From Luteibacter aegosomatissinici (GTDB taxonomy: Bacteria; Pseudomonadota; Gammaproteobacteria; Xanthomonadales; Rhodanobacteraceae), in NCBI RefSeq assembly GCF_023078495.1, contig NZ_CP095742.1:992001-1056000 (forward strand): DNA of 64,000 bases, given 5' to 3'. Below are positions 1 through 64,000 of the stretch, piece by piece (position 1 is the first letter of the stretch; each line of letters starts with the position of its first letter). Under the pieces are notes generated by a model that was not told the DNA's origin, made no database searches, and saw nothing but the letters and a program-made list of their open reading frames with translations. The position numbers and the translations under genes were made by a program.

Positions 1-595
1 AACGGCAGAAATCCCGCTCGTAGAGCGGCTGGCGCATGTAGCGGCCATCGCCCGGAATTGGGAATACCGGCGTCTTCGCCATGAAGCGCGACAGCCAGCC
101 AAAGTGCTTCGGGTCGAACCAGCCGAACATCAGCGTCGGGCGAAGCACGGTGTGGCGAATGCCGGACTCCACCACGAGCTTTTCCTGCGCCTTCTTGGTG
201 TTGGTGTAATCGTCGTTCGCGACGGACACCACGACCGATGAGCTGATATGCACCAGATAGGGAACGGCGTGGCGCTTGATGGCTTCCAGCACGATCTTCG
301 TGGCATCGATGTTGTTGCGGACGAACTCGGCCGTGAACTTGCTAGTGATCTGCGCGTGCAGCTGAACGACGCAGGCAGCGCCCTCGAGCGCTCCCTCCCA
401 TTCACCGTGCTCGGCGACATCGGCCTCGATGGCGACGACATCGGGATGCAGCTGGCGCAGGATCTCCATATTGTAAGTGTGCTTGTCGATGGCGACCAGG
501 TTGGTGAAGCCCTGCGACTTCAGTTCGACGATGAGGTTCTGGCCGACGAGTCCGGCCGCACCGGTCAGGACGATTTTTTCGTGCTTGGCAGGCAT
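1..595 (-). CDS. NAD-dependent epimerase/dehydratase, 3' end outside window
   Basis: Extended short-chain dehydrogenase likely to act on a nucleotide sugar or similar substrate. About 198 residues are visible and the carboxyl end lies beyond base 1. The N-terminus carries a Rossmann glycine motif (TGAAGLVGQN), and a Ser...YTNTK catalytic set follows near residue 120. The start at 595 lies 3 bases after the stop of the upstream SDR gene. This makes it the last visible gene of the arabinose-lipid operon. It might modify the sugar further or make another sugar; the substrate cannot be read from the sequence. Confidence 0.8.
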   Translation of the reverse strand, partial: MPAKHEKIVLTGAAGLVGQNLIVELKSQGFTNLVAIDKHTYNMEILRQLHPDVVAIEADVAEHGEWEGALEGAACVVQLHAQITSKFTAEFVRNNIDATKIVLEAIKRHAVPYLVHISSSVVVSVANDDYTNTKKAQEKLVVESGIRHTVLRPTLMFGWFDPKHFGWLSRFMAKTPVFPIPGDGRYMRQPLYERDFCR

Positions 596-598
596 GGC

Positions 599-1336
599 TT
601 AGAGACTGACTCGCTTGAAGATCAATTCGGGGACGGCGCGGATGATCGTCATAATGACGAACCAGAACCATGGCAGGTAGGCGACTGGCGCGCCCTTATC
701 CACGGCCTTGACGATGCCTGCGGCGACCGCGTCGGGCTTGGCCCACAGCGTACCCTTCTTGAAATCGCGGGTCATGGGCGTATCGACAAAGCCGGGCTTG
801 ATCGTCACGACGTCCACGCCACGCTTTGAGAGGCGCTGGCGCAGCCCGCTCATGAAGGTGCTGACGGCGGCCTTGGCCGAGCCGTAAAGGTAGTTGCTCG
901 CGCGGCCACGATCGCCGGCGACCGACGAGATCACCGCGATGCTACCGCGACCGGCCCTCTCCATGCGGTTGGCGATCAAGGTGAGCAAGGCGATGGTGGA
1001 TGTAGCGTTGGTGGCGAACTCGGCCATCGCCGTCTCGACCGAGGCTTCGCAGGCCTTCTGGTCCGGGAGCGTCCCGTGCGCGACAAGGACAACGTCAACG
1101 TCGCCAAGCGCGGCCCAGGCCGAGTCCAGCACGGCCTCGTGGCGGCCGAGGTCGTTCATATCGAGGGCATCCCGGCCGACATCGGCCGCGCCTCGTATGC
1201 GCAGGTCCTCGACGACCGTATCCAGGCGCGCCGGGGTGCGCGCGACAAGGTGCAGGCGTGAACCTCGTTCGGCGTAAATTCGCGCCGTGGCCTCTGCAAT
1301 GGCCGAGGTGGCGCCGATGATGAGTACTCGCTGCAT
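599..1336 (-). CDS. SDR oxidoreductase, DprE2-like (decaprenylphospho-2-keto-ribose reductase type)
   Basis: A 245-residue classical SDR. It has a nucleotide-binding GATSAIAE motif at residues 8-15 and a catalytic Ser-Tyr-Lys set (SSVAG near 134, YGSAK near 149). A hydrophobic C-terminal stretch (WFWFVIMTII) could rest on the membrane, as in DprE2. It lies next but one to a convincing DprE1 homologue, so the likely role is NADH-dependent reduction of the 2'-keto polyprenyl-phosphoribose to the arabinose epimer. The start at 1336 was preferred to an in-frame start 42 bases upstream because it begins directly with the Rossmann strand and sits 2 bases after the preceding stop. The pathway role is inferred from context and family. 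Confidence 0.8.
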   Translation of the reverse strand: MQRVLIIGATSAIAEATARIYAERGSRLHLVARTPARLDTVVEDLRIRGAADVGRDALDMNDLGRHEAVLDSAWAALGDVDVVLVAHGTLPDQKACEASVETAMAEFATNATSTIALLTLIANRMERAGRGSIAVISSVAGDRGRASNYLYGSAKAAVSTFMSGLRQRLSKRGVDVVTIKPGFVDTPMTRDFKKGTLWAKPDAVAAGIVKAVDKGAPVAYLPWFWFVIMTIIRAVPELIFKRVSL

Positions 1337-1338
1337 GA

Positions 1339-2964
1339 TTATTCCGGACGGGTCTTGACGGGATTCGGTGGGCTGCACGCCGACATGGCGCCGGCAGGGC
1401 TATTCACGACGTAACCATCGTAATCGACAGGCAAATCGGACTCGGTCTGTGGCGCGCGGGCGCGGATGGCTGCGCCGATGATTGTACCGCGCCGATTGGC
1501 CAGCAATATGAGCGAGGGCATCGGGCTGAGTGCGGGCATCACCGCCAAGCGCAGCACCGGGCTCGCCCCTTGGCCCGGCACGATGCTTGCCGGTGCGAAG
1601 CACCGGGAGCGCTCGATGACCTGACCCATCAGGGAGTGCAGGCCTGCAAGCGCCCCGTACCCAAAGACACCGAGCCCCGCGTCGCGCGCCGCAAGCGCGG
1701 TGCCGAGGACCTCGACCGGCCTGGGGTAGATAGCGACCAGCGTGGCCGGATCGTGGATCTGCAACTCCAGGGCGAGTGCAGCGAGTTCTCGCTCGTGCAA
1801 GACCGTGGATTGCGGGCGGACGGCAGTCACCTGCGCGGGTAGCCCCGCTACTAGGACGGCCATGGGTACCCACGCAGGTGCGCCGCGAGGCGCAAATCGG
1901 GGGAGGAGAGCGGCGATGGTCCCCGCCCAGGCAGTGAGGACGGGCGTCGTGTAGCGCCCAGACAGGGCGCTGACCGGGCCCAGATCGATACGGCCGACGG
2001 CGGCGGCGAGAGCCGACGCACAGACAAATAGCGCGAACATCGCCAGGGCGAGCCTAAGCGGCTCATCATGTCTTACCTGCCAGGCGCGCGCGCTGGCGAA
2101 GGTCACTGCCACGAGCGTGGCTAGACCAACGAGCATCGAGATCACCAGCGATGTTCGGCTGACTTCCAGCATGGCGCCGACGGGGCTTCCAAGATAGAGA
2201 AGAAGAAACTCTCCGACCAAGGCGGGATGTGCACGTGCCGCGACCAGCGAGCCGCCGCTCGCGCCGTGATAGCCGAGCCTCGCCGTGATGAGGGCCGCGC
2301 CGGCAAGTGCCAGGGCGGTGACTGTGTAGCGCCAGCGCATGCGAAGGCAGATCGCCAGTGCCGCAATCATGGGTGCCGCGAGAACACCATTCGCCATGCT
2401 TCCGGCAGCGAGCACCGCGCTGGCGCATGCCAGCGCGAACGGCATGGCGGGGCGGGTGGCCGTAACGGTGGCCGCCGTGCCGATACATGCCGTGAGAGGC
2501 AAGAGGCAGGCAAGGAAAAACTGAGGTTGGAAGGCCCAGGTAAAGTTTTGTGCTTGGGACCAGAACGAAAGCAGGCCGATAACGAGCGCGTACCACGGAA
2601 TTCGCTCGCCTGCCGACCACGCTGGGGTCAGCCTGCGTACCGCGAAGCAGACGCACGCGGCGGCGAGCGCGGCAAGCACGACATTCGCAACAAGGGGCAG
2701 TATGCCAATGCCATGTCCCCACGCCATATCGGCATAAAAGAACAGCCGGGTGAGCACGATCCGGTGCTCATTATGGAACTCCCACCAGGCGCTTGCGTCA
2801 CCATCGCGTGCGCGCAGGAAGAAGGCGACTTCACCATCCCAAGCATCCCAGAACGGCACGGGGCTGTATGCGCGAACGATGCCAGTGATCAGCAGGCCGA
2901 TGAAGCACAGGGCAACGCCAAGCGTCAGGATGGTTCGGGAGGAAACCCTCAGTCGCGGAATCAT
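1339..2964 (-). CDS. Multi-pass membrane protein, candidate GT-C glycosyltransferase
   Basis: A 541-residue protein with about ten hydrophobic segments spread over residues 10-390 and a hydrophilic C-terminal part. Near the N-terminus, after the first membrane helix, it has FWDAWDG and then HNEHR. Acidic and His-bearing first loops like this are typical of lipid-phosphate-sugar-dependent GT-C enzymes. It overlaps the upstream DprE1-like gene by 4 bases (ATGA), which suggests coupled translation. Given its place inside a polyprenyl-phospho-arabinose cassette, the best hypothesis is an arabinofuranosyltransferase that uses the lipid donor on the periplasmic side. A flippase or polymer-length protein is the alternative. 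No closer family was recognised. Confidence 0.65.
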   Translation of the reverse strand: MIPRLRVSSRTILTLGVALCFIGLLITGIVRAYSPVPFWDAWDGEVAFFLRARDGDASAWWEFHNEHRIVLTRLFFYADMAWGHGIGILPLVANVVLAALAAACVCFAVRRLTPAWSAGERIPWYALVIGLLSFWSQAQNFTWAFQPQFFLACLLPLTACIGTAATVTATRPAMPFALACASAVLAAGSMANGVLAAPMIAALAICLRMRWRYTVTALALAGAALITARLGYHGASGGSLVAARAHPALVGEFLLLYLGSPVGAMLEVSRTSLVISMLVGLATLVAVTFASARAWQVRHDEPLRLALAMFALFVCASALAAAVGRIDLGPVSALSGRYTTPVLTAWAGTIAALLPRFAPRGAPAWVPMAVLVAGLPAQVTAVRPQSTVLHERELAALALELQIHDPATLVAIYPRPVEVLGTALAARDAGLGVFGYGALAGLHSLMGQVIERSRCFAPASIVPGQGASPVLRLAVMPALSPMPSLILLANRRGTIIGAAIRARAPQTESDLPVDYDGYVVNSPAGAMSACSPPNPVKTRPE

Positions 2965-4265
2965 GCCTGGACGCGACGCCAGAAGCTGGATGAGAGGCCA
3001 GGGTCAATATAGGCGGCGAACGCCTCATGGGCGGGAAAGTAGCGTCGGAAGTTGTCGCCGGACATGCGCGCATCCTTCGCGGGATAGACGGCACCTCCCG
3101 CTGCCACGGTGATCTCATCGAGGCGATCAAGCAGTCGAAGCGTTGCGGTGCCTTGGAACGGAAAGTCCAGGGCGAGCGTTGCACCGGGGCGTGCGAAGGA
3201 GAGCATGCCGGGAGAAGTGCGGTCGCCGAATTGTTTCAGAACGGCCAGGAATGAGCCTGTGCCTGAGTCGGCGATAGCCTTGATAAGGTCGCGCACGGCC
3301 TCGTCCGCGCCGATAGGCGGGACCACGCATTGGTACTGGAGGAACCCTTTGGGCCCGTACATGCGGTTCCAGTGGGCAATGCCGTCCAGGGGGTAGAAAA
3401 ATGGCTGGTAATGAGACGTCGCATGCGTCACGGGCTTGCGTTGCTTGTGGAAGTAGAGCTGATTGAACGCGCGCAGCGAAAGGCTATTGATCAGGGAAAG
3501 CGGCGGCGTGACCGGCATGGACAAGGTCCGCGCGGGTGCGCCAGGGCGGCGATCGGGTCTCGCCGGCGCGTGGTTGGCCCTGCTAAATAATCCCCGGCCG
3601 AGCGCTTTTCCCCTGGCAACGCAATCGATCCAGGCCACCGTGTATTCATAGTCACGGTCGGACGCGGCGGACAGCGCGAAGAAGCCATCCAGATTGCCGA
3701 ACTTGTGAGACTCCGCGGACATCCATGGCCCTTGTACACGCCGGAGCTGGATCGAAGCCCAGGTGATGACGCCGGTCAGCCCGAGCCCCCCGATGGTTGC
3801 ACGGAACCAATCCGGATGCTCGTCAGGCGCGCAGCGCATCCTCGTGCCGTCCGTACGTACCAGTTCAAATGCGAGGACATGATGTCCGAATGTTCCAGCG
3901 CGGTGGTGGTTCTTCCCATGGACGTCGTTGGCGATGGCCCCGCCCACGGTGACGAATCGAGTGCCCGGCGTCACCGGCAGGAACCAGCCCTGCGGTACGG
4001 CGAGGTCCAGTATCTCCGAGAAGAGAACGCCTGCCTCGCAGGTGAGCACGCCGGTCACGGGGTCGAATGCGATGAAATGATCGAGCCCGCGCGCGGCCAG
4101 GAGGATCCCGTCGTCATTGAGGCAACTGTCCCCGTAGCTGCGTGCGTTCCCGATCGGGAGCATGAGCTTGCCACCAGTCGGAAGTGGTGCCCCTCGGTCG
4201 GAGAGCGGGATCACTACTTCCCGCGTCACCGGGTAGCGCCCCCATGAGCGACCTGTCCGGGCCAT
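2961..4265 (-). CDS. DprE1-like FAD-dependent polyprenylphospho-beta-D-ribose 2-oxidase
   Basis: A 434-residue VAO-type flavoprotein. Features shared with mycobacterial DprE1 include the FAD-domain GNARSYGD motif, the HGKNHH motif near residues 115-120, the substrate-domain stretch WNRMYGPKGFLQYQ, and the late lysine in PAKDARM (near 395) that corresponds to the substrate-contacting lysine. It oxidises the 2'-hydroxyl of polyprenyl-phosphoribose, the first half of its epimerisation to arabinose; the SDR gene downstream would do the second half. The start overlaps the stop of the HAD-UbiA gene (ATGA) and its end overlaps the next start. By my alignment from memory, the benzothiazinone-target cysteine of the mycobacterial enzyme is alanine here (LALDF near 362). 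Confidence 0.88.
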   Translation of the reverse strand: MARTGRSWGRYPVTREVVIPLSDRGAPLPTGGKLMLPIGNARSYGDSCLNDDGILLAARGLDHFIAFDPVTGVLTCEAGVLFSEILDLAVPQGWFLPVTPGTRFVTVGGAIANDVHGKNHHRAGTFGHHVLAFELVRTDGTRMRCAPDEHPDWFRATIGGLGLTGVITWASIQLRRVQGPWMSAESHKFGNLDGFFALSAASDRDYEYTVAWIDCVARGKALGRGLFSRANHAPARPDRRPGAPARTLSMPVTPPLSLINSLSLRAFNQLYFHKQRKPVTHATSHYQPFFYPLDGIAHWNRMYGPKGFLQYQCVVPPIGADEAVRDLIKAIADSGTGSFLAVLKQFGDRTSPGMLSFARPGATLALDFPFQGTATLRLLDRLDEITVAAGGAVYPAKDARMSGDNFRRYFPAHEAFAAYIDPGLSSSFWRRVQA

Positions 4266-5707
4266 CAGATGGCGAGCGCTACGATGATGGCCGCGATAAC
4301 ACCAATGATGCGGCTGGTCCGGTCCATGACCGCAAATACCACCGGGTCGTCATGCATGACCCCGCGATGCGCGATGGCCCACGTCCGGCTGATCCAGTAC
4401 AGCAGTAAGGGGCAAAGCATCCACAGGTAATGGGGGTGTTCGTACAGTTTCATGCTCGCGGTGCTGTCGACATATAGCGCGAGCACCAGCACGGCGAGAT
4501 AGCCGCTGGAGCCGCCAAGCGACTGAATGAGCGGGATATCGTCGACATCATAACCGCGCCCGCTAGCCTTCACCTTCCCGCTCGACTGGAGCGTGAGGAG
4601 CTCCACGTAACGCTTGACCATGGCCAGGCTGAGGAAGATGAACATTGAGAACGCGAGTAGCCAGAACGACGGCTTTGTATGCAACGCCGCTGTTCCCGCC
4701 AGGATGCGAGTGGTATAGAGCGTGGCGAGTACGACGACATCCAGCATCATGATGCGCTTGAGCTGGAATGAATAAGCGGTCGTCAGTACGAAATAGCCCA
4801 AAAGGACCGCCACGAACTGATGCGATACCACGAACGCCAGGCCAAAGCCGGCCACGAGCAGGAGCGCGGCGACGATCGGTCCTGCAATCAACGGTAGCGT
4901 GCCTGCTGCGAACGGGCGATGCCGCTTGCGGTGATGCTGTCGGTCCGAGGGGAGGTCGAGCAGGTCGTTGGTCAGGTATACGCTCGAAGCGCACAGGCCG
5001 AAACACAGGAAGGCAAGGATCGTGGTCGCGACGGCATCCACATCCAGTACGCGATGTGCCGCAAGCAGCGGCAGGAAGACCAGGGTATTCTTGATCCACT
5101 GATGGAGGCGCAGAGCCTTGGCCCATGCCCGAGCGCCGCCGCGCGTCACGACGAAACGCTTGCTCACGTGGGTGACGCGGCCGGCCGCCGTGGAAAGCGC
5201 GTGGCCATGTTCGACTACGAGTGCGTTGCGCGCGTGTTTCCACACAGCGAGGTCGACCGGTGCATTGCCGATGTAATCGAAGCCCTTCTCGCCGAAGCGT
5301 TCGACGAGGGCGGCGCCCTTGTTAGAGCCTGAGAGGTTTACGTCGCCATCGCTCGCTATAACATCATCGAACAGCGCTGCGTGCGCAGCAACAGGTTCGG
5401 CCAGTTTCACGTCCGACGCCGTGCACAGGAAGATCTGGCGTTGCGCGCGCTGTTGGTCCAGCCAATCCAGGACATCCCGGTTGTAAGGGAGCGAAGCCGG
5501 ATCGATATCGATGCGTAGCGCGATCTGCTTCTTGAGATACGCCTTACCACGCAGCAGCCACGCGAGCATAGGAAAGATCGATAGCGGTTGCCTGGCAAGC
5601 AGCGCCAGGGCCGATTCAACCAGCAGGTCGGACCGGATTAGCGTGCCGTCGAGATCGACGCAAAGCGGTGCGTCCGCCTCGGCTGCATTTTCTAGATTCA
5701 CCGCCAT
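4265..5707 (-). CDS. HAD-phosphatase/UbiA-prenyltransferase fusion, DPPR-synthase type
   Basis: A 480-residue two-domain protein. The N-terminal HAD domain has DLDGT (18-22), CTASD, an NKGAA lysine motif and GNAPVD. The C-terminal UbiA domain has about eight membrane segments, the NDLLDLPSDRQHH motif near 246 and YSFQLKR with a later KRYVEL near 311-370. These resemble the mycobacterial enzyme that joins phosphoribose from PRPP to decaprenyl phosphate. The HAD half could remove the 5'-phosphate, the next step. The start at 5707 was chosen because AGAAGGGGAAC precedes it and because an upstream in-frame start would overlap the etfA stop. It is the first gene of the arabinose-lipid operon, 47 bases after etfA. 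HAD motif IV reads GN rather than the usual GD. Confidence 0.87.
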   Translation of the reverse strand: MAVNLENAAEADAPLCVDLDGTLIRSDLLVESALALLARQPLSIFPMLAWLLRGKAYLKKQIALRIDIDPASLPYNRDVLDWLDQQRAQRQIFLCTASDVKLAEPVAAHAALFDDVIASDGDVNLSGSNKGAALVERFGEKGFDYIGNAPVDLAVWKHARNALVVEHGHALSTAAGRVTHVSKRFVVTRGGARAWAKALRLHQWIKNTLVFLPLLAAHRVLDVDAVATTILAFLCFGLCASSVYLTNDLLDLPSDRQHHRKRHRPFAAGTLPLIAGPIVAALLLVAGFGLAFVVSHQFVAVLLGYFVLTTAYSFQLKRIMMLDVVVLATLYTTRILAGTAALHTKPSFWLLAFSMFIFLSLAMVKRYVELLTLQSSGKVKASGRGYDVDDIPLIQSLGGSSGYLAVLVLALYVDSTASMKLYEHPHYLWMLCPLLLYWISRTWAIAHRGVMHDDPVVFAVMDRTSRIIGVIAAIIVALAI

Positions 5708-5754
5708 GTTCCCCTTCTCTACGACCCGCCACCGGAATGGTGGCGGGCTTTCCA

Positions 5755-6696
5755 TTAACCCAGCGCCGCTTCCAGCTCAGGCAGGATCTTGAACAGATCG
5801 CCCACAAGTCCGATATCGGCAATCTCAAAAATCGGCGCTTCCCCATCCTTGTTAATGGCGACGATGGTGCCGGCATCCTTAATGCCCGTCAGGTGCTGGA
5901 TAGCGCCCGAGATCCCCACGGCGATATACAGCTCCGGCGCGATGATCTTGCCGGTCTGGCCGACCTGCATTTCGTTCGGGACGTAGCCGGCATCGACGGC
6001 CGCGCGCGAGGCGCCGACACCTGCACCGATCTTGTCGGCGAAGCGGTAGATCACCTCGAAGTTCTCCTTCGAGCCGACGCCACGGCCGCCAGACACGACC
6101 TTGGCCGCGCCCTGCAGATCGGGGCGGTCGCTCTTGCCCTGCTGCAGGTTCACGAAGCGGGTGTGCGAGGGCAGGGCGACATCCAGTGCCAGTGCTTCGA
6201 CGGGCGCGTTGCCGGTGCTGGCCGCCGCCGGCCAGGAGGCCGTACGGATGGTGGCGACCACGGTGGAGGCGGCATCCACTTCGACGGTAACGATGGCGTT
6301 GCCAGCGTAGATCGGGCGCTTGAAGCTGTGCGGGCCTTCCACGGTCATGACGTCGCTGACCTGCGAGACGCCCAGAAGGGCGGCCACGCGCGGGGCGAGG
6401 TCCTTGCCAAAGGTGGTGGAGGGGGCGAAGACGTGGGTGTAGCCAGCAGCGGCCTTGGCCACCTGCGGCGCGAGGATGGCGGCGAGCGCGTGGGCGTTCT
6501 CGGCACGGGCCACGGTCAGCACCTTGCTGACACCGTCGATCTTCGCCGCTTCAGCGGCGATGGCGTCCGGGGCGTCGGAGAGGACGATGACATCGATGGC
6601 TTCCGGCTTCACCGCAGCAGCGGCGCTCGCGGCGCGCGCGGTCGCGGCGTTCAACTTGCCACCCAGGTGCTCGGCAATAACGAGGATCTTGCTCAT
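5755..6696 (-). CDS. etfA: Electron transfer flavoprotein alpha subunit
   Basis: A 313-residue ETF alpha subunit that holds the FAD of the soluble ETF heterodimer. ETF accepts electrons from acyl-CoA dehydrogenases and passes them to ETF-ubiquinone oxidoreductase. The C-terminal FAD domain is clear: [12 protein letters not shown], the QVGQTGK loop, and [20 protein letters not shown] followed by DIGLVGDLF. It lies 24 bases downstream of etfB. Its physiological partners are also in the window: ETF-QO at 11.7-13.3 kb and FadE at 42.3-44.8 kb. Confidence 0.97.
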
Positions 6697-6720
6697 GGTA
6701 TGTGCTCCTGTCCGGCTGCT

Positions 6721-7467
6721 TTACAGCAGGCCCTTCTGCTTGAGGGCCGCGACCAGCTCGGCGGCATCGTTCACCATCACGCCCTTGCTGCGCTTGGGCG
6801 GGGCGGCGAAGTGGGTGGTCTTGATGTGGTCAGCGGCATCCACGCCGAGCGAGCCCAGTTCGATCACGTCGATCGGCTTGGACTTGGCCTTCATGATGTC
6901 CGGCAGCTTGATGAAGCGCGGCTCGTTCAGGCGCAGGTCGGTGGTGATGACTGCGGGCAGGTCGGCTTCGATCGTTTCCAGGCCGGCGTCCACCTCGCGG
7001 GTCACCGTGGCCTTGCCATCGGCAATCTCGACCTTGCTGGCGAACGTAGCCTGGGGGCGGTCCCACAGAGCGGCCAGCATCTGGCCGGTCTGGTTGGCAT
7101 CGTCGTCGATGGCCTGCTTGCCCAGGATGACCAGGCCCGGCTGTTCCGTTTCCACCAGCTTCAGGAACGTGCGGGCGGCCGTCAGGGGCGAGACGGCATC
7201 GGCGGTCTGCACGTGGATGGCGCGGTTGGCACCCATGGCCAGGCCGTTGCGCAGGTGGGCGGTGAGGTCCGCCGGGCCGATACCGACCACGATCACTTCC
7301 TCAGCCACGCCCTTCTCACGCAGGCGCAGGGCCTCCTCGAGGGCGATATCGTCAAACGGGTTGGCGGAGAGCTTCACGCCATCGGTGACGACGCCGGTAC
7401 CGTCGGGCTTGACCTGAATGCGGACGTTGTAGTCCACGACGCGCTTGTAGCCGACCAGAATCTTCAT
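6721..7467 (-). CDS. etfB: Electron transfer flavoprotein beta subunit
   Basis: A 248-residue ETF beta subunit starting MKILVGYKRVVDYNVRI, with the family motifs NPFDDIALEEALRL and LGKQAIDDDANQTGQMLA, which bind AMP and line the ETF interface. It pairs with EtfA, encoded immediately downstream. The upstream 109 bases contain a TATGAT hexamer (complement of 7524-7529) and a palindrome at 7489-7503, a plausible promoter-operator. In Xanthomonas the LPS locus is known to border etfA, and the same arrangement is seen here. Confidence 0.97.
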   Translation of the reverse strand: MKILVGYKRVVDYNVRIQVKPDGTGVVTDGVKLSANPFDDIALEEALRLREKGVAEEVIVVGIGPADLTAHLRNGLAMGANRAIHVQTADAVSPLTAARTFLKLVETEQPGLVILGKQAIDDDANQTGQMLAALWDRPQATFASKVEIADGKATVTREVDAGLETIEADLPAVITTDLRLNEPRFIKLPDIMKAKSKPIDVIELGSLGVDAADHIKTTHFAAPPKRSKGVMVNDAAELVAALKQKGLL

Positions 7468-7488
7468 TCTCGGTTCCTGTGTGAATGC

Positions 7489-7503
7489 CCGTTCAGCGAA
7501 CGG
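7489..7503. promoter_or_regulatory. Palindrome upstream of etfB, candidate operator
   Basis: CCGTTC-AGC-GAACGG is a perfect 6-bp-arm palindrome, 22 bases upstream of the etfB start and just downstream of a TATGAT -10-like hexamer on the minus strand. The position suits a repressor site. The binding protein is unknown; fatty-acid-responsive TetR regulators control etf genes in other Proteobacteria. Confidence 0.35.
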
Positions 7504-7576
7504 ACGTCAAAAATGGGCCCGTCATCATAGCGAATCTTGCCCCTGGCCTCCTGCCGCATCGCGGCAGGGTAGGCGC

Positions 7577-9625
7577 CTACCCGCGTTGCGCGTAGGCGTA
7601 GGGGGCAGGGGGCGCGTCGGGCTGCCCAACCAGCGAGGCCGCTGTCACGTTGAGAAACCCCCCATGCGCAGCGGCAAGCGTCACCACGCGTTCCACGGCA
7701 TGGGCCATCGTCCCGTCCACTTGCCCAGCCTCGGGGCTGAAATCCGCCTCGGCGAGCGGGGCATCCAGGAGTGGTACGAGGGCCGCCAGGCGGCACCAGA
7801 ACATGCTGCCGGCTATGAATGTGTCAGTGCGGACGTCGGGCTGTGCTATGCCCATGAGCGAACAGAGGTAATCAACGTTCGCCTCGTTGGCACCCCAATA
7901 GAAGCCCAGCGGCTGGACGTGACCTTCGGGTGCCACAGTGCCCAGCTCGGGTCGTGACGCGAAGGCCTCCAGGGCCGCCGCGGTGCGTTCGGGGGCGATG
8001 AGCCGGCCGACAAGCTCCGCACGCCATGCGGCCCCATCATCGCGATGCACCGAGCGCTTGGTGTGCAGTTTCACGACAAGGTCTTCGCCCTCATCGAGCA
8101 GCTGCCTGGCCACGCGAAGGAAGGGTAGGATGTCGCGGCCCCGGTTGGGGGTGACGAACAGATCGGCCTTGAGGCTGAGCCTGGCAACCTCGGCGCGCAC
8201 CGCGGCTTCTTTTTCGGAAGGAACGGTCAGGACGACGCGGAAGTCCTTTCCCGTCGCACGCAGTGCCACGACCAGTTCCTCGAGCAGTTCCGGGTACCAC
8301 ACGTGGATCACGGCACACGGGCGCGCCGACAACGTGCGCGGGGCCCCGAAAGCACGCCGGATAGCTTCCAGCCACGCATACCCGTAGCGTGCGTCGGGCT
8401 CGAGCACCGCGCCCTCGGCCCATTCATTCCATGCGTTGACGAAGACCAGGGGAGCCTTGGGCGAACGCTTTTGCGCCTGTCCGATGGCATGCCGGGCCCA
8501 AACCTCGAACGCGCGTGGCGTGGCATGTACGTAGGTGCGACCGCGCCCACTCCGCCGCGCCTCGTTGTCCCAGCCGGGATTGATGCCGGGGTAGAGCGTA
8601 TAGCCGGGGGCGTCGGCAGACATGGCCTGGCGTGCCAACGCCCGCCAGTCAAGGATCTCGCCCGCGTACGCCGGGTTGATGAGCCGGTGCGCCGCGGTGA
8701 TGGGCGAAAGGCTTGTGTTGTTGGGCGGAAAGCCAGCGGCCGCATCGAATCCGATGCTTGCTGGATCGACGTTGTCGAAGCTCTGGACGTAAACGAGGTG
8801 AAGGTCGCCAATGCCGTGATCGCGGCACCAGGTCCGCCAGCGTGCGGCTGTCGCCCGTGCATCTGGCAGCAGGCCAGGCCGGTAGACCATGAGCACCGGT
8901 TTTCCATCAACGCGGAGGTAACGCGGGTCGCGCAGGTAAGGTGCGACGTATTCGATGAAGGCCAGGTCGTCATCCGGGCTGTGTGCCTGCCCGATCAACA
9001 CATCGTTCGCACGGCCATCCCACCGGCGCGACCAGTTCTCGTTCGCCCAGCAAAGGGCGAGCGGGAAATCGATCGAGCGATCATCCAGCCAGTGCCGTAG
9101 CGGCTCCTCGAGCAGTGTCTTTCCCGCAAACCAGTAGAAATACGTGGCGAACGCACTTACGCCGTAAGCCTTCGCAATATCGACCTGGTCGCGCATGGTG
9201 CCGGGCACGCGGAGATCATAGTAGCCAAGGTCGCCCGGCAGTCGCGGCTGTGCGTGCCCCTCGAATTGGGGAAGTGCACGCGTGACGTTGCGCCATTCGG
9301 TAAAGCCCTTGCCCCACCAGGCATCGTTTTCCGGCGTGGGATGGAATTGGGGCAGGTAAAACGCGACGATCGTGGCGGGCAGGGGTGATGGCAACGCTGC
9401 CCGCGTAAGGCCCACATGCCCGAGCAGCCGATGGCCAGCGTGGTCGAGCGAGCGGTGGGGCGAAGGTGCGGCGGCTTTTCCTGTAGGCCCCGTAGGCACG
9501 AGGTCAGCGTGCCGCGCCAGAAAGCGCTGGCGCAGTCGGTCACGTGTCGCCACTGGCATGGGCGTCAGCCGAAAGCCGGCACGGAGTGCGCGGAAAAGAA
9601 GGGCGCGTAAGGCGGGAGCGGACAT
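7577..9625 (-). CDS. Composite glycosyltransferase: WbsX-like domain plus rhamnan-synthesis F (RgpF) domain
   Basis: A 682-residue cytoplasmic protein. Residues about 60-390 form a WbsX-type domain with AFYLPQFHPTPEND, GFTEWRNV, CWANENW and FVNAWNEWAEGAVLEPD. Residues about 410-670 form an RgpF-like domain with VIHVWYPE, PNRGRDILPF and VKLHTKRS. Both families occur in O-antigen and rhamnan assembly. The start at 9625 sits 2 bases after the stop of the preceding glycosyltransferase gene; an earlier in-frame start would overlap that gene. It likely adds sugars to a lipid-linked surface polysaccharide; the sugars are not determinable. There is no signal peptide. Confidence 0.85.
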   Translation of the reverse strand: MSAPALRALLFRALRAGFRLTPMPVATRDRLRQRFLARHADLVPTGPTGKAAAPSPHRSLDHAGHRLLGHVGLTRAALPSPLPATIVAFYLPQFHPTPENDAWWGKGFTEWRNVTRALPQFEGHAQPRLPGDLGYYDLRVPGTMRDQVDIAKAYGVSAFATYFYWFAGKTLLEEPLRHWLDDRSIDFPLALCWANENWSRRWDGRANDVLIGQAHSPDDDLAFIEYVAPYLRDPRYLRVDGKPVLMVYRPGLLPDARATAARWRTWCRDHGIGDLHLVYVQSFDNVDPASIGFDAAAGFPPNNTSLSPITAAHRLINPAYAGEILDWRALARQAMSADAPGYTLYPGINPGWDNEARRSGRGRTYVHATPRAFEVWARHAIGQAQKRSPKAPLVFVNAWNEWAEGAVLEPDARYGYAWLEAIRRAFGAPRTLSARPCAVIHVWYPELLEELVVALRATGKDFRVVLTVPSEKEAAVRAEVARLSLKADLFVTPNRGRDILPFLRVARQLLDEGEDLVVKLHTKRSVHRDDGAAWRAELVGRLIAPERTAAALEAFASRPELGTVAPEGHVQPLGFYWGANEANVDYLCSLMGIAQPDVRTDTFIAGSMFWCRLAALVPLLDAPLAEADFSPEAGQVDGTMAHAVERVVTLAAAHGGFLNVTAASLVGQPDAPPAPYAYAQRG

Positions 9626-9627
9626 GG

Positions 9628-11709
9628 TCAGGTAATGGCCTGGCGAAGCGCGTCGCGCGCGGCGTTCGCCGAAAAGTGGTTCCGTATGTTCTCGAGCCCA
9701 TGTGCAGACAGGGCCAGCCACAGCGCTTCATCGCTGGCGAGCCGGCGGTACGCCATGGCGTAGTCATCCGGTGCGTGCGCAACGAGGACATCCACGCCGT
9801 TCGCCAGTTGCATGCCTTCCGTTGCGACCGGACTGCCAATCACCGGCAAGCCATGGCTCATCGCCATGTTCACCTTGCCCTTGACTCCGGCCCCAAATCG
9901 CAACGGCGCGATGGAGGCGAGGCACTGTGCCATCAGCGGCTCCAGGTCATCGATGCGGCCGAGCATGTCCAGTCCAGCGGAAGAGAGGCTGGCCTTCACA
10001 TCGTCAGGAACGTCGCCGGCCACAAAGATTCGGATCGAAGGATCGATCCTGCGCAATGCAGGCAGGATATCGCCGGCCATCCACTGCATGGCATCCGCAT
10101 TGGGCGGATGGCCGTGGCCGCCGATAAATAGCAGGTCGCGTCGCCCCGCGTAACCCTTCGTGCGGCCGACCGCCTCGTGGATATTGGACAGCAGCAGTAC
10201 GTGGGCGGATGGCACGAGGCTGGTGAGCAAGTCACGCTCGAACGCGCTCACGACGAACGTTGCATCGGACGACGCGATCAGATCGAGTTCCTGCCTTCGC
10301 GTCGTCTGCGCGTGGCGCGACAGGCTTGCACTCGCCGCTTGTTCGGCAGCGCGCTCTTCACGCAGGAAGTGCAGATCGACCGTGTCGAAGATAATTTTCG
10401 CGCCAGGAACCTGCTTACGGACAAAGCTGGCGTATTGCATCGCCACGGGGTGCCGGCAAAGGACGACCGCGTGCAAGTCATCGCCATGGGCGCCGATCCA
10501 TGCCGGAACGCTTGCATGCCACGGCCGGGCAGCTACCTCGACGCCGAGACTGCCTAATGCCGTGATGTCGCGTTCTGAGGCGCGGCCATCATCCGGTGCG
10601 AAAACGACATGCCATCCTTCGGCAACCAGCAGGCGCATCATCGCGATCAGGCGCACCGAACCGGAGTCGCGCGACGCATCAGGCGTGCTGATATCGACGA
10701 CCAGCACCGTACCCCGTCGTCGCTGACGGTCGATGGTCGCCAAGGGTGTGCCTGGAAGCGGCTGGCGCACGAGCACCTCGCTCCATTTGTCAGCGAGCTT
10801 GTGCAGGTTGATGGCCTGGAACCGCTTCATGCCCGATTCGGGCGCCGCCGCCGAGCTGATGCCCTCCGCATGCACAACGACACTGCCCGGTACATAACGA
10901 ACTGCGTAGCCACGCGACCTCACGGCGAATGCAAGGTCGGTATCTTCGTAGTAACCCGGGGCGAAGGCCGGGTCGAACCCACCGATGTCGTTGAACAGGT
11001 CCGCAGGGATGGCCAGCGACGCACCCGATACATAGTCCACTTCTCGTGCGTAGCGGTACGCCGGGTCGTTGCGCTGGGCGAAGCGACCGATGTTCCACGC
11101 AGACGCATCCGAAAACACCCAGGCACCTGCTTCCTGGAGGCGACCGTCGGGGTAGACGAGCTGGCTACCGGCGACGCCCGTCCCTGGGAAAAGCTCAAAC
11201 GTTTGCACGAGGGCCTCGGCCCATCCTGTCGTTACTTGCGTATCGTTGTTCAGGAAAATGAGGACGCTGCCACGCGCGGCCGCGGCACCCGCGTTACATG
11301 AACCGACGAAGCCGAGGTTTGCTTCGTTCTGCAACAGCCGTAGGCCAGCAACGTTGCGTAGGACATTCGCGCTTTCGTCGGGGGATGCATCGTCGACGAC
11401 GATAACCTCGAACGCCATGCCGGGGGGCCTTGCGGCAATGGATTGCAGGCAAGTCAACGTGTACTCGAGCTTGCCGTACACGGGGATAACAATGGATACC
11501 ACTGGCGCTGCGGAAGTCGGCAGGATAAGCGGCCCGGTGACGATACCGAGGGGCAGTAACGCGAGGCTATCGTCCTCTGCCGGTCGACGGACCAACCCCT
11601 GGGATATGCGTGCAAACGTGCCGCGCCAACCACGCAGGGCAACGCTGGTGCGCATGCGCTGGACCAGCGAGCGGAAGCGGCGGTAGCGCCAGGAAAGTTG
11701 ATTCGACAC
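9628..11709 (-). CDS. Two-domain glycosyltransferase, GT2 N-terminal and GT4-like C-terminal
   Basis: A 693-residue protein. The GT2 domain (about 65-320) begins VSIVIPVYGKLEYT, with VVDDASPDES, an NNDTQ metal-binding DxD-equivalent, and GYYEDTDLAFAVRSRGY. The C-terminal part (about 335-690) reads as a GT-B glycosyltransferase with VVDISTPDASRDSGS at its start, FIGGHGHPPNADAM, and LRFGAGVKGKVNMAMSHGLPV near the end. Two transferases on one chain would add successive sugars. The gene sits with the WbsX-RgpF gene as a two-gene unit between ETF-QO and etfB, so it probably belongs to the LPS or other surface-glycan machinery. Confidence 0.87.
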   Translation of the reverse strand: MSNQLSWRYRRFRSLVQRMRTSVALRGWRGTFARISQGLVRRPAEDDSLALLPLGIVTGPLILPTSAAPVVSIVIPVYGKLEYTLTCLQSIAARPPGMAFEVIVVDDASPDESANVLRNVAGLRLLQNEANLGFVGSCNAGAAAARGSVLIFLNNDTQVTTGWAEALVQTFELFPGTGVAGSQLVYPDGRLQEAGAWVFSDASAWNIGRFAQRNDPAYRYAREVDYVSGASLAIPADLFNDIGGFDPAFAPGYYEDTDLAFAVRSRGYAVRYVPGSVVVHAEGISSAAAPESGMKRFQAINLHKLADKWSEVLVRQPLPGTPLATIDRQRRRGTVLVVDISTPDASRDSGSVRLIAMMRLLVAEGWHVVFAPDDGRASERDITALGSLGVEVAARPWHASVPAWIGAHGDDLHAVVLCRHPVAMQYASFVRKQVPGAKIIFDTVDLHFLREERAAEQAASASLSRHAQTTRRQELDLIASSDATFVVSAFERDLLTSLVPSAHVLLLSNIHEAVGRTKGYAGRRDLLFIGGHGHPPNADAMQWMAGDILPALRRIDPSIRIFVAGDVPDDVKASLSSAGLDMLGRIDDLEPLMAQCLASIAPLRFGAGVKGKVNMAMSHGLPVIGSPVATEGMQLANGVDVLVAHAPDDYAMAYRRLASDEALWLALSAHGLENIRNHFSANAARDALRQAIT

Positions 11710-11727
11710 AGCTGGCTATAGGGTCCG

Positions 11728-13335
11728 TTACAAGTTCTGATAATTCGGCCCAGACCCGCCCTCAGGCGTGACCCAGGTAATGATCTGGTACGGATCCTTG
11801 ATATCGCACGTCTTGCAATGCACGCAGTTGGCCGAGTTGATCTGCAACCGCTTGCCCGCTTCGTCGTTCACGATCTCATAGACACCCGCGGGGCAGAACC
11901 GCTGGCACGGATTGCCGTATTCCGTGGTGCACCGCTCGATACAAATAGACGTATCAGCCACCTTCAAATGAACCGGCTGGTCCTCGTCGTGCTCGGTGGC
12001 GGCGAAATACACCGACGCCAACCGATCGCGCGGAGCCAGCGTCCGATCCACATAATCCTTCTTCGGCGCCTCGTACTGGCCCAGCTTCTCCAGCGACGAC
12101 CAGTCAGCGTGGTTCTTCAGCGTCCACGGCGAGGTACCGCCGGTAAGCGTTTCCCAAGCAGCGTTGATAAGCCCACGCCACAGCCCCTTGTTGAAGCCCG
12201 GGCGGATATTGCGCACCTTCTTGAGTTCAGCGACGACCGCCGAGCCGCGCAGCGCAGCATCCCACCCGGCAGGATTCAACTGCGAAGCCACCAGGTGCTC
12301 CGCAGCCAGCATGCCCGAGGCGATCGCCTGGTGGGTGCCCTTGATCTTCGGCACGTTCACGAGGCCCGCGGAGTCGCCAATGAGGATCGCCCCCGGCATC
12401 TCCACCTTCGGCAGCGACTGGAAGCCGCCTTCGATAATGGCGCGCGCACCGGCCGAAACGATCGTGCCGCCCTCGAGCAGGCCCTTCACGTTCGGGTGGT
12501 GCTTGAACTGCTGGAAGGCCTCGAACGGCGAGAAGTTCGGATCCGGGTAATCCAGACCGACCACGAAGCCGACCGCGACACGGTCGTTGTCGAGGTGATA
12601 CAGGAAGCTGCCGCCGTACGTATCGTTGGCAAGCGGCCAGCCAGTGGTATGCACCACCTTGCCCGGCTCGCCGCGTCCAGGCGCAAGCTGCCACAGCTCC
12701 TTGATGCCGATGCCATAGGTCTGCGGATCGCTGTCGGCGTCCAGGTCGAACCTCTTGATCAGCGTCTTGCTGATGTGGCCGCGGCAGCCCTCGGCAAGCA
12801 CGGTCACCTTGGCGCGGATATCGATGCCCTCGGTGTAACCCGGCTTGTGCGTGCCATCGCGCGCAATGCCCATGTCACCAATGCGGACGCCATTCACGGC
12901 ACCGCTCTCATCGAACAGGGCTTCGGCGGCGGCGTAACCCGGGAATACATCCACGCCTAGCGCCTCGGCCTGCGGGGCCAGCCACGCGCACAGCGCGCCC
13001 AGGCTGACGATCACGTTGCCGTGGTTGTTCATCTGCGGCGGGGCAATCGGTGCCTTGATGCCCGACTGATGGTCCTTCAACCACCAGAACTCGTCCTTGG
13101 TCACCGGCACGCAAATGGGCGGCGGCGCCTTGCGCCATTCCGGCAGCAGGCGGTCGAGCGGGGCGGTTTCGATCACGGCGCCCGAGAGGATCTGTGCACC
13201 GATGGTGGATGCCTTCTCGATCACGCAGACCGAGACCTCCGGATTGAGCTGTTTCGTACGAATCGCGAACGCGAGGCCGGCGGGGCCTGCCCCGACGACG
13301 ACGAGGTCGTATTCCATGGTTTCGCGTTCGCTCAT
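11728..13335 (-). CDS. Electron transfer flavoprotein-ubiquinone oxidoreductase
   Basis: A 535-residue membrane-associated FAD/4Fe-4S enzyme that passes electrons from reduced ETF to ubiquinone. The N-terminal FAD motif is VVVGAGPAGLAFAIR. The C-terminal ferredoxin-like domain carries the cluster cysteines in CTTEYGNPCQRFC and NCVHCKTCDIKDPYQII, and the protein ends with the typical GPNYQNL. MSERETMEYD was kept as the start because a GAGAGCC purine run precedes it; the second Met (residue 7) is possible. It is divergent from an amidase gene, with a palindrome-rich 148-base spacer. Confidence 0.96.
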   Translation of the reverse strand: MSERETMEYDLVVVGAGPAGLAFAIRTKQLNPEVSVCVIEKASTIGAQILSGAVIETAPLDRLLPEWRKAPPPICVPVTKDEFWWLKDHQSGIKAPIAPPQMNNHGNVIVSLGALCAWLAPQAEALGVDVFPGYAAAEALFDESGAVNGVRIGDMGIARDGTHKPGYTEGIDIRAKVTVLAEGCRGHISKTLIKRFDLDADSDPQTYGIGIKELWQLAPGRGEPGKVVHTTGWPLANDTYGGSFLYHLDNDRVAVGFVVGLDYPDPNFSPFEAFQQFKHHPNVKGLLEGGTIVSAGARAIIEGGFQSLPKVEMPGAILIGDSAGLVNVPKIKGTHQAIASGMLAAEHLVASQLNPAGWDAALRGSAVVAELKKVRNIRPGFNKGLWRGLINAAWETLTGGTSPWTLKNHADWSSLEKLGQYEAPKKDYVDRTLAPRDRLASVYFAATEHDEDQPVHLKVADTSICIERCTTEYGNPCQRFCPAGVYEIVNDEAGKRLQINSANCVHCKTCDIKDPYQIITWVTPEGGSGPNYQNL

Positions 13336-13378
13336 CGCTGGCTCTCGAATCTGGCTGGCAGGGTCAAACAGGTATTGT

Positions 13379-13420
13379 CCCGTTTCCCCACAAACCGGGC
13401 AAATCGCCGTTTGAAACGGG
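13379..13420. promoter_or_regulatory. Nested palindromes in the ETF-QO/amidase divergent spacer
   Basis: CCCGTTTC (13379-13386) is mirrored by GAAACGGG (13413-13420), and the right arm is itself part of the perfect palindrome CCGTTT-G-AAACGG (13407-13419). A 12-base direct repeat, GGCTGGCAGGGT, flanks the area at 13353-13364 and 13419-13430. This layout suggests a shared operator for the divergent genes. The regulator is not identified. Confidence 0.45.
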
Positions 13421-13429
13421 CTGGCAGGG

Positions 13430-13460
13430 TTGCATGGTCTTCACAAACGGAGGTTATAGT
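13430..13460 (+). promoter_or_regulatory. Putative sigma-70 promoter of the amidase gene
   Basis: TTGCAT (13430-13435) and TATAGT (13455-13460), separated by 19 bases (18 if TTATAG is used), lie just upstream of the strong AAGGAG ribosome site of the amidase gene. The -35 is imperfect and the spacer is long, so this is a moderate call. Confidence 0.4.
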
Positions 13461-13483
13461 CGTCTCCAGATGAAGGAGATTCC

Positions 13484-14884
13484 ATGAATACGATGTTGCC
13501 TGTGTCTGCCACGGATATGCGCCGGGCCTCGCTGCTGCAAATCATGCACTGGCTGGCCATTGGCCGGGCCCAGCCGCAGGCCCTTTCCGACGCCTACCAG
13601 GACGCCATCGAGCGCCTGAACCCGGTCCTGAACGCCTACACAGACGTGAGCGTATCGCTTATCCAGGAGCAGGCGCTGGCCGCCGACCGGCGCCGGCGCG
13701 ATGGGGTCATGGGCCGGCTGGACGGCCTGCCGATCGCCATCAAGGATAACTTCGACGTGGCCGGCGTCCCCACGCGCGCCGGTATGCGGCGGCGCACCGT
13801 GGTGCCGGAACAGGACGCGCACGCGATCGCCCGGTTGCGCGCCTCAGGCGCGGTGCTGCTGGGCAAGACCAATATGGATGAAGGCGCCCTGGGCCTCACC
13901 ACGAATAATCCGTTTTATGGCGCAACGCACAATCCGCACCGCCTGGGCTACACGGCCGGCGGTTCATCCGGCGGCGCCGCTGCCGCGGTGGCGGCGGGCA
14001 TGGCGGTCGCCGCCATCGGTTCCGACACGCTCGGCTCCATCCGCGTCCCCGCCAGCTATTGCGGCGTCTACGCGCTGAAGCCCACCCACGGTGAAATCTC
14101 CGCGCGCGGCCTCGTGCCCGCGGCCAGGCGCCTGGATGCCGTGGGCCTGCTCGCCCGCGGCGTGGATGACCTGACCGTGCTCCTGCAGACCCTGGCGGGC
14201 TACGACGCCGACGACGCTCGTTCGCGCCGCCGCCGCGTGGCGTTCCAGCCGCCGGATTGGGAGCCTGGCAACCTGCGTACCGGTTTCCTCCCGGATCTGG
14301 CGGCCGTCGGTGTTGAGCGCGACGTCATCGACGTGTTCGACAACGCACTCTCCCAATTGAAGGGCGAGTTGGGCGAACGCCGCGCCGTGGATTTTTCCGA
14401 CTGGGATTTCGCCCGCACGCGCCGTGCCGGCCTGCTCCTGATGGAAGCGGAAATGCTGCATACGTTCGCCGAGGAGTTGGCGGACGAGGCCTACCCGGTA
14501 TCGCCCGGCTTCCGCCAGATGGTGGATTTCGCGGCGAAGAAATCGGCTGCCGACTATGTCGCGGCGGATCTGGTGCTCGATGCTGCCACGCTGAAAATGC
14601 GCCGCCTGTTTGCCCAGGTCGACGTGCTGGTCATGCCCACCACATCGCAGGGTGCTTTCCCGCTGGATCAGCCAGCCCCCGCATCGCAGGCCGACCTGTG
14701 CAGTTTCGCGAGCCTGGCGGGCTGTCCTTCGGTGAGCATCCCGATGGGCACGTTGCCGAACGGCATGCCGATCGGCATGCAGCTGGTGGGTGCGCGCGGT
14801 TCGGATCTGCGGCTGCTCGAACTGGCGGCGGTGTGTGCCTCGTCGCTCGATGCCGAGCCGGCGTACCCCGTCGAGCCCCGCTAA
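13484..14884 (+). CDS. Amidase-signature family amidase
   Basis: A 466-residue amidase-signature enzyme. The catalytic Ser-cisSer-Lys triad is visible: Lys in AIKDNFD (residue 87), the cis-Ser in GGSSGGAAAAVAAG (near 160) and the nucleophile in GSDTLGSIRVPAS (near 184). It could be a GatA-like paralogue, an aryl-acylamidase or an allophanate-hydrolase relative. There is no gatB or gatC beside it, so a stand-alone amidase is more likely. AAGGAG precedes the ATG by 7 bases. Substrate unknown; no signal peptide, so it is cytoplasmic. Confidence 0.88.
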   Translation: MNTMLPVSATDMRRASLLQIMHWLAIGRAQPQALSDAYQDAIERLNPVLNAYTDVSVSLIQEQALAADRRRRDGVMGRLDGLPIAIKDNFDVAGVPTRAGMRRRTVVPEQDAHAIARLRASGAVLLGKTNMDEGALGLTTNNPFYGATHNPHRLGYTAGGSSGGAAAAVAAGMAVAAIGSDTLGSIRVPASYCGVYALKPTHGEISARGLVPAARRLDAVGLLARGVDDLTVLLQTLAGYDADDARSRRRRVAFQPPDWEPGNLRTGFLPDLAAVGVERDVIDVFDNALSQLKGELGERRAVDFSDWDFARTRRAGLLLMEAEMLHTFAEELADEAYPVSPGFRQMVDFAAKKSAADYVAADLVLDAATLKMRRLFAQVDVLVMPTTSQGAFPLDQPAPASQADLCSFASLAGCPSVSIPMGTLPNGMPIGMQLVGARGSDLRLLELAAVCASSLDAEPAYPVEPR

Positions 14885-14886
14885 TT

Positions 14887-14984
14887 GTAGGAGCCCACCC
14901 TGTGGGCGACGCCGTTCGCGACGGCGCCGCAGGAGTTCATGGGTGGTATCGCGAAAAGATGTCGCCCAAAGGGTGGGCTCCTAC
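14887..14984. repeat. GTAG-headed palindromic repeat (long form), copy 1
   Basis: A 98-base imperfect inverted repeat. It begins GTAGGAGCCCACCCTGTGGG and ends with the near-perfect reverse complement, with a TCGCGA-type inner stem. It fills the gap between the converging amidase and lipoprotein genes. It resembles the REP/SMAG elements of Xanthomonadales that are mobilised by RAYT enzymes. It can fold as one long hairpin and may end transcription from both sides. Confidence 0.85.
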
Positions 14985-14986
14985 CG

Positions 14987-15601
14987 TTATTTGGTGGGGG
15001 CGGCCTGGTAGGTCCAGGTCACGACATCGCGGGAGAGCTTGTCCATCGCCCGACCGAACGCCTGCACCACCTGCGGCACCTCCTTGCCATCCACCGGCTC
15101 ACGCACTTCAAAGCGCTGGCTCGCCACGATCTGGTGCTTGTGCGAGTTCGCCAGCATGGCGTCAAAGCGGATGACCACCTCCGGCTTGCCGCCGGCGTAG
15201 TCCGTCTGGAAATCAGAAAGGTTCCCGCCCAGCTCGTAGTCGGCGGCCAGGTTGCTGTCATCCGTGCTCAGCGCCGTGACCCGTCCGCTATCCCGGAACG
15301 CATCGGCCAGGCGGTCGCGGAACAGGTGCGGCGCGCTGTCGTTCCAGCGCGCGCCGGCATACACGGTGATCGTGTTATCTGACGGCACCACGGCGATGCG
15401 CGAGTTATCCAGCGAGCGCGGCGCGTTTGGCGTGGCCACGCGCAATGCCCAGGCCACGGGTGCGGCAGCGGCGGCGGTAGGCCGGGCGCCCGGCGCCGCC
15501 GGCAACGTATAAACACTCGGCTGCTCCGCCTTCGGCAAAATGGAGCAGCCAGCGAGCGCGGCCAGCATAAGAACAGGAAGGGTGAACCGCATACGGCTCA
15601 T
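14987..15601 (-). CDS. ABC-transport auxiliary lipoprotein (PqiC/Mla-associated type)
   Basis: A 204-residue outer-membrane lipoprotein candidate. Its signal peptide ends in a lipobox, LAALAGC, with the acylated Cys near residue 19, followed by SILPKAEQPSVYTLPAAPG, the typical start of the ABC-type transport auxiliary component. Its ATG overlaps the stop of the MCE gene (ATGA). As the last gene of the permease-ATPase-MCE-lipoprotein set, it probably forms the outer-membrane end of a phospholipid shuttle. The second Met at residue 4 is an alternative start. Confidence 0.88.
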   Translation of the reverse strand: MSRMRFTLPVLMLAALAGCSILPKAEQPSVYTLPAAPGARPTAAAAAPVAWALRVATPNAPRSLDNSRIAVVPSDNTITVYAGARWNDSAPHLFRDRLADAFRDSGRVTALSTDDSNLAADYELGGNLSDFQTDYAGGKPEVVIRFDAMLANSHKHQIVASQRFEVREPVDGKEVPQVVQAFGRAMDKLSRDVVTWTYQAAPTK

Positions 15602-16536
15602 GGGGTGAACTCCTTGGTTTTCTCGCGCCCGAACAGGTAGCCGCTGGGGTTTTCATCCAGGCGCCGTGTAATCGACCGCAGCGAGGACAGGGTGTCGCGC
15701 AGTTCGCGCAGCGCCGGTGCCAGGTCGCCCAGGCTGGCGGCACCGCCGTTCAGTGCATCGCTGTTGTCGTTGATCAGCCGGTCGATCGAGGCCATGGAAT
15801 GCTCGAGCGACGCCATGGCGCGCTGTGCACTTTCCAGCGTGGCCTTGCCCTGGCCCTGGACCAGGCCGTTGGCGTTGTGCACCAGGTCCTTGCTCTCGGC
15901 CAAAGTTTCGTTGGCCTGTTTCGTGGCCACGTCGAGCTGCTTGATCAGCGAGCGGATGTCCTCGCGCTCATCGGCGATGACGCCCGTGGTCTTGTCCAGG
16001 TGATCCAGCGTGCGCTCGATCCGGTGCACGTTTTCTGGCGACAACAATTCGCTGGCGTGCGCTGCCGCCTGGTTGATGTTGGTGATGAGGTCTTCGCTGT
16101 TGGAAAGCAGCTTGGCCAGCTGCGAGGTATCCGCATTGATGATGGGTACCTCGCCATCGTGCCCCACCAGCAGCGGGCTGCCAGGCGAACCACCCGAGAG
16201 CTGGATGATCGCCACGCCGGTGACACCGGTCAGCGCAAGCTTGGCGTGCGTATCCTTGCGCAGCGGCGTGTCGCCACTCACCCGGATACGTGCGAGCACC
16301 CGGCGCGGATCGTTCGGATCCAGGCGAAGTTGGTTCACATCGCCCAGGCGAATGCCGTTGTACTGCACGGCGGAACCTCGCGACAGGCCGGTCACCGCTT
16401 CGTTGAACACCACGTCGTAGTAGTTCCACTCCTGGTCGGAGTGCGCCTTGGCCAGCCAGACACCGAACAGCAGGCCGCCGATGACGATGACGAGGGTGAA
16501 GACGCCGATCAATATGTGGTGCGCGCGGGTTTCCAT
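15598..16536 (-). CDS. MlaD-family MCE-domain lipid-transport protein
   Basis: A 312-residue inner-membrane-anchored protein. One N-terminal membrane helix (about 8-29) is followed by a single MCE domain (about 38-117, with YNGIRLGDVNQLRL and GVTGVAIIQLSGG). A long helical, coiled-coil-like tail (about 140-295) can form a periplasmic tube. It binds lipid and links the ABC transporter to the lipoprotein partner. It begins 3 bases after the ATPase gene. The length and long helical tail fit the Xanthomonas/Pseudomonas Ttg2-like or PqiB-like intermembrane transporters better than the 180-residue E. coli MlaD. Confidence 0.9.
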   Translation of the reverse strand: METRAHHILIGVFTLVIVIGGLLFGVWLAKAHSDQEWNYYDVVFNEAVTGLSRGSAVQYNGIRLGDVNQLRLDPNDPRRVLARIRVSGDTPLRKDTHAKLALTGVTGVAIIQLSGGSPGSPLLVGHDGEVPIINADTSQLAKLLSNSEDLITNINQAAAHASELLSPENVHRIERTLDHLDKTTGVIADEREDIRSLIKQLDVATKQANETLAESKDLVHNANGLVQGQGKATLESAQRAMASLEHSMASIDRLINDNSDALNGGAASLGDLAPALRELRDTLSSLRSITRRLDENPSGYLFGREKTKEFTP

Positions 16537-16539
16537 AAC

Positions 16540-17322
16540 TCAGTCCTTGCCTTGGCGGGCGGCGAAGGTGGCCGCGCGGCCGCGCGGTCCGTTGAAATAG
16601 GCCTGCACCCACGGATCATCGGTGCGGGCCACTTCATCGATCGGGCCTACGGCGAGCACGCGGCGCTGGGACAGCACCGCGACGCGGTCGCAGGTGGAAT
16701 ACAAAGTGTCCAGGTCGTGGGTCACCAGGAACACGGTGAGCCCCAGCGCATCGCGCAGGGTCACGATCAGGCTATCAAAGGCGGCGGCGCTGATCGGATC
16801 GAGGCCCGCCGTCGGTTCGTCGAGGAACACGATTTCCGGATCGAGCGCGAGGGCGCGGGCTAGTGCCGCGCGTTTGATCATGCCGCCGGAGAGTTGGGCG
16901 GGCCATTTGCGCCCCGCGTCCACGGGCAGGCCGGAAAGCGCGAGCTTCACGCCGGCCAGGCGGGTGGCGTCCGCGCGGTCGAGCTTGGCGTGTTCCACCA
17001 TGGGCAGCGCCACGTTCTCGGCGACGGTCAGCGACGAGAACAGCGCGCCACTCTGGAACAGCACCCCGAATCGGCGCTCGACCAGTGAGCGCTTCTCCTC
17101 GGGGAGCGACAGCAGGTTCTCGCCGAACACGCGTACCTCGCCCGCCACCGGCCGCACCAGGCCGATGATCGTGCGCAGCAGTACCGATTTGCCCGTACCC
17201 GAACCACCCACGATGCCGATGATCTCGCCCCGGCGCACGTCCAGGTCCAGGTTCTCGTGGACGGTCTGCGTGCCAAAGCGGTTGGTGAGGCCGCGCACCT
17301 CGATGACGGTTTCAGCGCTCAC
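16540..17322 (-). CDS. ABC transporter ATPase, MlaF type
   Basis: A 260-residue ATPase of a lipid ABC importer/exporter. Walker A is GGSGTGKS (about 35-42), the signature is LSGGMIKRAALARAL, and Walker B is EIVFLDEPTAGLDP. It powers the permease encoded just upstream; the two genes overlap by 4 bases (ATGA). Together with the MCE protein and lipoprotein it forms a complete intermembrane lipid-transport operon. Confidence 0.93.
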   Translation of the reverse strand: MSAETVIEVRGLTNRFGTQTVHENLDLDVRRGEIIGIVGGSGTGKSVLLRTIIGLVRPVAGEVRVFGENLLSLPEEKRSLVERRFGVLFQSGALFSSLTVAENVALPMVEHAKLDRADATRLAGVKLALSGLPVDAGRKWPAQLSGGMIKRAALARALALDPEIVFLDEPTAGLDPISAAAFDSLIVTLRDALGLTVFLVTHDLDTLYSTCDRVAVLSQRRVLAVGPIDEVARTDDPWVQAYFNGPRGRAATFAARQGKD

Positions 17323-18461
17323 CAGCCCATCTCCATATAGAAGAGGGCGGCGACCGCATCGAGCAGGATCACCACGAAGATGGACTGGACCACCGCCGAT
17401 GTCGTGTGTTCGCCGACCGACTGCGCGCTGCCTGACACCTTGAAGCCCTCCATGCAGCCGATGACCGAGATCATGAAGGCGAACACAGGGGCCTTGGCGA
17501 TACCGACCAGGAACTGGCGCAGCTGCATATCCTCCTGGAACATGGTGAGGAACATCGAGGGCGACATCTTCAGCGTGGCCAGGCAGACCACGCCGCCGCC
17601 CACGATGCCGGCGATCATCGCGACGAAGGTGAGCAGGGGCAGGGCGATGAGCAATGCCAGTACGCGCGGCAGCACCAGCAGCTCCACCGGATCCAGGCCC
17701 AGCGTGCGGATGGCGTCGATTTCTTCACGGGCCTTCATCGAGCCGATCTGCGCCGTGAAGGCGCTGGCCGTGCGGCCGGCCAGCAGAATGGCGGTGAGCA
17801 GCACGCCGAATTCGCGAAGGAAGGCAAAGCCCACCAGGTCGACCGTGAAGACACTGGCGCCGTAAGCGGCAAGCGCCGTCGAACCAAGGAAGGCGACGAC
17901 AGCGCCGACCATGAAGGAGAGCAGGGCGAGGATCGGCACGGCATCCAGGCCGGTCTGTTCCAGGTGCGACACCAGCGAAGTCACCCGCCAGCGGCTGGGC
18001 CGCCATACCGTGGTGGCGAATCCCTGCAAGGTGATGCCGATGAACCCCAGCAACTTCGCCGTCTGTTTCCAGAACGAGGCGACGGCCCGGCCGATACGCT
18101 CCAGCATCACCACGAAGCCGGCATCCCGCTTCCGCGGCACGCCCTTGCAGTAGGTATCGATCGCATCGCCCACGGTTTTCAGCAGCGCGCGCCGCGCCGC
18201 GGGCAGGGCCTCGTCCTGGGCAAGTGCCTGGGTGCGCGAACTGCCCAGCAGTTCGGCGATCACGAACGCCCCGGAGGTATCCATGGCATGCACATCGTGG
18301 ATATCCACCTGCACCCCGGTGCCGATCGACCCGGCCAGGTCGTTGGCCCGCTTTTGCAGTGCCTCGTAGAACGGCAGGGTCCAGTCGCCACGGAGCACGA
18401 GACGCTCACCGCCACTATCGCGGGTAAGGGTGACCGTGCCGGGCAGCGTGGGGGTATCCAT
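17319..18461 (-). CDS. MlaE-family ABC permease with N-terminal STAS-like domain
   Basis: A 380-residue permease. Residues 1-100 form a soluble STAS-like domain (VQIDIHDVHAMDTSGAFV-type core, read here as VQVDIHDVHAMDTSG). The rest is an MlaE permease with about five membrane segments and the conserved EIDAIRTLGLDPVELLVLPR coupling motif. Fusing the STAS domain (a separate MlaB subunit in E. coli) to the permease is seen in other Proteobacteria. The open frame continues far upstream, antisense to gcvT; the start at 18461 is where the STAS domain begins. Confidence 0.9.
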   Translation of the reverse strand: MDTPTLPGTVTLTRDSGGERLVLRGDWTLPFYEALQKRANDLAGSIGTGVQVDIHDVHAMDTSGAFVIAELLGSSRTQALAQDEALPAARRALLKTVGDAIDTYCKGVPRKRDAGFVVMLERIGRAVASFWKQTAKLLGFIGITLQGFATTVWRPSRWRVTSLVSHLEQTGLDAVPILALLSFMVGAVVAFLGSTALAAYGASVFTVDLVGFAFLREFGVLLTAILLAGRTASAFTAQIGSMKAREEIDAIRTLGLDPVELLVLPRVLALLIALPLLTFVAMIAGIVGGGVVCLATLKMSPSMFLTMFQEDMQLRQFLVGIAKAPVFAFMISVIGCMEGFKVSGSAQSVGEHTTSAVVQSIFVVILLDAVAALFYMEMGW

Positions 18462-18566
18462 GGAGCCGAAGGCTAGCAGGAAGATGTTGCGGCGCGCTTG
18501 GACTTGACGCTCGCTGCCGGGATAATGCCTGGCTGGCCCCATGCCCACTCCCCTGAAGGTAAGACG

Positions 18567-19673
18567 ATGACCGACAAGACCGAACTCAACGCCACCCACC
18601 GCGAGCTCGGTGCCCGCATGGTCGACTTTGGCGGCTGGGACATGCCCATCGCCTACGGCTCGCAGATCGAAGAGCACCACGCCGTCCGCAAGGACGCCGG
18701 CATGTTCGATGTGTCGCACATGACCGTGGTGGACCTGACGGGCGAGAAGACCCGCGATTTCCTCCGCAAGCTGGTCGCCAACAACGTCGACAAGCTGGCC
18801 AAGCCGGGCAAGGCGCTCTACACCTGCATGCTGGATGAGACCGGCGGCGTCATCGACGACCTGATCGTCTACTTCCTGCGTGAAGATTTCTTCCGCCTGG
18901 TGGTGAATGCCGCCACGCGCGCCAAGGATCTCGCCTGGATCGAAAAGCAGGCTGCCGCCTTCGGCGTCGCCGTCCGCGAGCGCCCGGAGTTCGGCATGAT
19001 CGCGGTGCAGGGTCCGAACGCCCGCGAGAAGCTGATCGGCCTGCTGCCGGCGGAGGCGCAGGAGAAGGCGCGCAAGCTCGGCAAGTTCGCCGCGCTGGAA
19101 ACCGAAGGCCCCGATGGCATGCCGCTGTTCCTGGCGCGCACCGGCTATACCGGTGAGGATGGTTTCGAAGTGGTGGTGCCGAACAGCCGTGTGGTCGAGC
19201 TGTGGAAGCGCCTGCACGAAGCAGGCGTGGCCCCGGCCGGCCTGGGTGCGCGCGATACGCTCCGCCTCGAGGCCGGCATGAACCTCTACGGCCAGGACAT
19301 GGATGAATCCGTGTCGCCGTGGGAAGCTGCGCTCGCCTGGACCATCTCGCTGGACGAGGGCCGTGACTTCATCGGCCGTGCCGCGCTGGAACAGCACAAG
19401 GCCGATGGCGTGAAGCGCGTGATGGTCGGCCTGGTGATGGATGACAAGGGCGTGCTCCGCCACGGCCAGAAAGTTCTCACTGCTAATGGCGAGGGTGAGA
19501 TCCTCTCTGGCGGTTTCGCGCCGACCCTTGGCAAGTCCATTGCCTTCGCCCGCATTCCCGCCGGCGAGCCGGGTGACGTCCGTGTCGATATCCGCGGCAA
19601 GGAAGTGCCGGTGCGCGTGGTGAAGTTCCCCTTCGTGCGCGACGGCAAGCCGATGGAAGGCATCACCGGCTGA
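18567..19673 (+). CDS. gcvT: Glycine cleavage system aminomethyltransferase (T protein)
   Basis: A 368-residue T protein. It takes the aminomethyl group from the lipoyl arm of GcvH and passes the one-carbon unit to tetrahydrofolate, releasing ammonia. It starts [21 protein letters not shown], with the hallmark FDVSHM and [13 protein letters not shown] early and [10 protein letters not shown] and [14 protein letters not shown] late. GAAGGT precedes the ATG. gcvH lies 1.3 kb downstream on the same strand, separated by an unrelated opposite-strand gene; gcvP is not in the window. I saw no glycine riboswitch in the 105 bases upstream. Confidence 0.97.
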
Positions 19674-19700
19674 TCCCACACCTATATATAGATGGGTAAC

Positions 19701-19723
19701 GAGGGCGGCCACGGGCCGCCCTC
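19701..19723. terminator. Bidirectional terminator between gcvT and the DUF3103-like gene
   Basis: GAGGGCGGCC-ACG-GGCCGCCCTC is a perfect 10-bp stem with a 3-base loop, followed on the plus strand by GTCGTTT. It lies between the converging gcvT and minus-strand genes. The U-run is short, so efficiency is uncertain. Confidence 0.7.
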
Positions 19724-19732
19724 GTCGTTTCA

Positions 19733-20713
19733 TCAGCCCACGGTGTACGGCTCGATCGTGATGGTGGCGTTGTTCGCCGCCCCCTTGTGCTGGGTGTATG
19801 TCTTGCCGCGCTCAAGGACGTAGAACGAATCCACATAGTCCGGATCGTTCTTGAACCAGGTCGAATCCATGGCATTGAGTACCGCGGCGCCCAATTCGGA
19901 TACGGCCGCGTAGGGTGCGGTGGCGGGGTTGAGTTTCAGGCCTTCGCCCACGGCCTTCACCAGGCTCACGGCCAGGTTCTGGAAATTGACGTCGCCATCC
20001 TTGTCGAACAGCTGCAGGTTCACATACGGCGCGGAGCATTCGGCCCAGTTCACCAGATCCATGTTCGGCGTGTAGTCCACCTTCGACTTCGCCAGGAACG
20101 GCATCAGCTGGGTCTTCACGAACGGCTGGTTGTCGGCACCGAAACCGGTGGTGATCGCGAAAATCTCGGCATCCCCCTTGAACCAGTTTTCCTTGTTGTC
20201 CTCGACCCGGATCTTGCGCAGCATGCTCAGTTCCTGCGGGGCACGCGAGGCCGCCGCGCTGAATGCCTGGCGTCGGAGCGTGGGCTTCGTCCCATACAGG
20301 TCGGCTTTCGCCAGTGCGTCGTTCATCACGGCGACGCCGGCCTGCATCACCGCCCTGCCATCGAGGGCGATGCGCAGTTCCTGATGCGCCTGGCCATCGC
20401 GCTTAACAATAAGGATGGGGGTGCCTGCGGCGTCGATACCCATGACGCTGGCGATACGGCGCTCGGCATCGGCGATGAGGCTGGCAAGCTGGGTGGCGTC
20501 GTCCTGAGCGTTCTCGCTGGCGAACTCGCTCAGCAGGACAACGAGTGGGGCGGGGCCGTTTGCCGTGGCGGTGCGCGCCGCGTCGGCCAGCGAACCTTCG
20601 GCGAGCCAGTCGCGGAGCACGCGCTGCACACGGCTGAGGATGTCTTCACTGCTCTCGGCGGCGGTCAGGTCGGCCTGGGTATTGTCCGCAGTGGCGAGGT
20701 GGGAGCGCTTCAT
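19733..20713 (-). CDS. DUF3103-like protein of unknown function
   Basis: A 326-residue protein with no known activity. Segments such as [20 protein letters not shown] and [20 protein letters not shown] recall, from memory, the DUF3103 family of gammaproteobacterial proteins, which are usually exported. This copy shows no obvious signal peptide: it starts [20 protein letters not shown] and is charged. The whole protein is hydrophilic. It is convergent with gcvT and divergent from gcvH, and shares no operon. The function is open. Confidence 0.7.
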
Positions 20714-20961
20714 GGGGGATCCTTTATCGATGGGGAATCCGGCACCAGCCCTGGCACCGGTCTGAACAAGGGTATGGAGCGACGCTGACCTGGGCTGTCG
20801 TTAGCCGCCTACACGGCCCGTGGGCATGCGCCGCTACTTGCATCGGTTTGTCGCCGATAGTCCTAAGGCGCGGTCTGTCACGGAAGACAGGCTTACGTGC
20901 CGCGCGCGGACCGGTACAATCACCCGGTCACCACCGCCCACTCCCTTACGAGGCCTACCCC
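20714..20961. other. Divergent spacer upstream of gcvH
   Basis: A 248-base non-coding spacer between the DUF3103-like gene and gcvH. It has a TACAAT -10-like hexamer at 20925-20930, 31 bases before the gcvH ATG, but no convincing -35 at the right distance. No folded glycine-riboswitch pattern was recognised. Confidence 0.4.
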
Positions 20962-21366
20962 ATGAGCAACGAAATCCCAGGCGACCTGCATTTCCTCAAG
21001 TCCCACGAGTGGGTGCGCATCAACGATGACGGCACCGCCACGGTCGGCATTTCCGACCACGCGCAGGGTGCGCTGGGCGATCTGGTGTACGTCGAGTTGC
21101 CGGAAGTGGGCAGCACCGTCGAAGCGGGTGAGGGCAAGGGCGTCGCGGTGGTCGAATCCGTGAAGGCCGCGTCGGATATCTACTCGCCGATGTCGGGCGA
21201 AGTCGTCGCCGTGAACGAGGCGCTGTCCGATGCACCCGAAACCATCAACTCGGAACCGTACGAGGGTGGCTGGATCTTCAAGATCAAGTACAGCGACCGG
21301 AACGAAGTCGACGAACTTTTGACGCCCGACGCGTATGCCGAACTGATCGAAAACGAAGATCACTGA
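20962..21366 (+). CDS. gcvH: Glycine cleavage system H protein
   Basis: A 134-residue lipoyl carrier that shuttles the aminomethyl group between the P, T and L proteins. The lipoylated lysine sits in [13 protein letters not shown] near residue 67. The protein starts [19 protein letters not shown], which is typical. An in-frame start 114 bases upstream gives a low-complexity extension and was rejected; GAGG lies 8-11 bases before the chosen ATG. The gene is followed by a strong terminator, so it is probably monocistronic. Confidence 0.97.
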
Positions 21367-21392
21367 CGGTCGCTCGGAAGGCTTCAACCAGG

Positions 21393-21421
21393 TGCCGGTC
21401 GTCCTCGACCGGCATTTTTTT
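21393..21421 (+). terminator. Rho-independent terminator of gcvH
   Basis: TGCCGGTCG-TCCT-CGACCGGCA forms a perfect 9-bp stem with a 4-base loop, directly followed by seven Ts. It lies 27 bases past the gcvH stop. Confidence 0.92.
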
Positions 21422-21745
21422 GTCCGCGGCGCCCCTTTGGGGAAAATTTTTTTTGGCCGCCAGTCGACTTCCGTTCATCCCCGCAAACCACCCTCCGAGG
21501 TCGCTCGGCCGCATGCCGGGCAGCCGTGCAACGACACGGGGTTCGCGCATACGCGATTCACAAAACGGTTCACGAAATGCCTTTATTCAAGGCGTTTTTG
21601 TAAACACGCGAATCGTTGAAAATGATTCAGGGCGATGCGGAAAATCGATTGAGCGAGGTCGGCAAACCGCCCGCCGGTTATCTGCCGATGACCTTCGGGG
21701 GCGTGTGATCAACCCGCAAGGTCTTCAATCTAGAGCCAAAATTTA
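21422..21745. other. Non-coding leader region before the MetJ-fusion gene
   Basis: About 320 bases with no credible gene. It contains a weak hairpin, GCCTT-TATTC-AAGGC, followed by GTTTTTG (21577-21599), and is locally AT-richer than the surroundings. No match to tandem AGACGTCT met boxes was found by eye. Confidence 0.5.
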
Positions 21746-21774
21746 TTGACAGCGGATTTGTTCAGGAATAGCTT
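21746..21774 (+). promoter_or_regulatory. Sigma-70-type promoter of the MetJ-fusion gene
   Basis: Consensus TTGACA (21746-21751), a 17-base spacer and TAGCTT (21769-21774) place transcription near 21781, about 20 bases before the ATG. The -35 and spacing are ideal; the -10 is weak. Confidence 0.6.
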
Positions 21775-21801
21775 TTGCGTCAATTGACGGGGAACCCGGA
21801 A

Positions 21802-22464
21802 ATGGAAACAGATAATTTCATCCGTCCGTATGTGGAGCATGGTTCAAAAGCAGGGTCGGTACGCAAGATCACAGTATCGATTCCGCTGCACATCCTCCGC
21901 CTGCTTTCTGATGAACGCACCCGCCGACAGGTCAACAATTTAAGGCACGCGACGAACAGCGATTTGCTGGTTGAAGCGTTCCTACATGCTTTTACTGGGC
22001 AACCACTGCCAACTGATGAGGAGCTGAGACGAACCATGGCCACTGCCAAGAAAGCCACTGCCAAGAAGTCGGCCGCCAAAAAGGCGACCAAGAAGTCCAC
22101 CACCAAGCGCACGGCTGCCCGCAAGGCACCGGCGAAGAAGACTGCGGCCCGTAAGGCTGCGGTGAAGAAGACCGCCCGCAAGGCTGCGGTCAAGAAGACC
22201 GCCCGCAAGTCGGCGGTGAAGAAGGCTTCGACCCGTAAGGTCGCTGCCAAGAAGGCCGTCAAGAAGGCCGTCCGCAAGGCTGCGCCGAAGAAGGCTGCAG
22301 CGAAGAAGACCGTCCGTAAGGCCGCCGCGAAGAAGGTTGCCCGCAAGGCTGCCCCGCGCAAGGCTGCTGCTAAGAAGGTTGCCGCTGCCAAGGCCCCTCG
22401 TGCGACCAAGGCGGCCAAGGCCCCCAAGGCTCCGAAGGCCCCCAAGGCTCCGAAGGCTGCCTAA
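21802..22464 (+). CDS. MetJ-like ribbon-helix-helix repressor fused to a histone-H1-like Lys/Ala-rich tail
   Basis: A 220-residue chimera. Residues 1-78 match E. coli MetJ nearly throughout: PYVEHGSK, the DNA-contacting strand [25 protein letters not shown] and [13 protein letters not shown]. MetJ's own C-terminal segment is missing. From residue 79 the protein is an uninterrupted KKA/RKA-rich tail ([14 protein letters not shown], then many KKTARKAAV units), typical of bacterial H1-like proteins. The N-domain should bind SAM and repress methionine genes; the tail should bind DNA non-specifically. The ATG at 21802 follows GGGGAAC. An internal ATG at 22036, preceded by GAGGAG, could also yield a free 142-residue H1-like protein. 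Strong DNA-level repetition makes the tail length prone to change. Confidence 0.88.
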
Positions 22465-22505
22465 GCAAAGCACCACCTTCTAATAAGAAAGCTGTTTGCG
22501 AATTA

Positions 22506-22533
22506 GCTCCCCGCGGTGCCCAGCGCGGGGAGC
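22506..22533 (+). terminator. Stem-loop after the MetJ-fusion gene
   Basis: GCTCCCCGCG (22506-22515) pairs perfectly with CGCGGGGAGC (22524-22533) across an 8-base loop. There is no U-run, so it may act with the second hairpin just downstream or stabilise the mRNA end. Confidence 0.6.
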
Positions 22534-22547
22534 CACTTCGAACATTG

Positions 22548-22570
22548 ACCCCGGCCTGGCCGGGGTTATT
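22548..22570 (+). terminator. Second stem-loop, likely terminator
   Basis: CCCCGGC-CTG-GCCGGGG followed by TTATTCATTT. The GC-rich stem and T-rich tail lie 84 bases past the stop codon. Confidence 0.65.
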
Positions 22571-22688
22571 CATTTCCGGCGAGGCCGTATCTTCCTGCCC
22601 CCGGAAAAGCTCCTAGGCCTCCGGACTGGATTCACGCATCCATTACGGTTACCTTTCAGGCCACGCGCTGCGTGGGACGGGGGGTCCC

Positions 22689-23774
22689 ATGCGTCAAGCC
22701 ATCAGGGGGCGCGCGTTCATTCCGGAGTCCAGTCCCGCCGCCATGGATACCCGTCGTCGCCTACCGGTGCGCCACCGCATGCGCGGTGCCATCAATCCCG
22801 TCACGCTTGCCGTCCTCATCATCGTGGTGGTGTTGGGCGTCGCTGCGTATTTCCTCATTATTAAGCCGTACCACGATGCCAACGTGGACCTCACCCAGCA
22901 GGGCGCGGCAAACGCGACCAAGCCGGGCGCGTCACGCGAGGCGCCGCCGGCCAACGTCGATGCACTGAGCGTCGACCAGCTCCTGGCCGAAGCACGTACC
23001 GCCATGAACGACCAGCGCCTGGTCGCCCCGGCAGGTAACAACGCGTTCGAGTTCTATATGAAGGTGCTGCAGAAGCAGCCCGGCAATGCCGTGGCCGCCG
23101 ATGCGCTGCGTGAAACGTTCTCGTACGGCGCCGCCGCCACCGAGCAGACGATCAACGCCCGCGACTTCAACGAGGCCCAGCGCGAGATCGACCTGCTTGC
23201 CAAGGCCGACCCGGCGAACTACACGCTGACCATCCTGCGCTCCAAGCTCGATGCGCAGCGCAAGACCCTGGATCGTGAGCAGCAGCAGGCCCAGGACGCG
23301 CAGAAGGCGCAGCTCGCCCAGCAGAACGCCGCCGCCACCGCGAAGGCACAGGCCGAGCAGCAGGCGGCCGCGGCTGCGGAAGCCCAGCGTGTGCAGGCCG
23401 CTCGTGACCAGGCGGCGCGCGTGGCGCAGCAGCAGCAGGCGGCGCAGCAGCAGCCCGTGGCCCGCCCGGCAGCACCGACGCGCACAGCGGATGCGGAAGC
23501 CATCACCGATGCCGTGCTGGTGCGCCAGGTGAATCCGCGTTACCCGACGGCCGCCATGCGCTCGAACCAGGAAGGCTGGGTAGACGTGGAGCTCACCGTC
23601 GGCACGGATGGCACCGTGAGCAATGTGAACGTCGTGGATGCCCAACCGAAGCACATCTTCGACCGCTCCGCGATCGATGCCGTGAGCCGCTGGGAGTTCA
23701 AGCCGGCCATGCGTAATGGCGAGCCGATGACCGTGACCCTGCGCCGCCGGTTGCAGTTCAACCTGGGCCGCTAA
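22689..23774 (+). CDS. TonB-family energy-transducer protein
   Basis: A 361-residue inner-membrane protein. A single membrane helix (about 36-57) follows a basic N-terminus. A central Ala/Gln-rich coiled region (about 165-265) spans the periplasm. The C-terminal TonB domain holds VRQVNPRYPTAAMRSNQEG, DGTVSNVNVVDA and AVSRWEFKPAMRNGE. It would transmit proton-motive force to TonB-dependent receptors. No exbB or exbD lies nearby, so it is an accessory TonB. GGGGGTCCC precedes the ATG; inner Mets at residues 19 and 31 are alternatives. A strong terminator follows. Confidence 0.88.
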   Translation: MRQAIRGRAFIPESSPAAMDTRRRLPVRHRMRGAINPVTLAVLIIVVVLGVAAYFLIIKPYHDANVDLTQQGAANATKPGASREAPPANVDALSVDQLLAEARTAMNDQRLVAPAGNNAFEFYMKVLQKQPGNAVAADALRETFSYGAAATEQTINARDFNEAQREIDLLAKADPANYTLTILRSKLDAQRKTLDREQQQAQDAQKAQLAQQNAAATAKAQAEQQAAAAAEAQRVQAARDQAARVAQQQQAAQQQPVARPAAPTRTADAEAITDAVLVRQVNPRYPTAAMRSNQEGWVDVELTVGTDGTVSNVNVVDAQPKHIFDRSAIDAVSRWEFKPAMRNGEPMTVTLRRRLQFNLGR

Positions 23775-23788
23775 CGAAACAGCGATTC

Positions 23789-23824
23789 AAAAAAAGGGGC
23801 CCCTTCGCAGGGGGCCTTTTTTTT
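23789..23824. terminator. Bidirectional terminator
   Basis: A7, then GGCCCC-TTCGCAG-GGGGCC, then T8. The A-run and T-run on either side allow termination from both the TonB-family gene and the converging hydrolase gene. Confidence 0.88.
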
Positions 23825-23852
23825 GCGCCCACGTTCACCGGGCATCGTTTCC

Positions 23853-23872
23853 TGTAGGAGCGCGCTCCTACA
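23853..23872. repeat. GTAG-headed short palindrome
   Basis: TGTAGGAGCGCGCTCCTACA is a perfect 20-base palindrome between converging genes. It is the core of the short GTAG repeat class seen also at 45.1, 46.0, 47.6 and 49.1 kb. Confidence 0.8.
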
Positions 23873-23878
23873 AGGGCA

Positions 23879-25201
23879 TCACTTCTTTTTCTTGGGGGTG
23901 GCTTTCTTCTTGGCCGGCGCGGCCTTCGTCTTCGTGGCCGCCTTTGCCGGGGCCTTGGCAACGGGCGCCGTGTGCACATTACCTTCGACACCCGCCCAAT
24001 CCACGTGCGGCAGGCCCAGCAGGTCGTCGAACACCATGGGCATCAGGCCGGCGGGAATCGGCGCCGCCGCGTTCCACATCGTGACCACACCCGCGTGGTA
24101 CTTCGGGAAGAAGCCGATCATCGTGCGGTAACCGGATACGGCACCCGCGTGGTAAACGAGCTCTTCGTTCGCATACGTGAAGACGCGCCAGCCCAGGGCG
24201 TAGTGCGCATCGGTCACGCGGGCGCGGCGCCAGGGCTGCGAATGCTCTTCCGACGGGGTGGCGACACCCGGTGCATGCAGCACATCGAGCGACGGCGTGG
24301 GCAGCACATCCGGGCGGCCGCCCATCTGCGCCATCAGCCACTGTTCCATGTCGCGCAGGCTGGCGTTCACGCCGGCGGCGGGGGCCACACGGTAATACGC
24401 GTCGTTGGGCTCGTACGGAATCCAGTTGTGCGGGCCGCCGCGGTGCGGGCGCGCCCAGCTCTTGCTGGCCTCCAGGGCATCGCGGCCGTAGCTCGCGGTG
24501 GTCATGCCGAGCGGCGCGAAGATGCGGCGCTCCACCTGGCGGAAGAAGTAATCGCCCGTGGTGGCGTAGATCACATCGCCGATCATGCTGAAGGCGACGT
24601 TCTGGTAGCCGTAGCACGCACCGACCTTGCACGAGAGATCCACCTCGTCGAGCTTGCGCACCAGCTCTTCATACGGCGCATCCGCTTCGAGCATCGCATC
24701 GTATGTGTTGCGCGGCAGGCCCAGGCGCTGGCCCAGGATGTCGCGCACGGTGGCCTGCTGCGCCGCCTGCACATCCTTCAGTTTGAAGTACGGCAGGGTA
24801 TCGGTGAGCTTGGTATCCCAGTTCAGGAAGCCATCGCGTACCAGCACGGCGGTGACGCCGGTCGCGAAGGCCTTGGAGAGCGATGCCAGGCGGAAGACGG
24901 TTTCCGGCGTGGCCGGCTCCTTGGTCTTGGCGTTGGCGTAGCCGATGGCGCGCTCGTAGACGACCTTGTCGTCCACGATGATGGCGGTGACGATGGCGGG
25001 TGCGGCATCGCGCGCTTCGGCGGCATCGAGCCAGCGCTTGTAGTCTTCGACGGTCTGCTTGACGCGGTCGGCGGGAATCTTCGCCGCTTCCGGATCGACA
25101 TGGACGACGGGTGGTTTCGGCGGCGGTGCCGCGAAGGCGGCGGGGACGGCAAGGGCAGCGGCTAGCGCGCAGGCGAGCAGGGAGGCGGAACGAAACGGCA
25201 T
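23879..25201 (-). CDS. Exported serine hydrolase of the beta-lactamase/penicillin-binding class C fold, with Lys-rich tail
   Basis: A 440-residue protein. Its signal peptide (MPFRSASLLACALAAALAVP, ending AFAA) is followed by a serine beta-lactamase-like domain: the SxxK motif SLSK in FRLASLSKAFATG, a YQN motif in CYGYQNVAFS, and HAGAVSGYRT in place of KTG. This fits family S12 esterases or D-aminopeptidases rather than true beta-lactamases. The last about 27 residues are almost only Lys, Ala, Pro and Thr (KTKAAPAKKKATPKKKK), unusual for a periplasmic enzyme. The start at 25201 is chosen for the signal peptide; 53 bases separate it from divergent lemA. Confidence 0.88.
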   Translation of the reverse strand: MPFRSASLLACALAAALAVPAAFAAPPPKPPVVHVDPEAAKIPADRVKQTVEDYKRWLDAAEARDAAPAIVTAIIVDDKVVYERAIGYANAKTKEPATPETVFRLASLSKAFATGVTAVLVRDGFLNWDTKLTDTLPYFKLKDVQAAQQATVRDILGQRLGLPRNTYDAMLEADAPYEELVRKLDEVDLSCKVGACYGYQNVAFSMIGDVIYATTGDYFFRQVERRIFAPLGMTTASYGRDALEASKSWARPHRGGPHNWIPYEPNDAYYRVAPAAGVNASLRDMEQWLMAQMGGRPDVLPTPSLDVLHAPGVATPSEEHSQPWRRARVTDAHYALGWRVFTYANEELVYHAGAVSGYRTMIGFFPKYHAGVVTMWNAAAPIPAGLMPMVFDDLLGLPHVDWAGVEGNVHTAPVAKAPAKAATKTKAAPAKKKATPKKKK

Positions 25202-25254
25202 GCTATTCTCGCGGCACATCAGGCGTGGGGGCACGCCGCGGAGGGAAGGGGACC

Positions 25255-25836
25255 ATGGCACTGATCGTGTTGCTGATCATCGTGATTGGCATTGTCGTGT
25301 ACTTCATCGGCATCTACAACGGACTGGTGACGGCGCGTAACGGCTACAAGAATGCTTTTGCGCAGATTGACGTTCAGCTAACACGGCGCCACGACCTCAT
25401 TCCCAACCTGGTGGAAACCGCCAAGGGCTACCTCGCCCACGAGCGCGGCACGCTGGAAGCCGTGGTGCAGGCGCGAAACGCCGCCGTGGCGGGCCTGGCG
25501 GCTGCCAAGGGGCATCCTGGCGAGGCTGCTGCGATGCAGCGAGTGGCGGAAAGTGAGAATGCCCTCGGCCAGACCCTTGGGCGGTTGTTCGCGCTTCAGG
25601 AAGCCTACCCGGACCTGAAGGCCAACCAGACCATGATGCAGCTTTCGGAAGAACTTGCATCGACCGAGAACCGCGTCGCGTTCGCCCGGCAGGCCTACAA
25701 CGACGCCGTGATGACCTATAACAACCGCCGCGAGACGTTCCCTAACTCCCTTGTGGCCGGTGGTTTTGCCGCCGCCGAACCGCTGCAGATCGAACAGCCC
25801 GCCATGCGCGAGGCACCGAAGGTGTCGTTCACGTAA
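25255..25836 (+). CDS. lemA: LemA family protein
   Basis: A 193-residue membrane protein. One N-terminal hydrophobic segment (about 3-21) is followed by the signature IDVQLTRRHDLIPNLVETAKGY and a helical bundle. GAGGGAAGGGG precedes the ATG. It ends 15 bases before an M48 metalloprotease gene; lemA-M48 pairs are common and suggest a shared role in envelope quality control. The exact function of LemA is unknown. Confidence 0.93.
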   Translation: MALIVLLIIVIGIVVYFIGIYNGLVTARNGYKNAFAQIDVQLTRRHDLIPNLVETAKGYLAHERGTLEAVVQARNAAVAGLAAAKGHPGEAAAMQRVAESENALGQTLGRLFALQEAYPDLKANQTMMQLSEELASTENRVAFARQAYNDAVMTYNNRRETFPNSLVAGGFAAAEPLQIEQPAMREAPKVSFT

Positions 25837-25851
25837 GGGCGGCGCGCGCGG

Positions 25852-27747
25852 ATGGATTTCTTCCAGCGCCAGGAGCAGTCGCGCCGAATGGGGCGCTGGC
25901 TCGTCGTGCTGTTCATCCTGGCGGTGCTCGGCACGGTACTCGCCGTGGACGCCGTGGCGTACATCGCCGGCATGCTCTTCCGCAAGCAGACGCCGCCGTG
26001 GTTCTGGGCCGCCTGGGCCACGCCGGCGGTGCTGCTCGTGATCGGTGTCGCCATGGCATGGCGCATGGGTAGCCTCTCGGCGGGTGGCGCCGTCGTGGCC
26101 AGCGATCTCGGTGGCGTCCCGGTGGATCCGGCGACCGCCGATCCCGCGCTGCGGCGCCTGCGCAACGTCGTCGAAGAGACCGCGATCGCCGCCGGTGTGC
26201 CGGTTCCGCGCCTGTTCGTCATGGAGGGCGAGGCATCCATCAACGCGTTCGCCGCGGGCTATGGGCCAGACGATGCCGCTATCTGCGTCACGCGCGGGTG
26301 CCTGGATCAGCTCAACCGTGACGAGCTGCAGGGTGTCATCGGCCATGAGTTCAGCCACATCCTCAATGGCGACATGCGGCTGAATATCCGGCTGATGGGG
26401 TTGCTGTTCGGGATACTCGTGCTCTCGGTGATCGGGCGCGAGGTCATGAGCTTCACCGGGCGCGGACGGGATAATTCGGTGCGCATGGTGGCGTTGCTTG
26501 GCCTGGGCCTGTGGCTGATCGGGTCGATCGGCTTGTTCTTCGCGCGGCTGATCCAGGCGGGCGTCTCGCGCTCGCGCGAGTCGTTGGCGGATGCATCCGC
26601 CGTGCAGTTCACGCGGCAGACGCAGGGGCTCGTGGGCGCCCTCAAGAAGATCGCCGGGCTGCCTGGTGGATCGACGCTCACCTCGCCAAAGCGCGCCGAA
26701 GTCGCGCACATGCTGTTCGGCGATGCGTCGACGGTCACCTCATGGTTCGCTACGCATCCACCCATCATCGAGCGGATCAAGGCCCTCGATCCTGCTTTCC
26801 GTGAAGCCGATCTCGCCGATGTGGTGGCCGCGGCGGCGCGTACCGATGCCGATGCGCCCGACGATGACGCGCAGTCAGCCACCCGTGGCTTCGCCGGTGC
26901 CGGCGGCGTCGCCTACGCCACCGCGGTCGCCAGTCGCGTCGGCACGGCCGAGCCACGCGATCTGGAACACGCAGGCCAGGTGCGCGCAGCCCTTCCGCCT
27001 GCGCTTGTGGAAGCGGCGCACGATCCGGCGAGGGCACGCGCCCTCGTACTGGCCATGCTATTGGCGCCGGCCAGCCAGGCGGAGGTCCGCGGCCAACAGG
27101 TCAACGCATTGCGCGTCGTGCTCGGCGAGGCCGACGTAGCGCGGCTCATTGAACTCCAGCCGCTGACGGCCGTGCTCGCGCCCGCGGTACGCCTTCCCCT
27201 GGTCGATATCGCCGCACCTGCGTTACGCACATTGGCCACGAATGATCGCGAGGCCTTGCTGACCCTCGTTCGCGAATTCGTCATGGCGGACCGTCAGGTA
27301 GATCTCTTCGAGTACGCGCTGTCACGCCTGTTGCGCGCGCGGCTGGTGGGCATGGGCGATCCGCGCGCCGCCGCGCGCCCCGGTGAGCGCAAGCTGCGGG
27401 ACGCGCGCGACGCATACAGCCGCCTGTGTGCCGTGGTGGCCACGTTTGGCAACGCGGATCCAGTGGCGGCGCAGCGTGCGTGGCAACTGGCGCAGCGTGA
27501 AGCCTTTGGCGAGCCGGGCGCCGCCATACCAGCCGTGGCCGACTGGCGCATGGCCTTCGATGGCGCGGTGATCGAGCTGTCGCGTTGCAACCCCGCATCG
27601 AAAGAACTGGTGGTCCGCGGCCTGTGGCTGGCCATCGCCGCCGACGGCGTGGTGACGGTGGCCGAGGCAGAATGCCTGCGCGCCATCTGCGCCAGCCTGG
27701 GGTGCCCGCTCCCGCCGGAGTTCGTGGACGAGGCACGCGGCGCATAA
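25852..27747 (+). CDS. M48-family zinc metalloprotease with long C-terminal extension
   Basis: A 631-residue membrane protease. Two N-terminal membrane helices (about 15-40 and 52-70) are followed by a third/fourth pair around 182-230. The zinc motif HEFSH is at 165-169, and the third ligand is the Glu in SRSRESLADASAV near 243. Family members such as HtpX are about 290 residues. This one adds over 300 residues, ending in a segment (AIAADGVVTVAEAECLRAIC) that resembles the TerB fold. It is coupled to lemA. It probably degrades damaged inner-membrane proteins. Confidence 0.9.
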   Translation: MDFFQRQEQSRRMGRWLVVLFILAVLGTVLAVDAVAYIAGMLFRKQTPPWFWAAWATPAVLLVIGVAMAWRMGSLSAGGAVVASDLGGVPVDPATADPALRRLRNVVEETAIAAGVPVPRLFVMEGEASINAFAAGYGPDDAAICVTRGCLDQLNRDELQGVIGHEFSHILNGDMRLNIRLMGLLFGILVLSVIGREVMSFTGRGRDNSVRMVALLGLGLWLIGSIGLFFARLIQAGVSRSRESLADASAVQFTRQTQGLVGALKKIAGLPGGSTLTSPKRAEVAHMLFGDASTVTSWFATHPPIIERIKALDPAFREADLADVVAAAARTDADAPDDDAQSATRGFAGAGGVAYATAVASRVGTAEPRDLEHAGQVRAALPPALVEAAHDPARARALVLAMLLAPASQAEVRGQQVNALRVVLGEADVARLIELQPLTAVLAPAVRLPLVDIAAPALRTLATNDREALLTLVREFVMADRQVDLFEYALSRLLRARLVGMGDPRAAARPGERKLRDARDAYSRLCAVVATFGNADPVAAQRAWQLAQREAFGEPGAAIPAVADWRMAFDGAVIELSRCNPASKELVVRGLWLAIAADGVVTVAEAECLRAICASLGCPLPPEFVDEARGA

Positions 27748-27793
27748 GGCACGTGCTAGGCTTTCACGGCCTCCACCGGAACCGCCGGCCACC

Positions 27794-29068
27794 GTGAACG
27801 TTCGCCGATCCCCGCTGGGCGAGGGCGCCACCCTGGCGCTCGCGATCATCGCCTTCTTCTTCGTGATGACCTCGTACTACGTGCTGCGCCCCCTGCGCGA
27901 CCAGCTCGTCGGCGCGGTGGGCTCATCCTCGCTGCCCTGGTTCTACGCGGTCGTGCTGGTCACCATGCTGGCGCTGACGCCGGTGTTTGGCTGGCTCGTC
28001 GCGCGCTTCCCGGGCAGGCGGGTCGTGGCCACGAGCTACCTTGCCTTCATCGCCTGCATGGTCGTGTTCATCCCGGCGTTCGTCGCGCAGGACACGATCG
28101 GCGCGAAGACGCTGGGCGTCGTGTTCTTTGTCTGGGTGAGCGTCTTCAACCTGTTCGTCGTGTCGCTGTTCTGGAGCTTCATGGCGGATATCTTCCGCAG
28201 CCGCCAGGCGCGCCTGGTTTTTCCATTCATCGCGTTCGGTGGCATGGGCGGTGCGCTTCTGGGTCCGTTGATTACGCGGCTGCTGGTGGAGCGTATTGGC
28301 GTGCCGTCCATGTTGCTGATCTCGGCGGTGACGCTGTTCGCCGCCCTTTGCGCGCTGATGGCGCTGTCCTCACGCCGTGGCGAAGCCGCGGCGGGGCATG
28401 GCGAGGCGGTAGGCGGCTCCATCCTCGAGGGTGCGAAGTCGGCATTCACGCAGCCGTTCCTGCGCTATATGGCGATCCTGATGCTGCTCAGTGACGGCAT
28501 CGGCACCATGGCCTACGCGCTGGTGGCGGACTACGCCAAGGCCCACTTCATCGACAACGCCGACCGCACCGCGTTTTACGCCAGCCTCGATCTGTGGGTG
28601 AACGGCCTGGGCGCCGTCATGCAACTGACCCTGACCCCACTGCTCCTGCGCGGGCTGGGTGCGGTATGGGCGATGGTGGTGCCGTCACTGGTGAATTTCG
28701 CGCTGCTTGCGCTGCTTGTGGTGTTCGGCCCGGCGGACATCGGCGTGATGGGCTTCACGGTGCCGCTGATCGCCGTGGTGATGATCGGCAGCCGCGGTAT
28801 GACCTACGGCATGATCAAGCCGGCCTCGGATTCGCTCTACACCCGCATGCCGCGCGAGGCGCGCTACAAGGGCAAGAATTTCATCGAAACCGCCGTGTGG
28901 CGGTTCGGTGACCTCGCGGTCACGAGCGCGCTCACCGCCGCCCGCATGGCGGGCGTGGGTATCTCGACCATCGGCCTGGTCTGTGCCGGTATCGCCGCCA
29001 TCGCCACGGAAATCGCGCGGCGCGCCGCCACCTCGCCCGACCTGCTGCCGGAAGATCGCGACCGTTAG
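27794..29068 (+). CDS. Twelve-helix MFS/NTT-like transporter
   Basis: A 424-residue integral membrane protein with about 11-12 helices. The early motif SYYVLRPLRDQLVGA resembles the nucleotide-transporter (ATP/ADP translocase-like) branch. Other stretches (WSFMADIFRSRQARLVFPFI, GGMGGALLGP, ARYKGKNFIETAVWRFGDL) support that affiliation. In free-living bacteria these proteins have no established substrate. The start is GTG at 27794 with a poor ribosome site. Its 3' end overlaps the converging CBS gene by 4 bases. Confidence 0.82.
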   Translation: MNVRRSPLGEGATLALAIIAFFFVMTSYYVLRPLRDQLVGAVGSSSLPWFYAVVLVTMLALTPVFGWLVARFPGRRVVATSYLAFIACMVVFIPAFVAQDTIGAKTLGVVFFVWVSVFNLFVVSLFWSFMADIFRSRQARLVFPFIAFGGMGGALLGPLITRLLVERIGVPSMLLISAVTLFAALCALMALSSRRGEAAAGHGEAVGGSILEGAKSAFTQPFLRYMAILMLLSDGIGTMAYALVADYAKAHFIDNADRTAFYASLDLWVNGLGAVMQLTLTPLLLRGLGAVWAMVVPSLVNFALLALLVVFGPADIGVMGFTVPLIAVVMIGSRGMTYGMIKPASDSLYTRMPREARYKGKNFIETAVWRFGDLAVTSALTAARMAGVGISTIGLVCAGIAAIATEIARRAATSPDLLPEDRDR

Positions 29069-29493
29069 CTCGTGATGTAGGCCTCGAGCTGGTTGATCGT
29101 TTCTTTCTGCTCGTCGATCGTCGCCTTGACCAGGTCGCCGATGGACACGACGCCGACCACGCGGCCGCCATCCAGGACGGGCAGGTGGCGCAGGCGGTTA
29201 TCGGTGCATAACCGCATGCAATCTTCCACCGTGGCATCGGTCGCCACGGTAATCACGCTGGCGGTCATGATGTCGGCCACGGGCGTGTCTCGCGATGAAC
29301 GGTCTTTCAGGATGACCTTTCGGGCGTAATCGCGTTCGGAGATGATGCCGACCAGCTCGCTGCCCTTGATCACCACCAGGGCACCGACATTTTTTTCGGC
29401 CATCTGCTGCACGGCCTCGAAGACCGATGCATCGGGCGCTACCGCGAAGACTTCCTTGCCTTTCGCTCCCAGGAGATGCTTGACCTGCTGCAT
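29065..29493 (-). CDS. Paired CBS-domain protein
   Basis: A 142-residue protein made of two CBS domains (about 8-65 and 73-130), with EVFAVAPDASVFEAVQQMAE and VGIISERDYARKVILKDRSS in the first and VADIMTASVITV and LRHLPVLDGGRVVGVVSIGD in the second. Such stand-alone pairs bind adenine nucleotides and act as regulators. GGGGAG precedes the ATG at 29493; a longer in-frame version adds a low-complexity arginine-rich extension and was rejected. Confidence 0.92.
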   Translation of the reverse strand: MQQVKHLLGAKGKEVFAVAPDASVFEAVQQMAEKNVGALVVIKGSELVGIISERDYARKVILKDRSSRDTPVADIMTASVITVATDATVEDCMRLCTDNRLRHLPVLDGGRVVGVVSIGDLVKATIDEQKETINQLEAYITS

Positions 29494-29542
29494 GCTCGAC
29501 TCCCCGGATGGGCGCGGCGCGCATCGCCGCGATGGCTTGAGT

Positions 29543-30517
29543 TTACGCCTGCCCGGGGCCGTGGGGGTCATGGCCGGGTGAAGGGTGGCGGGTGCCGCGC
29601 CGGTCCTCCACGTAATACAGCGGCCGGCGCTTGGTCTCGGCGTAGGTGCGGCCCACGTACTCGCCGATGATGCCCAGCCCCATCAGTTGGGCGCCGCCCA
29701 TGAACAGGATGACGACCAGCAACGTGGGGTAACCGCGCACCGGGTCGCCCCAGACAAGCACCTTCAGGATCACCCACAGGCCGTACAGGAAGGCGACGCC
29801 CGCGGCGGACATCCCCAGCCACGTCGCCAGGCGCAGGGGTGCGACCGAGAACGAGGTGATGCCCTCGATAGCGAGGTTGGTCAGGCGCCAGTAGTTCCAT
29901 TTGGTGTCGCCGGCCAGGCGCGCATCGCGGTGGTAGCGGAACGACACCTGGCGGTAGCCGATCCAGGCGAACAGCCCTTTCATGAAGCGCTGGCGCTCGC
30001 GCAGTTCGCGCAACGCCGCCACGGCCCGCCGCGAAAGCACGCGGAAATCGCCCGTGTCGCGCGGCATGGGGTTATCGGAAAGCCGCTCCATCACCCGGTA
30101 GAACGCGGCCGAGGTGAAGCGCTTCAGGCGTGTTTCGCCTGCCCGGTCCGCCCGGGTGGCGTAGACCACGTCGTTTCCCTCGTGCAGGCGCGCGACGAGG
30201 TCGGGAATCAGTTCCGGCGGATCCTGCAGGTCGGCATCGATCAGCACGACGGCATCGGCATCCGCGGCATCGAGGCCGGCGGTCATGGCCGCCTCCTTGC
30301 CGAAGTTGCGCGACAACCGCAGCCCGACGACCCGTGGGTCCGCTTGCGACAGGCGATCGATGATCGCCCACGTGTCGTCGGCGCTGCCGTCATCGATGTA
30401 GATCACGGAAGCGACCGCCTGCATGCCATCGAGCACGGCGGCAAGGCGGGCGTGGAAGCGCTCAAGCACTTCCGTTTCGTTGTAGGCCGGCACGATAACG
30501 GCAAGGGAGGGTGGCAT
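29543..30517 (-). CDS. GtrB/ArnC-type GT2 glycosyltransferase (polyprenyl-phosphate sugar transferase)
   Basis: A 324-residue enzyme that moves a sugar from a nucleotide donor to polyprenyl phosphate. The GT2 core has LAVIVPAYNETEVLE, YIDDGSADDTW, the DADLQDPPELI metal motif and MKGLFAWIGYRQVSF. Two C-terminal membrane helices (about 233-255 and 268-292) match GtrB and ArnC. It lies 8 bases downstream of mtgA on the same strand. The sugar is unknown; the product could feed LPS or peptidoglycan-linked glycan modification. Confidence 0.9.
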   Translation of the reverse strand: MPPSLAVIVPAYNETEVLERFHARLAAVLDGMQAVASVIYIDDGSADDTWAIIDRLSQADPRVVGLRLSRNFGKEAAMTAGLDAADADAVVLIDADLQDPPELIPDLVARLHEGNDVVYATRADRAGETRLKRFTSAAFYRVMERLSDNPMPRDTGDFRVLSRRAVAALRELRERQRFMKGLFAWIGYRQVSFRYHRDARLAGDTKWNYWRLTNLAIEGITSFSVAPLRLATWLGMSAAGVAFLYGLWVILKVLVWGDPVRGYPTLLVVILFMGGAQLMGLGIIGEYVGRTYAETKRRPLYYVEDRRGTRHPSPGHDPHGPGQA

Positions 30518-30525
30518 GGCGGTGC

Positions 30526-31266
30526 TCAACGGACGCGGCCTGAGACGGGAGCAGGGCGGGTAAGGTACGACGGGCCGCCCAGCTGGGCCATCTGCTGCGA
30601 GATCCACGCGGTACGCCGCATCACGTACGCGCTGGGTGCATCCACGCGCAAGCGGCGCGGGTTGGGCAGCACCGCGGCCAGGCGCGCGGCCTGGGCCACG
30701 CCCAGGCGCGAGGGCGCCGTGTGGAAAAACACATCGCTGGCCGCGCCAACGCCGTACACGCCGTCGCCGAGCTCTACGGTGTTCATGTACACCTCGAGGA
30801 TCCGCCGCTTCGGCCAGGTCGCTTCGATCAGCACGGTGAAGTACGCCTCCAGGCCCTTGCGGACGAAGCTGCGCCCGTTCCACAGGAAAAGATTTTTCGC
30901 CGTCTGCTGGCTGATCGTGCTGGCGCCACGCAGGCGTTTGCCTTCATCGGCCGCATCGATCGCATCCTGGATCGCATCCACGTCAAAGCCGTGGTGGTAG
31001 GGGAATTTCTGGTCCTCACCTGCCACCATGGCGATGCCCACCTGGGGCGAGATTTCGTCCCACGGTACCCAGCGGTGGTGCAGGGTGAAGCCCTTCTCAC
31101 CGGTAAACAGGGCCTCGGCGCGGCGCTCCATCATGAAGGCGCTGGTCCAGGGCGGTACGAAGCGCAGTACCAGCACCACCAGCCACGACAACGCCAGCCA
31201 GGCGATGGCAAGCAAGGCGACGAGGCGGACGATGCGGCGTAGCAGCGAGCGGGGCGTCGGGGGCAT
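30526..31266 (-). CDS. mtgA: Monofunctional biosynthetic peptidoglycan transglycosylase
   Basis: A 246-residue GT51 enzyme that polymerises lipid II glycan strands at the inner membrane. An N-terminal membrane helix (about 13-36) precedes the catalytic domain with AGEDQKFPYHHGFDVDAI (catalytic Glu), RGASTISQQTAKNLFLW and ILEVYMNTVELG. There is no transpeptidase domain, and the length is typical. It is divergent from hslO and followed closely by a GT2 gene. Confidence 0.95.
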   Translation of the reverse strand: MPPTPRSLLRRIVRLVALLAIAWLALSWLVVLVLRFVPPWTSAFMMERRAEALFTGEKGFTLHHRWVPWDEISPQVGIAMVAGEDQKFPYHHGFDVDAIQDAIDAADEGKRLRGASTISQQTAKNLFLWNGRSFVRKGLEAYFTVLIEATWPKRRILEVYMNTVELGDGVYGVGAASDVFFHTAPSRLGVAQAARLAAVLPNPRRLRVDAPSAYVMRRTAWISQQMAQLGGPSYLTRPAPVSGRVR

Positions 31267-31370
31267 GGCGGCGCGATGACGAAGGATGGCGCAGTATAAG
31301 GGCCAATGGCGCCGGGCTTGTCGCCCGCGGCCACTGCCCCCATCTTCCGTCGGATCACCAGGAGGCCATC

Positions 31371-32306
31371 GTGACCGATTCCCTTGTCGAAACCCTTGTT
31401 TCTGACGACGTGCTGCACCGCTTCATGCTTGAGAAGGCGGGCGTGCGCGGCGTACTCGTGCGGCTGGGCCACAGCTGGCAGGAAATCGCCTCGCGTGTGG
31501 AATATCCGCAAGGGCTGCGCGATACGCTGGGCCAGGCCGTGGCGGCCAGCGCGTTGCTTACCGGCAACATCAAGTTCGAAGGCTCGCTGTCGCTCGAGTT
31601 CAAGAGCCAGGGTGCCGTGCGCCTGTTGTTCGCTGAATGCACCGACCAGGGCCGGGTCCGCGGCATTGCCCGCTTCAATGCCGAGACGCTGGACGAGACC
31701 GCTGCAGGCGCTTCCCTGAAGCTGGGCGCACTCGACGAGCCGATGCTCGCCATCACCGTGGGCCATGCGGAAAAGGGCCGCTACCAGGGCGTCGTGACGC
31801 TGGACGAGAATGCATCGATCAGCGAGGCGCTGGAGAGCTATTTCGAGCGCTCCGAGCAGTTGCCCGCGCGCATCCTGCTGGCCGCCAACGGGACGCATGC
31901 CGTGGGCCTGATGCTCCAGCCCGTGCCGGGCGAAGGCGGCCATAGCGCGGCCGAAGCCGATGACGATGCGTGGAACCGCGTGGGCCAGCTCACGGCCACG
32001 CTGGGTGCGAGGGAAATGCTGGAAACCTCGCCGGAGCAGCTGCTTTACCGGCTGTACCACGAGGAATCGGTAGGTATGTACGATCCGCGCGCCCTGGCGT
32101 TCGGCTGCACCTGCTCGCGTGAGCGTGTGGAAGGCATGCTGCGGGCGTTGGGCCGCGACGAGGTGGAGGCTACGCTGGAAGATCGCGGCGGCGAGATCGA
32201 AGTGGTCTGCGAGTTTTGCGCTACGCGCTACACGTTCGACCGGGTGGATGCGGAGCAGGTTCTATCCAGCACCGACAACCCGCCGGCGCCCCACACCCTG
32301 CAATAA
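31371..32306 (+). CDS. hslO: Redox-regulated chaperone Hsp33
   Basis: A 311-residue holdase activated by oxidative unfolding. The four zinc-binding cysteines sit at the C-terminal end as CTC (FGCTCSRERVEGM) and CEFC (VVCEFCATRYTF). The start is GTG at 31371, chosen because AGGAGG precedes it by 7 bases. It is followed directly by a GTAG repeat hairpin. Confidence 0.95.
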   Translation: MTDSLVETLVSDDVLHRFMLEKAGVRGVLVRLGHSWQEIASRVEYPQGLRDTLGQAVAASALLTGNIKFEGSLSLEFKSQGAVRLLFAECTDQGRVRGIARFNAETLDETAAGASLKLGALDEPMLAITVGHAEKGRYQGVVTLDENASISEALESYFERSEQLPARILLAANGTHAVGLMLQPVPGEGGHSAAEADDDAWNRVGQLTATLGAREMLETSPEQLLYRLYHEESVGMYDPRALAFGCTCSRERVEGMLRALGRDEVEATLEDRGGEIEVVCEFCATRYTFDRVDAEQVLSSTDNPPAPHTLQ

Positions 32307-32309
32307 ACC

Positions 32310-32405
32310 GTAGGAGCGCACCCTGTGCGCGACAGCTTTTCGCGACCCGGCAACAGGCCTGTGGCTTAATGGCGAAAAGCTGTCGCGCACAGGGTGCGCT
32401 CCTAC
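32310..32405. repeat. GTAG-headed palindromic repeat (long form), copy 2
   Basis: A 96-base inverted repeat between the converging hslO and GGDEF-EAL genes. The outer arms are GTAGGAGCGCACCCTGTGCG and its complement, with inner AGCTTTTCGC/GCGAAAAGCT arms. The arm variant CGCA...TGCG keeps pairing, a sign that the fold is conserved. Confidence 0.85.
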
Positions 32406-32426
32406 ACGTTTTTTACGTGCTGGCGG

Positions 32427-35330
32427 TCAGGCGTCGAGCGACAACGGCGACCCCAGCCACTTGCTGGCCGGCGCGGGCTGCGCAAACAGGAAGCCCTGGC
32501 CAAAGCGGCAGCCGATGCGGCGCAGGGCACGCATCTGCGCTTCGGTTTCGATGCCTTCGGCGATGACCTGCATGCGCAGCGAATTGGCCAGTGCCTGGAT
32601 CGCGCGGACCACGGCGGTGCTGTGGCCCTCGCTTTCCTCGGCGGGCAACTCGATAACGAACGAGCGGTCGATCTTCAGCGTCTCGATCGGGTACTGGTGC
32701 AGGTAGCTCAGCGACGAATAGCCGGTGCCGAAATCATCCAGGGCCACGCCGACGCCATGCTGGCGCAGGTTTTCCAGGATGCGTTTCACCTGCGCCGGAT
32801 TTTCCAGCAGGGCGCGCTCGGTCACTTCCACGCGGATGCAGCGGGCCGGTACTTCATGCTCGGCGAACAGGTCGAGCAGGCGCTGGTCCAGGTTCGGCGA
32901 GCGGAAGTGGCTGCCCGAGACGTTGATGCTGATAAAGCCTTCATCGCGCGTGAGCGCGCGGGCCTGGCGAGCCACCTGTTCGAAGATCTGCCAGTCGATG
33001 GCCTCGGCACAGCCGGTATCCTCGGCCACGGCAAGGAACTCGGCCGGCGGGAGCAGGCCGCGCTCGGGGTGGCGCCAGCGCAGCAGCGCTTCGTAGCCGA
33101 CCACGCGGGTATCTTCCAGATCCACGATGGGCTGGAAGAACGGTACGAATTCATTGCGCGCGATGGCGCGGCGCAGGTCGCCTTCCAGCTCGAGCAGCAG
33201 CAGGGCCTCGCGGCGCAGGCGGTCATCGAACACGGCGGCGCGGTGGCGGCCTTCGGCCTTCGCGCGATACATGGCCGAATCCGCGTCGCGGAGCAGTTCC
33301 TCCGGCCGGGTGTAATCCTGTGTCGGCAGGGCGATACCGATGGAGGCGGAGGTGAAGATCTCCTTCGCTCCCAGACGGAACGGCGTCTGCAGCTGCGCGA
33401 TGATGCGCTCGGCGATATGCGTGGCGGCCTGCGGGTCGGTGATGCCCTCCACCAGCACCGCGAACTCATCGCCGCCGAGGCGGGCCACGACATCGCGCGT
33501 CTTCAGGCAGGCGCGGACGCGGCCACCGACCTGGAAGAGCAGATCGTCGCCCACCAGGTGGCCCACGGAATCGTTGATCACCTTGAACCGGTCAAGGTCG
33601 ATGAACAGCACGGCGAATAGATCCGTGGGTGTCTCGCGGAAATGGTTCAGCGCCTGCTCGAGTCGCTGCAGCAACAGCGTGCGGTTAGGCAGGCCGGTGA
33701 GCGAATCGTGCAGGGTTTCGTATTTCAGCCGGCGCTCGACACGCTCGCGTTCGGCGATCTGCTCGCGCAGGTCGCGGTTGGCGAGGGCGAGCGCACGGGT
33801 ACGCTCGGTGACGCGCCGTTCCAGGCTGGCGTAAGCCTGTTTCAGCGACTCGGTGGTGTACTTGCGCTGCAGCGCGTTGGCGATGTGGTAGCTCACGAAG
33901 GTGAGCAGCTCCTGGTCGCGTGCGCTGTACGTATGTTCCGGCGTGTAGCTTTGCACTGCCAGCACGCCCATCGATTTCTCGTTCCAGATGAGCGGTACGC
34001 CCAGCCAGTGCAGCGAGCGCGCGCCGCTGGTGGAGAGCACCTGGTCGCGGTTAAGGCGATCGATTTCCTCGCGATCGGCGAGCAGGGCCTTGCCGTTACG
34101 CAGGACGTATTCGGTGAGGCCGCGGCCGAGTTCGCGCGGTTCGCGTACGCCGTCCAGCTCATCCACCGAGTACGGGAACGTCAGCTTGTTCTGGTCTTCG
34201 GAAAGCAGCGCGATATAGAAATTGCGCGCATAGAGCAGGCCACCGATCACCCGGTGCACGGCAGCGTAGAAATTCTCGATGCTGTCGGAGGTGTTCGCGA
34301 GCTCAGCAATGCGGAACAGCGCCGCCTGCAGGCGTTCGCCGCGCTGGCGCTGCAGCACCTGCTGGCGCAGCACCCGGTTGGCTTCGCGCAGCGCGGCGGT
34401 GCGCGTCGTGACACGGCGCTCCAGCTCTTCGTGCGCCTGGCGGCGCTCCAGCGCCGTCTGGACGTGCTGCGCCACGTAGGTGAGCAGTTCGCGGTCGTTC
34501 TGCGTGTAGCGGGTATCCGGGCGGTAGCTCTGCACCACCAGCGCGCCGACCACATCGTCGCCGCGCTTCATCGGCACGCCCAGCCAGTCATCGCTGGGTG
34601 GGCCAATGGGTACACGCGGGCCGGGCAGGTTCTTTTCCAGATCGGTGCTGGCACCCATCATCGACTTGCCGCTCTTGAGCACATGCCACGTGAGCGTGTT
34701 CTCGATCGCCTCGATGGGGCGGATACCTTCCGGGTCCGGGATATCCGGATCGACCGAATCGACGAAGTACGGGAAGCGCACCGTGCGGTTCTGCGCGTCG
34801 TACAACACGATGAAGAAGTTCTCGGCGTACATGAGGCTGCCCACGATGCCGTGGAGCGCGCTCATCATGTCGTTCATGTTGTGCTCGGCGCCCGCCTGTT
34901 CGGCAATGGCGTAGAGCGCACGCTGCAGTCGTTCGGCGAGCGCGAGGCGCGAGATGGCCTCGTAAAGATTGGCGGTCTCGGCAAGCTGGCGCAACCGCGC
35001 CGACGCAAGCCGCCCCAGCCAGCCGGTCATGTCAGCCCACGGGGCCGCATCCTGCTCGCTGGTGTGCAATTCGAGATATCGCTCGGTCTGCGGATCGCTG
35101 CCGAGTTCGACCACATGCGGCCCATGCTCCGGCTCCGCCGTGGCATCGCGCCAGGCGATCCGGGCCTCTGGCAACAGGCACCGCGCGAAAGCCTCGCATT
35201 CGTTGCGAACGCTCTCGGCGTCGGCCGCCCGCAGCAGGCGCTCCACGGCATCGTGCAGGGGCTCGATCTCGCCAGAACCGGGCGCCTGCAACGAGGGGCT
35301 TTGTGATGGAGCGATGGTCATCGCCTGCAT
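32427..35330 (-). CDS. Cyclic-di-GMP protein: two GAF domains, GGDEF and EAL
   Basis: A 967-residue cytoplasmic protein without membrane segments. Two GAF-type sensor domains (about 130-290 and 325-490) contain near-repeat stretches (NFFIVLYDAQNRTVRFPYFV and NFYIALLSEDQNKLTFPYSV), each followed by a coiled segment. A GGDEF cyclase domain (about 535-700, intact GGDEF near 617) and an EAL phosphodiesterase domain (about 715-955, EALLR near 746 and DDFGTGYSS) follow. Both catalytic signatures look intact. The cyclase lacks the RxxD inhibitory site (KTRD there). It may be bifunctional, with output switched by GAF ligands. Start 35330 follows GGAAACC; Met 4 is possible. Confidence 0.93.
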   Translation of the reverse strand: MQAMTIAPSQSPSLQAPGSGEIEPLHDAVERLLRAADAESVRNECEAFARCLLPEARIAWRDATAEPEHGPHVVELGSDPQTERYLELHTSEQDAAPWADMTGWLGRLASARLRQLAETANLYEAISRLALAERLQRALYAIAEQAGAEHNMNDMMSALHGIVGSLMYAENFFIVLYDAQNRTVRFPYFVDSVDPDIPDPEGIRPIEAIENTLTWHVLKSGKSMMGASTDLEKNLPGPRVPIGPPSDDWLGVPMKRGDDVVGALVVQSYRPDTRYTQNDRELLTYVAQHVQTALERRQAHEELERRVTTRTAALREANRVLRQQVLQRQRGERLQAALFRIAELANTSDSIENFYAAVHRVIGGLLYARNFYIALLSEDQNKLTFPYSVDELDGVREPRELGRGLTEYVLRNGKALLADREEIDRLNRDQVLSTSGARSLHWLGVPLIWNEKSMGVLAVQSYTPEHTYSARDQELLTFVSYHIANALQRKYTTESLKQAYASLERRVTERTRALALANRDLREQIAERERVERRLKYETLHDSLTGLPNRTLLLQRLEQALNHFRETPTDLFAVLFIDLDRFKVINDSVGHLVGDDLLFQVGGRVRACLKTRDVVARLGGDEFAVLVEGITDPQAATHIAERIIAQLQTPFRLGAKEIFTSASIGIALPTQDYTRPEELLRDADSAMYRAKAEGRHRAAVFDDRLRREALLLLELEGDLRRAIARNEFVPFFQPIVDLEDTRVVGYEALLRWRHPERGLLPPAEFLAVAEDTGCAEAIDWQIFEQVARQARALTRDEGFISINVSGSHFRSPNLDQRLLDLFAEHEVPARCIRVEVTERALLENPAQVKRILENLRQHGVGVALDDFGTGYSSLSYLHQYPIETLKIDRSFVIELPAEESEGHSTAVVRAIQALANSLRMQVIAEGIETEAQMRALRRIGCRFGQGFLFAQPAPASKWLGSPLSLDA

Positions 35331-35590
35331 GGTTTCCGGTCGTGGTCGGTTCAGTCTATATGCGATCAGGCCGGGGCGCGACGGGCCCACGGGGCGCCAG
35401 TCTCACGCGCCTTGCGCCTGCTATCAATAGAACACCCCCGTGTTTAGTCATAAACGGCAGGTAATCTTTTTTCTTAAGTGGCCCCTCCCGGGGTGTTAGT
35501 AAAAAGTAAAATGGAGTATGCTCCTAACTCCCCGCCAAGGCTGGTGCGGGGGGGACGGGGAAAGCCAGCCACTTGCCTGAAATGGTCATC
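35331..35590. other. Spacer with several small inverted repeats
   Basis: A 260-base divergent spacer, AT-rich near 35460-35520. It holds AACAC-CCCC-GTGTT (35431-35444), a CCCC-TCC-CGGGG hairpin near 35483-35495 and GGAG-TATG-CTCC near 35515-35526. Promoters of the GGDEF-EAL gene and of the exported protein gene must lie here; no consensus pair stands out. Confidence 0.45.
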
Positions 35591-36553
35591 ATGCGTAAGT
35601 CCTTGCTCACCACGCTTCTGTTCGTGCCGCTCGTCGCGGCAGGGCAGGTCGTGCCGGTGGGTTCGGATACCTCGCCGGCCCGCCTTCTGGCGGCGCCCAT
35701 CGAGGGCGATGGCGGCCAGACGGCCGTGCCGCTGTGGCGCAGCCAGGATGGCCGCGCGCTTTCCGCCACCTCCGATGATCGCGTCAACCCTTCCAGCACG
35801 CTGGCGGTCAGCCCGGTCCAGTCGGGGCCGTTCCTCTCCAGTGGCCTGCAGTACGACCTCGGCCCGCGCGTTTCCGCGCACGCCAACGTCAGCGGCCAGG
35901 GCTGGATCAATTCCGCCGAATCGTGCGGCACGCCTGCCGCCGCTGCACGTAGCGATGGCCGCTGCAGTTCGCCGGGCGCGCCGCCGCGTATCGTCGGCAG
36001 CGAAGTGGGCGCCACCTTCAACGGTTCCGGTTATAGCGTGGGCATTGGCCTGGGTTCGGCACGTCCCAGCTCGGCCAACGTCGCGCTGCCGCGTGTCGTA
36101 TCGGGCCTCAATACCGCGTCGGGCCTGCCCTTCAGCGCATTGTCGTCCAGCACCGAACTGAACGCCCACGGCCGCCTTGAACTCGGCGGGCGCAGTGGCA
36201 TCGATCTGGGTGCCAGCGTGGGCCGTGTCCGTCTTACCCCGGGCAACCTGCTCGGTGTGGGCGCGGTCGATCAGAAATCGTTGAGCCTGGGCGTGGACCG
36301 TGGCCCGCTCTACGGTGCCATCACCGGCCGCACCATGCAGCCGGAAGCCGGCGCGGTGAACGCGCTCAATGGCGACCGCCGCTGGAACGCCATCGATCTG
36401 GGCGTCACCTTCCGCCTGCCGTGGCGCGGTGAACTCTCCGTGGGTGCGCAGAACGTGTGGTCGTCCGGTTCGGGCGAGGCCCCCAGCGGGCCCAACCTGC
36501 GTGAGCCAGATCAGTCACGTACGCCGTACGTGCAATACCACCAGGATCTGTAA
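35591..36553 (+). CDS. Exported protein of unknown function, beta-strand rich
   Basis: A 320-residue protein with a short signal peptide (MRKSLLTTLLFVPLVAAG). The mature part is Gly/Ser/Ala-rich, with alternating hydrophobic-polar stretches (VGIGLGSARPSS, GIDLGASVGRVRL, AIDLGVTFRLPWRGELSVGA) that look like transmembrane or surface beta strands. It may be an outer-membrane barrel-like or surface protein. Two cysteines (in AESCGTPA and DGRCSSP) may form a loop disulfide. It ends VQYHQDL, not in an aromatic residue as classical porins do. A second in-frame Met 9 bases upstream is possible. No family recognised. Confidence 0.72.
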   Translation: MRKSLLTTLLFVPLVAAGQVVPVGSDTSPARLLAAPIEGDGGQTAVPLWRSQDGRALSATSDDRVNPSSTLAVSPVQSGPFLSSGLQYDLGPRVSAHANVSGQGWINSAESCGTPAAAARSDGRCSSPGAPPRIVGSEVGATFNGSGYSVGIGLGSARPSSANVALPRVVSGLNTASGLPFSALSSSTELNAHGRLELGGRSGIDLGASVGRVRLTPGNLLGVGAVDQKSLSLGVDRGPLYGAITGRTMQPEAGAVNALNGDRRWNAIDLGVTFRLPWRGELSVGAQNVWSSGSGEAPSGPNLREPDQSRTPYVQYHQDL

Positions 36554-36554
36554 G

Positions 36555-36583
36555 AAAAAGGCCGCGATGATCGCGGCCTTTTC
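36555..36583 (+). terminator. Rho-independent terminator of the exported-protein gene
   Basis: AAAAAGGCCGCGAT-GATCGCGGCCTTTT: a long GC stem flanked by A and T runs, starting 2 bases after the stop. It could act in both directions. Confidence 0.9.
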
Positions 36584-36590
36584 CGTTTCC

Positions 36591-36685
36591 GTAGGAGCCC
36601 ACCCTGTGGGCGACATGTTTTGCGAAGGAGCTACAGGGCCTGTTACGTCTCGCGAAAACATGTCGCCCACAGGGTGGGCTCCTAC
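36591..36685. repeat. GTAG-headed palindromic repeat (long form), copy 3
   Basis: A 95-base inverted repeat with perfect outer arms GTAGGAGCCCACCCTGTGGG and complement, plus ACATGTTTT/AAAACATGT inner arms. It lies between converging genes, directly after a terminator. Confidence 0.87.
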
Positions 36686-36697
36686 GCCGTGAGCGTG

Positions 36698-37609
36698 TCA
36701 GTTCCCGCCGCGGCGGATCTTCACATCACCGCTGAAGGCTTCCAGGTGGATGTGGCCGGCACCCGAGCCGATCGTGGTCTTCAGTTCCTTGCCCGGGCCA
36801 TCATCACCCTTGGTCGGGTTGCCGAAATCGCTGCGCAGGTCGCCACTGAAGGTGGAGGCCTCCAGGCGCGCCGACGTATTGCCGGGTAGACCCAGTTCCA
36901 CATCGCCGCTCATCGAATCCACGGTGAGCTTGCCGCCATCGGCAATCCCGCCCTGGATCTTGGTATCACCCGATACCGTGCTGAAGTTCGCATCCTTCCA
37001 CGGGCCACCACCGATCGTCATGCGGCCCGATACCGTCTGCGCCTCGATCTTGTCGGCGATGGCCGGGGCCGTGATATCGCCCGACACGGTCTGCAGATCG
37101 GCGTTGCCGGCACTACCGGCCAGGTCGATCGTGCCGCTGACCGTCTGCATGCTCACCTCCGGCGAACGCACGCTGGCGCGAATGCGGCCGCTGACCGAAT
37201 CGACCTCGACCTTGCCGCCATCGAGGCCATCGATGCTGACCGGGGCGCTGACGACGTTGACTTCAAGCTGCACCGACTTCGGCACGCGCACGTTCAATAC
37301 CGTGCTGCCCATGCGGGTGTCGTTGCCCCAGCCGCCGAACCAGCCGTTCTTGCCGCCGTTCGCCTCGACATGGATATCCACGTTGTTGGCATCGCCTTCG
37401 AGTTCGAGCGGCTTGGCACCATCGGCCAGGGTGCCGGTGACCTGCACCTGGTTCTTGTCCCAGGCGGTAACGGTGACTTCACCCTTGGTGTTGTCGATCG
37501 TGATCTTTGCCGTGGGCCGGATGTCTTTCGACAGGTTGATCGGTGTCGAGGCGTACGCCTGACCGATCGACAGCGCCAGCAGCAGGGGAGTGATGTAGAG
37601 CGTTTTCAT
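36698..37609 (-). CDS. Exported DUF4097-type beta-helical repeat protein
   Basis: A 303-residue protein with a signal peptide (MKTLYITPLLLALSIGQAYA). It is followed by a repetitive beta-solenoid-like region where units resembling VSGDITAPAIADKIEAQTVS and SGRIRASVRSPEVSMQTVSG recur roughly every 20-25 residues. This is the DUF4097/adhesin-like layout seen in envelope-stress operons. It is the third gene of a sigma factor, anti-sigma, effector set, 28 bases after the anti-sigma gene. A periplasmic or surface role is inferred. Confidence 0.85.
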   Translation of the reverse strand: MKTLYITPLLLALSIGQAYASTPINLSKDIRPTAKITIDNTKGEVTVTAWDKNQVQVTGTLADGAKPLELEGDANNVDIHVEANGGKNGWFGGWGNDTRMGSTVLNVRVPKSVQLEVNVVSAPVSIDGLDGGKVEVDSVSGRIRASVRSPEVSMQTVSGTIDLAGSAGNADLQTVSGDITAPAIADKIEAQTVSGRMTIGGGPWKDANFSTVSGDTKIQGGIADGGKLTVDSMSGDVELGLPGNTSARLEASTFSGDLRSDFGNPTKGDDGPGKELKTTIGSGAGHIHLEAFSGDVKIRRGGN

Positions 37610-37637
37610 GGGATGGATCCTGGCGGTTGTCGCGGTT

Positions 37638-38057
37638 TTAGCCGGCCTGCTTATCGATGCTGCGCAGGCGGTCACGCTGGCGTTCGGTTTTCTGCAGCAG
37701 GCGCTGGAGCGCTTCGGACTGCGGGGAATCCTGCATGGCCTGGGTAAGTTCCATGCGGGCGGCATCCAGTTCCACCGCGGCGCCGGTGAGGCGCGGATCG
37801 GTCGGCTTCCAGGTCGTGTGTGCCTCGGCCACGGCATCGCTGCCACCGGGTGCCAGGTGCAGGCCGATGCCGCCGCTGAGTACGGCCACCGCGGCGATGG
37901 CAGCCGCCATCAGCCAGGGCTGGGCCCGTCGGTGGCGCGGCGCCGCGGCGAGCGGGGCGGCATCCAGCTGGGCTTCAATGCCGGCCCACAGATCGCGCCG
38001 GGGCGCGACGGGGCGGTTGAGCGAGCGCATCTGGCGCAGGTAATCGAGTTCGTTCAT
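37638..38057 (-). CDS. Membrane-anchored anti-sigma-factor-like protein
   Basis: A 139-residue protein. The hydrophilic N-terminus (MNELDYLRQMRSLNRPV, then PRRDLWAGIEAQLD, typical of anti-sigma factors) is cytoplasmic. One membrane helix spans about 48-66. A periplasmic helical tail (about 90-137, rich in Gln, Glu and Arg) follows. Its ATG overlaps the stop of the ECF sigma gene (ATGA). No zinc-binding HxxxCxxC motif is present, so this is a non-ZAS type. It should hold the sigma factor at the membrane until a signal arrives. Confidence 0.8.
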   Translation of the reverse strand: MNELDYLRQMRSLNRPVAPRRDLWAGIEAQLDAAPLAAAPRHRRAQPWLMAAAIAAVAVLSGGIGLHLAPGGSDAVAEAHTTWKPTDPRLTGAAVELDAARMELTQAMQDSPQSEALQRLLQKTERQRDRLRSIDKQAG

Positions 38058-38641
38058 GACCTTTCTCCCAGCACGCGGCGGAGCAGGCCGCGCGCACGGT
38101 GCAACTGTGCTTTGGAGGAGCCCACCGCCATCTGCAATTCGACGGCGATCTCCTCGTGTTTCCAACCTTCCACGTCGTGCAGCACGAGGACGGCACGGGC
38201 CCTCGGGGGCAAACCCGAGATGGCCTTTTCCAGTTCGTCGCGCTCGATCGAGCGCAGCGGATTATCGGTATCGGTGATTTCCGGCAGGTGTTCGTCATCG
38301 ACGATGCTGACCGGATCGGCGTTGCGGGCGCGTATGGACATCAGCGCCACGTTCACCGCCAGGCGGTAGACCCAGGTGCCGAACGCGCTCTCGAAGCGGA
38401 AGCTTTCCAGCTTCTGCCACGCGCGGATGAAGGCTTCCTGGGTGAGATCTTCCGCCCGGGCGTGGTCGAACCCGGCCAGGCGGAGGATGGCGCCATACAC
38501 CCGATCGGCATGGCGGCGGTACAGCACTTCGAACGCCTTGCGGTCGCCCGCCATGGCGGCGCGCACGGTGTCGTCATCCGACACGGCGGCGGGCAGCTCA
38601 GGCTGCATGAAGGAAGTGGCGGCGAGGCATAGGGCGTTCAT
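38054..38641 (-). CDS. ECF-family RNA polymerase sigma factor
   Basis: A 195-residue sigma-70-like factor with regions 2 and 4 only. Region 2 has AFEVLYRRHADRVYGAI, DLTQEAFIRAWQKLESF and FGTWVYRLAVNVALM. Region 4 has GLPPRARAVLVLHDVEGW and VGSSKAQLHRARGLL. It leads an operon with an anti-sigma-like protein and a DUF4097 protein and presumably directs its own transcription. The start at 38641 is the first Met with a purine-rich lead (GGCAAG); a Met 33 bases further in is an alternative. A GTAG repeat lies upstream. Confidence 0.92.
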   Translation of the reverse strand: MNALCLAATSFMQPELPAAVSDDDTVRAAMAGDRKAFEVLYRRHADRVYGAILRLAGFDHARAEDLTQEAFIRAWQKLESFRFESAFGTWVYRLAVNVALMSIRARNADPVSIVDDEHLPEITDTDNPLRSIERDELEKAISGLPPRARAVLVLHDVEGWKHEEIAVELQMAVGSSKAQLHRARGLLRRVLGERS

Positions 38642-38692
38642 CTTGCCAGCTTGGATGCCGGCTGGGGACAAACGGTTTAACACCCCGAACCC

Positions 38693-38789
38693 GTAGGAGC
38701 CCACCCTGTGGGCGACAGCTTTTCGCGACCACGGCACAGGTCCTGAAACGCCGTCGCGAAGAGATGTCGCCCACAGGGTGGGCTCCTAC
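38693..38789. repeat. GTAG-headed palindromic repeat (long form), copy 4
   Basis: A 97-base inverted repeat with perfect outer arms GTAGGAGCCCACCCTGTGGG and complement. Unlike the other long copies it lies between two co-directional genes, after pckG's 3' neighbour space and upstream of the ECF sigma gene. Confidence 0.86.
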
Positions 38790-38802
38790 ATGTGACGGGT
38801 GG

Positions 38803-40593
38803 TCAGGCCACCCGTTCGGCCCGGCGCTCCACGGCGGCTTCCAGTGCCTTGCTCACGCGGGCCTGTTCGGCTTTCAGCCGCTCGGGCATGCGGGCACCGA
38901 AGCCTTCCAGGTACGTGCCGATGGCGTTGAGCTCTTCCACCCAGCCATCGATATCCACATGGAGCAGCTCATCGACGGTGGCCGGGGCGATATCCAAGCC
39001 CGCGGTATTGAGCTCGCCTGCGGCGGGCACGGTGCCGATGGGTGTGTCGTGGCCAGTGGCCTTGCCTTCCACGCGCTGGATCATCCAGTCGAGCACGCGC
39101 AGGTTTTCGCCGTAGCCGGGCCACATGAAGCGGCCATCGGCATCCTTGCGGAACCAGTTCACGTGGAAGATGTGCGGCAGCCTCGCACCGGGCTTGTCGA
39201 ACGACAGCCAGTGGGCGAAGTAGTCGGCGAAGTTGTAGCCGCAGAACGGCTTCATCGCCATGGAATCACGGCGGAGCACGCCCACGGCCCCGGTCGCGGC
39301 AGCGGTCGTCTCAGAACCCATCGCTGCGCCGACGAGCACGCCGTGCGCCCAATCCTTCGCTTCGAACACGAGCGGCACGAGCGACGGGCGGCGGCCACCG
39401 AAGACGATGGCTGAGATCGGCACACCGGCGGCGTCCTCCGATTCAGGCGCCCAGCTGGGGCACTGCCTGGCCGAGACGGTGAAGCGCGAGTTCGGATGGG
39501 CTGCGGGGCCGTTGGCAGGATCAAACGCGCGGCCTTGCCAATCGGTCACGGGCTCGCCTTCGCCCAGGCCTTCCCACCACGGCTGGCCATCGGCGGTGAC
39601 GGCGGTGTTGGTGAAGATCGCATCGTGGCCGAGGGTCGCCAGCGCGGCCGGGTTGGTGTTTGCACCCGTGCCCGGCGCCACGCCGAAGTAACCCGCTTCA
39701 GGGTTGATCGCCCACAGGCGGCCATCGGCGCCCGGGGTCATCCAGCAAATGTCATCGCCTACGGTCCAGACCTTCCAACCGGCCTCGCGGTAGCCCTCGG
39801 TGGGGATGAGCATGGCCAGGTTGGTCTTGCCGCAGGCCGAAGGGAACGCCGCGGCGATGTAGTGCTTCTCGCCCTTGGGGTTCTCGATGCCAACGATGAG
39901 CATGTGCTCGGCGAGCCAGCCTTCGCGGCGCGCCTGGTGGCTGGCGATGCGCAGCGCGTGGCACTTCTTGCCGAGGAGGGCGTTGCCGCCGTAGCCCGAG
40001 CCGATCGACTTGATCGCCAGCTCGTCGGGGAAATGCATGATGAAACGGCGTTCCGGGTCCAGGTCGCCCGTGGAGTGCAGGCCCTTCACGAACACGCCTT
40101 CGCGCTCGATGCGCTTGAGCGCCGCCGCGCCCATCCGCGTCATGATGCGCATGTTGGCGACGACGTACGGGCTATCGGTGATCTCCACGCCGCAGCGTGC
40201 GATCGGCGAATCGATCGGGCCCATGCAGTAGGGGATGACGTACATGGTGCGCCCACGCATGGCGCCTTCGAACAAGGCGTCGATCTTCGCGTGGGCGTCG
40301 GCCGGCGCCATCCAGTGGTTGTTCGGGCCGGCATCCTCTTCCTCCGGCGTGCACACGAAGGTGAGGTGCTCCACGCGGGCCACATCCGAGGGATGCGAAC
40401 GGTGCAGGTAGCTGCGTGGGTTGGTCTTCTCGTTGAGCGGGAGAAGATCACCGCTGGCGAGCATGGTTTCGACGAGACGTGCGTATTCCGCGTCCGAGCC
40501 ATCGCACCACACGACGGAGGCGGGCTCCGTCAGGCGTGCCACATCGTCAACCCATCGATTCAGTGCTTCCAACGAACTGCCTTGCGAACCCAT
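38803..40593 (-). CDS. pckG: Phosphoenolpyruvate carboxykinase (GTP)
   Basis: A 596-residue gluconeogenic enzyme that turns oxaloacetate and GTP into PEP and CO2. The P-loop with the hyper-reactive Cys is FPSACGKTNLAML, the early substrate region is FVCTPEEEDAGPNNHWM, and GGRRPSLVPLV and FCGYNFADYFAHWLSF are typical of the GTP type. It is monocistronic by spacing. Xanthomonads use the GTP form too. Start 40593 (MGSQGSSLEALNRWVDD) matches the family N-terminus. Confidence 0.97.
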   Translation of the reverse strand: MGSQGSSLEALNRWVDDVARLTEPASVVWCDGSDAEYARLVETMLASGDLLPLNEKTNPRSYLHRSHPSDVARVEHLTFVCTPEEEDAGPNNHWMAPADAHAKIDALFEGAMRGRTMYVIPYCMGPIDSPIARCGVEITDSPYVVANMRIMTRMGAAALKRIEREGVFVKGLHSTGDLDPERRFIMHFPDELAIKSIGSGYGGNALLGKKCHALRIASHQARREGWLAEHMLIVGIENPKGEKHYIAAAFPSACGKTNLAMLIPTEGYREAGWKVWTVGDDICWMTPGADGRLWAINPEAGYFGVAPGTGANTNPAALATLGHDAIFTNTAVTADGQPWWEGLGEGEPVTDWQGRAFDPANGPAAHPNSRFTVSARQCPSWAPESEDAAGVPISAIVFGGRRPSLVPLVFEAKDWAHGVLVGAAMGSETTAAATGAVGVLRRDSMAMKPFCGYNFADYFAHWLSFDKPGARLPHIFHVNWFRKDADGRFMWPGYGENLRVLDWMIQRVEGKATGHDTPIGTVPAAGELNTAGLDIAPATVDELLHVDIDGWVEELNAIGTYLEGFGARMPERLKAEQARVSKALEAAVERRAERVA

Positions 40594-40689
40594 CCGGTGT
40601 GGTCTCCAGGTAAATGCCTGTAGAGACAGTAGTTTGCGGATCGTGGTATTTACAAGGCACGGCGCAGCAATTTGCAGGCGCCGTTCAGG

Positions 40690-41277
40690 TCATTCCTCGG
40701 GCTTGGCCGGGGTCAGCGTGCTGATCACGTGCTCGACGTACGCATCGAACTCGTCGTGCGACAGGCGCGGCAAGCCCAGGGTGAAGTTGAGCTGGAGGAA
40801 ACCGACGTAGGCCGCATAAGTAAGGCGCGCGCGATGCAGGGCCACGATCGGTTCGAGCCCGGCTTCCTGGTACATGCGGGTCAGGAAATCCATGCGCCGC
40901 TGGGAAACGCGTGCCATGACAGGTACCACCTGCGGGTGGTCCAGCGCCTTCAGCAGCGCGGCGTATACGCGGTGCGGCTGCAGTTCGTGGGCGACGCGGC
41001 GGAACAGCTCGGGCAGGCGCTTGCGCGGATCGGCGATGCGCTCGATCTCGGCCAGCACTTCGCGTTCGCCGTATTCTTCCCAGCGTTCCAGCGCGGCCTG
41101 GAGCAGTGCCTCGCGGGTGCGGAAATGCCAGTAAAAGCTGCCCTTGGTTACGCCAAGGCGGCGGGCGAGGGCCTCGACGGCCAGCGCACCCACGCCTTGT
41201 TCGGCGATCAACGCGAGCGCGCCGTCCTCCCAATCTTCAGCAGAAAGGCGGACTCGTTCATTCTTGGCATCGTTCAT
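40690..41277 (-). CDS. TetR-family transcriptional regulator
   Basis: A 195-residue repressor with an N-terminal helix-turn-helix (LIAEQGVGALAVEALARRLGVTKGSFYWHF, positions about 17-46) and a ligand-binding C-domain. It is divergent from an alpha/beta hydrolase and fadE; the spacer repeats GCTGCCGTA (41329-41337 and 41373-41381) and contains TTACGTGACCGTACG, so it may control those genes in response to a fatty acid or its CoA ester. This regulatory link is inference. The start at 41277 removes a non-conserved extension. Confidence 0.9.
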   Translation of the reverse strand: MNDAKNERVRLSAEDWEDGALALIAEQGVGALAVEALARRLGVTKGSFYWHFRTREALLQAALERWEEYGEREVLAEIERIADPRKRLPELFRRVAHELQPHRVYAALLKALDHPQVVPVMARVSQRRMDFLTRMYQEAGLEPIVALHRARLTYAAYVGFLQLNFTLGLPRLSHDEFDAYVEHVISTLTPAKPEE

Positions 41278-41417
41278 CGGCGCATGGTAGCTGGAATACG
41301 CCCGTTTGCAATCCATCCGCTGCCGTACGTGTTGCGTAAGACCTTGACTTTCCGGCTGTTACGTGACCGTACGCTGCCGTATTGACGCAGGCCTTTCGGG
41401 CACACATACTCGCCCGT

Positions 41418-42293
41418 ATGGTTGCTGAGCCCACTACTGCCCTTTCCACGCCGTTCCGGCTTACCGCGCTGGATGGCCTGCTGTTGGCCGGCGAACGCTG
41501 GGAGGGTGGAAACCGGCCCGCGCTGCTGTTCGCGCATGGCTTCGGCCAGACCCGGCTGGCCTGGACCGGGAGCGCCCGCGCGCTTGCCGCGCAGGGCTTC
41601 CCCGCGGTCACGTTCGATGCCCGCGGCCACGGCGAAAGCGAACATGTGCCGCGTGGCGAGTACCACATGGAGCAGTTCGTGGCCGACCTGACCGCCATGG
41701 CCGAGGCGGCCACGCCGGCGGGCGGGCCGCGCCCGGTGGTGGTCGGCGCCTCGATGGGTGGCCTGCTGGCGCTGGTCGCCGCGGGCGAAGCCGGTGGCGA
41801 ATGCCCGTTCTCGGCACTCATCCTGGTGGATATCACCCCGCGGTGGGAAACCCGCGGTGTCGAACGTATCCTCGGCTTCATGCGCGCCCACCCCGATGGC
41901 TTTGCGAGCTATGACGAGGCGGCCTCGGCGATCGAGGCGTACCTGCCGCAGCGCCGCGAGCGCAAAACGGAAAGCCAGCTGAAGCCGTTGCTGCGCCAGG
42001 GCGATGATGGCCGCCTGCGCTGGCACTGGGATCCCGCCCTGCTCGATGGCCTGGTGGAAGAAAGCGAGCGTTACCAGCCGCGCCTGTTCGCCGCCGCCGC
42101 CAACGTGCAGGTCCCTGTGCTACTCCTCTCCGGAGCGCGCAGCGATGTCGTCTCCAGCCATACCGTTGAAGAATTCCTCCGCCTGGTCCCGCATGCGCGC
42201 CACGTATCGCTCGCCGATGCCACGCACATGGTGGCCGGCGATGCGAACGACGCGTTCACACGCGAAATCGCAGCGTTCATGCAAACCCTTTAA
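41418..42293 (+). CDS. Alpha/beta hydrolase
   Basis: A 291-residue alpha/beta-hydrolase. The oxyanion motif is HGFGQT, the nucleophile elbow is VGASMGG (Ser near 113), the acid is in LSGARSDVVS and the His is in DATHMVAG near 273. It has no signal peptide, so it is a cytoplasmic esterase, thioesterase or epoxide-type hydrolase. It lies 42 bases upstream of fadE and probably shares its promoter, which suggests an acyl substrate. The ATG at 41418 was chosen over an upstream TTG; neither has a strong ribosome site. Confidence 0.88.
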   Translation: MVAEPTTALSTPFRLTALDGLLLAGERWEGGNRPALLFAHGFGQTRLAWTGSARALAAQGFPAVTFDARGHGESEHVPRGEYHMEQFVADLTAMAEAATPAGGPRPVVVGASMGGLLALVAAGEAGGECPFSALILVDITPRWETRGVERILGFMRAHPDGFASYDEAASAIEAYLPQRRERKTESQLKPLLRQGDDGRLRWHWDPALLDGLVEESERYQPRLFAAAANVQVPVLLLSGARSDVVSSHTVEEFLRLVPHARHVSLADATHMVAGDANDAFTREIAAFMQTL

Positions 42294-42335
42294 GTCCCAC
42301 CCTTCAAAGCAACACGACGTTACGAGGTGATACCC

Positions 42336-44807
42336 ATGTCTGCGATCCTGGTTGTACTGGCGGCACTGATTGCCTCTGGTGCATGTGCTTACCACCGCAC
42401 GTCCCTGAAGACGTGGGCCATCGCCACGGGCGTCACGACGGTCGTCGTGGGCTTCCTTGCGGGCGCGCCGGTCACCACCGTCGTGCTCCTCATCCTCCTG
42501 GCCCTGGTGGCCGTGCCGCTTCTGATGGTGGATTTCCGCCGCAAGAAGATCAGCGCGCCGCTGCTCTCCATGTTCGCCAAGGTCACGCCCAAGCTCTCGG
42601 AAACCGAACAGACCGCGCTTGAGGCCGGCACGGTCGGTTTCGAAGGCGAGCTGTTCTCGGGCATGCCGAAGTGGTCGGAGCTGCTGAAGCAGCCCAAGCC
42701 GGAGCTCTCGGTGGAAGAGCAGGCCTTCCTCGACGGCCCCGTCGAAGAACTGTGCGGCATGATCGATGACTGGAAGATCACCCACGAGCTGGCCGACCTG
42801 CCGCCGGAGGTCTGGGACTTCATCAAGAAGAACAAGTTCTTCGGCATGATCATTCCGAAGAGCTATGGTGGCCTGGGCTTCTCCGCGCTGGCCCACTCGG
42901 CCGTGCTGCAGAAGCTCTCCAGCATGTCGCAGACGCTGGCCTCCACCGTGGCCGTGCCCAACTCGCTCGGCCCGGGCGAGCTGCTGATGCACTACGGCAG
43001 CGATGAGCAGAAAAACCACTTCCTGCCGCGCCTGGCCGATGGCCGCGAGGTGCCGTGCTTCGCCCTGACCGGCCCGTACGCCGGTTCGGATGCCACCTCG
43101 ATCCCGGACTTCGGCATCGTCACGAAGGGTATGTGGAACGGCGAAGAAACCGTCGGTATCCGCCTCACCTTCGATAAGCGCTACATCACGCTCGCGCCGG
43201 TCGCCACGATCGTCGGCCTCGCGTTCCGCATGTACGATCCGGACAAGCTGCTGGGTGACAAGGAAGACCTGGGCATCACGCTGGCGCTGCTGCCGCGCGA
43301 AACGCCGGGGATGGAAATCGGCCGCCGCCACTTCCCGCTGAACACGCCGTTCCAGAACGGCCCGATCCACGCCAAGGACATGTTCGTTCCGCTGTCCGTG
43401 CTGATCGGCGGTCCGCACATGGCAGGGCAGGGCTGGCGCATGCTGGTCGAGTGCCTGTCGGTGGGCCGTGCTATTTCGCTGCCGTCGAACGCTACCGGCG
43501 CCTCGCGCATGGCCGTGGCCGCCACCGGCGCTTATGCACGCATGCGCAAGCAGTTCGGCCTGGCCATCGGTCGCTTCGAGGGTGTGGAGGAAGCACTGGC
43601 CCGCATCGGCGGCCTGACCTACGCCACGCAGGCGTTGTCCCGCTCCACGGCTGCTGCGGTGGATCGCGGTGAGAAGCCGGCCGTGCCGTCGGCCATTGCG
43701 AAGTACCACGCCACCGAATGGTGCCGCCAGATCGCTTCCGATGCGATGGACGTGCACGGCGGCAAGGGCGTGATCCTGGGCCCGAAGAACTACATGGGCC
43801 GCGGCTGGCAGAGCGTGCCGATCGCGATCACGGTGGAAGGCGCGAACATCATGACGCGCAGCCTGATGATCTTTGGCCAGGGTGCGATCCGTTGCCATCC
43901 TTATGTGCTGAAGGAAATGCAGGCGCTGAACATCTCGGATTACCGTGAGCGCCTGAAGACCTTCGACAAGGCCCTGTTCGGTCACATCGGTTTTGGCTTC
44001 TCGAACGCGGTGCGCAGCTTCGTGCTGGGTATTACCGCGGCGCGCATCGGTGATGCGCCGGGCGATGCGTACACCCGCCGTTACTACCGCAAGCTCAACC
44101 GTTACTCGGCGGCGCTGGCGCTTTGCGCCGACGTTTCGATGGGCGTGTTGGGTGGCAAGCTGAAGTTCAAGGAGAAGCTCTCGGCTCGCCTGGGCGATAC
44201 GCTGTCGTTCCTGTATATCGCCAGCGCGATGCTGAAGCGTTATGAGGATACGGGTCGTCCGGAAGCGGATCGTCCGCTGCTGGCCTGGGCGTTCCACGAG
44301 TGCGTGTGGCGCATGCAGATGGCGCTGGATGGCGTGATCCGTAACTTCCCGGTACGCCCGGTGGCGTGGCTGCTTCGCGCGCTGGTGTTCCCGTTCGGCC
44401 GCCGTGAAGTGCCGCCGTCGGATCGCCTGGGTCGCCGCGTGGCGGCGCTGATCACGGCGCCGAGCGAGGCACGCGATCGCCTGACGACGTGGACGTACCT
44501 GACCCCCACGGCGAATAACACCGTGGGCCGCATGAACGCGGTGCTCCCGGATGTGATCGCGGCGGAGCCGGTGGAGCGTAAGTTCCTCAAGGCGTTCAAG
44601 AGCGGCCAGCTGCATGCGCACACATATAACGAGCAGCTGGTGGAGGCTGAGAAGCTGGGCGCGATTACGTCGGCCGAGCGTGAGCTGCTGCAGCGCGTGC
44701 GCGATGCCGTCGCCGAGTTCATCTCGGTGGATGATTTCGACAGCGATGAGCTGAAGGCTGGCATCGCCGCGAAGGCCGAAAAGATGGAGGCGTCGCGGGC
44801 GGCTTGA
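42336..44807 (+). CDS. fadE: Acyl-CoA dehydrogenase, FadE type
   Basis: An 823-residue long-form acyl-CoA dehydrogenase, near the length of E. coli FadE. Two N-terminal membrane helices (about 1-22 and 28-62) anchor it. The dehydrogenase core has FGMIIPKSYGGLGFS, FALTGPYAGSDATS, AIAKYHATEWCRQIASDAMD and MDVHGGKGVILGP. It catalyses the first step of beta-oxidation and reduces ETF, encoded at 5.7-7.5 kb. GAGGTGA lies 6 bases before the ATG. A terminator follows. Confidence 0.96.
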   Translation: MSAILVVLAALIASGACAYHRTSLKTWAIATGVTTVVVGFLAGAPVTTVVLLILLALVAVPLLMVDFRRKKISAPLLSMFAKVTPKLSETEQTALEAGTVGFEGELFSGMPKWSELLKQPKPELSVEEQAFLDGPVEELCGMIDDWKITHELADLPPEVWDFIKKNKFFGMIIPKSYGGLGFSALAHSAVLQKLSSMSQTLASTVAVPNSLGPGELLMHYGSDEQKNHFLPRLADGREVPCFALTGPYAGSDATSIPDFGIVTKGMWNGEETVGIRLTFDKRYITLAPVATIVGLAFRMYDPDKLLGDKEDLGITLALLPRETPGMEIGRRHFPLNTPFQNGPIHAKDMFVPLSVLIGGPHMAGQGWRMLVECLSVGRAISLPSNATGASRMAVAATGAYARMRKQFGLAIGRFEGVEEALARIGGLTYATQALSRSTAAAVDRGEKPAVPSAIAKYHATEWCRQIASDAMDVHGGKGVILGPKNYMGRGWQSVPIAITVEGANIMTRSLMIFGQGAIRCHPYVLKEMQALNISDYRERLKTFDKALFGHIGFGFSNAVRSFVLGITAARIGDAPGDAYTRRYYRKLNRYSAALALCADVSMGVLGGKLKFKEKLSARLGDTLSFLYIASAMLKRYEDTGRPEADRPLLAWAFHECVWRMQMALDGVIRNFPVRPVAWLLRALVFPFGRREVPPSDRLGRRVAALITAPSEARDRLTTWTYLTPTANNTVGRMNAVLPDVIAAEPVERKFLKAFKSGQLHAHTYNEQLVEAEKLGAITSAERELLQRVRDAVAEFISVDDFDSDELKAGIAAKAEKMEASRAA

Positions 44808-44831
44808 TCGCCTTCGATGGTTTAGCGATGA

Positions 44832-44861
44832 AAGGGCCGGCATTTTTGCCGGCCTTTTTTT
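44832..44861 (+). terminator. Rho-independent terminator of fadE
   Basis: GGCCGGCA-TTTT-TGCCGGCC, an 8-bp perfect stem preceded by AAAG and followed by seven Ts, 27 bases after the fadE stop. Confidence 0.93.
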
Positions 44862-44955
44862 ATTTGCCGCGTCGCGCTTCGCTATCGGTTCATTCGCTAG
44901 CGCGAATGCATGTTTTTAGCGGCTTGCGCCGCCTTAGGCTGGATAGCTGTCGAGG

Positions 44956-45086
44956 TCGGGGGCGGGCAGGCCCTTGGGGCCGCCAGTCGCGGACCTGCGG
45001 ACCGGGCCGTAGCTCCCGTATCGCGAGAATCGTTGCGTCAGGCGGCCCTCCGCTCATGTCGGCCCCAAGGGCCTGCCCGCCCCCGA
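44956..45086. repeat. 131-base element with 27-bp inverted arms
   Basis: Left arm 44956-44982 and right arm 45060-45086 are perfect reverse complements (left begins TCGGGGGCGGGCAGGCCCTT), separated by 77 bases. It is different from the GTAG repeats. Its size and symmetry suggest a dispersed non-autonomous element or a very stable RNA hairpin. Only one copy was seen in this window. Confidence 0.75.
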
Positions 45087-45140
45087 GTCCATGCATCTCG
45101 TTACGTGTAGCAAAAGCCATCACGCCGAAACGCGGCTCTT

Positions 45141-45204
45141 GTAGGAGCGCGCTCGCGCGCGACCACGCCACCGCAAACTTGATCGCGCGCAAGCGCACTC
45201 CTAC
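45141..45204. repeat. Paired short GTAG repeat
   Basis: GTAGGAGCGCGCTCGCGCGC at 45141 faces its diverged reverse complement (GCGCGCAAGCGCACTCCTAC, ending 45204). A short GTAG repeat in inverted pair, as in REP doublets (BIME-like). Confidence 0.8.
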
Positions 45205-45388
45205 ACACGATGTCCGTTGTTCTTACAGACATCGGCGGATCAATTTGATACGGTCGTTTCCGTTGCCCGCACGCACGTTGATGCATACCGTGCAGGCAAC
45301 CACCGCTTTGTGCGGTGAGAGTCGCGAGCCGGGCGTGGTAGCACACACCCGACTCGCTATCCACAACCAACTGACTAGAGAGTTGATC

Positions 45389-45472
45389 ATGGGTACCCCC
45401 GATCATACGGCACACGCTCGCCCGCCGGATCCCCCCGGTGGCATCTCACCGGCTCACGGGCCGCCTGCCTAG
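45389..45472 (+). CDS. Possible 27-residue Pro/Gly/His-rich peptide
   Basis: An ATG at 45389 preceded by GAGAGTTGATC opens a 27-codon frame starting MGTPDHTAHARPPDPPGG and ending in TAG. It is rich in Pro, His, Ala and Gly, with no membrane segment. The purine-rich ribosome site and position in an otherwise gene-less stretch are the only support. The frame stays open upstream to a Met near 45281, so a 63-codon version is also possible. It may be spurious. Confidence 0.25.
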   Translation: MGTPDHTAHARPPDPPGGISPAHGPPA

Positions 45473-45724
45473 GCTGCAGGCACGGTTGAAGGACCGCGAC
45501 GAGGCTTTCTTTTGAGGCAATTCTTGATCGAATGAGGCAGGCGTTCGCGCCTGGCATGCCTCACGGGCGGTCGTCGTCGCACCATGTCGTCAATCAAGTC
45601 ACCCGGGGTCCGGTCACGGGCCACCGGTGTATCCGCGATCGTATGGTCCGTGGCATGGCAGGTCGTTCTGACTGTCGTGCCACGTTAGCGATGCGCGGGA
45701 AGTAACCCTTCAAGGAAGCGAGTG

Positions 45725-46009
45725 ATGAATGCTGTAAACGATACGTGGCCGGTCAGGCATGCCGGTGATAAGGCCGGGTGTGAACCTTCGGCGCATGAAC
45801 TACTGAACGAAGCGACGCAATGGCTGCAGTACGCGCGTGGCGTAACTAGCCTGCTGGCCGATCTGATCCACGAAGCCGATGAGGTGGATGGCAAGCAGGT
45901 CGCGTTATCCATGGAAGCGATTGCCGCGATCACCCATTTGGGCACTGACCTGGTCGGACAGGCCCACGCACAATGGCATTGGCAACGCGCCGAGAAGGCA
46001 GGTTGCTAA
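45725..46009 (+). CDS. Small helical protein of unknown function
   Basis: A 94-residue soluble protein. A short disordered N-terminus precedes one long helical region (ELLNEATQWLQYARGVTSLL, then ALSMEAIAAITHLGTDLVGQ). The layout recalls small DUF6124/DUF3077-type proteins of Pseudomonas, whose role is unknown; this is a weak resemblance only. AAGGAAGCGAG precedes the ATG. It stands alone between repeats. Confidence 0.65.
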   Translation: MNAVNDTWPVRHAGDKAGCEPSAHELLNEATQWLQYARGVTSLLADLIHEADEVDGKQVALSMEAIAAITHLGTDLVGQAHAQWHWQRAEKAGC

Positions 46010-46032
46010 CGTAGCGCGAGCGTATGTCCCCT

Positions 46033-46056
46033 GTAGGAGTGCGCTTGCGCGCGATC
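46033..46056. repeat. Single short GTAG repeat
   Basis: GTAGGAGTGCGCTTGCGCGC followed by GATC: one unpaired unit of the short GTAG class, just after the small helical protein gene. Confidence 0.75.
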
Positions 46057-46186
46057 CAAGGTCGCCGCCACCTGTCTCCTCGTCAGCATTCGTAAAATCT
46101 TATGTAGGCCAACGCCTACAGACTTTCTCGAATAACCGACATAGCATCCGCGAGGGCCGTGAGGGTGGCGATTCGAGGGCGGGGAC

Positions 46187-47569
46187 ATGGGTAAGACGCG
46201 TTGGCTTCTGACGTCGCTGTCGTGGCTGCTGGTGGGTTTGGTGCCAGCCATCGCCGCGGCATCCAGCAAGGATCTGCAATGGGTCTCGGTGAACGAAAAC
46301 CCGGCCTTCAAGGTGTCGGCCAAAGGCGATCCCTGGTCCGATAAGGGCGCGACGATCATTGTCACCCGGGTGGAAGGCGCCACCGACAAGAACGGCGGTG
46401 CCATCACCGGCATCAACCTGGATCGGGTACTGGGTAAGACAGTAACGCTCACCGGCGAGCTGTCCACCACGGGAACGGCATCGAATGCCTCAATGTGGCT
46501 GCGAACGGATGGGAGTGGCCCAGGCGCACGGGCCTTCCAGAGCACGGAGCCATTCCCTGTGCACAGTGGCGAATCGCCCGTACCCCGGAGCATCCGGATC
46601 AGCGTCCCGATCGAAGCGGTGGGCCTCCGTCTGGGGGTGGCTTTGATGGGAGGCGGGGCAGTCCGCGTGGATCACTTCCACCTGGCAGTGGCCGATACGC
46701 CGGCCGCGAGCGTCGATGCACCTGCGCTGCTCGACGAGGCGGTCGCACTGATTCGCGACAAGGCGCTGGCGGCAGGCACGGTGGACTGGAATGCCTTCCT
46801 GGCGGATGCCCACGCCAGCCTGCGCAGCGGCGAAGCCGCGAATCTGGCGTATCCGTTCATCCGCACGGCACTCGGCAAGCTCAATGATGGGCATAGCCAT
46901 TTCATCAATGCCGACGCGGAATGGGCCGCTTCGGTCACCGATGGCACGAAGGCGCCGTTTGATGTGCGCGTGCTGCCGGGTGGTATGGGTTACGTGGCGC
47001 TGCCCGGCTTCAGCGGTCCGAAGGATGCACAGCTTCACTATGTGGACTCCGTCGCCACGGCGATGGCGCATATCGCACCGGAGGTAACCCACGGCTGGGT
47101 CGTGGACCTGCGCAATAACAGCGGTGGCAACATGTGGCCGATGCTGGGCGCCGTACATTCCCTGCTTGGCGATGATTCACTCGGCGCGTTCCGCCGTCCC
47201 GGCACGCCCGATGCACCGTGGCACGCAGGGCGTGGTCTGCCCGAAGGCGTGAAACCTCCCATCGATCTTGCGAACGCCCGCGTCGCGGTCCTCCTCGGCC
47301 CACACACCGCGAGTGCCGGTGAAGCGGTCGCCATTGCTTTCCACGGCCGCCCCGCCACCCGTTCCTTCGGCCTGCCAACCTCCGGCCACGCGAACGCAAA
47401 CTCAATCTTCCGCCTGAAAGACGGCAGCGTCATCGCTCTGGTAACCGCCACCGAACTCGACCGCAACGGCCAGGAATTCAGCAAGGAAGTGCAACCCGAC
47501 GAACGCGTGGAAGGCGACGCCGCGCTGGACCACGCAACAGCCTGGCTGACTCAGCAGCCGCCCTTGTAG
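46187..47569 (+). CDS. Exported S41-family (tail-specific protease-like) protein, copy 1
   Basis: A 460-residue protein with a signal peptide (about 1-25, WLLVGLVPAIAAAS). Residues about 28-165 form a beta-rich N-domain (ATNASMWLRT-like region and GVALMGGGAVRVDHFHL). The S41 fold follows with NDGHSHFIN, LPGGMGYVALPGFSG, GWVVDLRNNSGGNMWPMLGA and the nucleophile in GPHTASAGEA (Ser376). The Lys of Ser-Lys S41A proteases is not seen at the usual place (PTSGHANAN instead of FGKG). A second gene of exactly equal length follows. The stop codon is part of a GTAG repeat. Confidence 0.87.
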   Translation: MGKTRWLLTSLSWLLVGLVPAIAAASSKDLQWVSVNENPAFKVSAKGDPWSDKGATIIVTRVEGATDKNGGAITGINLDRVLGKTVTLTGELSTTGTASNASMWLRTDGSGPGARAFQSTEPFPVHSGESPVPRSIRISVPIEAVGLRLGVALMGGGAVRVDHFHLAVADTPAASVDAPALLDEAVALIRDKALAAGTVDWNAFLADAHASLRSGEAANLAYPFIRTALGKLNDGHSHFINADAEWAASVTDGTKAPFDVRVLPGGMGYVALPGFSGPKDAQLHYVDSVATAMAHIAPEVTHGWVVDLRNNSGGNMWPMLGAVHSLLGDDSLGAFRRPGTPDAPWHAGRGLPEGVKPPIDLANARVAVLLGPHTASAGEAVAIAFHGRPATRSFGLPTSGHANANSIFRLKDGSVIALVTATELDRNGQEFSKEVQPDERVEGDAALDHATAWLTQQPPL

Positions 47570-47588
47570 GAGCGTGCTTGCGCACGAT
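47566..47588. repeat. Short GTAG repeat overlapping a stop codon
   Basis: GTAGGAGCGTGCTTGCGCAC starts at 47566. Its TAG is the stop codon of the first S41-family gene, so the repeat ends the reading frame. Confidence 0.8.
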
Positions 47589-47722
47589 ACACGGCCGCTC
47601 TCACCTCGTATCGAGGCGGTGAAGCATTGAAAGAAGTCTGTTCAGTGGCGTGTCTATCTCTCACGACAGTGACATAGCGCTCGCACTGCTTTAAACGACA
47701 GCAACAAGCGGATGGTAGCGAC

Positions 47723-49105
47723 ATGCACAAGCTCACGCGATGGTTAGTGCGATCGACATTGACGATGCTCGTCCTCATGCCGGTAACCTTCCATGCCGTA
47801 GCCGAAGAACTGCGTTGGTTCATGGCCAGGCCAACCAGCGCGTTCACCGTGACAGGTTCGGGCGACGCATGCCTCGCCAGTGGCGCGAGCGTCACGCTAA
47901 GCAGGCTGGACGACGCGGATGACGCCACGGGTATCGCTGGATCCCGTATAGACACCCACCTGGCGGCCGGGAAGATCGTCGAACTGACCGGCCTCATTGA
48001 GACCACCGGTTCAGCGACAAATGCCGCATTGTGGATGTCCGCCGAAGGTCCTGCACACGCAGGGCATGTGTTCCAGACGACCGAGCCGTATCCCGTTGCT
48101 ACCGGCAGTGCTCCAGTCATGCGGCGCATCCGTATCACGGTGCCGGCCGACGCGATGTCAGTTGTAGTGGGCGTCGCGTTGAAGGGTGGTGGTACCGCCC
48201 GCGTGACCCACCTCAATCTTGTCTATCGGGAGGAACCCACGCATGTCGGTGCTGGCGTGCTGCTTCAACAGGCCGTGGGAGAATTGCGCGAGAACGCTCT
48301 CGCTGCTGGCAACGTCGATTGGGACACCTTCCTGCACGACGCGCAGTCACATCTGGCGCAAGGACAGCCAGCCAGCGCCGCGTATCCCGCCATTCGCGAT
48401 GCCGTGCACAGGCTTGACGATGGCCACAGCCGTTTTATCGACGCTGATTCCGCCTGGGCCGAGGCTCTCAACGACGGCACGCACTTCGCCCCGGATGTGC
48501 ACCTGCTTCCTGGTGGCATCGGCTACGTAGCATTGCCAGGCTTCACGGGCCCCGCGGACGCAGAGACGCGTTACATAGACACCATTGCATCGGCGATGAG
48601 CCGATTGGCACCCGAGGTAAGGCATGGGTGGGTAATCGACCTGCGCCAGGATTCGGGCGGTACCATGTGGCCTATGCTGGCTGCAGTGCATTCGCTGTTG
48701 GGCGACGGCGAAATCGGTGCATTCCGGAAGCCGGGCGCCGACGATGCGCACTGGTACGCGGGCGTCGGCCTTTCGATGGGCGCAAAGCCCAATACACTGG
48801 ATCTCAGTGCGTCGCCCGTCGCAGTTCTTATGGGTCCGCACACGTCCAGTGCGGGCGAGGCCGTCGCGGTGGCCTTTCACGGCCGCCCCGCGACGCGTTC
48901 GTTCGGTGCACCGACATCCGGCCAGGCGAACAGCAACGAAACCATGGTTCTCAAGGACGGCAGTCTCCTCGTGGTAAAGGCATTCATCGACGTCGATCGC
49001 AACGGCGTAGCCTTCGGCAAGCAGGTGATCCCCGACGACCAGATAGACGATGCCGCCGCGCTGGACAGCGCCACCGCGTGGCTAGCCCAACCACACCCCC
49101 TATAG
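47723..49105 (+). CDS. Exported S41-family protein, copy 2 (tandem paralogue)
   Basis: A 460-residue paralogue of the preceding gene, equal in length and colinear throughout. It has a signal peptide (to about residue 28, MPVTFHAVAEE), LDDGHSRFID, LPGGIGYVALPGFTG, GWVIDLRQDSGGTMWPMLAA and GPHTSSAGEA (Ser376). About half the residues look identical to copy 1 by eye, so the duplication is old. It lacks the S41A Lys as well. The proteins are probably periplasmic hydrolases or peptide-binding relatives. The TAG stop again lies in a GTAG-type repeat (here ATAGGAGCG). Confidence 0.87.
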   Translation: MHKLTRWLVRSTLTMLVLMPVTFHAVAEELRWFMARPTSAFTVTGSGDACLASGASVTLSRLDDADDATGIAGSRIDTHLAAGKIVELTGLIETTGSATNAALWMSAEGPAHAGHVFQTTEPYPVATGSAPVMRRIRITVPADAMSVVVGVALKGGGTARVTHLNLVYREEPTHVGAGVLLQQAVGELRENALAAGNVDWDTFLHDAQSHLAQGQPASAAYPAIRDAVHRLDDGHSRFIDADSAWAEALNDGTHFAPDVHLLPGGIGYVALPGFTGPADAETRYIDTIASAMSRLAPEVRHGWVIDLRQDSGGTMWPMLAAVHSLLGDGEIGAFRKPGADDAHWYAGVGLSMGAKPNTLDLSASPVAVLMGPHTSSAGEAVAVAFHGRPATRSFGAPTSGQANSNETMVLKDGSLLVVKAFIDVDRNGVAFGKQVIPDDQIDDAAALDSATAWLAQPHPL

Positions 49106-49124
49106 GAGCGCGCTCGCGCGCGAT
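49102..49124. repeat. Short GTAG-type repeat (ATAG variant) overlapping a stop codon
   Basis: ATAGGAGCGCGCTCGCGCGC starts at 49102; bases 49103-49105 (TAG) stop the second S41-family gene. The first base of the GTAG head has changed to A. Confidence 0.75.
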
Positions 49125-49308
49125 AGGCCTACGATGCAAAGATGACGCACGCCGTCACGCTGAAGTGTGCATGCGCTCATCGCGCGCGCACTGTCGCGCT
49201 TCTCCTTGGACGATCCTTCTGTAGGGGATCGTCGCGACCGCTGTAGGCGCCACCGTTCGCGATCCGCCGAAGCCCTATCGTAAGCACCCCTTACGAAAAG
49301 GATCGTCG

Positions 49309-49632
49309 ATGGACGCGATGTTTACGCAGTGGGACCCCGTGCTTCACCTCGATACCGAGATCGAACAGATCAGGTATTTGCTCACGTGCCTTGAAGAGAG
49401 CAAGGGTGACCCATCAGCAGCTCGTGCTGCGCTCAATGATCTTGCCCGGGCGCCCCTGGTCGGGCCATTCTCGTGGGGCGTTCGAGAGCTCTCCGAGATT
49501 TTTCCACCGCTCGAGGGCGCGGACGAGATACGAGTTGTGGCTGATATTCAGTGGTCGACTACACCTTTATGCGAGTGCTGGGAGCGCCCATTTAGCAAGG
49601 CACCATCGATCTTGGATGGTGCGACAGAGTGA
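49309..49632 (+). CDS. Small cytoplasmic protein, unknown; first gene of the accessory array
   Basis: A 107-residue soluble acidic protein without signal peptide or membrane helix. It starts MDAMFTQWDPVLHLDTEIEQ, is helical in the first half and has a C-terminal half with GPFSWGVRELSEIFPPLEG. AAAAGGATC precedes the ATG. Its stop overlaps the GTG of the next gene (GTGA). A 39-base stretch of it (49393-49431, coding SKGDPSAARAA) recurs out of frame inside the third array gene. An immunity-like role is conceivable from its layout but unsupported. Confidence 0.65.
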   Translation: MDAMFTQWDPVLHLDTEIEQIRYLLTCLEESKGDPSAARAALNDLARAPLVGPFSWGVRELSEIFPPLEGADEIRVVADIQWSTTPLCECWERPFSKAPSILDGATE

Positions 49633-50183
49633 AGCGTGCACTGTTTAGAAAGTGGGTGTCTTTGATCGTGGCCGCTGGATGCCTGGTCGTGGTCAAGCGT
49701 GTGCAGGCCGAAGAATCGCCTCCCCGAACGCTAGTCATGATGGCACCCGCGGCGCGCCAAGCCATGTTAGATGCCATGCGGCTGCAAGTGGATGCCATGC
49801 TGGCGGAACATAAGGTCGACGGCTACCCGTGGCCCATCGTTGCGGAATTGACCCTCGACGAAGAGAAGAACGAGATGGTTCTTGAATTCGACAGTCGCCT
49901 GGAAGAATTCGACGTGCCTGATGACACGAGTGTGTGTCATTACGCACATATCGAGCTAATCACGTTGCTTGAGATGACGAACGCAACCGCGGTCCTACGA
50001 TGTCTTTTCGGGGGCGTGAGGATGATTAGGAGGGGTGGCACTTCGCTTACATATGGTGATGGAATTCGCCTTCGTGAGCTTCTGAGCTGCATCCAATTCG
50101 CAGACGTGTTGCGGAAACGAATCATTCCCTCGTCGCGATCGGCGACGCTTGAAGAGTGTATCGATGAAGCGAAGTCAACATAG
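49629..50183 (+). CDS. Exported paralogue 1 of the accessory array
   Basis: A 184-residue protein with a signal peptide (MKRALFRKWVSLIVAAGCLV...QAEE). The core resembles the two following genes: TLVMMAPAARQAMLDAM, then GYPWPIVAELTLDEEKNEMV, then ITLLEMTNATAVLRCLFGGV. After FGGV it diverges from them and ends without the PGHG segment of the third copy. The GTG start overlaps the preceding stop. The last 20 bases overlap the next gene. It probably represents a truncated member of a larger secreted family. Confidence 0.62.
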   Translation: MKRALFRKWVSLIVAAGCLVVVKRVQAEESPPRTLVMMAPAARQAMLDAMRLQVDAMLAEHKVDGYPWPIVAELTLDEEKNEMVLEFDSRLEEFDVPDDTSVCHYAHIELITLLEMTNATAVLRCLFGGVRMIRRGGTSLTYGDGIRLRELLSCIQFADVLRKRIIPSSRSATLEECIDEAKST

Positions 50184-50784
50184 GCGGAGCCTGTTCACAA
50201 CGGTATTCGGCGCGTTTCTTGCGTTCACCGAAGTTGCAAGCTGTGAGGACGTCAAGCCCAAGACCATTGAGCTGATGACGACCGATGAACGCCAGGTGAT
50301 GGTTGCAGGGATGCAAATCGCGCTGGATGAGGCGCTTTCGGGAAAGCATTTCATCGAGGACTATCCGTGGCCGATTGTCGCCACGGTCAGCCTGAGCGAG
50401 GCCGATAACGTCATCGTCGTTGATCTTGATCGGCGGATTCTTGACTACACGTCGCTGTCCGAGAGTGAGGACATGGGTGACTACATCTTCAATCGGCTTT
50501 GGCCGTTTCTAGAGCGGATTGATGGGTCCACAGGCGTCCGGTTCCTGTATGGAGGTCACGAAGAAGAATACTGGTCGGGGATGCCTGGGATCGACGCAAT
50601 ACCGCACGCGACTTCAGGGCGCAGGAAGCGTAACGCCGATGACCGGCCGGTAGCCGTTGTGGCGCTTGGGCGCGGGGTCCATTTCCGAAGCGAGCAAGGG
50701 CGACCCGTCAGCAGTTCGTGCTGCGATAATCGAATGACTCTGTCAGGTGATGCTGACACGGCTAGCCAAGGATTGCCTTCGTGA
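50164..50784 (+). CDS. Exported paralogue 2, with rearranged C-terminus
   Basis: A 206-residue protein with a basic N-terminus and hydrophobic segment (RRSLFTTVFGAFLAFTEVAS). Its core matches its neighbours: KTIELMTTDERQVMVAGMQ, DYPWPIVATVSLSEADNVI, LWPFLERIDGSTGVRFLYGG. Near 50660-50686 RPVAVVALGRGVHF parallels the third copy's RPLLVISPGHGVYF. The frame then runs, shifted, through a 39-base copy of the first array gene and stops. This junction looks like recombination plus decay. ATG at 50164 preferred over an upstream TTG. Confidence 0.6.
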   Translation: MKRSQHRRSLFTTVFGAFLAFTEVASCEDVKPKTIELMTTDERQVMVAGMQIALDEALSGKHFIEDYPWPIVATVSLSEADNVIVVDLDRRILDYTSLSESEDMGDYIFNRLWPFLERIDGSTGVRFLYGGHEEEYWSGMPGIDAIPHATSGRRKRNADDRPVAVVALGRGVHFRSEQGRPVSSSCCDNRMTLSGDADTASQGLPS

Positions 50785-50870
50785 CGAAGAGGGCTCCGTC
50801 CACTGAGGGCATGGCGCCTCGTTTTGGATCATTCCTATGCCGCGCTATGCGGTCTGGCGGAAGCGATGAA

Positions 50871-51632
50871 ATGAAACGATATGCGTTGAAATTTGGACTG
50901 TTGGTGGCCGCGTGCAACCCATGCATCGCAATGGCGCATGGCTCGCCGGACGACGTTTCGTCTCCGAAGACGATCGCCATGATGAACCCGGAAGAGCGGG
51001 ATGCACTCCTCTCGGAGATGCAGCGTAAGTTGGACGAGAATATCGTTGGGAGGCAGTTCTTTGAAGAATTTCCTTGGCCACTCGGTGCGATGGTGGGGCT
51101 CGATGAGAAAGATAACCTCATCACGATTGACATCGATCCGCGGCTGATGGCTTATGCCGATACTGCCGAAACCGAAGATCTGAGCGATTACATGCTCGAC
51201 GTGCTCTGGCCCCTCTTACAAAGAATCGGCGAGGCAACAGGGCTGAAGTTTCTTTACGGCGGCCGCGAGGCGGTGCGTGAATACCCCACCCTCATGAGCG
51301 AGCCGCCCGCCGCAATGCGGGTGAGGCGTGAAGCGGATCCGCGCCCTCTACTGGTCATCTCTCCGGGGCACGGGGTTTACTTTCACGGAAAATACAAGGA
51401 TTGGCGCGCACAGCGCGATAGCGTCAGGCCGCGCCAGCGCAGCCGTCCTGTTTTGCGACCACAGCCATCAACCGCTCTTCCACCTGATCGCGCGTATGCG
51501 CACGGAACAGATGTGGTGCGGCGCGGCGCAAGGCAGCGCAATCGAGCTGGGTCAGGCGGTCGCGTACCTGCAGCAGCTGGCCCGGGTGCATCGAGAACTC
51601 TTCGAGGCCCATGGCCAGCAGCAACGCGGTGA
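50871..51632 (+). pseudogene. Exported paralogue 3, probably 3'-truncated
   Basis: It opens with a signal peptide (MKRYALKFGLLVAACNPCIA) and the family core (KTIAMMNPEERDALLSEMQ, EFPWPLGAMVGLDEKDNLIT, LWPLLQRIGEATGLKFLYGG). It then has RPLLVISPGHGVYFHGKYKD, which resembles the zinc-binding start of Amidase_3-type cell-wall amidases (xxxPGHG). The authentic sequence appears to end near 51424; beyond that the frame runs antisense through the 3' part of ptsI as a low-complexity Arg/Pro-rich tail to 51632. So the amidase domain is cut off after its first motif. A GTG 90 bases upstream is in frame but lacks the signal peptide. Confidence 0.6.
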
Positions 51633-53181
51633 ACTGTGTGTCGCCTGCGATTTCGCCGCAGAGGCTTACCGGCTTCTTCGCGCGGCGGGCGGCGGCGATC
51701 ACGTGCGCGATCAGGCGCAGGAAGGCCGGCTGCAGCGGGTCGTAGATCCCCTCGAGCGCATCGTTGTTGCGGTCGGCGGCCAGGGTGTACTGGGCGAGGT
51801 CGTTGGTGCCGATGGCGAGGAAGTCGGCTTTCTGCAGGATCGAGGTGACGCCGATGGCGGCGGCAGGGACTTCGATCATCGCACCGATGTCGAGGCGCTC
51901 CGGCAGCTCCTGGCCTTCCAGCGACAGCTGCTCGCGGGCCTTCTTGATCAGCCGGCGCACTTCGGTCAACTCGCCCATGTGCGTGATCATCGGTACGAGC
52001 ACGCGCACGGGGCCGTAGCAGGCGGCGCGCAGGATGGCGCGCAGCTGCACGAGGAAGATATCGGGGTAGCGCAGCGACAGGCGGATGCCGCGCACGCCCA
52101 GCGCCGGGTTATCTTCGCCACGAATGGCGAGGCCGGCCGCATCGGCCTTGTCGGCGCCGAGATCGAGCGTGCGAATGGTGACCGGCAGGCCGCCCATGCC
52201 GAGGACGACATCGCGGTATGCGGCGAACTGTTCGTCTTCGCTGGGCAGGCCGCGCTGGCGCAGGAACAGGAATTCGGAACGGTACAGCCCAACGCCGTCG
52301 GCGCCGCGCGCCCGCGCCAGTGTCACGTCACCGGCGAGCTCCGCGTTGGCGTACAGGCGCACGTGGAAGCCATCGCGCGTGTGCGTCGGGGCGGAGGCCA
52401 GCGCGGCCAGGCGGCGCCCTTCGGCGGCGGCCTGGCGCTGCCACTGCCGGTAGCGGGCCAGGTCCTGCGCAGTGGGGTGGACGATGACCTCGCCGTGTTC
52501 GGCATCGATCAGGACCAGGTCGTCATCGTTGATGGTGGCCAGCGCATCCTTCGTGCCCACGAGCATGGGCAGGTTGAAGCTGCGGGCCAGGATGGCGCTG
52601 TGCGAGTACACGCTGCCGGCGCTGGCGACCACGCCAAGCATGCCCTGGCCGGCCAGGCTGGCCATGTCGGCTGGGGCCACGGTATCGCTGACGATGATCT
52701 CGCCCACGCGCGCGGCGAGCTTGCGCTCCTCGCGGCTGGAATGCTGGAAGAGGGCGGACATGACCCGGCCGATGACCTGGTCGATATCCTCACCACGGCT
52801 CTTCAGGTACGGGTCGTTCATCGCATCGAACACGGCGGCCAGGCGGTCGCGCTGCATTTTCAGCGCGGCGCTGGCCGTGTAGTGGCCGACGGAAATCAGT
52901 TCGTCGAGGCCGCGCAGCAATTCTTCGTCATCGAGGAGCAGGCTGTGCGCATCGATGAAGTCGCCCACTTCGCGGGCCAGCGCGCCATGCAGTTTGCCGC
53001 GCAGTTCGCGCAGCTCGGCACGGGCATGGTCCAGGGCTTTGTGCAGGCGGTCGAGCTCGGGGCCGATCTCGGCATCCTCGAGCATGCGCATATCAGCCGT
53101 GTACAGGCTGGGCTGGACCAGACGCGCCCGCCCGAGGGCCATGCCCCGGGATGCGGCGGTGCCGGTCAGCTGGTACCTCAT
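51424..53181 (-). CDS. ptsI: Phosphoenolpyruvate-protein phosphotransferase (PTS enzyme I)
   Basis: A 585-residue enzyme I that phosphorylates HPr from PEP. The phosphorylated His is in GSVYSHSAILAR (near 190). The PEP-binding C-domain has GVGLYRSEFLFL, LDLGADK, MIEVPAAAIGV, GTNDLAQYTLAADR and SLCGEIAGD. There is no N-terminal GAF domain, so it is PtsI- rather than PtsP-like. It is the last gene of a regulatory PTS operon (hprK-rapZ-IIA-ptsH-ptsI) with no sugar permease in sight. The third accessory-array frame overlaps its 3' end in antisense. Confidence 0.95.
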   Translation of the reverse strand: MRYQLTGTAASRGMALGRARLVQPSLYTADMRMLEDAEIGPELDRLHKALDHARAELRELRGKLHGALAREVGDFIDAHSLLLDDEELLRGLDELISVGHYTASAALKMQRDRLAAVFDAMNDPYLKSRGEDIDQVIGRVMSALFQHSSREERKLAARVGEIIVSDTVAPADMASLAGQGMLGVVASAGSVYSHSAILARSFNLPMLVGTKDALATINDDDLVLIDAEHGEVIVHPTAQDLARYRQWQRQAAAEGRRLAALASAPTHTRDGFHVRLYANAELAGDVTLARARGADGVGLYRSEFLFLRQRGLPSEDEQFAAYRDVVLGMGGLPVTIRTLDLGADKADAAGLAIRGEDNPALGVRGIRLSLRYPDIFLVQLRAILRAACYGPVRVLVPMITHMGELTEVRRLIKKAREQLSLEGQELPERLDIGAMIEVPAAAIGVTSILQKADFLAIGTNDLAQYTLAADRNNDALEGIYDPLQPAFLRLIAHVIAAARRAKKPVSLCGEIAGDTQFTALLLAMGLEEFSMHPGQLLQVRDRLTQLDCAALRRAAPHLFRAHTRDQVEERLMAVVAKQDGCAGAA

Positions 53182-53210
53182 GCGTGATTCGCCCCCCTGG
53201 CGCCCATGCG

Positions 53211-53480
53211 TTACTGCCCTTCGTCGAACTTGCGGTTGAAGAGATCGATGACAGCCGCCACGGCGGCCTGTTCATCCTCGCCCTCGGCGCGGACCACCAG
53301 GCTGGTGCCCATGCCGGCGGCCAGCATCATCACTCCCATGATGCTTTGCGCGTTCACTTCGCGTCCCTTGCTCACCAGGTGCACGGTGGCCTTGAATGTG
53401 GACACCAGCTGGACCAGCTTGGCTGACGCGCGGGCGTGCAGCCCAAGACGGTTCGAAACCGTGATTTCCTGTTCAAGCAT
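53211..53480 (-). CDS. ptsH: HPr-family phosphocarrier protein
   Basis: An 89-residue phosphocarrier. His15 in NRLGLHARASAKLV receives phosphate from enzyme I. Ser46 in NAQSIMGVMMLAAG is the site for HPr kinase, encoded two genes upstream of IIA. The gene overlaps the IIA gene by 8 bases, and ptsI follows 29 bases later. Confidence 0.95.
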   Translation of the reverse strand: MLEQEITVSNRLGLHARASAKLVQLVSTFKATVHLVSKGREVNAQSIMGVMMLAAGMGTSLVVRAEGEDEQAAVAAVIDLFNRKFDEGQ

Positions 53481-53865
53481 GATCGATGAAGATCCCTCCG
53501 CGGCCCCCGGTGGCGGCGATTTCCGCCAGTTCGGGCAGCGATTTTTCCGAATAGTTGAGAACGCGCAGCAGCATGGGCAGGTTCAGGCCGGACACGCAGC
53601 GGAGCTTCACGCCCAGCGCGCCCAGCGAGAGGCCGATGTTGCACGGCGTGGCGCCATAAAGGTCGGCAAGCACGAGTACACCCTCGCCCTGGTCGAGCTC
53701 GCGTGCATGCTTCGCGGTCAGCGAACGCATCACATCGGGATCGGCCCCGGGCGGGACCTCCACGGCATCCACCGTGAGCGGCAGCTTGGGCATGACATGG
53801 CGCGCGGCCGAAACCAGCGCCTGGCCAACGGCCTCGTGCGTCATCAGGAGCACGCCAACGCTCAT
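53473..53865 (-). CDS. PTS EIIA component, mannose/fructose type
   Basis: A 130-residue EIIA of the mannose fold. The phosphorylated His is residue 10 in VGVLLMTHEAVG, and VLVLADLYGATPCNIG is conserved. No IIB, IIC or IID genes are nearby, so the phosphate most likely ends here as a regulatory signal, as in other Xanthomonadales and Betaproteobacteria. The start at 53865 follows GGAG by about 8 bases; an upstream GTG would add a Pro-rich extension overlapping rapZ. Confidence 0.92.
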   Translation of the reverse strand: MSVGVLLMTHEAVGQALVSAARHVMPKLPLTVDAVEVPPGADPDVMRSLTAKHARELDQGEGVLVLADLYGATPCNIGLSLGALGVKLRCVSGLNLPMLLRVLNYSEKSLPELAEIAATGGRGGIFIDHA

Positions 53866-53902
53866 GGGAGGCTCCGCAGGTGGGTGGATCGGGTCAGGTT
53901 GC

Positions 53903-54802
53903 TCATTCGAGCTCACGGTGGAATGTCAGTACGTTGCCGCGTTCCTTGCGAAAGTGCCGGGCAAGGCGCTCCACCAGGTACACCGAGCGGTGGCGGCCGC
54001 CGGTACAGCCGATGGAGACCGTGACGTAGCTGCGGTCCTCGCCTTCGAAGCGTGGCAGCCAGGTATCCAGCCAACGCGCCACGTCGTCATAGTATTCGCC
54101 GACGATGGGCTGCGCGTCGAGGTATTCGCGCACTGGCTGGTCCTTGCCCGAGAACGGGCGCAGCCGCGGGTCCCAGTGCGGGTTCGGCAGGCAGCGGGCG
54201 TCGAAGACGAAATCCGCATCCGAGGGCAGGCCCCGGCGGTAGGCGAACGACTCGAACAGCAGGGTCGTGCCGTCGCTGGCCGCGGCATAGCCGGTGGCAA
54301 ACAGGCGGCGCAGCTGGTGCACGTTGAGGTCGGAGCTGTCGATCACCTTTTCGGCGATGGACACCAGCGGCCGGAGCAGGCGGCGCTCCTCTGCGATGGA
54401 GTCGGCCAGGGAAAGGCGCTCGGCGGCCAGCGGGTGGCGGCGCCGGGTTTCCGAGTAGCGCTTGATCAGGACGTCGTCGCGGCTATCCAGGAAGATGAGG
54501 TGCACGTGCACCCCGGCGCTGGAAAGCTCCGACAGCACATGCGGCATGCGCTCCAGGTCGGAGCGGCGGTTACGCACGTCCACGCCCACGGCAATGCGCC
54601 GGCGTGGCCCGTGCTCACCCTGGCTCACCGCGGCGACCAGCTGCGGGATGAGCTCCGCCGGCATGTTATCGACGCAGTAAAACTCCAGGTCCTCGAGCGC
54701 ACGCAGGGCCACGGTCTTGCCGCCACCGGACATGCCGGTGAGCACGACCAGGTGGATGGCGTCGGGTTCGATGATGGGGCTGATGAGAAGGTCGTCGTTC
54801 AC
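53903..54802 (-). CDS. rapZ: RNase adapter protein RapZ
   Basis: A 299-residue nucleotide-binding protein. Walker A is TGMSGGGKTVALRALEDLEF near the N-terminus, and the C-terminal domain has SIGCTGGRHRSVYLVERLA. In enteric bacteria it binds GlcN6P and guides RNase E to a small RNA; in Xanthomonadales its target is not established. Start: GTG at 54802, 4 bases after the hprK stop; a longer in-frame start would run into hprK. Confidence 0.93.
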   Translation of the reverse strand: MNDDLLISPIIEPDAIHLVVLTGMSGGGKTVALRALEDLEFYCVDNMPAELIPQLVAAVSQGEHGPRRRIAVGVDVRNRRSDLERMPHVLSELSSAGVHVHLIFLDSRDDVLIKRYSETRRRHPLAAERLSLADSIAEERRLLRPLVSIAEKVIDSSDLNVHQLRRLFATGYAAASDGTTLLFESFAYRRGLPSDADFVFDARCLPNPHWDPRLRPFSGKDQPVREYLDAQPIVGEYYDDVARWLDTWLPRFEGEDRSYVTVSIGCTGGRHRSVYLVERLARHFRKERGNVLTFHRELE

Positions 54803-54806
54803 CGGG

Positions 54807-55757
54807 TCACCACGGGGAGAACCGGCGCATCTGGTGCGCCTGGCGGTCGATGAAAGTCTGGGCGGGATCAATGCCCTTGCTCTTCAATACATGGTTGCGC
54901 ACGGCCGCTTCCACAAGCACCGCAAGGTTGCGACCTGGGGCGACCGGGATGGTGATCTTGGGCACGTCCACGTCCAGCACGTTGCGGCGGCTGACATCGC
55001 CGGTCAGGCGGGTCATGGCATCCGTTTCCTCGCCATCCTTCAGCGGCTTGAGGTGGATCACCAGGCGCAGGTACTTCGAAGGCTTCACGGCGGTATGGCC
55101 GAACATCTCGCGGATGTTGAGCACACCCAGGCCGCGCACTTCGAGCAGGTCCTGCAGCAGTTCGGGGCAGGCGCCGTCGATCACATCCGGTGCGATCAGG
55201 GTGAACTCGGTGGCGTCATCGGCCACCAGGCGGTGGCCGCGGCTGATCAGTTCCAGGGCCAGCTCGCTCTTGCCCGAGCCCGGGTCGCCGGTGATCAGCA
55301 CGCCGATGGAGAACACCTCGAGGAACACGCCATGCAACGTGACCCGCGGCGCGAGCGTGCGCGCCAGGTGGTACTGCAGGTAGGTGAGCAGTTCGTGCCC
55401 GCGCTTGGTGCTCTGCCACAGGGGCGTATCGGTTTCCTCGGCCACTTCACGCAGGTCGGGCGGGATGGCCTGGTCCTTCGTGACAATGAGCGCGGCCGGC
55501 TGGTAGGCGGCGATCTTGTGGATGGCCTCCCAGCGCTGGCGCGAATCCAGGCCATCGAGGTAGTTGAGCTCCTCGGTGCCGATGATCTGGATCTTGTTGG
55601 GATAGATGACGTTGAGATAGCCCACCAGGGACGGGCGGCGGCTCAGCTTGGCGTTGGGCTCCAGCACACGGGCTTCGCCCCGCATGCCCGCGATCCAGCG
55701 CAGGGCCATCCGTTCATGGACGCCGTCGAAGAGTTGTCGGGCTGTGAGCCGATCCAC
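54807..55757 (-). CDS. hprK: HPr kinase/phosphorylase
   Basis: A 316-residue bifunctional enzyme that phosphorylates and dephosphorylates HPr on Ser46. The P-loop GDPGSGKSE is at about 155-163, the signature [13 protein letters not shown] and DAMTRL lie after it, and the N-terminal HprK fold is complete. It starts with GTG. It leads rapZ-IIA-ptsH-ptsI, and a terminator separates it from hpf. Confidence 0.95.
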
Positions 55758-55779
55758 GCGGGGGTTCCTGTCAAAAAGA

Positions 55780-55805
55780 AAGCCGGCACACGGGGGTGCC
55801 GGCTT
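55780..55805 (-). terminator. Terminator between hpf and hprK
   Basis: AAGCCGGCA and TGCCGGCTT pair across an 8-base loop; on the minus strand the stem is followed by TCTTTTTGA. It would end rpoN-hpf transcription, fully or in part, before hprK. Confidence 0.8.
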
Positions 55806-55838
55806 GCTTATATTGTGCCACAGGCCCGCTGGCGGGCT

Positions 55839-56186
55839 TTAGCTGGCGGCACGGGCCTCGCGGACCTCATTGTTGTGGTGGTCCTTGAGCTTTTCCTTGT
55901 GCTTCTTCAGCTGGTCGGCGAGCTTGGTGATCATCTCGTCGATGGCGGCATACATGCGGTCACCGATCGTGCCGTCCTGCTGGCTCGCCAGGCCTTCCGC
56001 ATGGAGCCGGGTGCCCGAACAGTGCAGGGTGCCGCCCGCCTTGTGCTCGGCCTTATCCACCGATAGCACGACATCCAGGGCCGTTATGTTGTCGAAAAGG
56101 CGTTCGAAGCGGCCGATTTGCTGTTCCACGCGCTCGCGCAGGGCAGGGGTGATCTGGATGTGCTGGCCGCTGATCTGGATTTGCAT
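55839..56186 (-). CDS. hpf: Ribosome hibernation promoting factor, short form
   Basis: A 115-residue ribosome-binding protein that inactivates 70S ribosomes in stationary phase. It starts MQIQISGQHIQITPALRERV, typical of the family, with VVLSVDKAEHKAGGTLHCSG in the middle and a basic tail. A perfect GGAGG lies 5-9 bases before the ATG. It follows rpoN, its usual place. Confidence 0.94.
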   Translation of the reverse strand: MQIQISGQHIQITPALRERVEQQIGRFERLFDNITALDVVLSVDKAEHKAGGTLHCSGTRLHAEGLASQQDGTIGDRMYAAIDEMITKLADQLKKHKEKLKDHHNNEVREARAAS

Positions 56187-56304
56187 GACGCCTCCTTCTT
56201 GCTGAGGGTGCCGCCGTTCGGTGGCGGCGAGATGGGAATGGCCGTGTGCCACTCCTGAACCGTTGTACGTGGGACCGTGATCCTCCGATGGGGTTCCGCG
56301 CCGC

Positions 56305-57786
56305 TTAGCCGGCGCGCACGCGTTCACTGGAGCTGGGGATGCGCATCGCTTCCCGGTACTTGGCTACCGTACGGCGGGCTACCTGAATACCGCGTCGATG
56401 GAGTTCCTCCGCGAGGGCCTGGTCGGACAGCGGGCGACGCGGATCTTCCGCCGTGATCAGCTTGCGCAACATGGCCTGGATGGCCGTCGCGGACGCGCTG
56501 CCGCCGTCTTCCGTGGCCACGCCGCTCGAGAAAAAGTGCTTCAGCTCGAAGGTACCGCGCGGCGTGTGCATGTACTTGCGCGTGGTGACCCTGGAAATGG
56601 TCGATTCGTGCATGCCCACCTCTTCGGCCACCTCGCGCAGCACCAGCGGGTGCATGGCCTCGGGGCCGTAATCGAGGAAGGCGCTCTGCCGGCGGACGAT
56701 CACCTCGGCCACCTTGGTCAGGGTTTCGGCGCGGGATTGCAGGCTCTTCAGGAGCCATCGGGCCTCCTGCAGCTGGCCCTTCATCCAGGTGGCGTCATCG
56801 CCACGGGCGCGGGCGATGAGGTTGCAGTAATGCTGGTTCAGGCCCAGCCGGGGCTGCGCATCCGGGTTCAGGCTTACCTTCCACCGGCCGCTCTCACGGC
56901 GGGCGTAGACATCGGGTGCGACGTACTCCACCGGGGTGGCATCCAGGGCCGCGCCGGGGCGTGGGTCCAGGCTGCGGATGAGCGATGCGGCCACCGCCAC
57001 GTCGGCCTCGGCCGCCTTCAGCCGCCGGGCGATCTTGCCGGTGTCGTTGCGCGCCAGCAGTTCGATTTCATCGGTAACGATGCGGATGGCGAGCCCGCGC
57101 TGCGGCGTTTCTTCGGCAAACTGGCTGAGCTGGCACAGCAGGCAGTCACGCAGGTCCAGGCTGGCGATGCCCGTGGGATCGAAACGCTGGATCCGCTTGC
57201 GAACGGCCTCGATCTCGTCGAGATCGGCGTGGAACTCCCGCAGGGCCGCCTGCACCGCGTCCAGGCCGTCACGCAGGTAACCGTCCTCATCAAGCACGTG
57301 GATGATGGCGGTCGCGATCGCGTGATCACGCGGCGTGAACTGGGACAGGTTGAGCTGCCACTCCAGGTGCTGCTGCAGGCTTTCCGGGGCGGCGTTCTGC
57401 GGCTCGAAGCCTTCTTCGTCGCCGCTGCCATTGCGCGAGGGCCCGCCCGCGTAATCGCCGGCCTCGCCGTGGAAGCGGTCGTCGTCCCACTCGGGAGCGA
57501 GCTCTTCGGAAGGGGATGCGGTGGATTCTTCTTCGCGCGTGGCCTTGACGGGCTGCTCGTCGCGCGCGCGGTATTCCATGGCCTCGTCGAAGCTGGTGCT
57601 TTCCTCGGCGCCATCCGCTTCGGATTCGGCATCTTCGGCGAACTCGAGCAGCGGGTTACTTTCCGCTATCTGGCGGAGTTCGGCCTCAAGCTCCAGCTGC
57701 GACAACTGGAGCAGGCGGATGGCCTGCTGGAGCTGTGGCGTCAGCGTGAGCTGCTGATGCAGGCGAAACTGAAGTCCGGGTTTCAT
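56305..57786 (-). CDS. rpoN: RNA polymerase sigma-54 factor
   Basis: A 493-residue sigma-54. The Gln-rich activator-interacting region I is at 1-50 (LHQQLTLTPQLQQAIRLLQL). An acidic region II follows (about 55-130), then the core-binding and helix-turn-helix parts (HESTISRVTTRKYMHTPRG). The RpoN box ARRTVAKYREAM is near 475. It sits between lptB and hpf, its standard gene order. Confidence 0.97.
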   Translation of the reverse strand: MKPGLQFRLHQQLTLTPQLQQAIRLLQLSQLELEAELRQIAESNPLLEFAEDAESEADGAEESTSFDEAMEYRARDEQPVKATREEESTASPSEELAPEWDDDRFHGEAGDYAGGPSRNGSGDEEGFEPQNAAPESLQQHLEWQLNLSQFTPRDHAIATAIIHVLDEDGYLRDGLDAVQAALREFHADLDEIEAVRKRIQRFDPTGIASLDLRDCLLCQLSQFAEETPQRGLAIRIVTDEIELLARNDTGKIARRLKAAEADVAVAASLIRSLDPRPGAALDATPVEYVAPDVYARRESGRWKVSLNPDAQPRLGLNQHYCNLIARARGDDATWMKGQLQEARWLLKSLQSRAETLTKVAEVIVRRQSAFLDYGPEAMHPLVLREVAEEVGMHESTISRVTTRKYMHTPRGTFELKHFFSSGVATEDGGSASATAIQAMLRKLITAEDPRRPLSDQALAEELHRRGIQVARRTVAKYREAMRIPSSSERVRAG

Positions 57787-57897
57787 TACCTTCGCAAGAT
57801 CGGGTTACCGAGCCATCCTAACCCCACGCGGCCCCCCGAAACCAGCGGGCCGGATGCCTAGGCCGGCTGGCCGATTTCGTGTACCGCGTAAGCCGCC

Positions 57898-58617
<720 letters not shown>

Positions 58618-58621
58618 CGTG

Positions 58622-59197
58622 TCAGGGCTTCTTCGTGGTGTCGGCCGGGGCCGCAGCAGGAGCGGCGCCCTGCTGGTTCTTCGGCTGGAACGTCATATGG
58701 ATGGTGGAAGAGCCATTGCTCTCGCCCTTCATCGTGCTGTCGTCGGTGTTGTATGTGAGCTTGTCGCCATCGGACGTGCCCTTGTTGGGCTGGTCGATGT
58801 GGGCGTTGCCCGTCAGGATCGCGATGCTGGTTTCGTTGTTGTAATCGATGTTGCTGGCGCGGCCGTGCATCCAGTTGCCTTGCTCATCCTGCTGCTGCAC
58901 CGTGGCCGGCGTGCCATCGATCACGGCGCGCTTCACCGAGTTATCGTCGTTGAGGTACACCGTGGCCTTGTCGCCGGTGATCTTCAGCGTGCCCTGGGTG
59001 ATCACCACCTTGGTGGTGTAGATGACGATACCCTGCGGCTGCTGCGAGCCATCGAAGGTCTTGGAGTCGACGTGGACGACTTCGTTACGATCGGACTTCT
59101 TCGCCATGGCCGGCGCGGCGAGCGCAAGGAGCGCCACGCCGCAGGCCGCGAACAGTGCCTTAGCGCTTGCGTGGCTGGTACGTGGTGTGGACTGCAT
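58622..59197 (-). CDS. lptA: Periplasmic LPS-transport protein LptA
   Basis: A 191-residue periplasmic bridge protein. The signal peptide ends [12 protein letters not shown]; the jelly-roll core includes [20 protein letters not shown] and [12 protein letters not shown]. The tail is Ala/Pro-rich and presumably flexible. GGAG lies about 8 bases before the ATG at 59197. The gene overlaps the end of lptC by 38 bases. Confidence 0.93.
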
Positions 59198-59759
59198 CGA
59201 GGAGCTCCAGGTGCTTGGTGTCGAGGTTGGCACGCATGCCGATGCCGTTCATTGTAGAGCTTCCCTGAACGATCCGGGCGGCCTCGGCGGTCTCCAGCCG
59301 GTTCTCCTTGGGCCACGCCGTTACCTCGGAGGTATCGATGCTGGCCGGCGGGTTGGTGTCGAACGCGATGCGGTCCATGTGCACCAGGCCCTGCAGCTTC
59401 AGCATCGTGCCGTCCTTGTTCACCCAGCCGTACTCCGAATGCCCGGTCCAGGGCGGTACGTTGGTCTCCTTGGTGGAGGGCAGCACGAAGTTCGGGGCGT
59501 TGATATACAGCGATTCGTCGCCTTCGCGGCGCTCCAGGTGGGGCGCAATCAGCTTGAAGGCGGGCTTGCCTTCCTCGTTGTAGGAATCGAGGTCGAAGGT
59601 GGTAAGCACGTAGCCGGAGCGTGGCGGGCCGATGAAATCATCGACCTTTTTCTCGGGGGCGACCCAGTAATAGAAGAGGACGCTGACGCCCAGCGCGACC
59701 GCCAGCATGCCGACGACCCCAGCCGTACTGCGGTCCTTGAACAGGTTGAGGACACTCAC
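59160..59759 (-). CDS. lptC: LPS export protein LptC
   Basis: A 199-residue single-pass inner-membrane protein (helix about 12-32) with a periplasmic LptC domain (YNEEGKPAFKLIAPHLERRE, then WPKENRLETAEAARIVQGSS). It links LptB2FG to LptA. It overlaps kdsC by 4 bases. Confidence 0.93.
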   Translation of the reverse strand: MSVLNLFKDRSTAGVVGMLAVALGVSVLFYYWVAPEKKVDDFIGPPRSGYVLTTFDLDSYNEEGKPAFKLIAPHLERREGDESLYINAPNFVLPSTKETNVPPWTGHSEYGWVNKDGTMLKLQGLVHMDRIAFDTNPPASIDTSEVTAWPKENRLETAEAARIVQGSSTMNGIGMRANLDTKHLELLDAVHTTYQPRKR

Positions 59760-60304
59760 AGCCAGCGATCCCGCTCGGCTTCGGCCTTGCCTTGCGCGGC
59801 GAGGATCAGGTCGGCCACCTCGCGGGCGGCGCCATAGCCGCCGGAAAGGCGGGTGCGCCAGTGGGCACGCTCGGCTACCCAGGGGTGGGCGTTGGCCACG
59901 GCCACGGCCAGGCCGCTGATACCCATGGCGGGCAGGTCGGGCAGGTCATCGCCGACAAAGGCGGCCTGTTCCGGTTCAAGGTGCAGGGCTTCGAGCAGGG
60001 CGTTGAGCGTGGCCCGTTTGTCCTTCTGGCCCTGGTACACATGCTGGATACCCAGTTCCTCGGCGCGCAGCGAGACCGGGTGGCTGATCCGCGCCGTAAT
60101 GATCGCGACCTTGATGCCGTTTTCCTGCAGGCGTTTCAGGCCGAGGCCGTCGTGCACATGGAACACCTTGGTTTCGCGGCCATCTTCCGCATACCACAGG
60201 CGCCCGTCGGTGAGCGTGCCATCCACGTCGAATACGACCACGCGGATACGGGCGGCGCGCTCGGCGATGTCGGTGGGAATCTCGAAGTAGTGCGTGTAGG
60301 CCAT
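59756..60304 (-). CDS. kdsC: Kdo-8-phosphate phosphatase
   Basis: A 182-residue HAD phosphatase that makes Kdo from Kdo-8-P for the LPS inner core. Motif I is VVFDVDGTLTDGRLWY, motif II IITARIS, the Lys is in QGQKDKR and motif IV FVGDDLPDLPAM. Followed by lptC with a 4-base overlap. Confidence 0.95.
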   Translation of the reverse strand: MAYTHYFEIPTDIAERAARIRVVVFDVDGTLTDGRLWYAEDGRETKVFHVHDGLGLKRLQENGIKVAIITARISHPVSLRAEELGIQHVYQGQKDKRATLNALLEALHLEPEQAAFVGDDLPDLPAMGISGLAVAVANAHPWVAERAHWRTRLSGGYGAAREVADLILAAQGKAEAERDRWL

Positions 60305-60360
60305 GGCTTGAAGAGGTAGGGGCGGGTCCGGCGCGGTGGGGACGCGCCCGTGGGGCGCGC

Positions 60361-61374
60361 TCAGACGACGCGGGCGCGGAGCAGGTCGTGGATGTTCAGG
60401 GCGCCAACCACGCGGCCGTCGGCATCGGTGACCAGCAGGGCGTGGATCTGGTGTTTTTCCATCAGCTGGGCGGCCTCGACGGCAAGCTTGTCCGAGCCGA
60501 TGGTCTTGGGGCCCCGGGTCATCAGTTGGGCTACGGTGGCGCCGCGCAGGTCCACGCCGTCGTCATCCAGCGCACGGCGCAGGTCACCGTCGGTGAACAC
60601 GCCGATCAGGCGGCCATCCGGCTCCACGACGGCGGTCATGCCCAGGTGCTTGCGGGTCATTTCCACCAGCGCCTCGCTGAGCGTGGCGGTCACCGGCACG
60701 CGGGGCACATCGTCGCCGCTGTGCATCACATCGGCGATGTGCAGCAACAGGCGGCGGCCCAGGCTGCCGGCCGGGTGCGAACGGGCGAAATCATCCGAGG
60801 TGAAGCCGCGGGCCTCGAGCAGGGCGATGGCGAGGGCATCGCCCATCACCAGGGCCGCGGTAGTGCTCGTCGTGGGCGCCAGCCCGTGGGGGCACGCCTC
60901 GGAGGCGACGTTCCCGTCGATGTTCACATCGGCCTGGCTGGCCAGCGATGACTTGGGGTTGCCCGTGATCGAGATCAGCCGGATGCCCTGGCGCTTGATG
61001 GCGGGCAGGATGAACAGCAGCTCGTCGGTCTCGCCCGAGTAGGAGATGGCCAGCACGATATCGTCCGGCTGGATCATGCCCAGGTCGCCGTGGCTGGCCT
61101 CGCCCGGGTGCACGAAGAACGACGGGGTGCCGGTGGAGGCGAGTGTGGCGGCGATCTTGCGGGCGATATGGCCCGATTTGCCCATGCCCGAAACCACCAC
61201 ACGCCCCTTGCAGGCCAGGATCATCTCGCAGGCCTGGACGAAGGTGGCATCCACCCGGCTTTCCAGCGCCCGGATGGCGGCCGCCTCAGTGGCGATGACG
61301 GTACGCGCGCTGCGCACGACGGTATCGGCGTTCACGAAGGCGTGGCTGGTGGGCGGAGCGGTGCGGGCGTTCAT
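60361..61374 (-). CDS. kdsD: D-arabinose-5-phosphate isomerase
   Basis: A 337-residue enzyme converting ribulose-5-P to arabinose-5-P, the first step of Kdo synthesis. The N-terminal SIS domain has VVVSGMGKSGHIARKIAATL, FVHPGEASHGDLGMI and ISYSGETDEL. Two CBS domains occupy about 210-330 (VMHSGDDVPRVP and GVFTDGDLRRALDDDGVDLR). The reading frame continues upstream antisense to murA; the start at 61374 fits the family. It is divergent from ibaG. Confidence 0.95.
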   Translation of the reverse strand: MNARTAPPTSHAFVNADTVVRSARTVIATEAAAIRALESRVDATFVQACEMILACKGRVVVSGMGKSGHIARKIAATLASTGTPSFFVHPGEASHGDLGMIQPDDIVLAISYSGETDELLFILPAIKRQGIRLISITGNPKSSLASQADVNIDGNVASEACPHGLAPTTSTTAALVMGDALAIALLEARGFTSDDFARSHPAGSLGRRLLLHIADVMHSGDDVPRVPVTATLSEALVEMTRKHLGMTAVVEPDGRLIGVFTDGDLRRALDDDGVDLRGATVAQLMTRGPKTIGSDKLAVEAAQLMEKHQIHALLVTDADGRVVGALNIHDLLRARVV

Positions 61375-61551
61375 TCGGCCTTGGGTCCGGGCTGGGGGCT
61401 GTCCCTGGGCAACCCGGGATGTCCATTTCTGCGACACCGGATTTCCATTACCATTACATATTCTCATTTTATCGTCGCTGGGATCGACCAGTGATTCAGG
61501 GACCGTTTCGGAACCCCTGGCCCGCGGCGACCCCTTCCCCACGGAGAATCC

Positions 61552-61791
61552 ATGGACGCTGCCCGCATCCAGGCATTGATTGAAGCCGGCCTGCCCGGCG
61601 CCCGGGTGGACGTGCGCGGCGATGACGGCGTTCATTTTGAAGCCGAGGTCATCTCGGCCCAGTTCGCCGGCAAGCTGCCGCTCGCCCGCCACCGCCTTGT
61701 TTACGCCACCCTTGGCGACCTCATGGGCGGTGCCATCCACGCGCTGGGCCTGAAAACCCTTACCCCGGAAGAAGCCGCCGGCCGCCCCTGA
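61552..61791 (+). CDS. ibaG: BolA/IbaG-family protein
   Basis: A 79-residue BolA-type protein with the HRLVYATLGDLM and helix-turn features of the IbaG group (partner of monothiol glutaredoxins, acid response). His50 lies in LARHRLVYA. It sits just before murA, the usual place of ibaG. The gene name is by position and family. Confidence 0.9.
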   Translation: MDAARIQALIEAGLPGARVDVRGDDGVHFEAEVISAQFAGKLPLARHRLVYATLGDLMGGAIHALGLKTLTPEEAAGRP

Positions 61792-63090
<1,299 letters not shown>

Positions 63091-63096
63091 CCGTTC

Positions 63097-63191
63097 GTAG
63101 GCGCCCACCCTGTGGGCGACATCTTTCGCGATGAGGTAGCAGAGCCTATGGCTCTTTCGCGAAAGGCATCGCTCACAGGGTGAGCTCCTAC
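63097..63191. repeat. GTAG-headed palindromic repeat (long form), copy 5
   Basis: A 95-base inverted repeat between the converging murA and DUF3108 genes. GTAGGCGCCCACCCTGTGGG and its diverged complement (CTCACAGGGTGAGCTCCTAC) form the outer arms, with TCTTTCGCGA/TTTCGCGAAAG inside. It is the most diverged long copy. Confidence 0.84.
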
Positions 63192-63193
63192 GT

Positions 63194-63227
63194 AAAAAGA
63201 AACCCGCCGATCGGCGGGTTTCTTTTT
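63194..63227. terminator. Perfectly palindromic bidirectional terminator
   Basis: A perfect 34-base palindrome: AAAAAGAAACCCGCCGA at 63194-63210 and its exact complement to 63227. It serves murA and the converging DUF3108 gene. Confidence 0.93.
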
Positions 63228-63924
63228 ACTTGCCTTCGAACTTCACCAGCTCAAGCGTGAGGTCGCCACCATCCTTCTGTGCCAGCTTCACCGGCACCGG
63301 ATACTTGGCGGGTACGTACCACGCGCTGAAACCGCGGTCCTGATCGGTGCGATCCACGCGCGTCGCCTGGAACGTGCCGGCAGGGACCGTGATCTTCTCG
63401 CTGGCCGCGACCTTGAACGACTGCGTTTCGACGGATTGCTTCACGCCAACGGGGAACGTTGCGTCCTTTGCGCCACCGTGCAGCGCCACGCCCAGGGCGA
63501 GGGGCAGCGTGTTGCGCTCGACCATGCCCGCCGGAGCGGTGTAGTTGAAGGTCTTGCTGCCGTTATCGACCACGGTGACCGCGTTGCCATTCACCGTGAG
63601 TTCGCGGGTCTTTTCCTTGAACGCGCTCAGCTTGTACTTGTACGACACCGCCTGCGGTACCTTGCCGGCCCAGGTGAAGCGCGACACTTCCGAACTGTTC
63701 GCACCGAGCGCGGCGGCGAGGCCCGAGGTGCCCTGGGTGGTGTTGGTGTATTCGAACTGGCGATTGCCAGCCGATTTGAGTGTGAGCGTGGCATTGCCCA
63801 GCGGCGAGCCGCCCTGCAGCACGTTGTAGGTGGCGGTGAACGACTGCGGCACATCCGCGGCGAACGCGGCGGCGGGCAGGGCGAGGGCCAGGCCAAGGCT
63901 GGCGCGGAGGAGGGTGGTCTTCAT
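63226..63924 (-). CDS. Exported DUF3108-type protein
   Basis: A 232-residue protein with a signal peptide (MKTTLLRASLGLALALPAAAFA). The mature part is beta-rich (SFTATYNVLQGGSPLGNATL, YVPAKYPVPVKLAQKDGG) and fits DUF3108, found in many Proteobacteria; the fold has been linked to envelope or lipid-binding roles but no function is proven. It is convergent with murA. The start at 63924 is chosen for the signal peptide. Nothing can be called with confidence in the last 76 bases upstream. Confidence 0.85.
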   Translation of the reverse strand: MKTTLLRASLGLALALPAAAFAADVPQSFTATYNVLQGGSPLGNATLTLKSAGNRQFEYTNTTQGTSGLAAALGANSSEVSRFTWAGKVPQAVSYKYKLSAFKEKTRELTVNGNAVTVVDNGSKTFNYTAPAGMVERNTLPLALGVALHGGAKDATFPVGVKQSVETQSFKVAASEKITVPAGTFQATRVDRTDQDRGFSAWYVPAKYPVPVKLAQKDGGDLTLELVKFEGK

Positions 63925-64000
63925 GCACCCGAGTTTAAACCGGGCGGCTGAACGCGGGGTCACCTGTGCGTGCGCCCGATGCCCCCCCAGATACCTCGCC

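What the first reader, a model, noticed from the sequence alone, without database searches (positions are those of the whole stretch)
21802..22464. MetJ repressor fused to a histone-H1-like tail
The first 78 residues match MetJ almost throughout ([36 protein letters not shown]). MetJ's own C-terminus is replaced by about 140 residues of KKA/RKA repeats like bacterial H1 proteins. A SAM-sensing operator-specific repressor with a strong non-specific DNA-binding tail could condense met promoters or couple methionine status to nucleoid structure. I do not know of a described example.
Basis: partly seen in the sequence, partly recalled or inferred. Interest (0 to 1): 0.8.

Follow-up and report, generated by a model that had tools for sequence, protein, structure and literature searches.

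The report
Methionine repressor containing a nested histone-like gene
In one family of bacteria the methionine repressor is joined to a histone-H1-like protein, and strongly conserved DNA at the joint suggests that the same gene also makes the histone-like part by itself.

Summary
Window 21802-22464 encodes a 220-aa protein: a MetJ core (1-77) fused in frame to a 142-aa lysine/alanine-rich H1-like tail. It is not a frameshift or assembly error: the fused frame is intact in 90 loci of the Rhodanobacteraceae (own genus: Luteibacter). The 19 MetJ loci examined from three other families of the order have no tail.

Two new results go beyond the finding. (1) The repressor appears to be in use. Tandem met boxes occur in 58 of 59 family genomes (221 sites, 32 in the control), among others upstream of metX together with a SAM-I riboswitch (17 of 17 metX loci) and, outside Luteibacter, upstream of metJ (48 of 71 loci). 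(2) The tail has its own start codon (ATG in 141 of 142 unique loci, GTG in one). The MetJ codons just before it (63-76) are frozen at nucleotide level, largely in rare codons, only in this family. The one genome without the ATG has also lost the frozen codons and the strong ribosome-binding site.

Best reading: a nested gene giving a tailed SAM-dependent repressor plus a free H1-like protein. Internal translation and any effect on the nucleoid are inferred, not shown. No description was found in the open papers searched.

The parts
21746..21774 (+). promoter of the fused gene: TTGACA (21746-21751), 17 nt, TAGCTT (21769-21774)
   Evidence: The pattern TTGACA-17-TA[AG]NTT lies within 85 nt of the start in 90 of 90 family loci, and in 0 of 90 in each of two controls.
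21802..22464 (+). metJ-H1 fusion gene, 220 aa plus stop
   Evidence: frame closed in 90 of 90 intact family loci.
21802..22032 (+). MetJ core, residues 1-77 (ribbon-helix-helix DNA-binding and SAM-binding part; the C-terminal part of E. coli MetJ is absent)
   Evidence: Pfam and NCBIfam MetJ over cut-off; alignment to 1cma.
21988..22029 (+). frozen stretch, MetJ codons 63-76, conserved at nucleotide level
   Evidence: Mean synonymous entropy 0.29 bits against 1.23 for the rest of the core, p 4.6e-7; tail-less controls show no such difference. A 35-nt core is single-copy in 75 of 76 family genomes and in 0 of 223 others of the order.
22018..22023 (+). GAGGAG, likely Shine-Dalgarno sequence of the nested gene (12 nt before the internal ATG)
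   Evidence: Predicted anti-SD pairing averages -10.4 kcal/mol at the internal start and -6.2 at the metJ start over 90 loci.
22036..22464 (+). nested H1-like reading frame from the internal ATG, 142 aa plus stop
   Evidence: Start codon ATG in 141 and GTG in 1 of 142 unique loci. Position 1 of the NCBIfam H1-like model falls exactly here.
22546..22568 (+). terminator-like hairpin downstream
   Evidence: Consensus scan only; 2 found in the region against 2.7 in shuffles, so weak.

Best explanation
One gene, two proteins. From the promoter at 21746-21774 an mRNA is read that gives (a) a full-length MetJ-H1 fusion, a SAM-dependent repressor that binds tandem met boxes and carries a strongly positive, probably disordered tail that adds non-specific DNA binding, and (b) by internal initiation at ATG 22036, a free 142-aa H1-like DNA-binding protein. 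The frozen MetJ codons 63-76 double as the translation initiation region of the nested gene. In most other genera met boxes upstream of the gene suggest that SAM feeds back on its expression; in Luteibacter these boxes are not recognisable. Shown by sequence: the fusion, its family-wide conservation, the met boxes, the internal start codon and the frozen codons. Inferred: SAM response, repression, internal translation, DNA binding by the tail.
For: Fusion in 90 of 90 intact loci. MetJ over curated cut-offs. Residues named in PMC2775130 as SAM contacts or parts of the SAM signal path (Glu39, Arg40, Arg42, Arg43, Asn53, Glu59 in E. coli numbering) are all kept in the window protein. Met boxes in 58 of 59 family genomes, 221 sites against 32 for the reversed pattern. 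Of 55 site loci examined 17 lie upstream of metX, 17 of 17 with a SAM-I riboswitch; other targets include metB, aspartokinase and cysJ. Internal start: ATG in 141 of 142, GTG in 1, although the residue before it varies or is missing. The H1-like model begins at this codon in 3 of 6 genomes searched, G000, G090 and G031. Codons 63-76: entropy 0.29 against 1.23 bits; tail-less relatives 1.38 against 1.23 (14 loci) and 0.76 against 0.73 (5 loci). L080, the one locus without the ATG, lies inside the family tree on weak branch support and has lost the frozen codons, the strong SD (-5.1 kcal/mol) and the low structure (-21.1 against about -9 to -14 kcal/mol in 5 others).
Against: There is no expression or protein evidence. 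The SD-to-ATG spacing is 12 nt in most loci, longer than usual. SD strength beats synonymous random sequences in 3 of 6 loci tested (fraction 0.035-0.044) but not in L081, L018 or L080 (0.30-0.43); low structure is significant in 4 of 6 (0.011-0.031), not in L097 or L080. The freeze is tighter and reaches further upstream than a ribosome-binding site needs, so a promoter or another element is not excluded. The tail is below the cut-offs of both H1-like models. In the window's own genus the boxes upstream of metJ are gone (0 of 19 loci with 4 mismatches or fewer), and in the own genome with up to 3 mismatches the sites (6 per strand) do not exceed the control (10 per strand). In 22 of 90 loci two SAM-contact residues are changed (E39L with R42H, Y or E).
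Confidence: 0.62

Rival explanations
1. Only the full-length fusion is made. The internal Met is a relic of the joining of metJ to an H1-like gene, and the tail simply raises the repressor's DNA affinity or bridges operators.
For: The fused frame is conserved in 90 of 90 loci. Lysine-rich tails occur on other proteins in the same genome, such as the topoisomerase-I-like ORF in L261. In Myxococcus CarD a tail of this kind strengthens an N-terminal module (PMC4374960, passages).
Against: A relic would not hold ATG in 141 of 142 loci while neighbouring residues and the whole tail change, and would not explain the frozen synonymous codons.
Confidence: 0.2
2. The frozen stretch is not a translation start but another element: an internal promoter for the H1-like part, an operator, or a structured or regulatory RNA.
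For: The freeze is almost letter-exact over about 40 nt (62 of 75 matching genomes with 0 mismatches to a 35-nt pattern) and contains an imperfect inverted repeat (TGGGCA-N5-TGCCAA; read by eye).
Against: No sigma-70-like site was called there. No Rfam match covers it. The only stem predicted across three loci has no compensatory change, and in some loci CTA replaces CTG in the hairpin stem without compensation. Its loss together with the ATG in L080 points to the start codon.
Confidence: 0.25
3. The fusion has left methionine control and is now mainly a nucleoid protein that uses MetJ as a dimerisation module.
For: Changed SAM-contact residues in 22 of 90 loci; loss of the upstream boxes in Luteibacter; metX is also under a SAM-I riboswitch.
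Against: Met boxes are strongly enriched across the family, including genera g7, g9 and g11, and mark met genes.
Confidence: 0.08
4. Frameshift, mis-assembly or chance open frame.
For: GC-rich KKA repeats also keep long antisense frames open.
Against: 90 of 90 intact loci, many genera, independent assemblies.
Confidence: 0.01

Closest known systems
E. coli MetJ (1cma/1cmc; Pfam PF01340)
   Same: Core fold by sequence, operator motif (tandem AGACGTCT-like boxes), SAM-contact residues in the window protein, met gene targets.
   Different: The C-terminal part is replaced by an H1-like tail that starts with its own Met codon; a SAM-I riboswitch lies downstream of the same metX boxes.
Myxococcus CarD (N-terminal regulatory domain plus an unfolded HMGA-like DNA-binding tail; its reference list cites work on equivalence with H1-like domains)
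   Same: A bacterial transcription regulator with a disordered, basic, chromatin-protein-like C-terminal tail.
   Different: CarDNt does not bind DNA specifically and contacts RNA polymerase, whereas MetJ is itself an operator-specific DNA binder. Whether carD has a nested start was not checked.
Bacterial H1-like proteins (Chlamydia Hc2, NCBIfam hist_H1_lk_Burk, Pseudomonas AlgP)
   Same: KKA-type composition; alignment starting at the first Met of the H1-like model.
   Different: Below the curated cut-offs; fused behind a metabolite-sensing repressor.
SamR/MetR and SAM-I riboswitch control in Xanthomonas
   Same: Same order; the SAM-I riboswitch on the met operon is shared.
   Different: Published surveys report no MetJ in the Xanthomonadales genomes examined and none in X. 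campestris 8004 (PMC4239095, PMC6230763).

Membership tests
MetJ (PF01340 / NF003622) | Curated score cut-off | tested here: met
   125.3 bits (cut-off 25) and 132.4 bits (cut-off 110).
MetJ (PF01340 / NF003622) | SAM-contact and SAM-signal residues (Glu39, Arg40, Arg42, Arg43, Asn53, Glu59) | tested here: met
   All present in the window protein (residue roles from passages of PMC2775130). Two of them are changed together in 22 of 90 relatives.
MetJ (PF01340 / NF003622) | Tandem met boxes at met genes | tested here: met
   58 of 59 genomes; 17 of 55 site loci upstream of metX.
MetJ (PF01340 / NF003622) | C-terminal region with helix C | tested here: not met
   The core ends near residue 77. 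Five f12 relatives end at 79-82 aa without it as well (and lengths), so it is not needed for membership by the curated scores.
MetJ (PF01340 / NF003622) | SAM-dependent repression | not testable with these tools
   Needs biochemistry or genetics.
Bacterial H1-like proteins (PF07382, NF038053) | Curated score cut-off | tested here: not met
   23.8 bits against 40; 25.5 bits against 80. Described as H1-like, not filed as a member.
Bacterial H1-like proteins (PF07382, NF038053) | Lysine/alanine-rich composition without acidic residues | tested here: met
   52 A, 56 K+R, no D or E in 142 residues.
Nested gene / internal translation start | Conserved in-frame start codon with SD and constrained synonymous sites upstream | tested here: met
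   SD strength alone is not significant in every locus.
Nested gene / internal translation start | Second protein product | not testable with these tools
   No proteomic or ribosome data at hand.

The most novel reading that the evidence does not exclude
A SAM-sensing repressor and a nucleoid protein are produced from one nested gene under a common, SAM-autoregulated promoter, with the frozen element setting (perhaps regulating) the ratio of tailed repressor to free H1-like protein, so that methyl-donor status directly adjusts the supply of a DNA-compacting protein.
Probability: 0.27. Interest if true: 0.88.

Novelty: new variant of a known kind. Interest (0 to 1): 0.72.

Why it matters
MetJ is a textbook SAM-dependent repressor, reported in a 199-genome survey only from six gamma-proteobacterial groups (PMC4239095, passages). 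Here it is universal, as far as sampled, in another family, fused to a histone-like tail. If the nested product is real, this is a bacterial gene in which one coding stretch serves both a specific repressor and the start region of a chromatin-like protein, and a simple test case for how non-specific DNA-binding tails change operator search, cooperativity and spreading. The metX control region, with met boxes followed by a SAM-I riboswitch, also sets two SAM sensors, one protein and one RNA, on one operon.

Tried and rejected
Frameshift or assembly artefact: rejected. Xanthomonas origin, and the idea that published surveys had overlooked a Xanthomonas MetJ behind a 'histone H1' annotation (PMC8578834 lists four 'Histone H1' genes): dropped when named Luteibacter and relatives and one search gave no listed match in f2. 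RNA element: Rfam and a consensus fold of three loci (one of the three given stretches was out of register, so it is weak) gave nothing for the frozen stretch. A second copy of the frozen stretch in the own genome: none with up to 3 mismatches. Sigma-54, ECF or hammerhead-like readings of the stretch were considered by eye and not supported. The 12-bp palindrome CGTCAATTGACG at 21778-21789 as an operator: found in 14 of 19 Luteibacter loci, not in the other genera printed; left open. AlphaFold model of the fusion: mean pLDDT 53, pTM 0.17, not usable, so no fold search was made. A first regex for gcvH was faulty; the corrected one found gcvH-like sequence upstream in 71 of 89 loci. A first gene listing for tail-less relatives failed and was repeated. 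The sigma-70 site at 21616-21645 called by the scan is less convincing than the promoter at 21746-21774, which that scan's thresholds missed.

Full report
What is there. Window 21802-22464 (+) is one open frame of 220 codons. Residues 5-88 match Pfam MetJ (E 9.8e-37), NCBIfam calls it MetJ above its cut-off, and the best solved relative is E. coli Met repressor 1cma (E 5.9e-32). Residues 79-220 are lysine/alanine-rich and match H1-like models weakly, below their cut-offs. It is the only MetJ found in the 4.99-Mb genome.

Where it occurs. A search of 398 genomes of the order found MetJ in 145: 125 in the window's own family f1 and 20 in f8, f9 and f12. No f1 genome is among the 20 non-matching genomes shown (233 more are not shown). 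By record titles in a second collection the family is Rhodanobacteraceae, with Luteibacter nearest; the window's own record is unnamed. I fetched 92 of the 125 f1 loci. One is cut by a contig end (L023) and one has a stop inside the core (L089). In the other 90 the fused frame is closed, with tails of 41-310 residues (median 102.5) and 29-47% K+R. In the 19 of 20 non-f1 loci fetched MetJ has no such tail. Among 369 genomes drawn from the class, the three MetJ hits outside the order have frames of 112-118 aa, too short for such a tail. One named hit, L248, titled an Aeromonadales MAG, also lacks the tail.

The repressor part appears to be in use. The pattern of two met boxes with up to 2 mismatches occurs in 58 of 59 family genomes, 221 sites on the forward strand against 32 for the reversed control pattern. 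Of 55 site loci looked at (5 from the own genome, 30 best sites, 20 chosen others), 17 lie upstream of a metX-type gene (NCBIfam homoserine O-succinyltransferase MetX). In all 17 a SAM-I aptamer follows the boxes on the same strand, and likewise at the metB locus L120. Other targets are aspartokinase (2 loci), cysJ (1), TonB-receptor genes (a cluster of 3, and L115 in the own genome) and metJ itself (L119, L121, L123 by position). Many of the remaining sites lie inside genes or near unrelated genes and may be chance. In the own genome the metX-metB site (AGCCGTAT AGACGTCT AAACCTCC) adjoins a TTGACA-17-TAACCT promoter, read by eye, with the riboswitch after it. With 3 mismatches allowed, however, own-genome sites (6 per strand) do not exceed the control (10). 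Upstream of metJ a box pair with 4 or fewer mismatches, usually at -165 to -191, is present in 48 of 71 loci outside Luteibacter, in 0 of 19 Luteibacter loci, and in 0 of 90 controls. The boxes lie roughly 100 bp upstream of the conserved promoter (TTGACA-17-TA[AG]NTT in 90 of 90), so how they would act there is unclear.

The nested start. The residue before the tail varies (T, D, I, A or absent) but the next codon is ATG in 89 of 90 loci and 141 of 142 unique loci, and GTG in the last. In the window this is 22036. The first position of the NCBIfam H1-like model falls on this codon in the own genome and in G090 and G031. The junction was read in 76 of the 80 named loci; L171, L243, L247 and L248 were dropped.

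The frozen codons. In MetJ codons 63-76 the synonymous choice hardly varies: mean entropy 0.29 bits against 1.23 for codons 6-62 (p 4.6e-7). Several of the codons are rare in the neighbouring gcvH-like gene, such as ACT, GGG, CCA and AGA at 0-3%. ACT65 is identical in 142 of 142 unique loci, GGG66 in 141, GAG74 in 142 and AGA76 in 134; GAT72 (101) and CTG75 (96) vary. The same codons in tail-less relatives are not frozen: 1.38 against 1.23 bits in 14 loci, 0.76 against 0.73 in 5; family subsamples of the same sizes give 0.23 against 1.07 and 0.18 against 0.86. A 35-nt pattern from this stretch (3 mismatches allowed) is found once in 75 of 76 family genomes, 62 of them without mismatch, and in none of 223 other genomes of the order. 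The missing genome, G236, is the one whose tail start is GTG. It sits inside the family tree, on weak support, so the loss looks secondary. Predicted anti-SD pairing averages -10.4 kcal/mol at the internal start, -6.2 at the metJ start, and -5.1 at the G236 internal start. mRNA structure around the internal start is weaker than in synonymous random sequences in 4 of 6 loci, and SD pairing stronger in 3 of 6.

How it most likely works. The conserved core should bind tandem met boxes with SAM as co-repressor. Passages of PMC2775130 name Glu39, Arg42 and others as SAM contacts or parts of the signal path; the window protein keeps them, 22 of 90 relatives do not. The tail, +56 in charge, should add non-specific DNA binding; this is inference, with CarD as the nearest precedent (PMC4374960, passages). 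The internal start most likely yields free H1-like protein. Other KKA-rich proteins exist in the genome, among them a topoisomerase-I-like protein with a KKA tail and two further H1/AlgP-like frames, so this would not be its only source of such protein.

Literature. Searches for MetJ with histone H1, H1-like, Xanthomonas, lysine-rich, Xanthomonadales and Rhodanobacteraceae names gave no paper on this fusion; I judged by listings and abstract starts, with passages read in five papers. The library holds open-licence papers only. PMC4239095 reports MetJ only in six groups and none in 4 Xanthomonadales genomes. PMC6230763 states that metJ is missing in X. campestris 8004. Both fit my result, since one search lists no match in f2.

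Noticed in passing
L116 1349-1524 and 16 other metX loci: Tandem met boxes and a SAM-I riboswitch in the same leader region: a protein and an RNA sensor of SAM on one operon.
   Followed up: partly
L085, L097 and 20 other loci, residues 38-43 of the core: Two SAM-contact residues change together (E39L with R42H, Y or E) in 22 of 90 loci, perhaps an altered effector site.
   Followed up: no
window 21778-21789: Perfect 12-bp palindrome CGTCAATTGACG just before the metJ start, kept in 14 of 19 Luteibacter loci.
   Followed up: partly
L261, L262, L263: Other KKA-rich proteins in the same genome: a topoisomerase-I-like protein with a lysine tail and two H1/AlgP-like frames.
   Followed up: partly
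window 22508-22573: Weak Rfam match to anti-hemB sRNA (29.9 bits, gathering 49.5), over the terminator-like hairpin behind the gene.
   Followed up: no
L115 1490-1525: Three to four tandem met boxes in front of a TonB-dependent receptor with a carboxypeptidase-regulatory domain, a possible methionine or cobalamin uptake gene.
   Followed up: no
L107-L111: Short tail-less MetJ of about 80 aa in family f12, ending right after DEEL, showing that the C-terminal part can be absent without a fusion.
   Followed up: no
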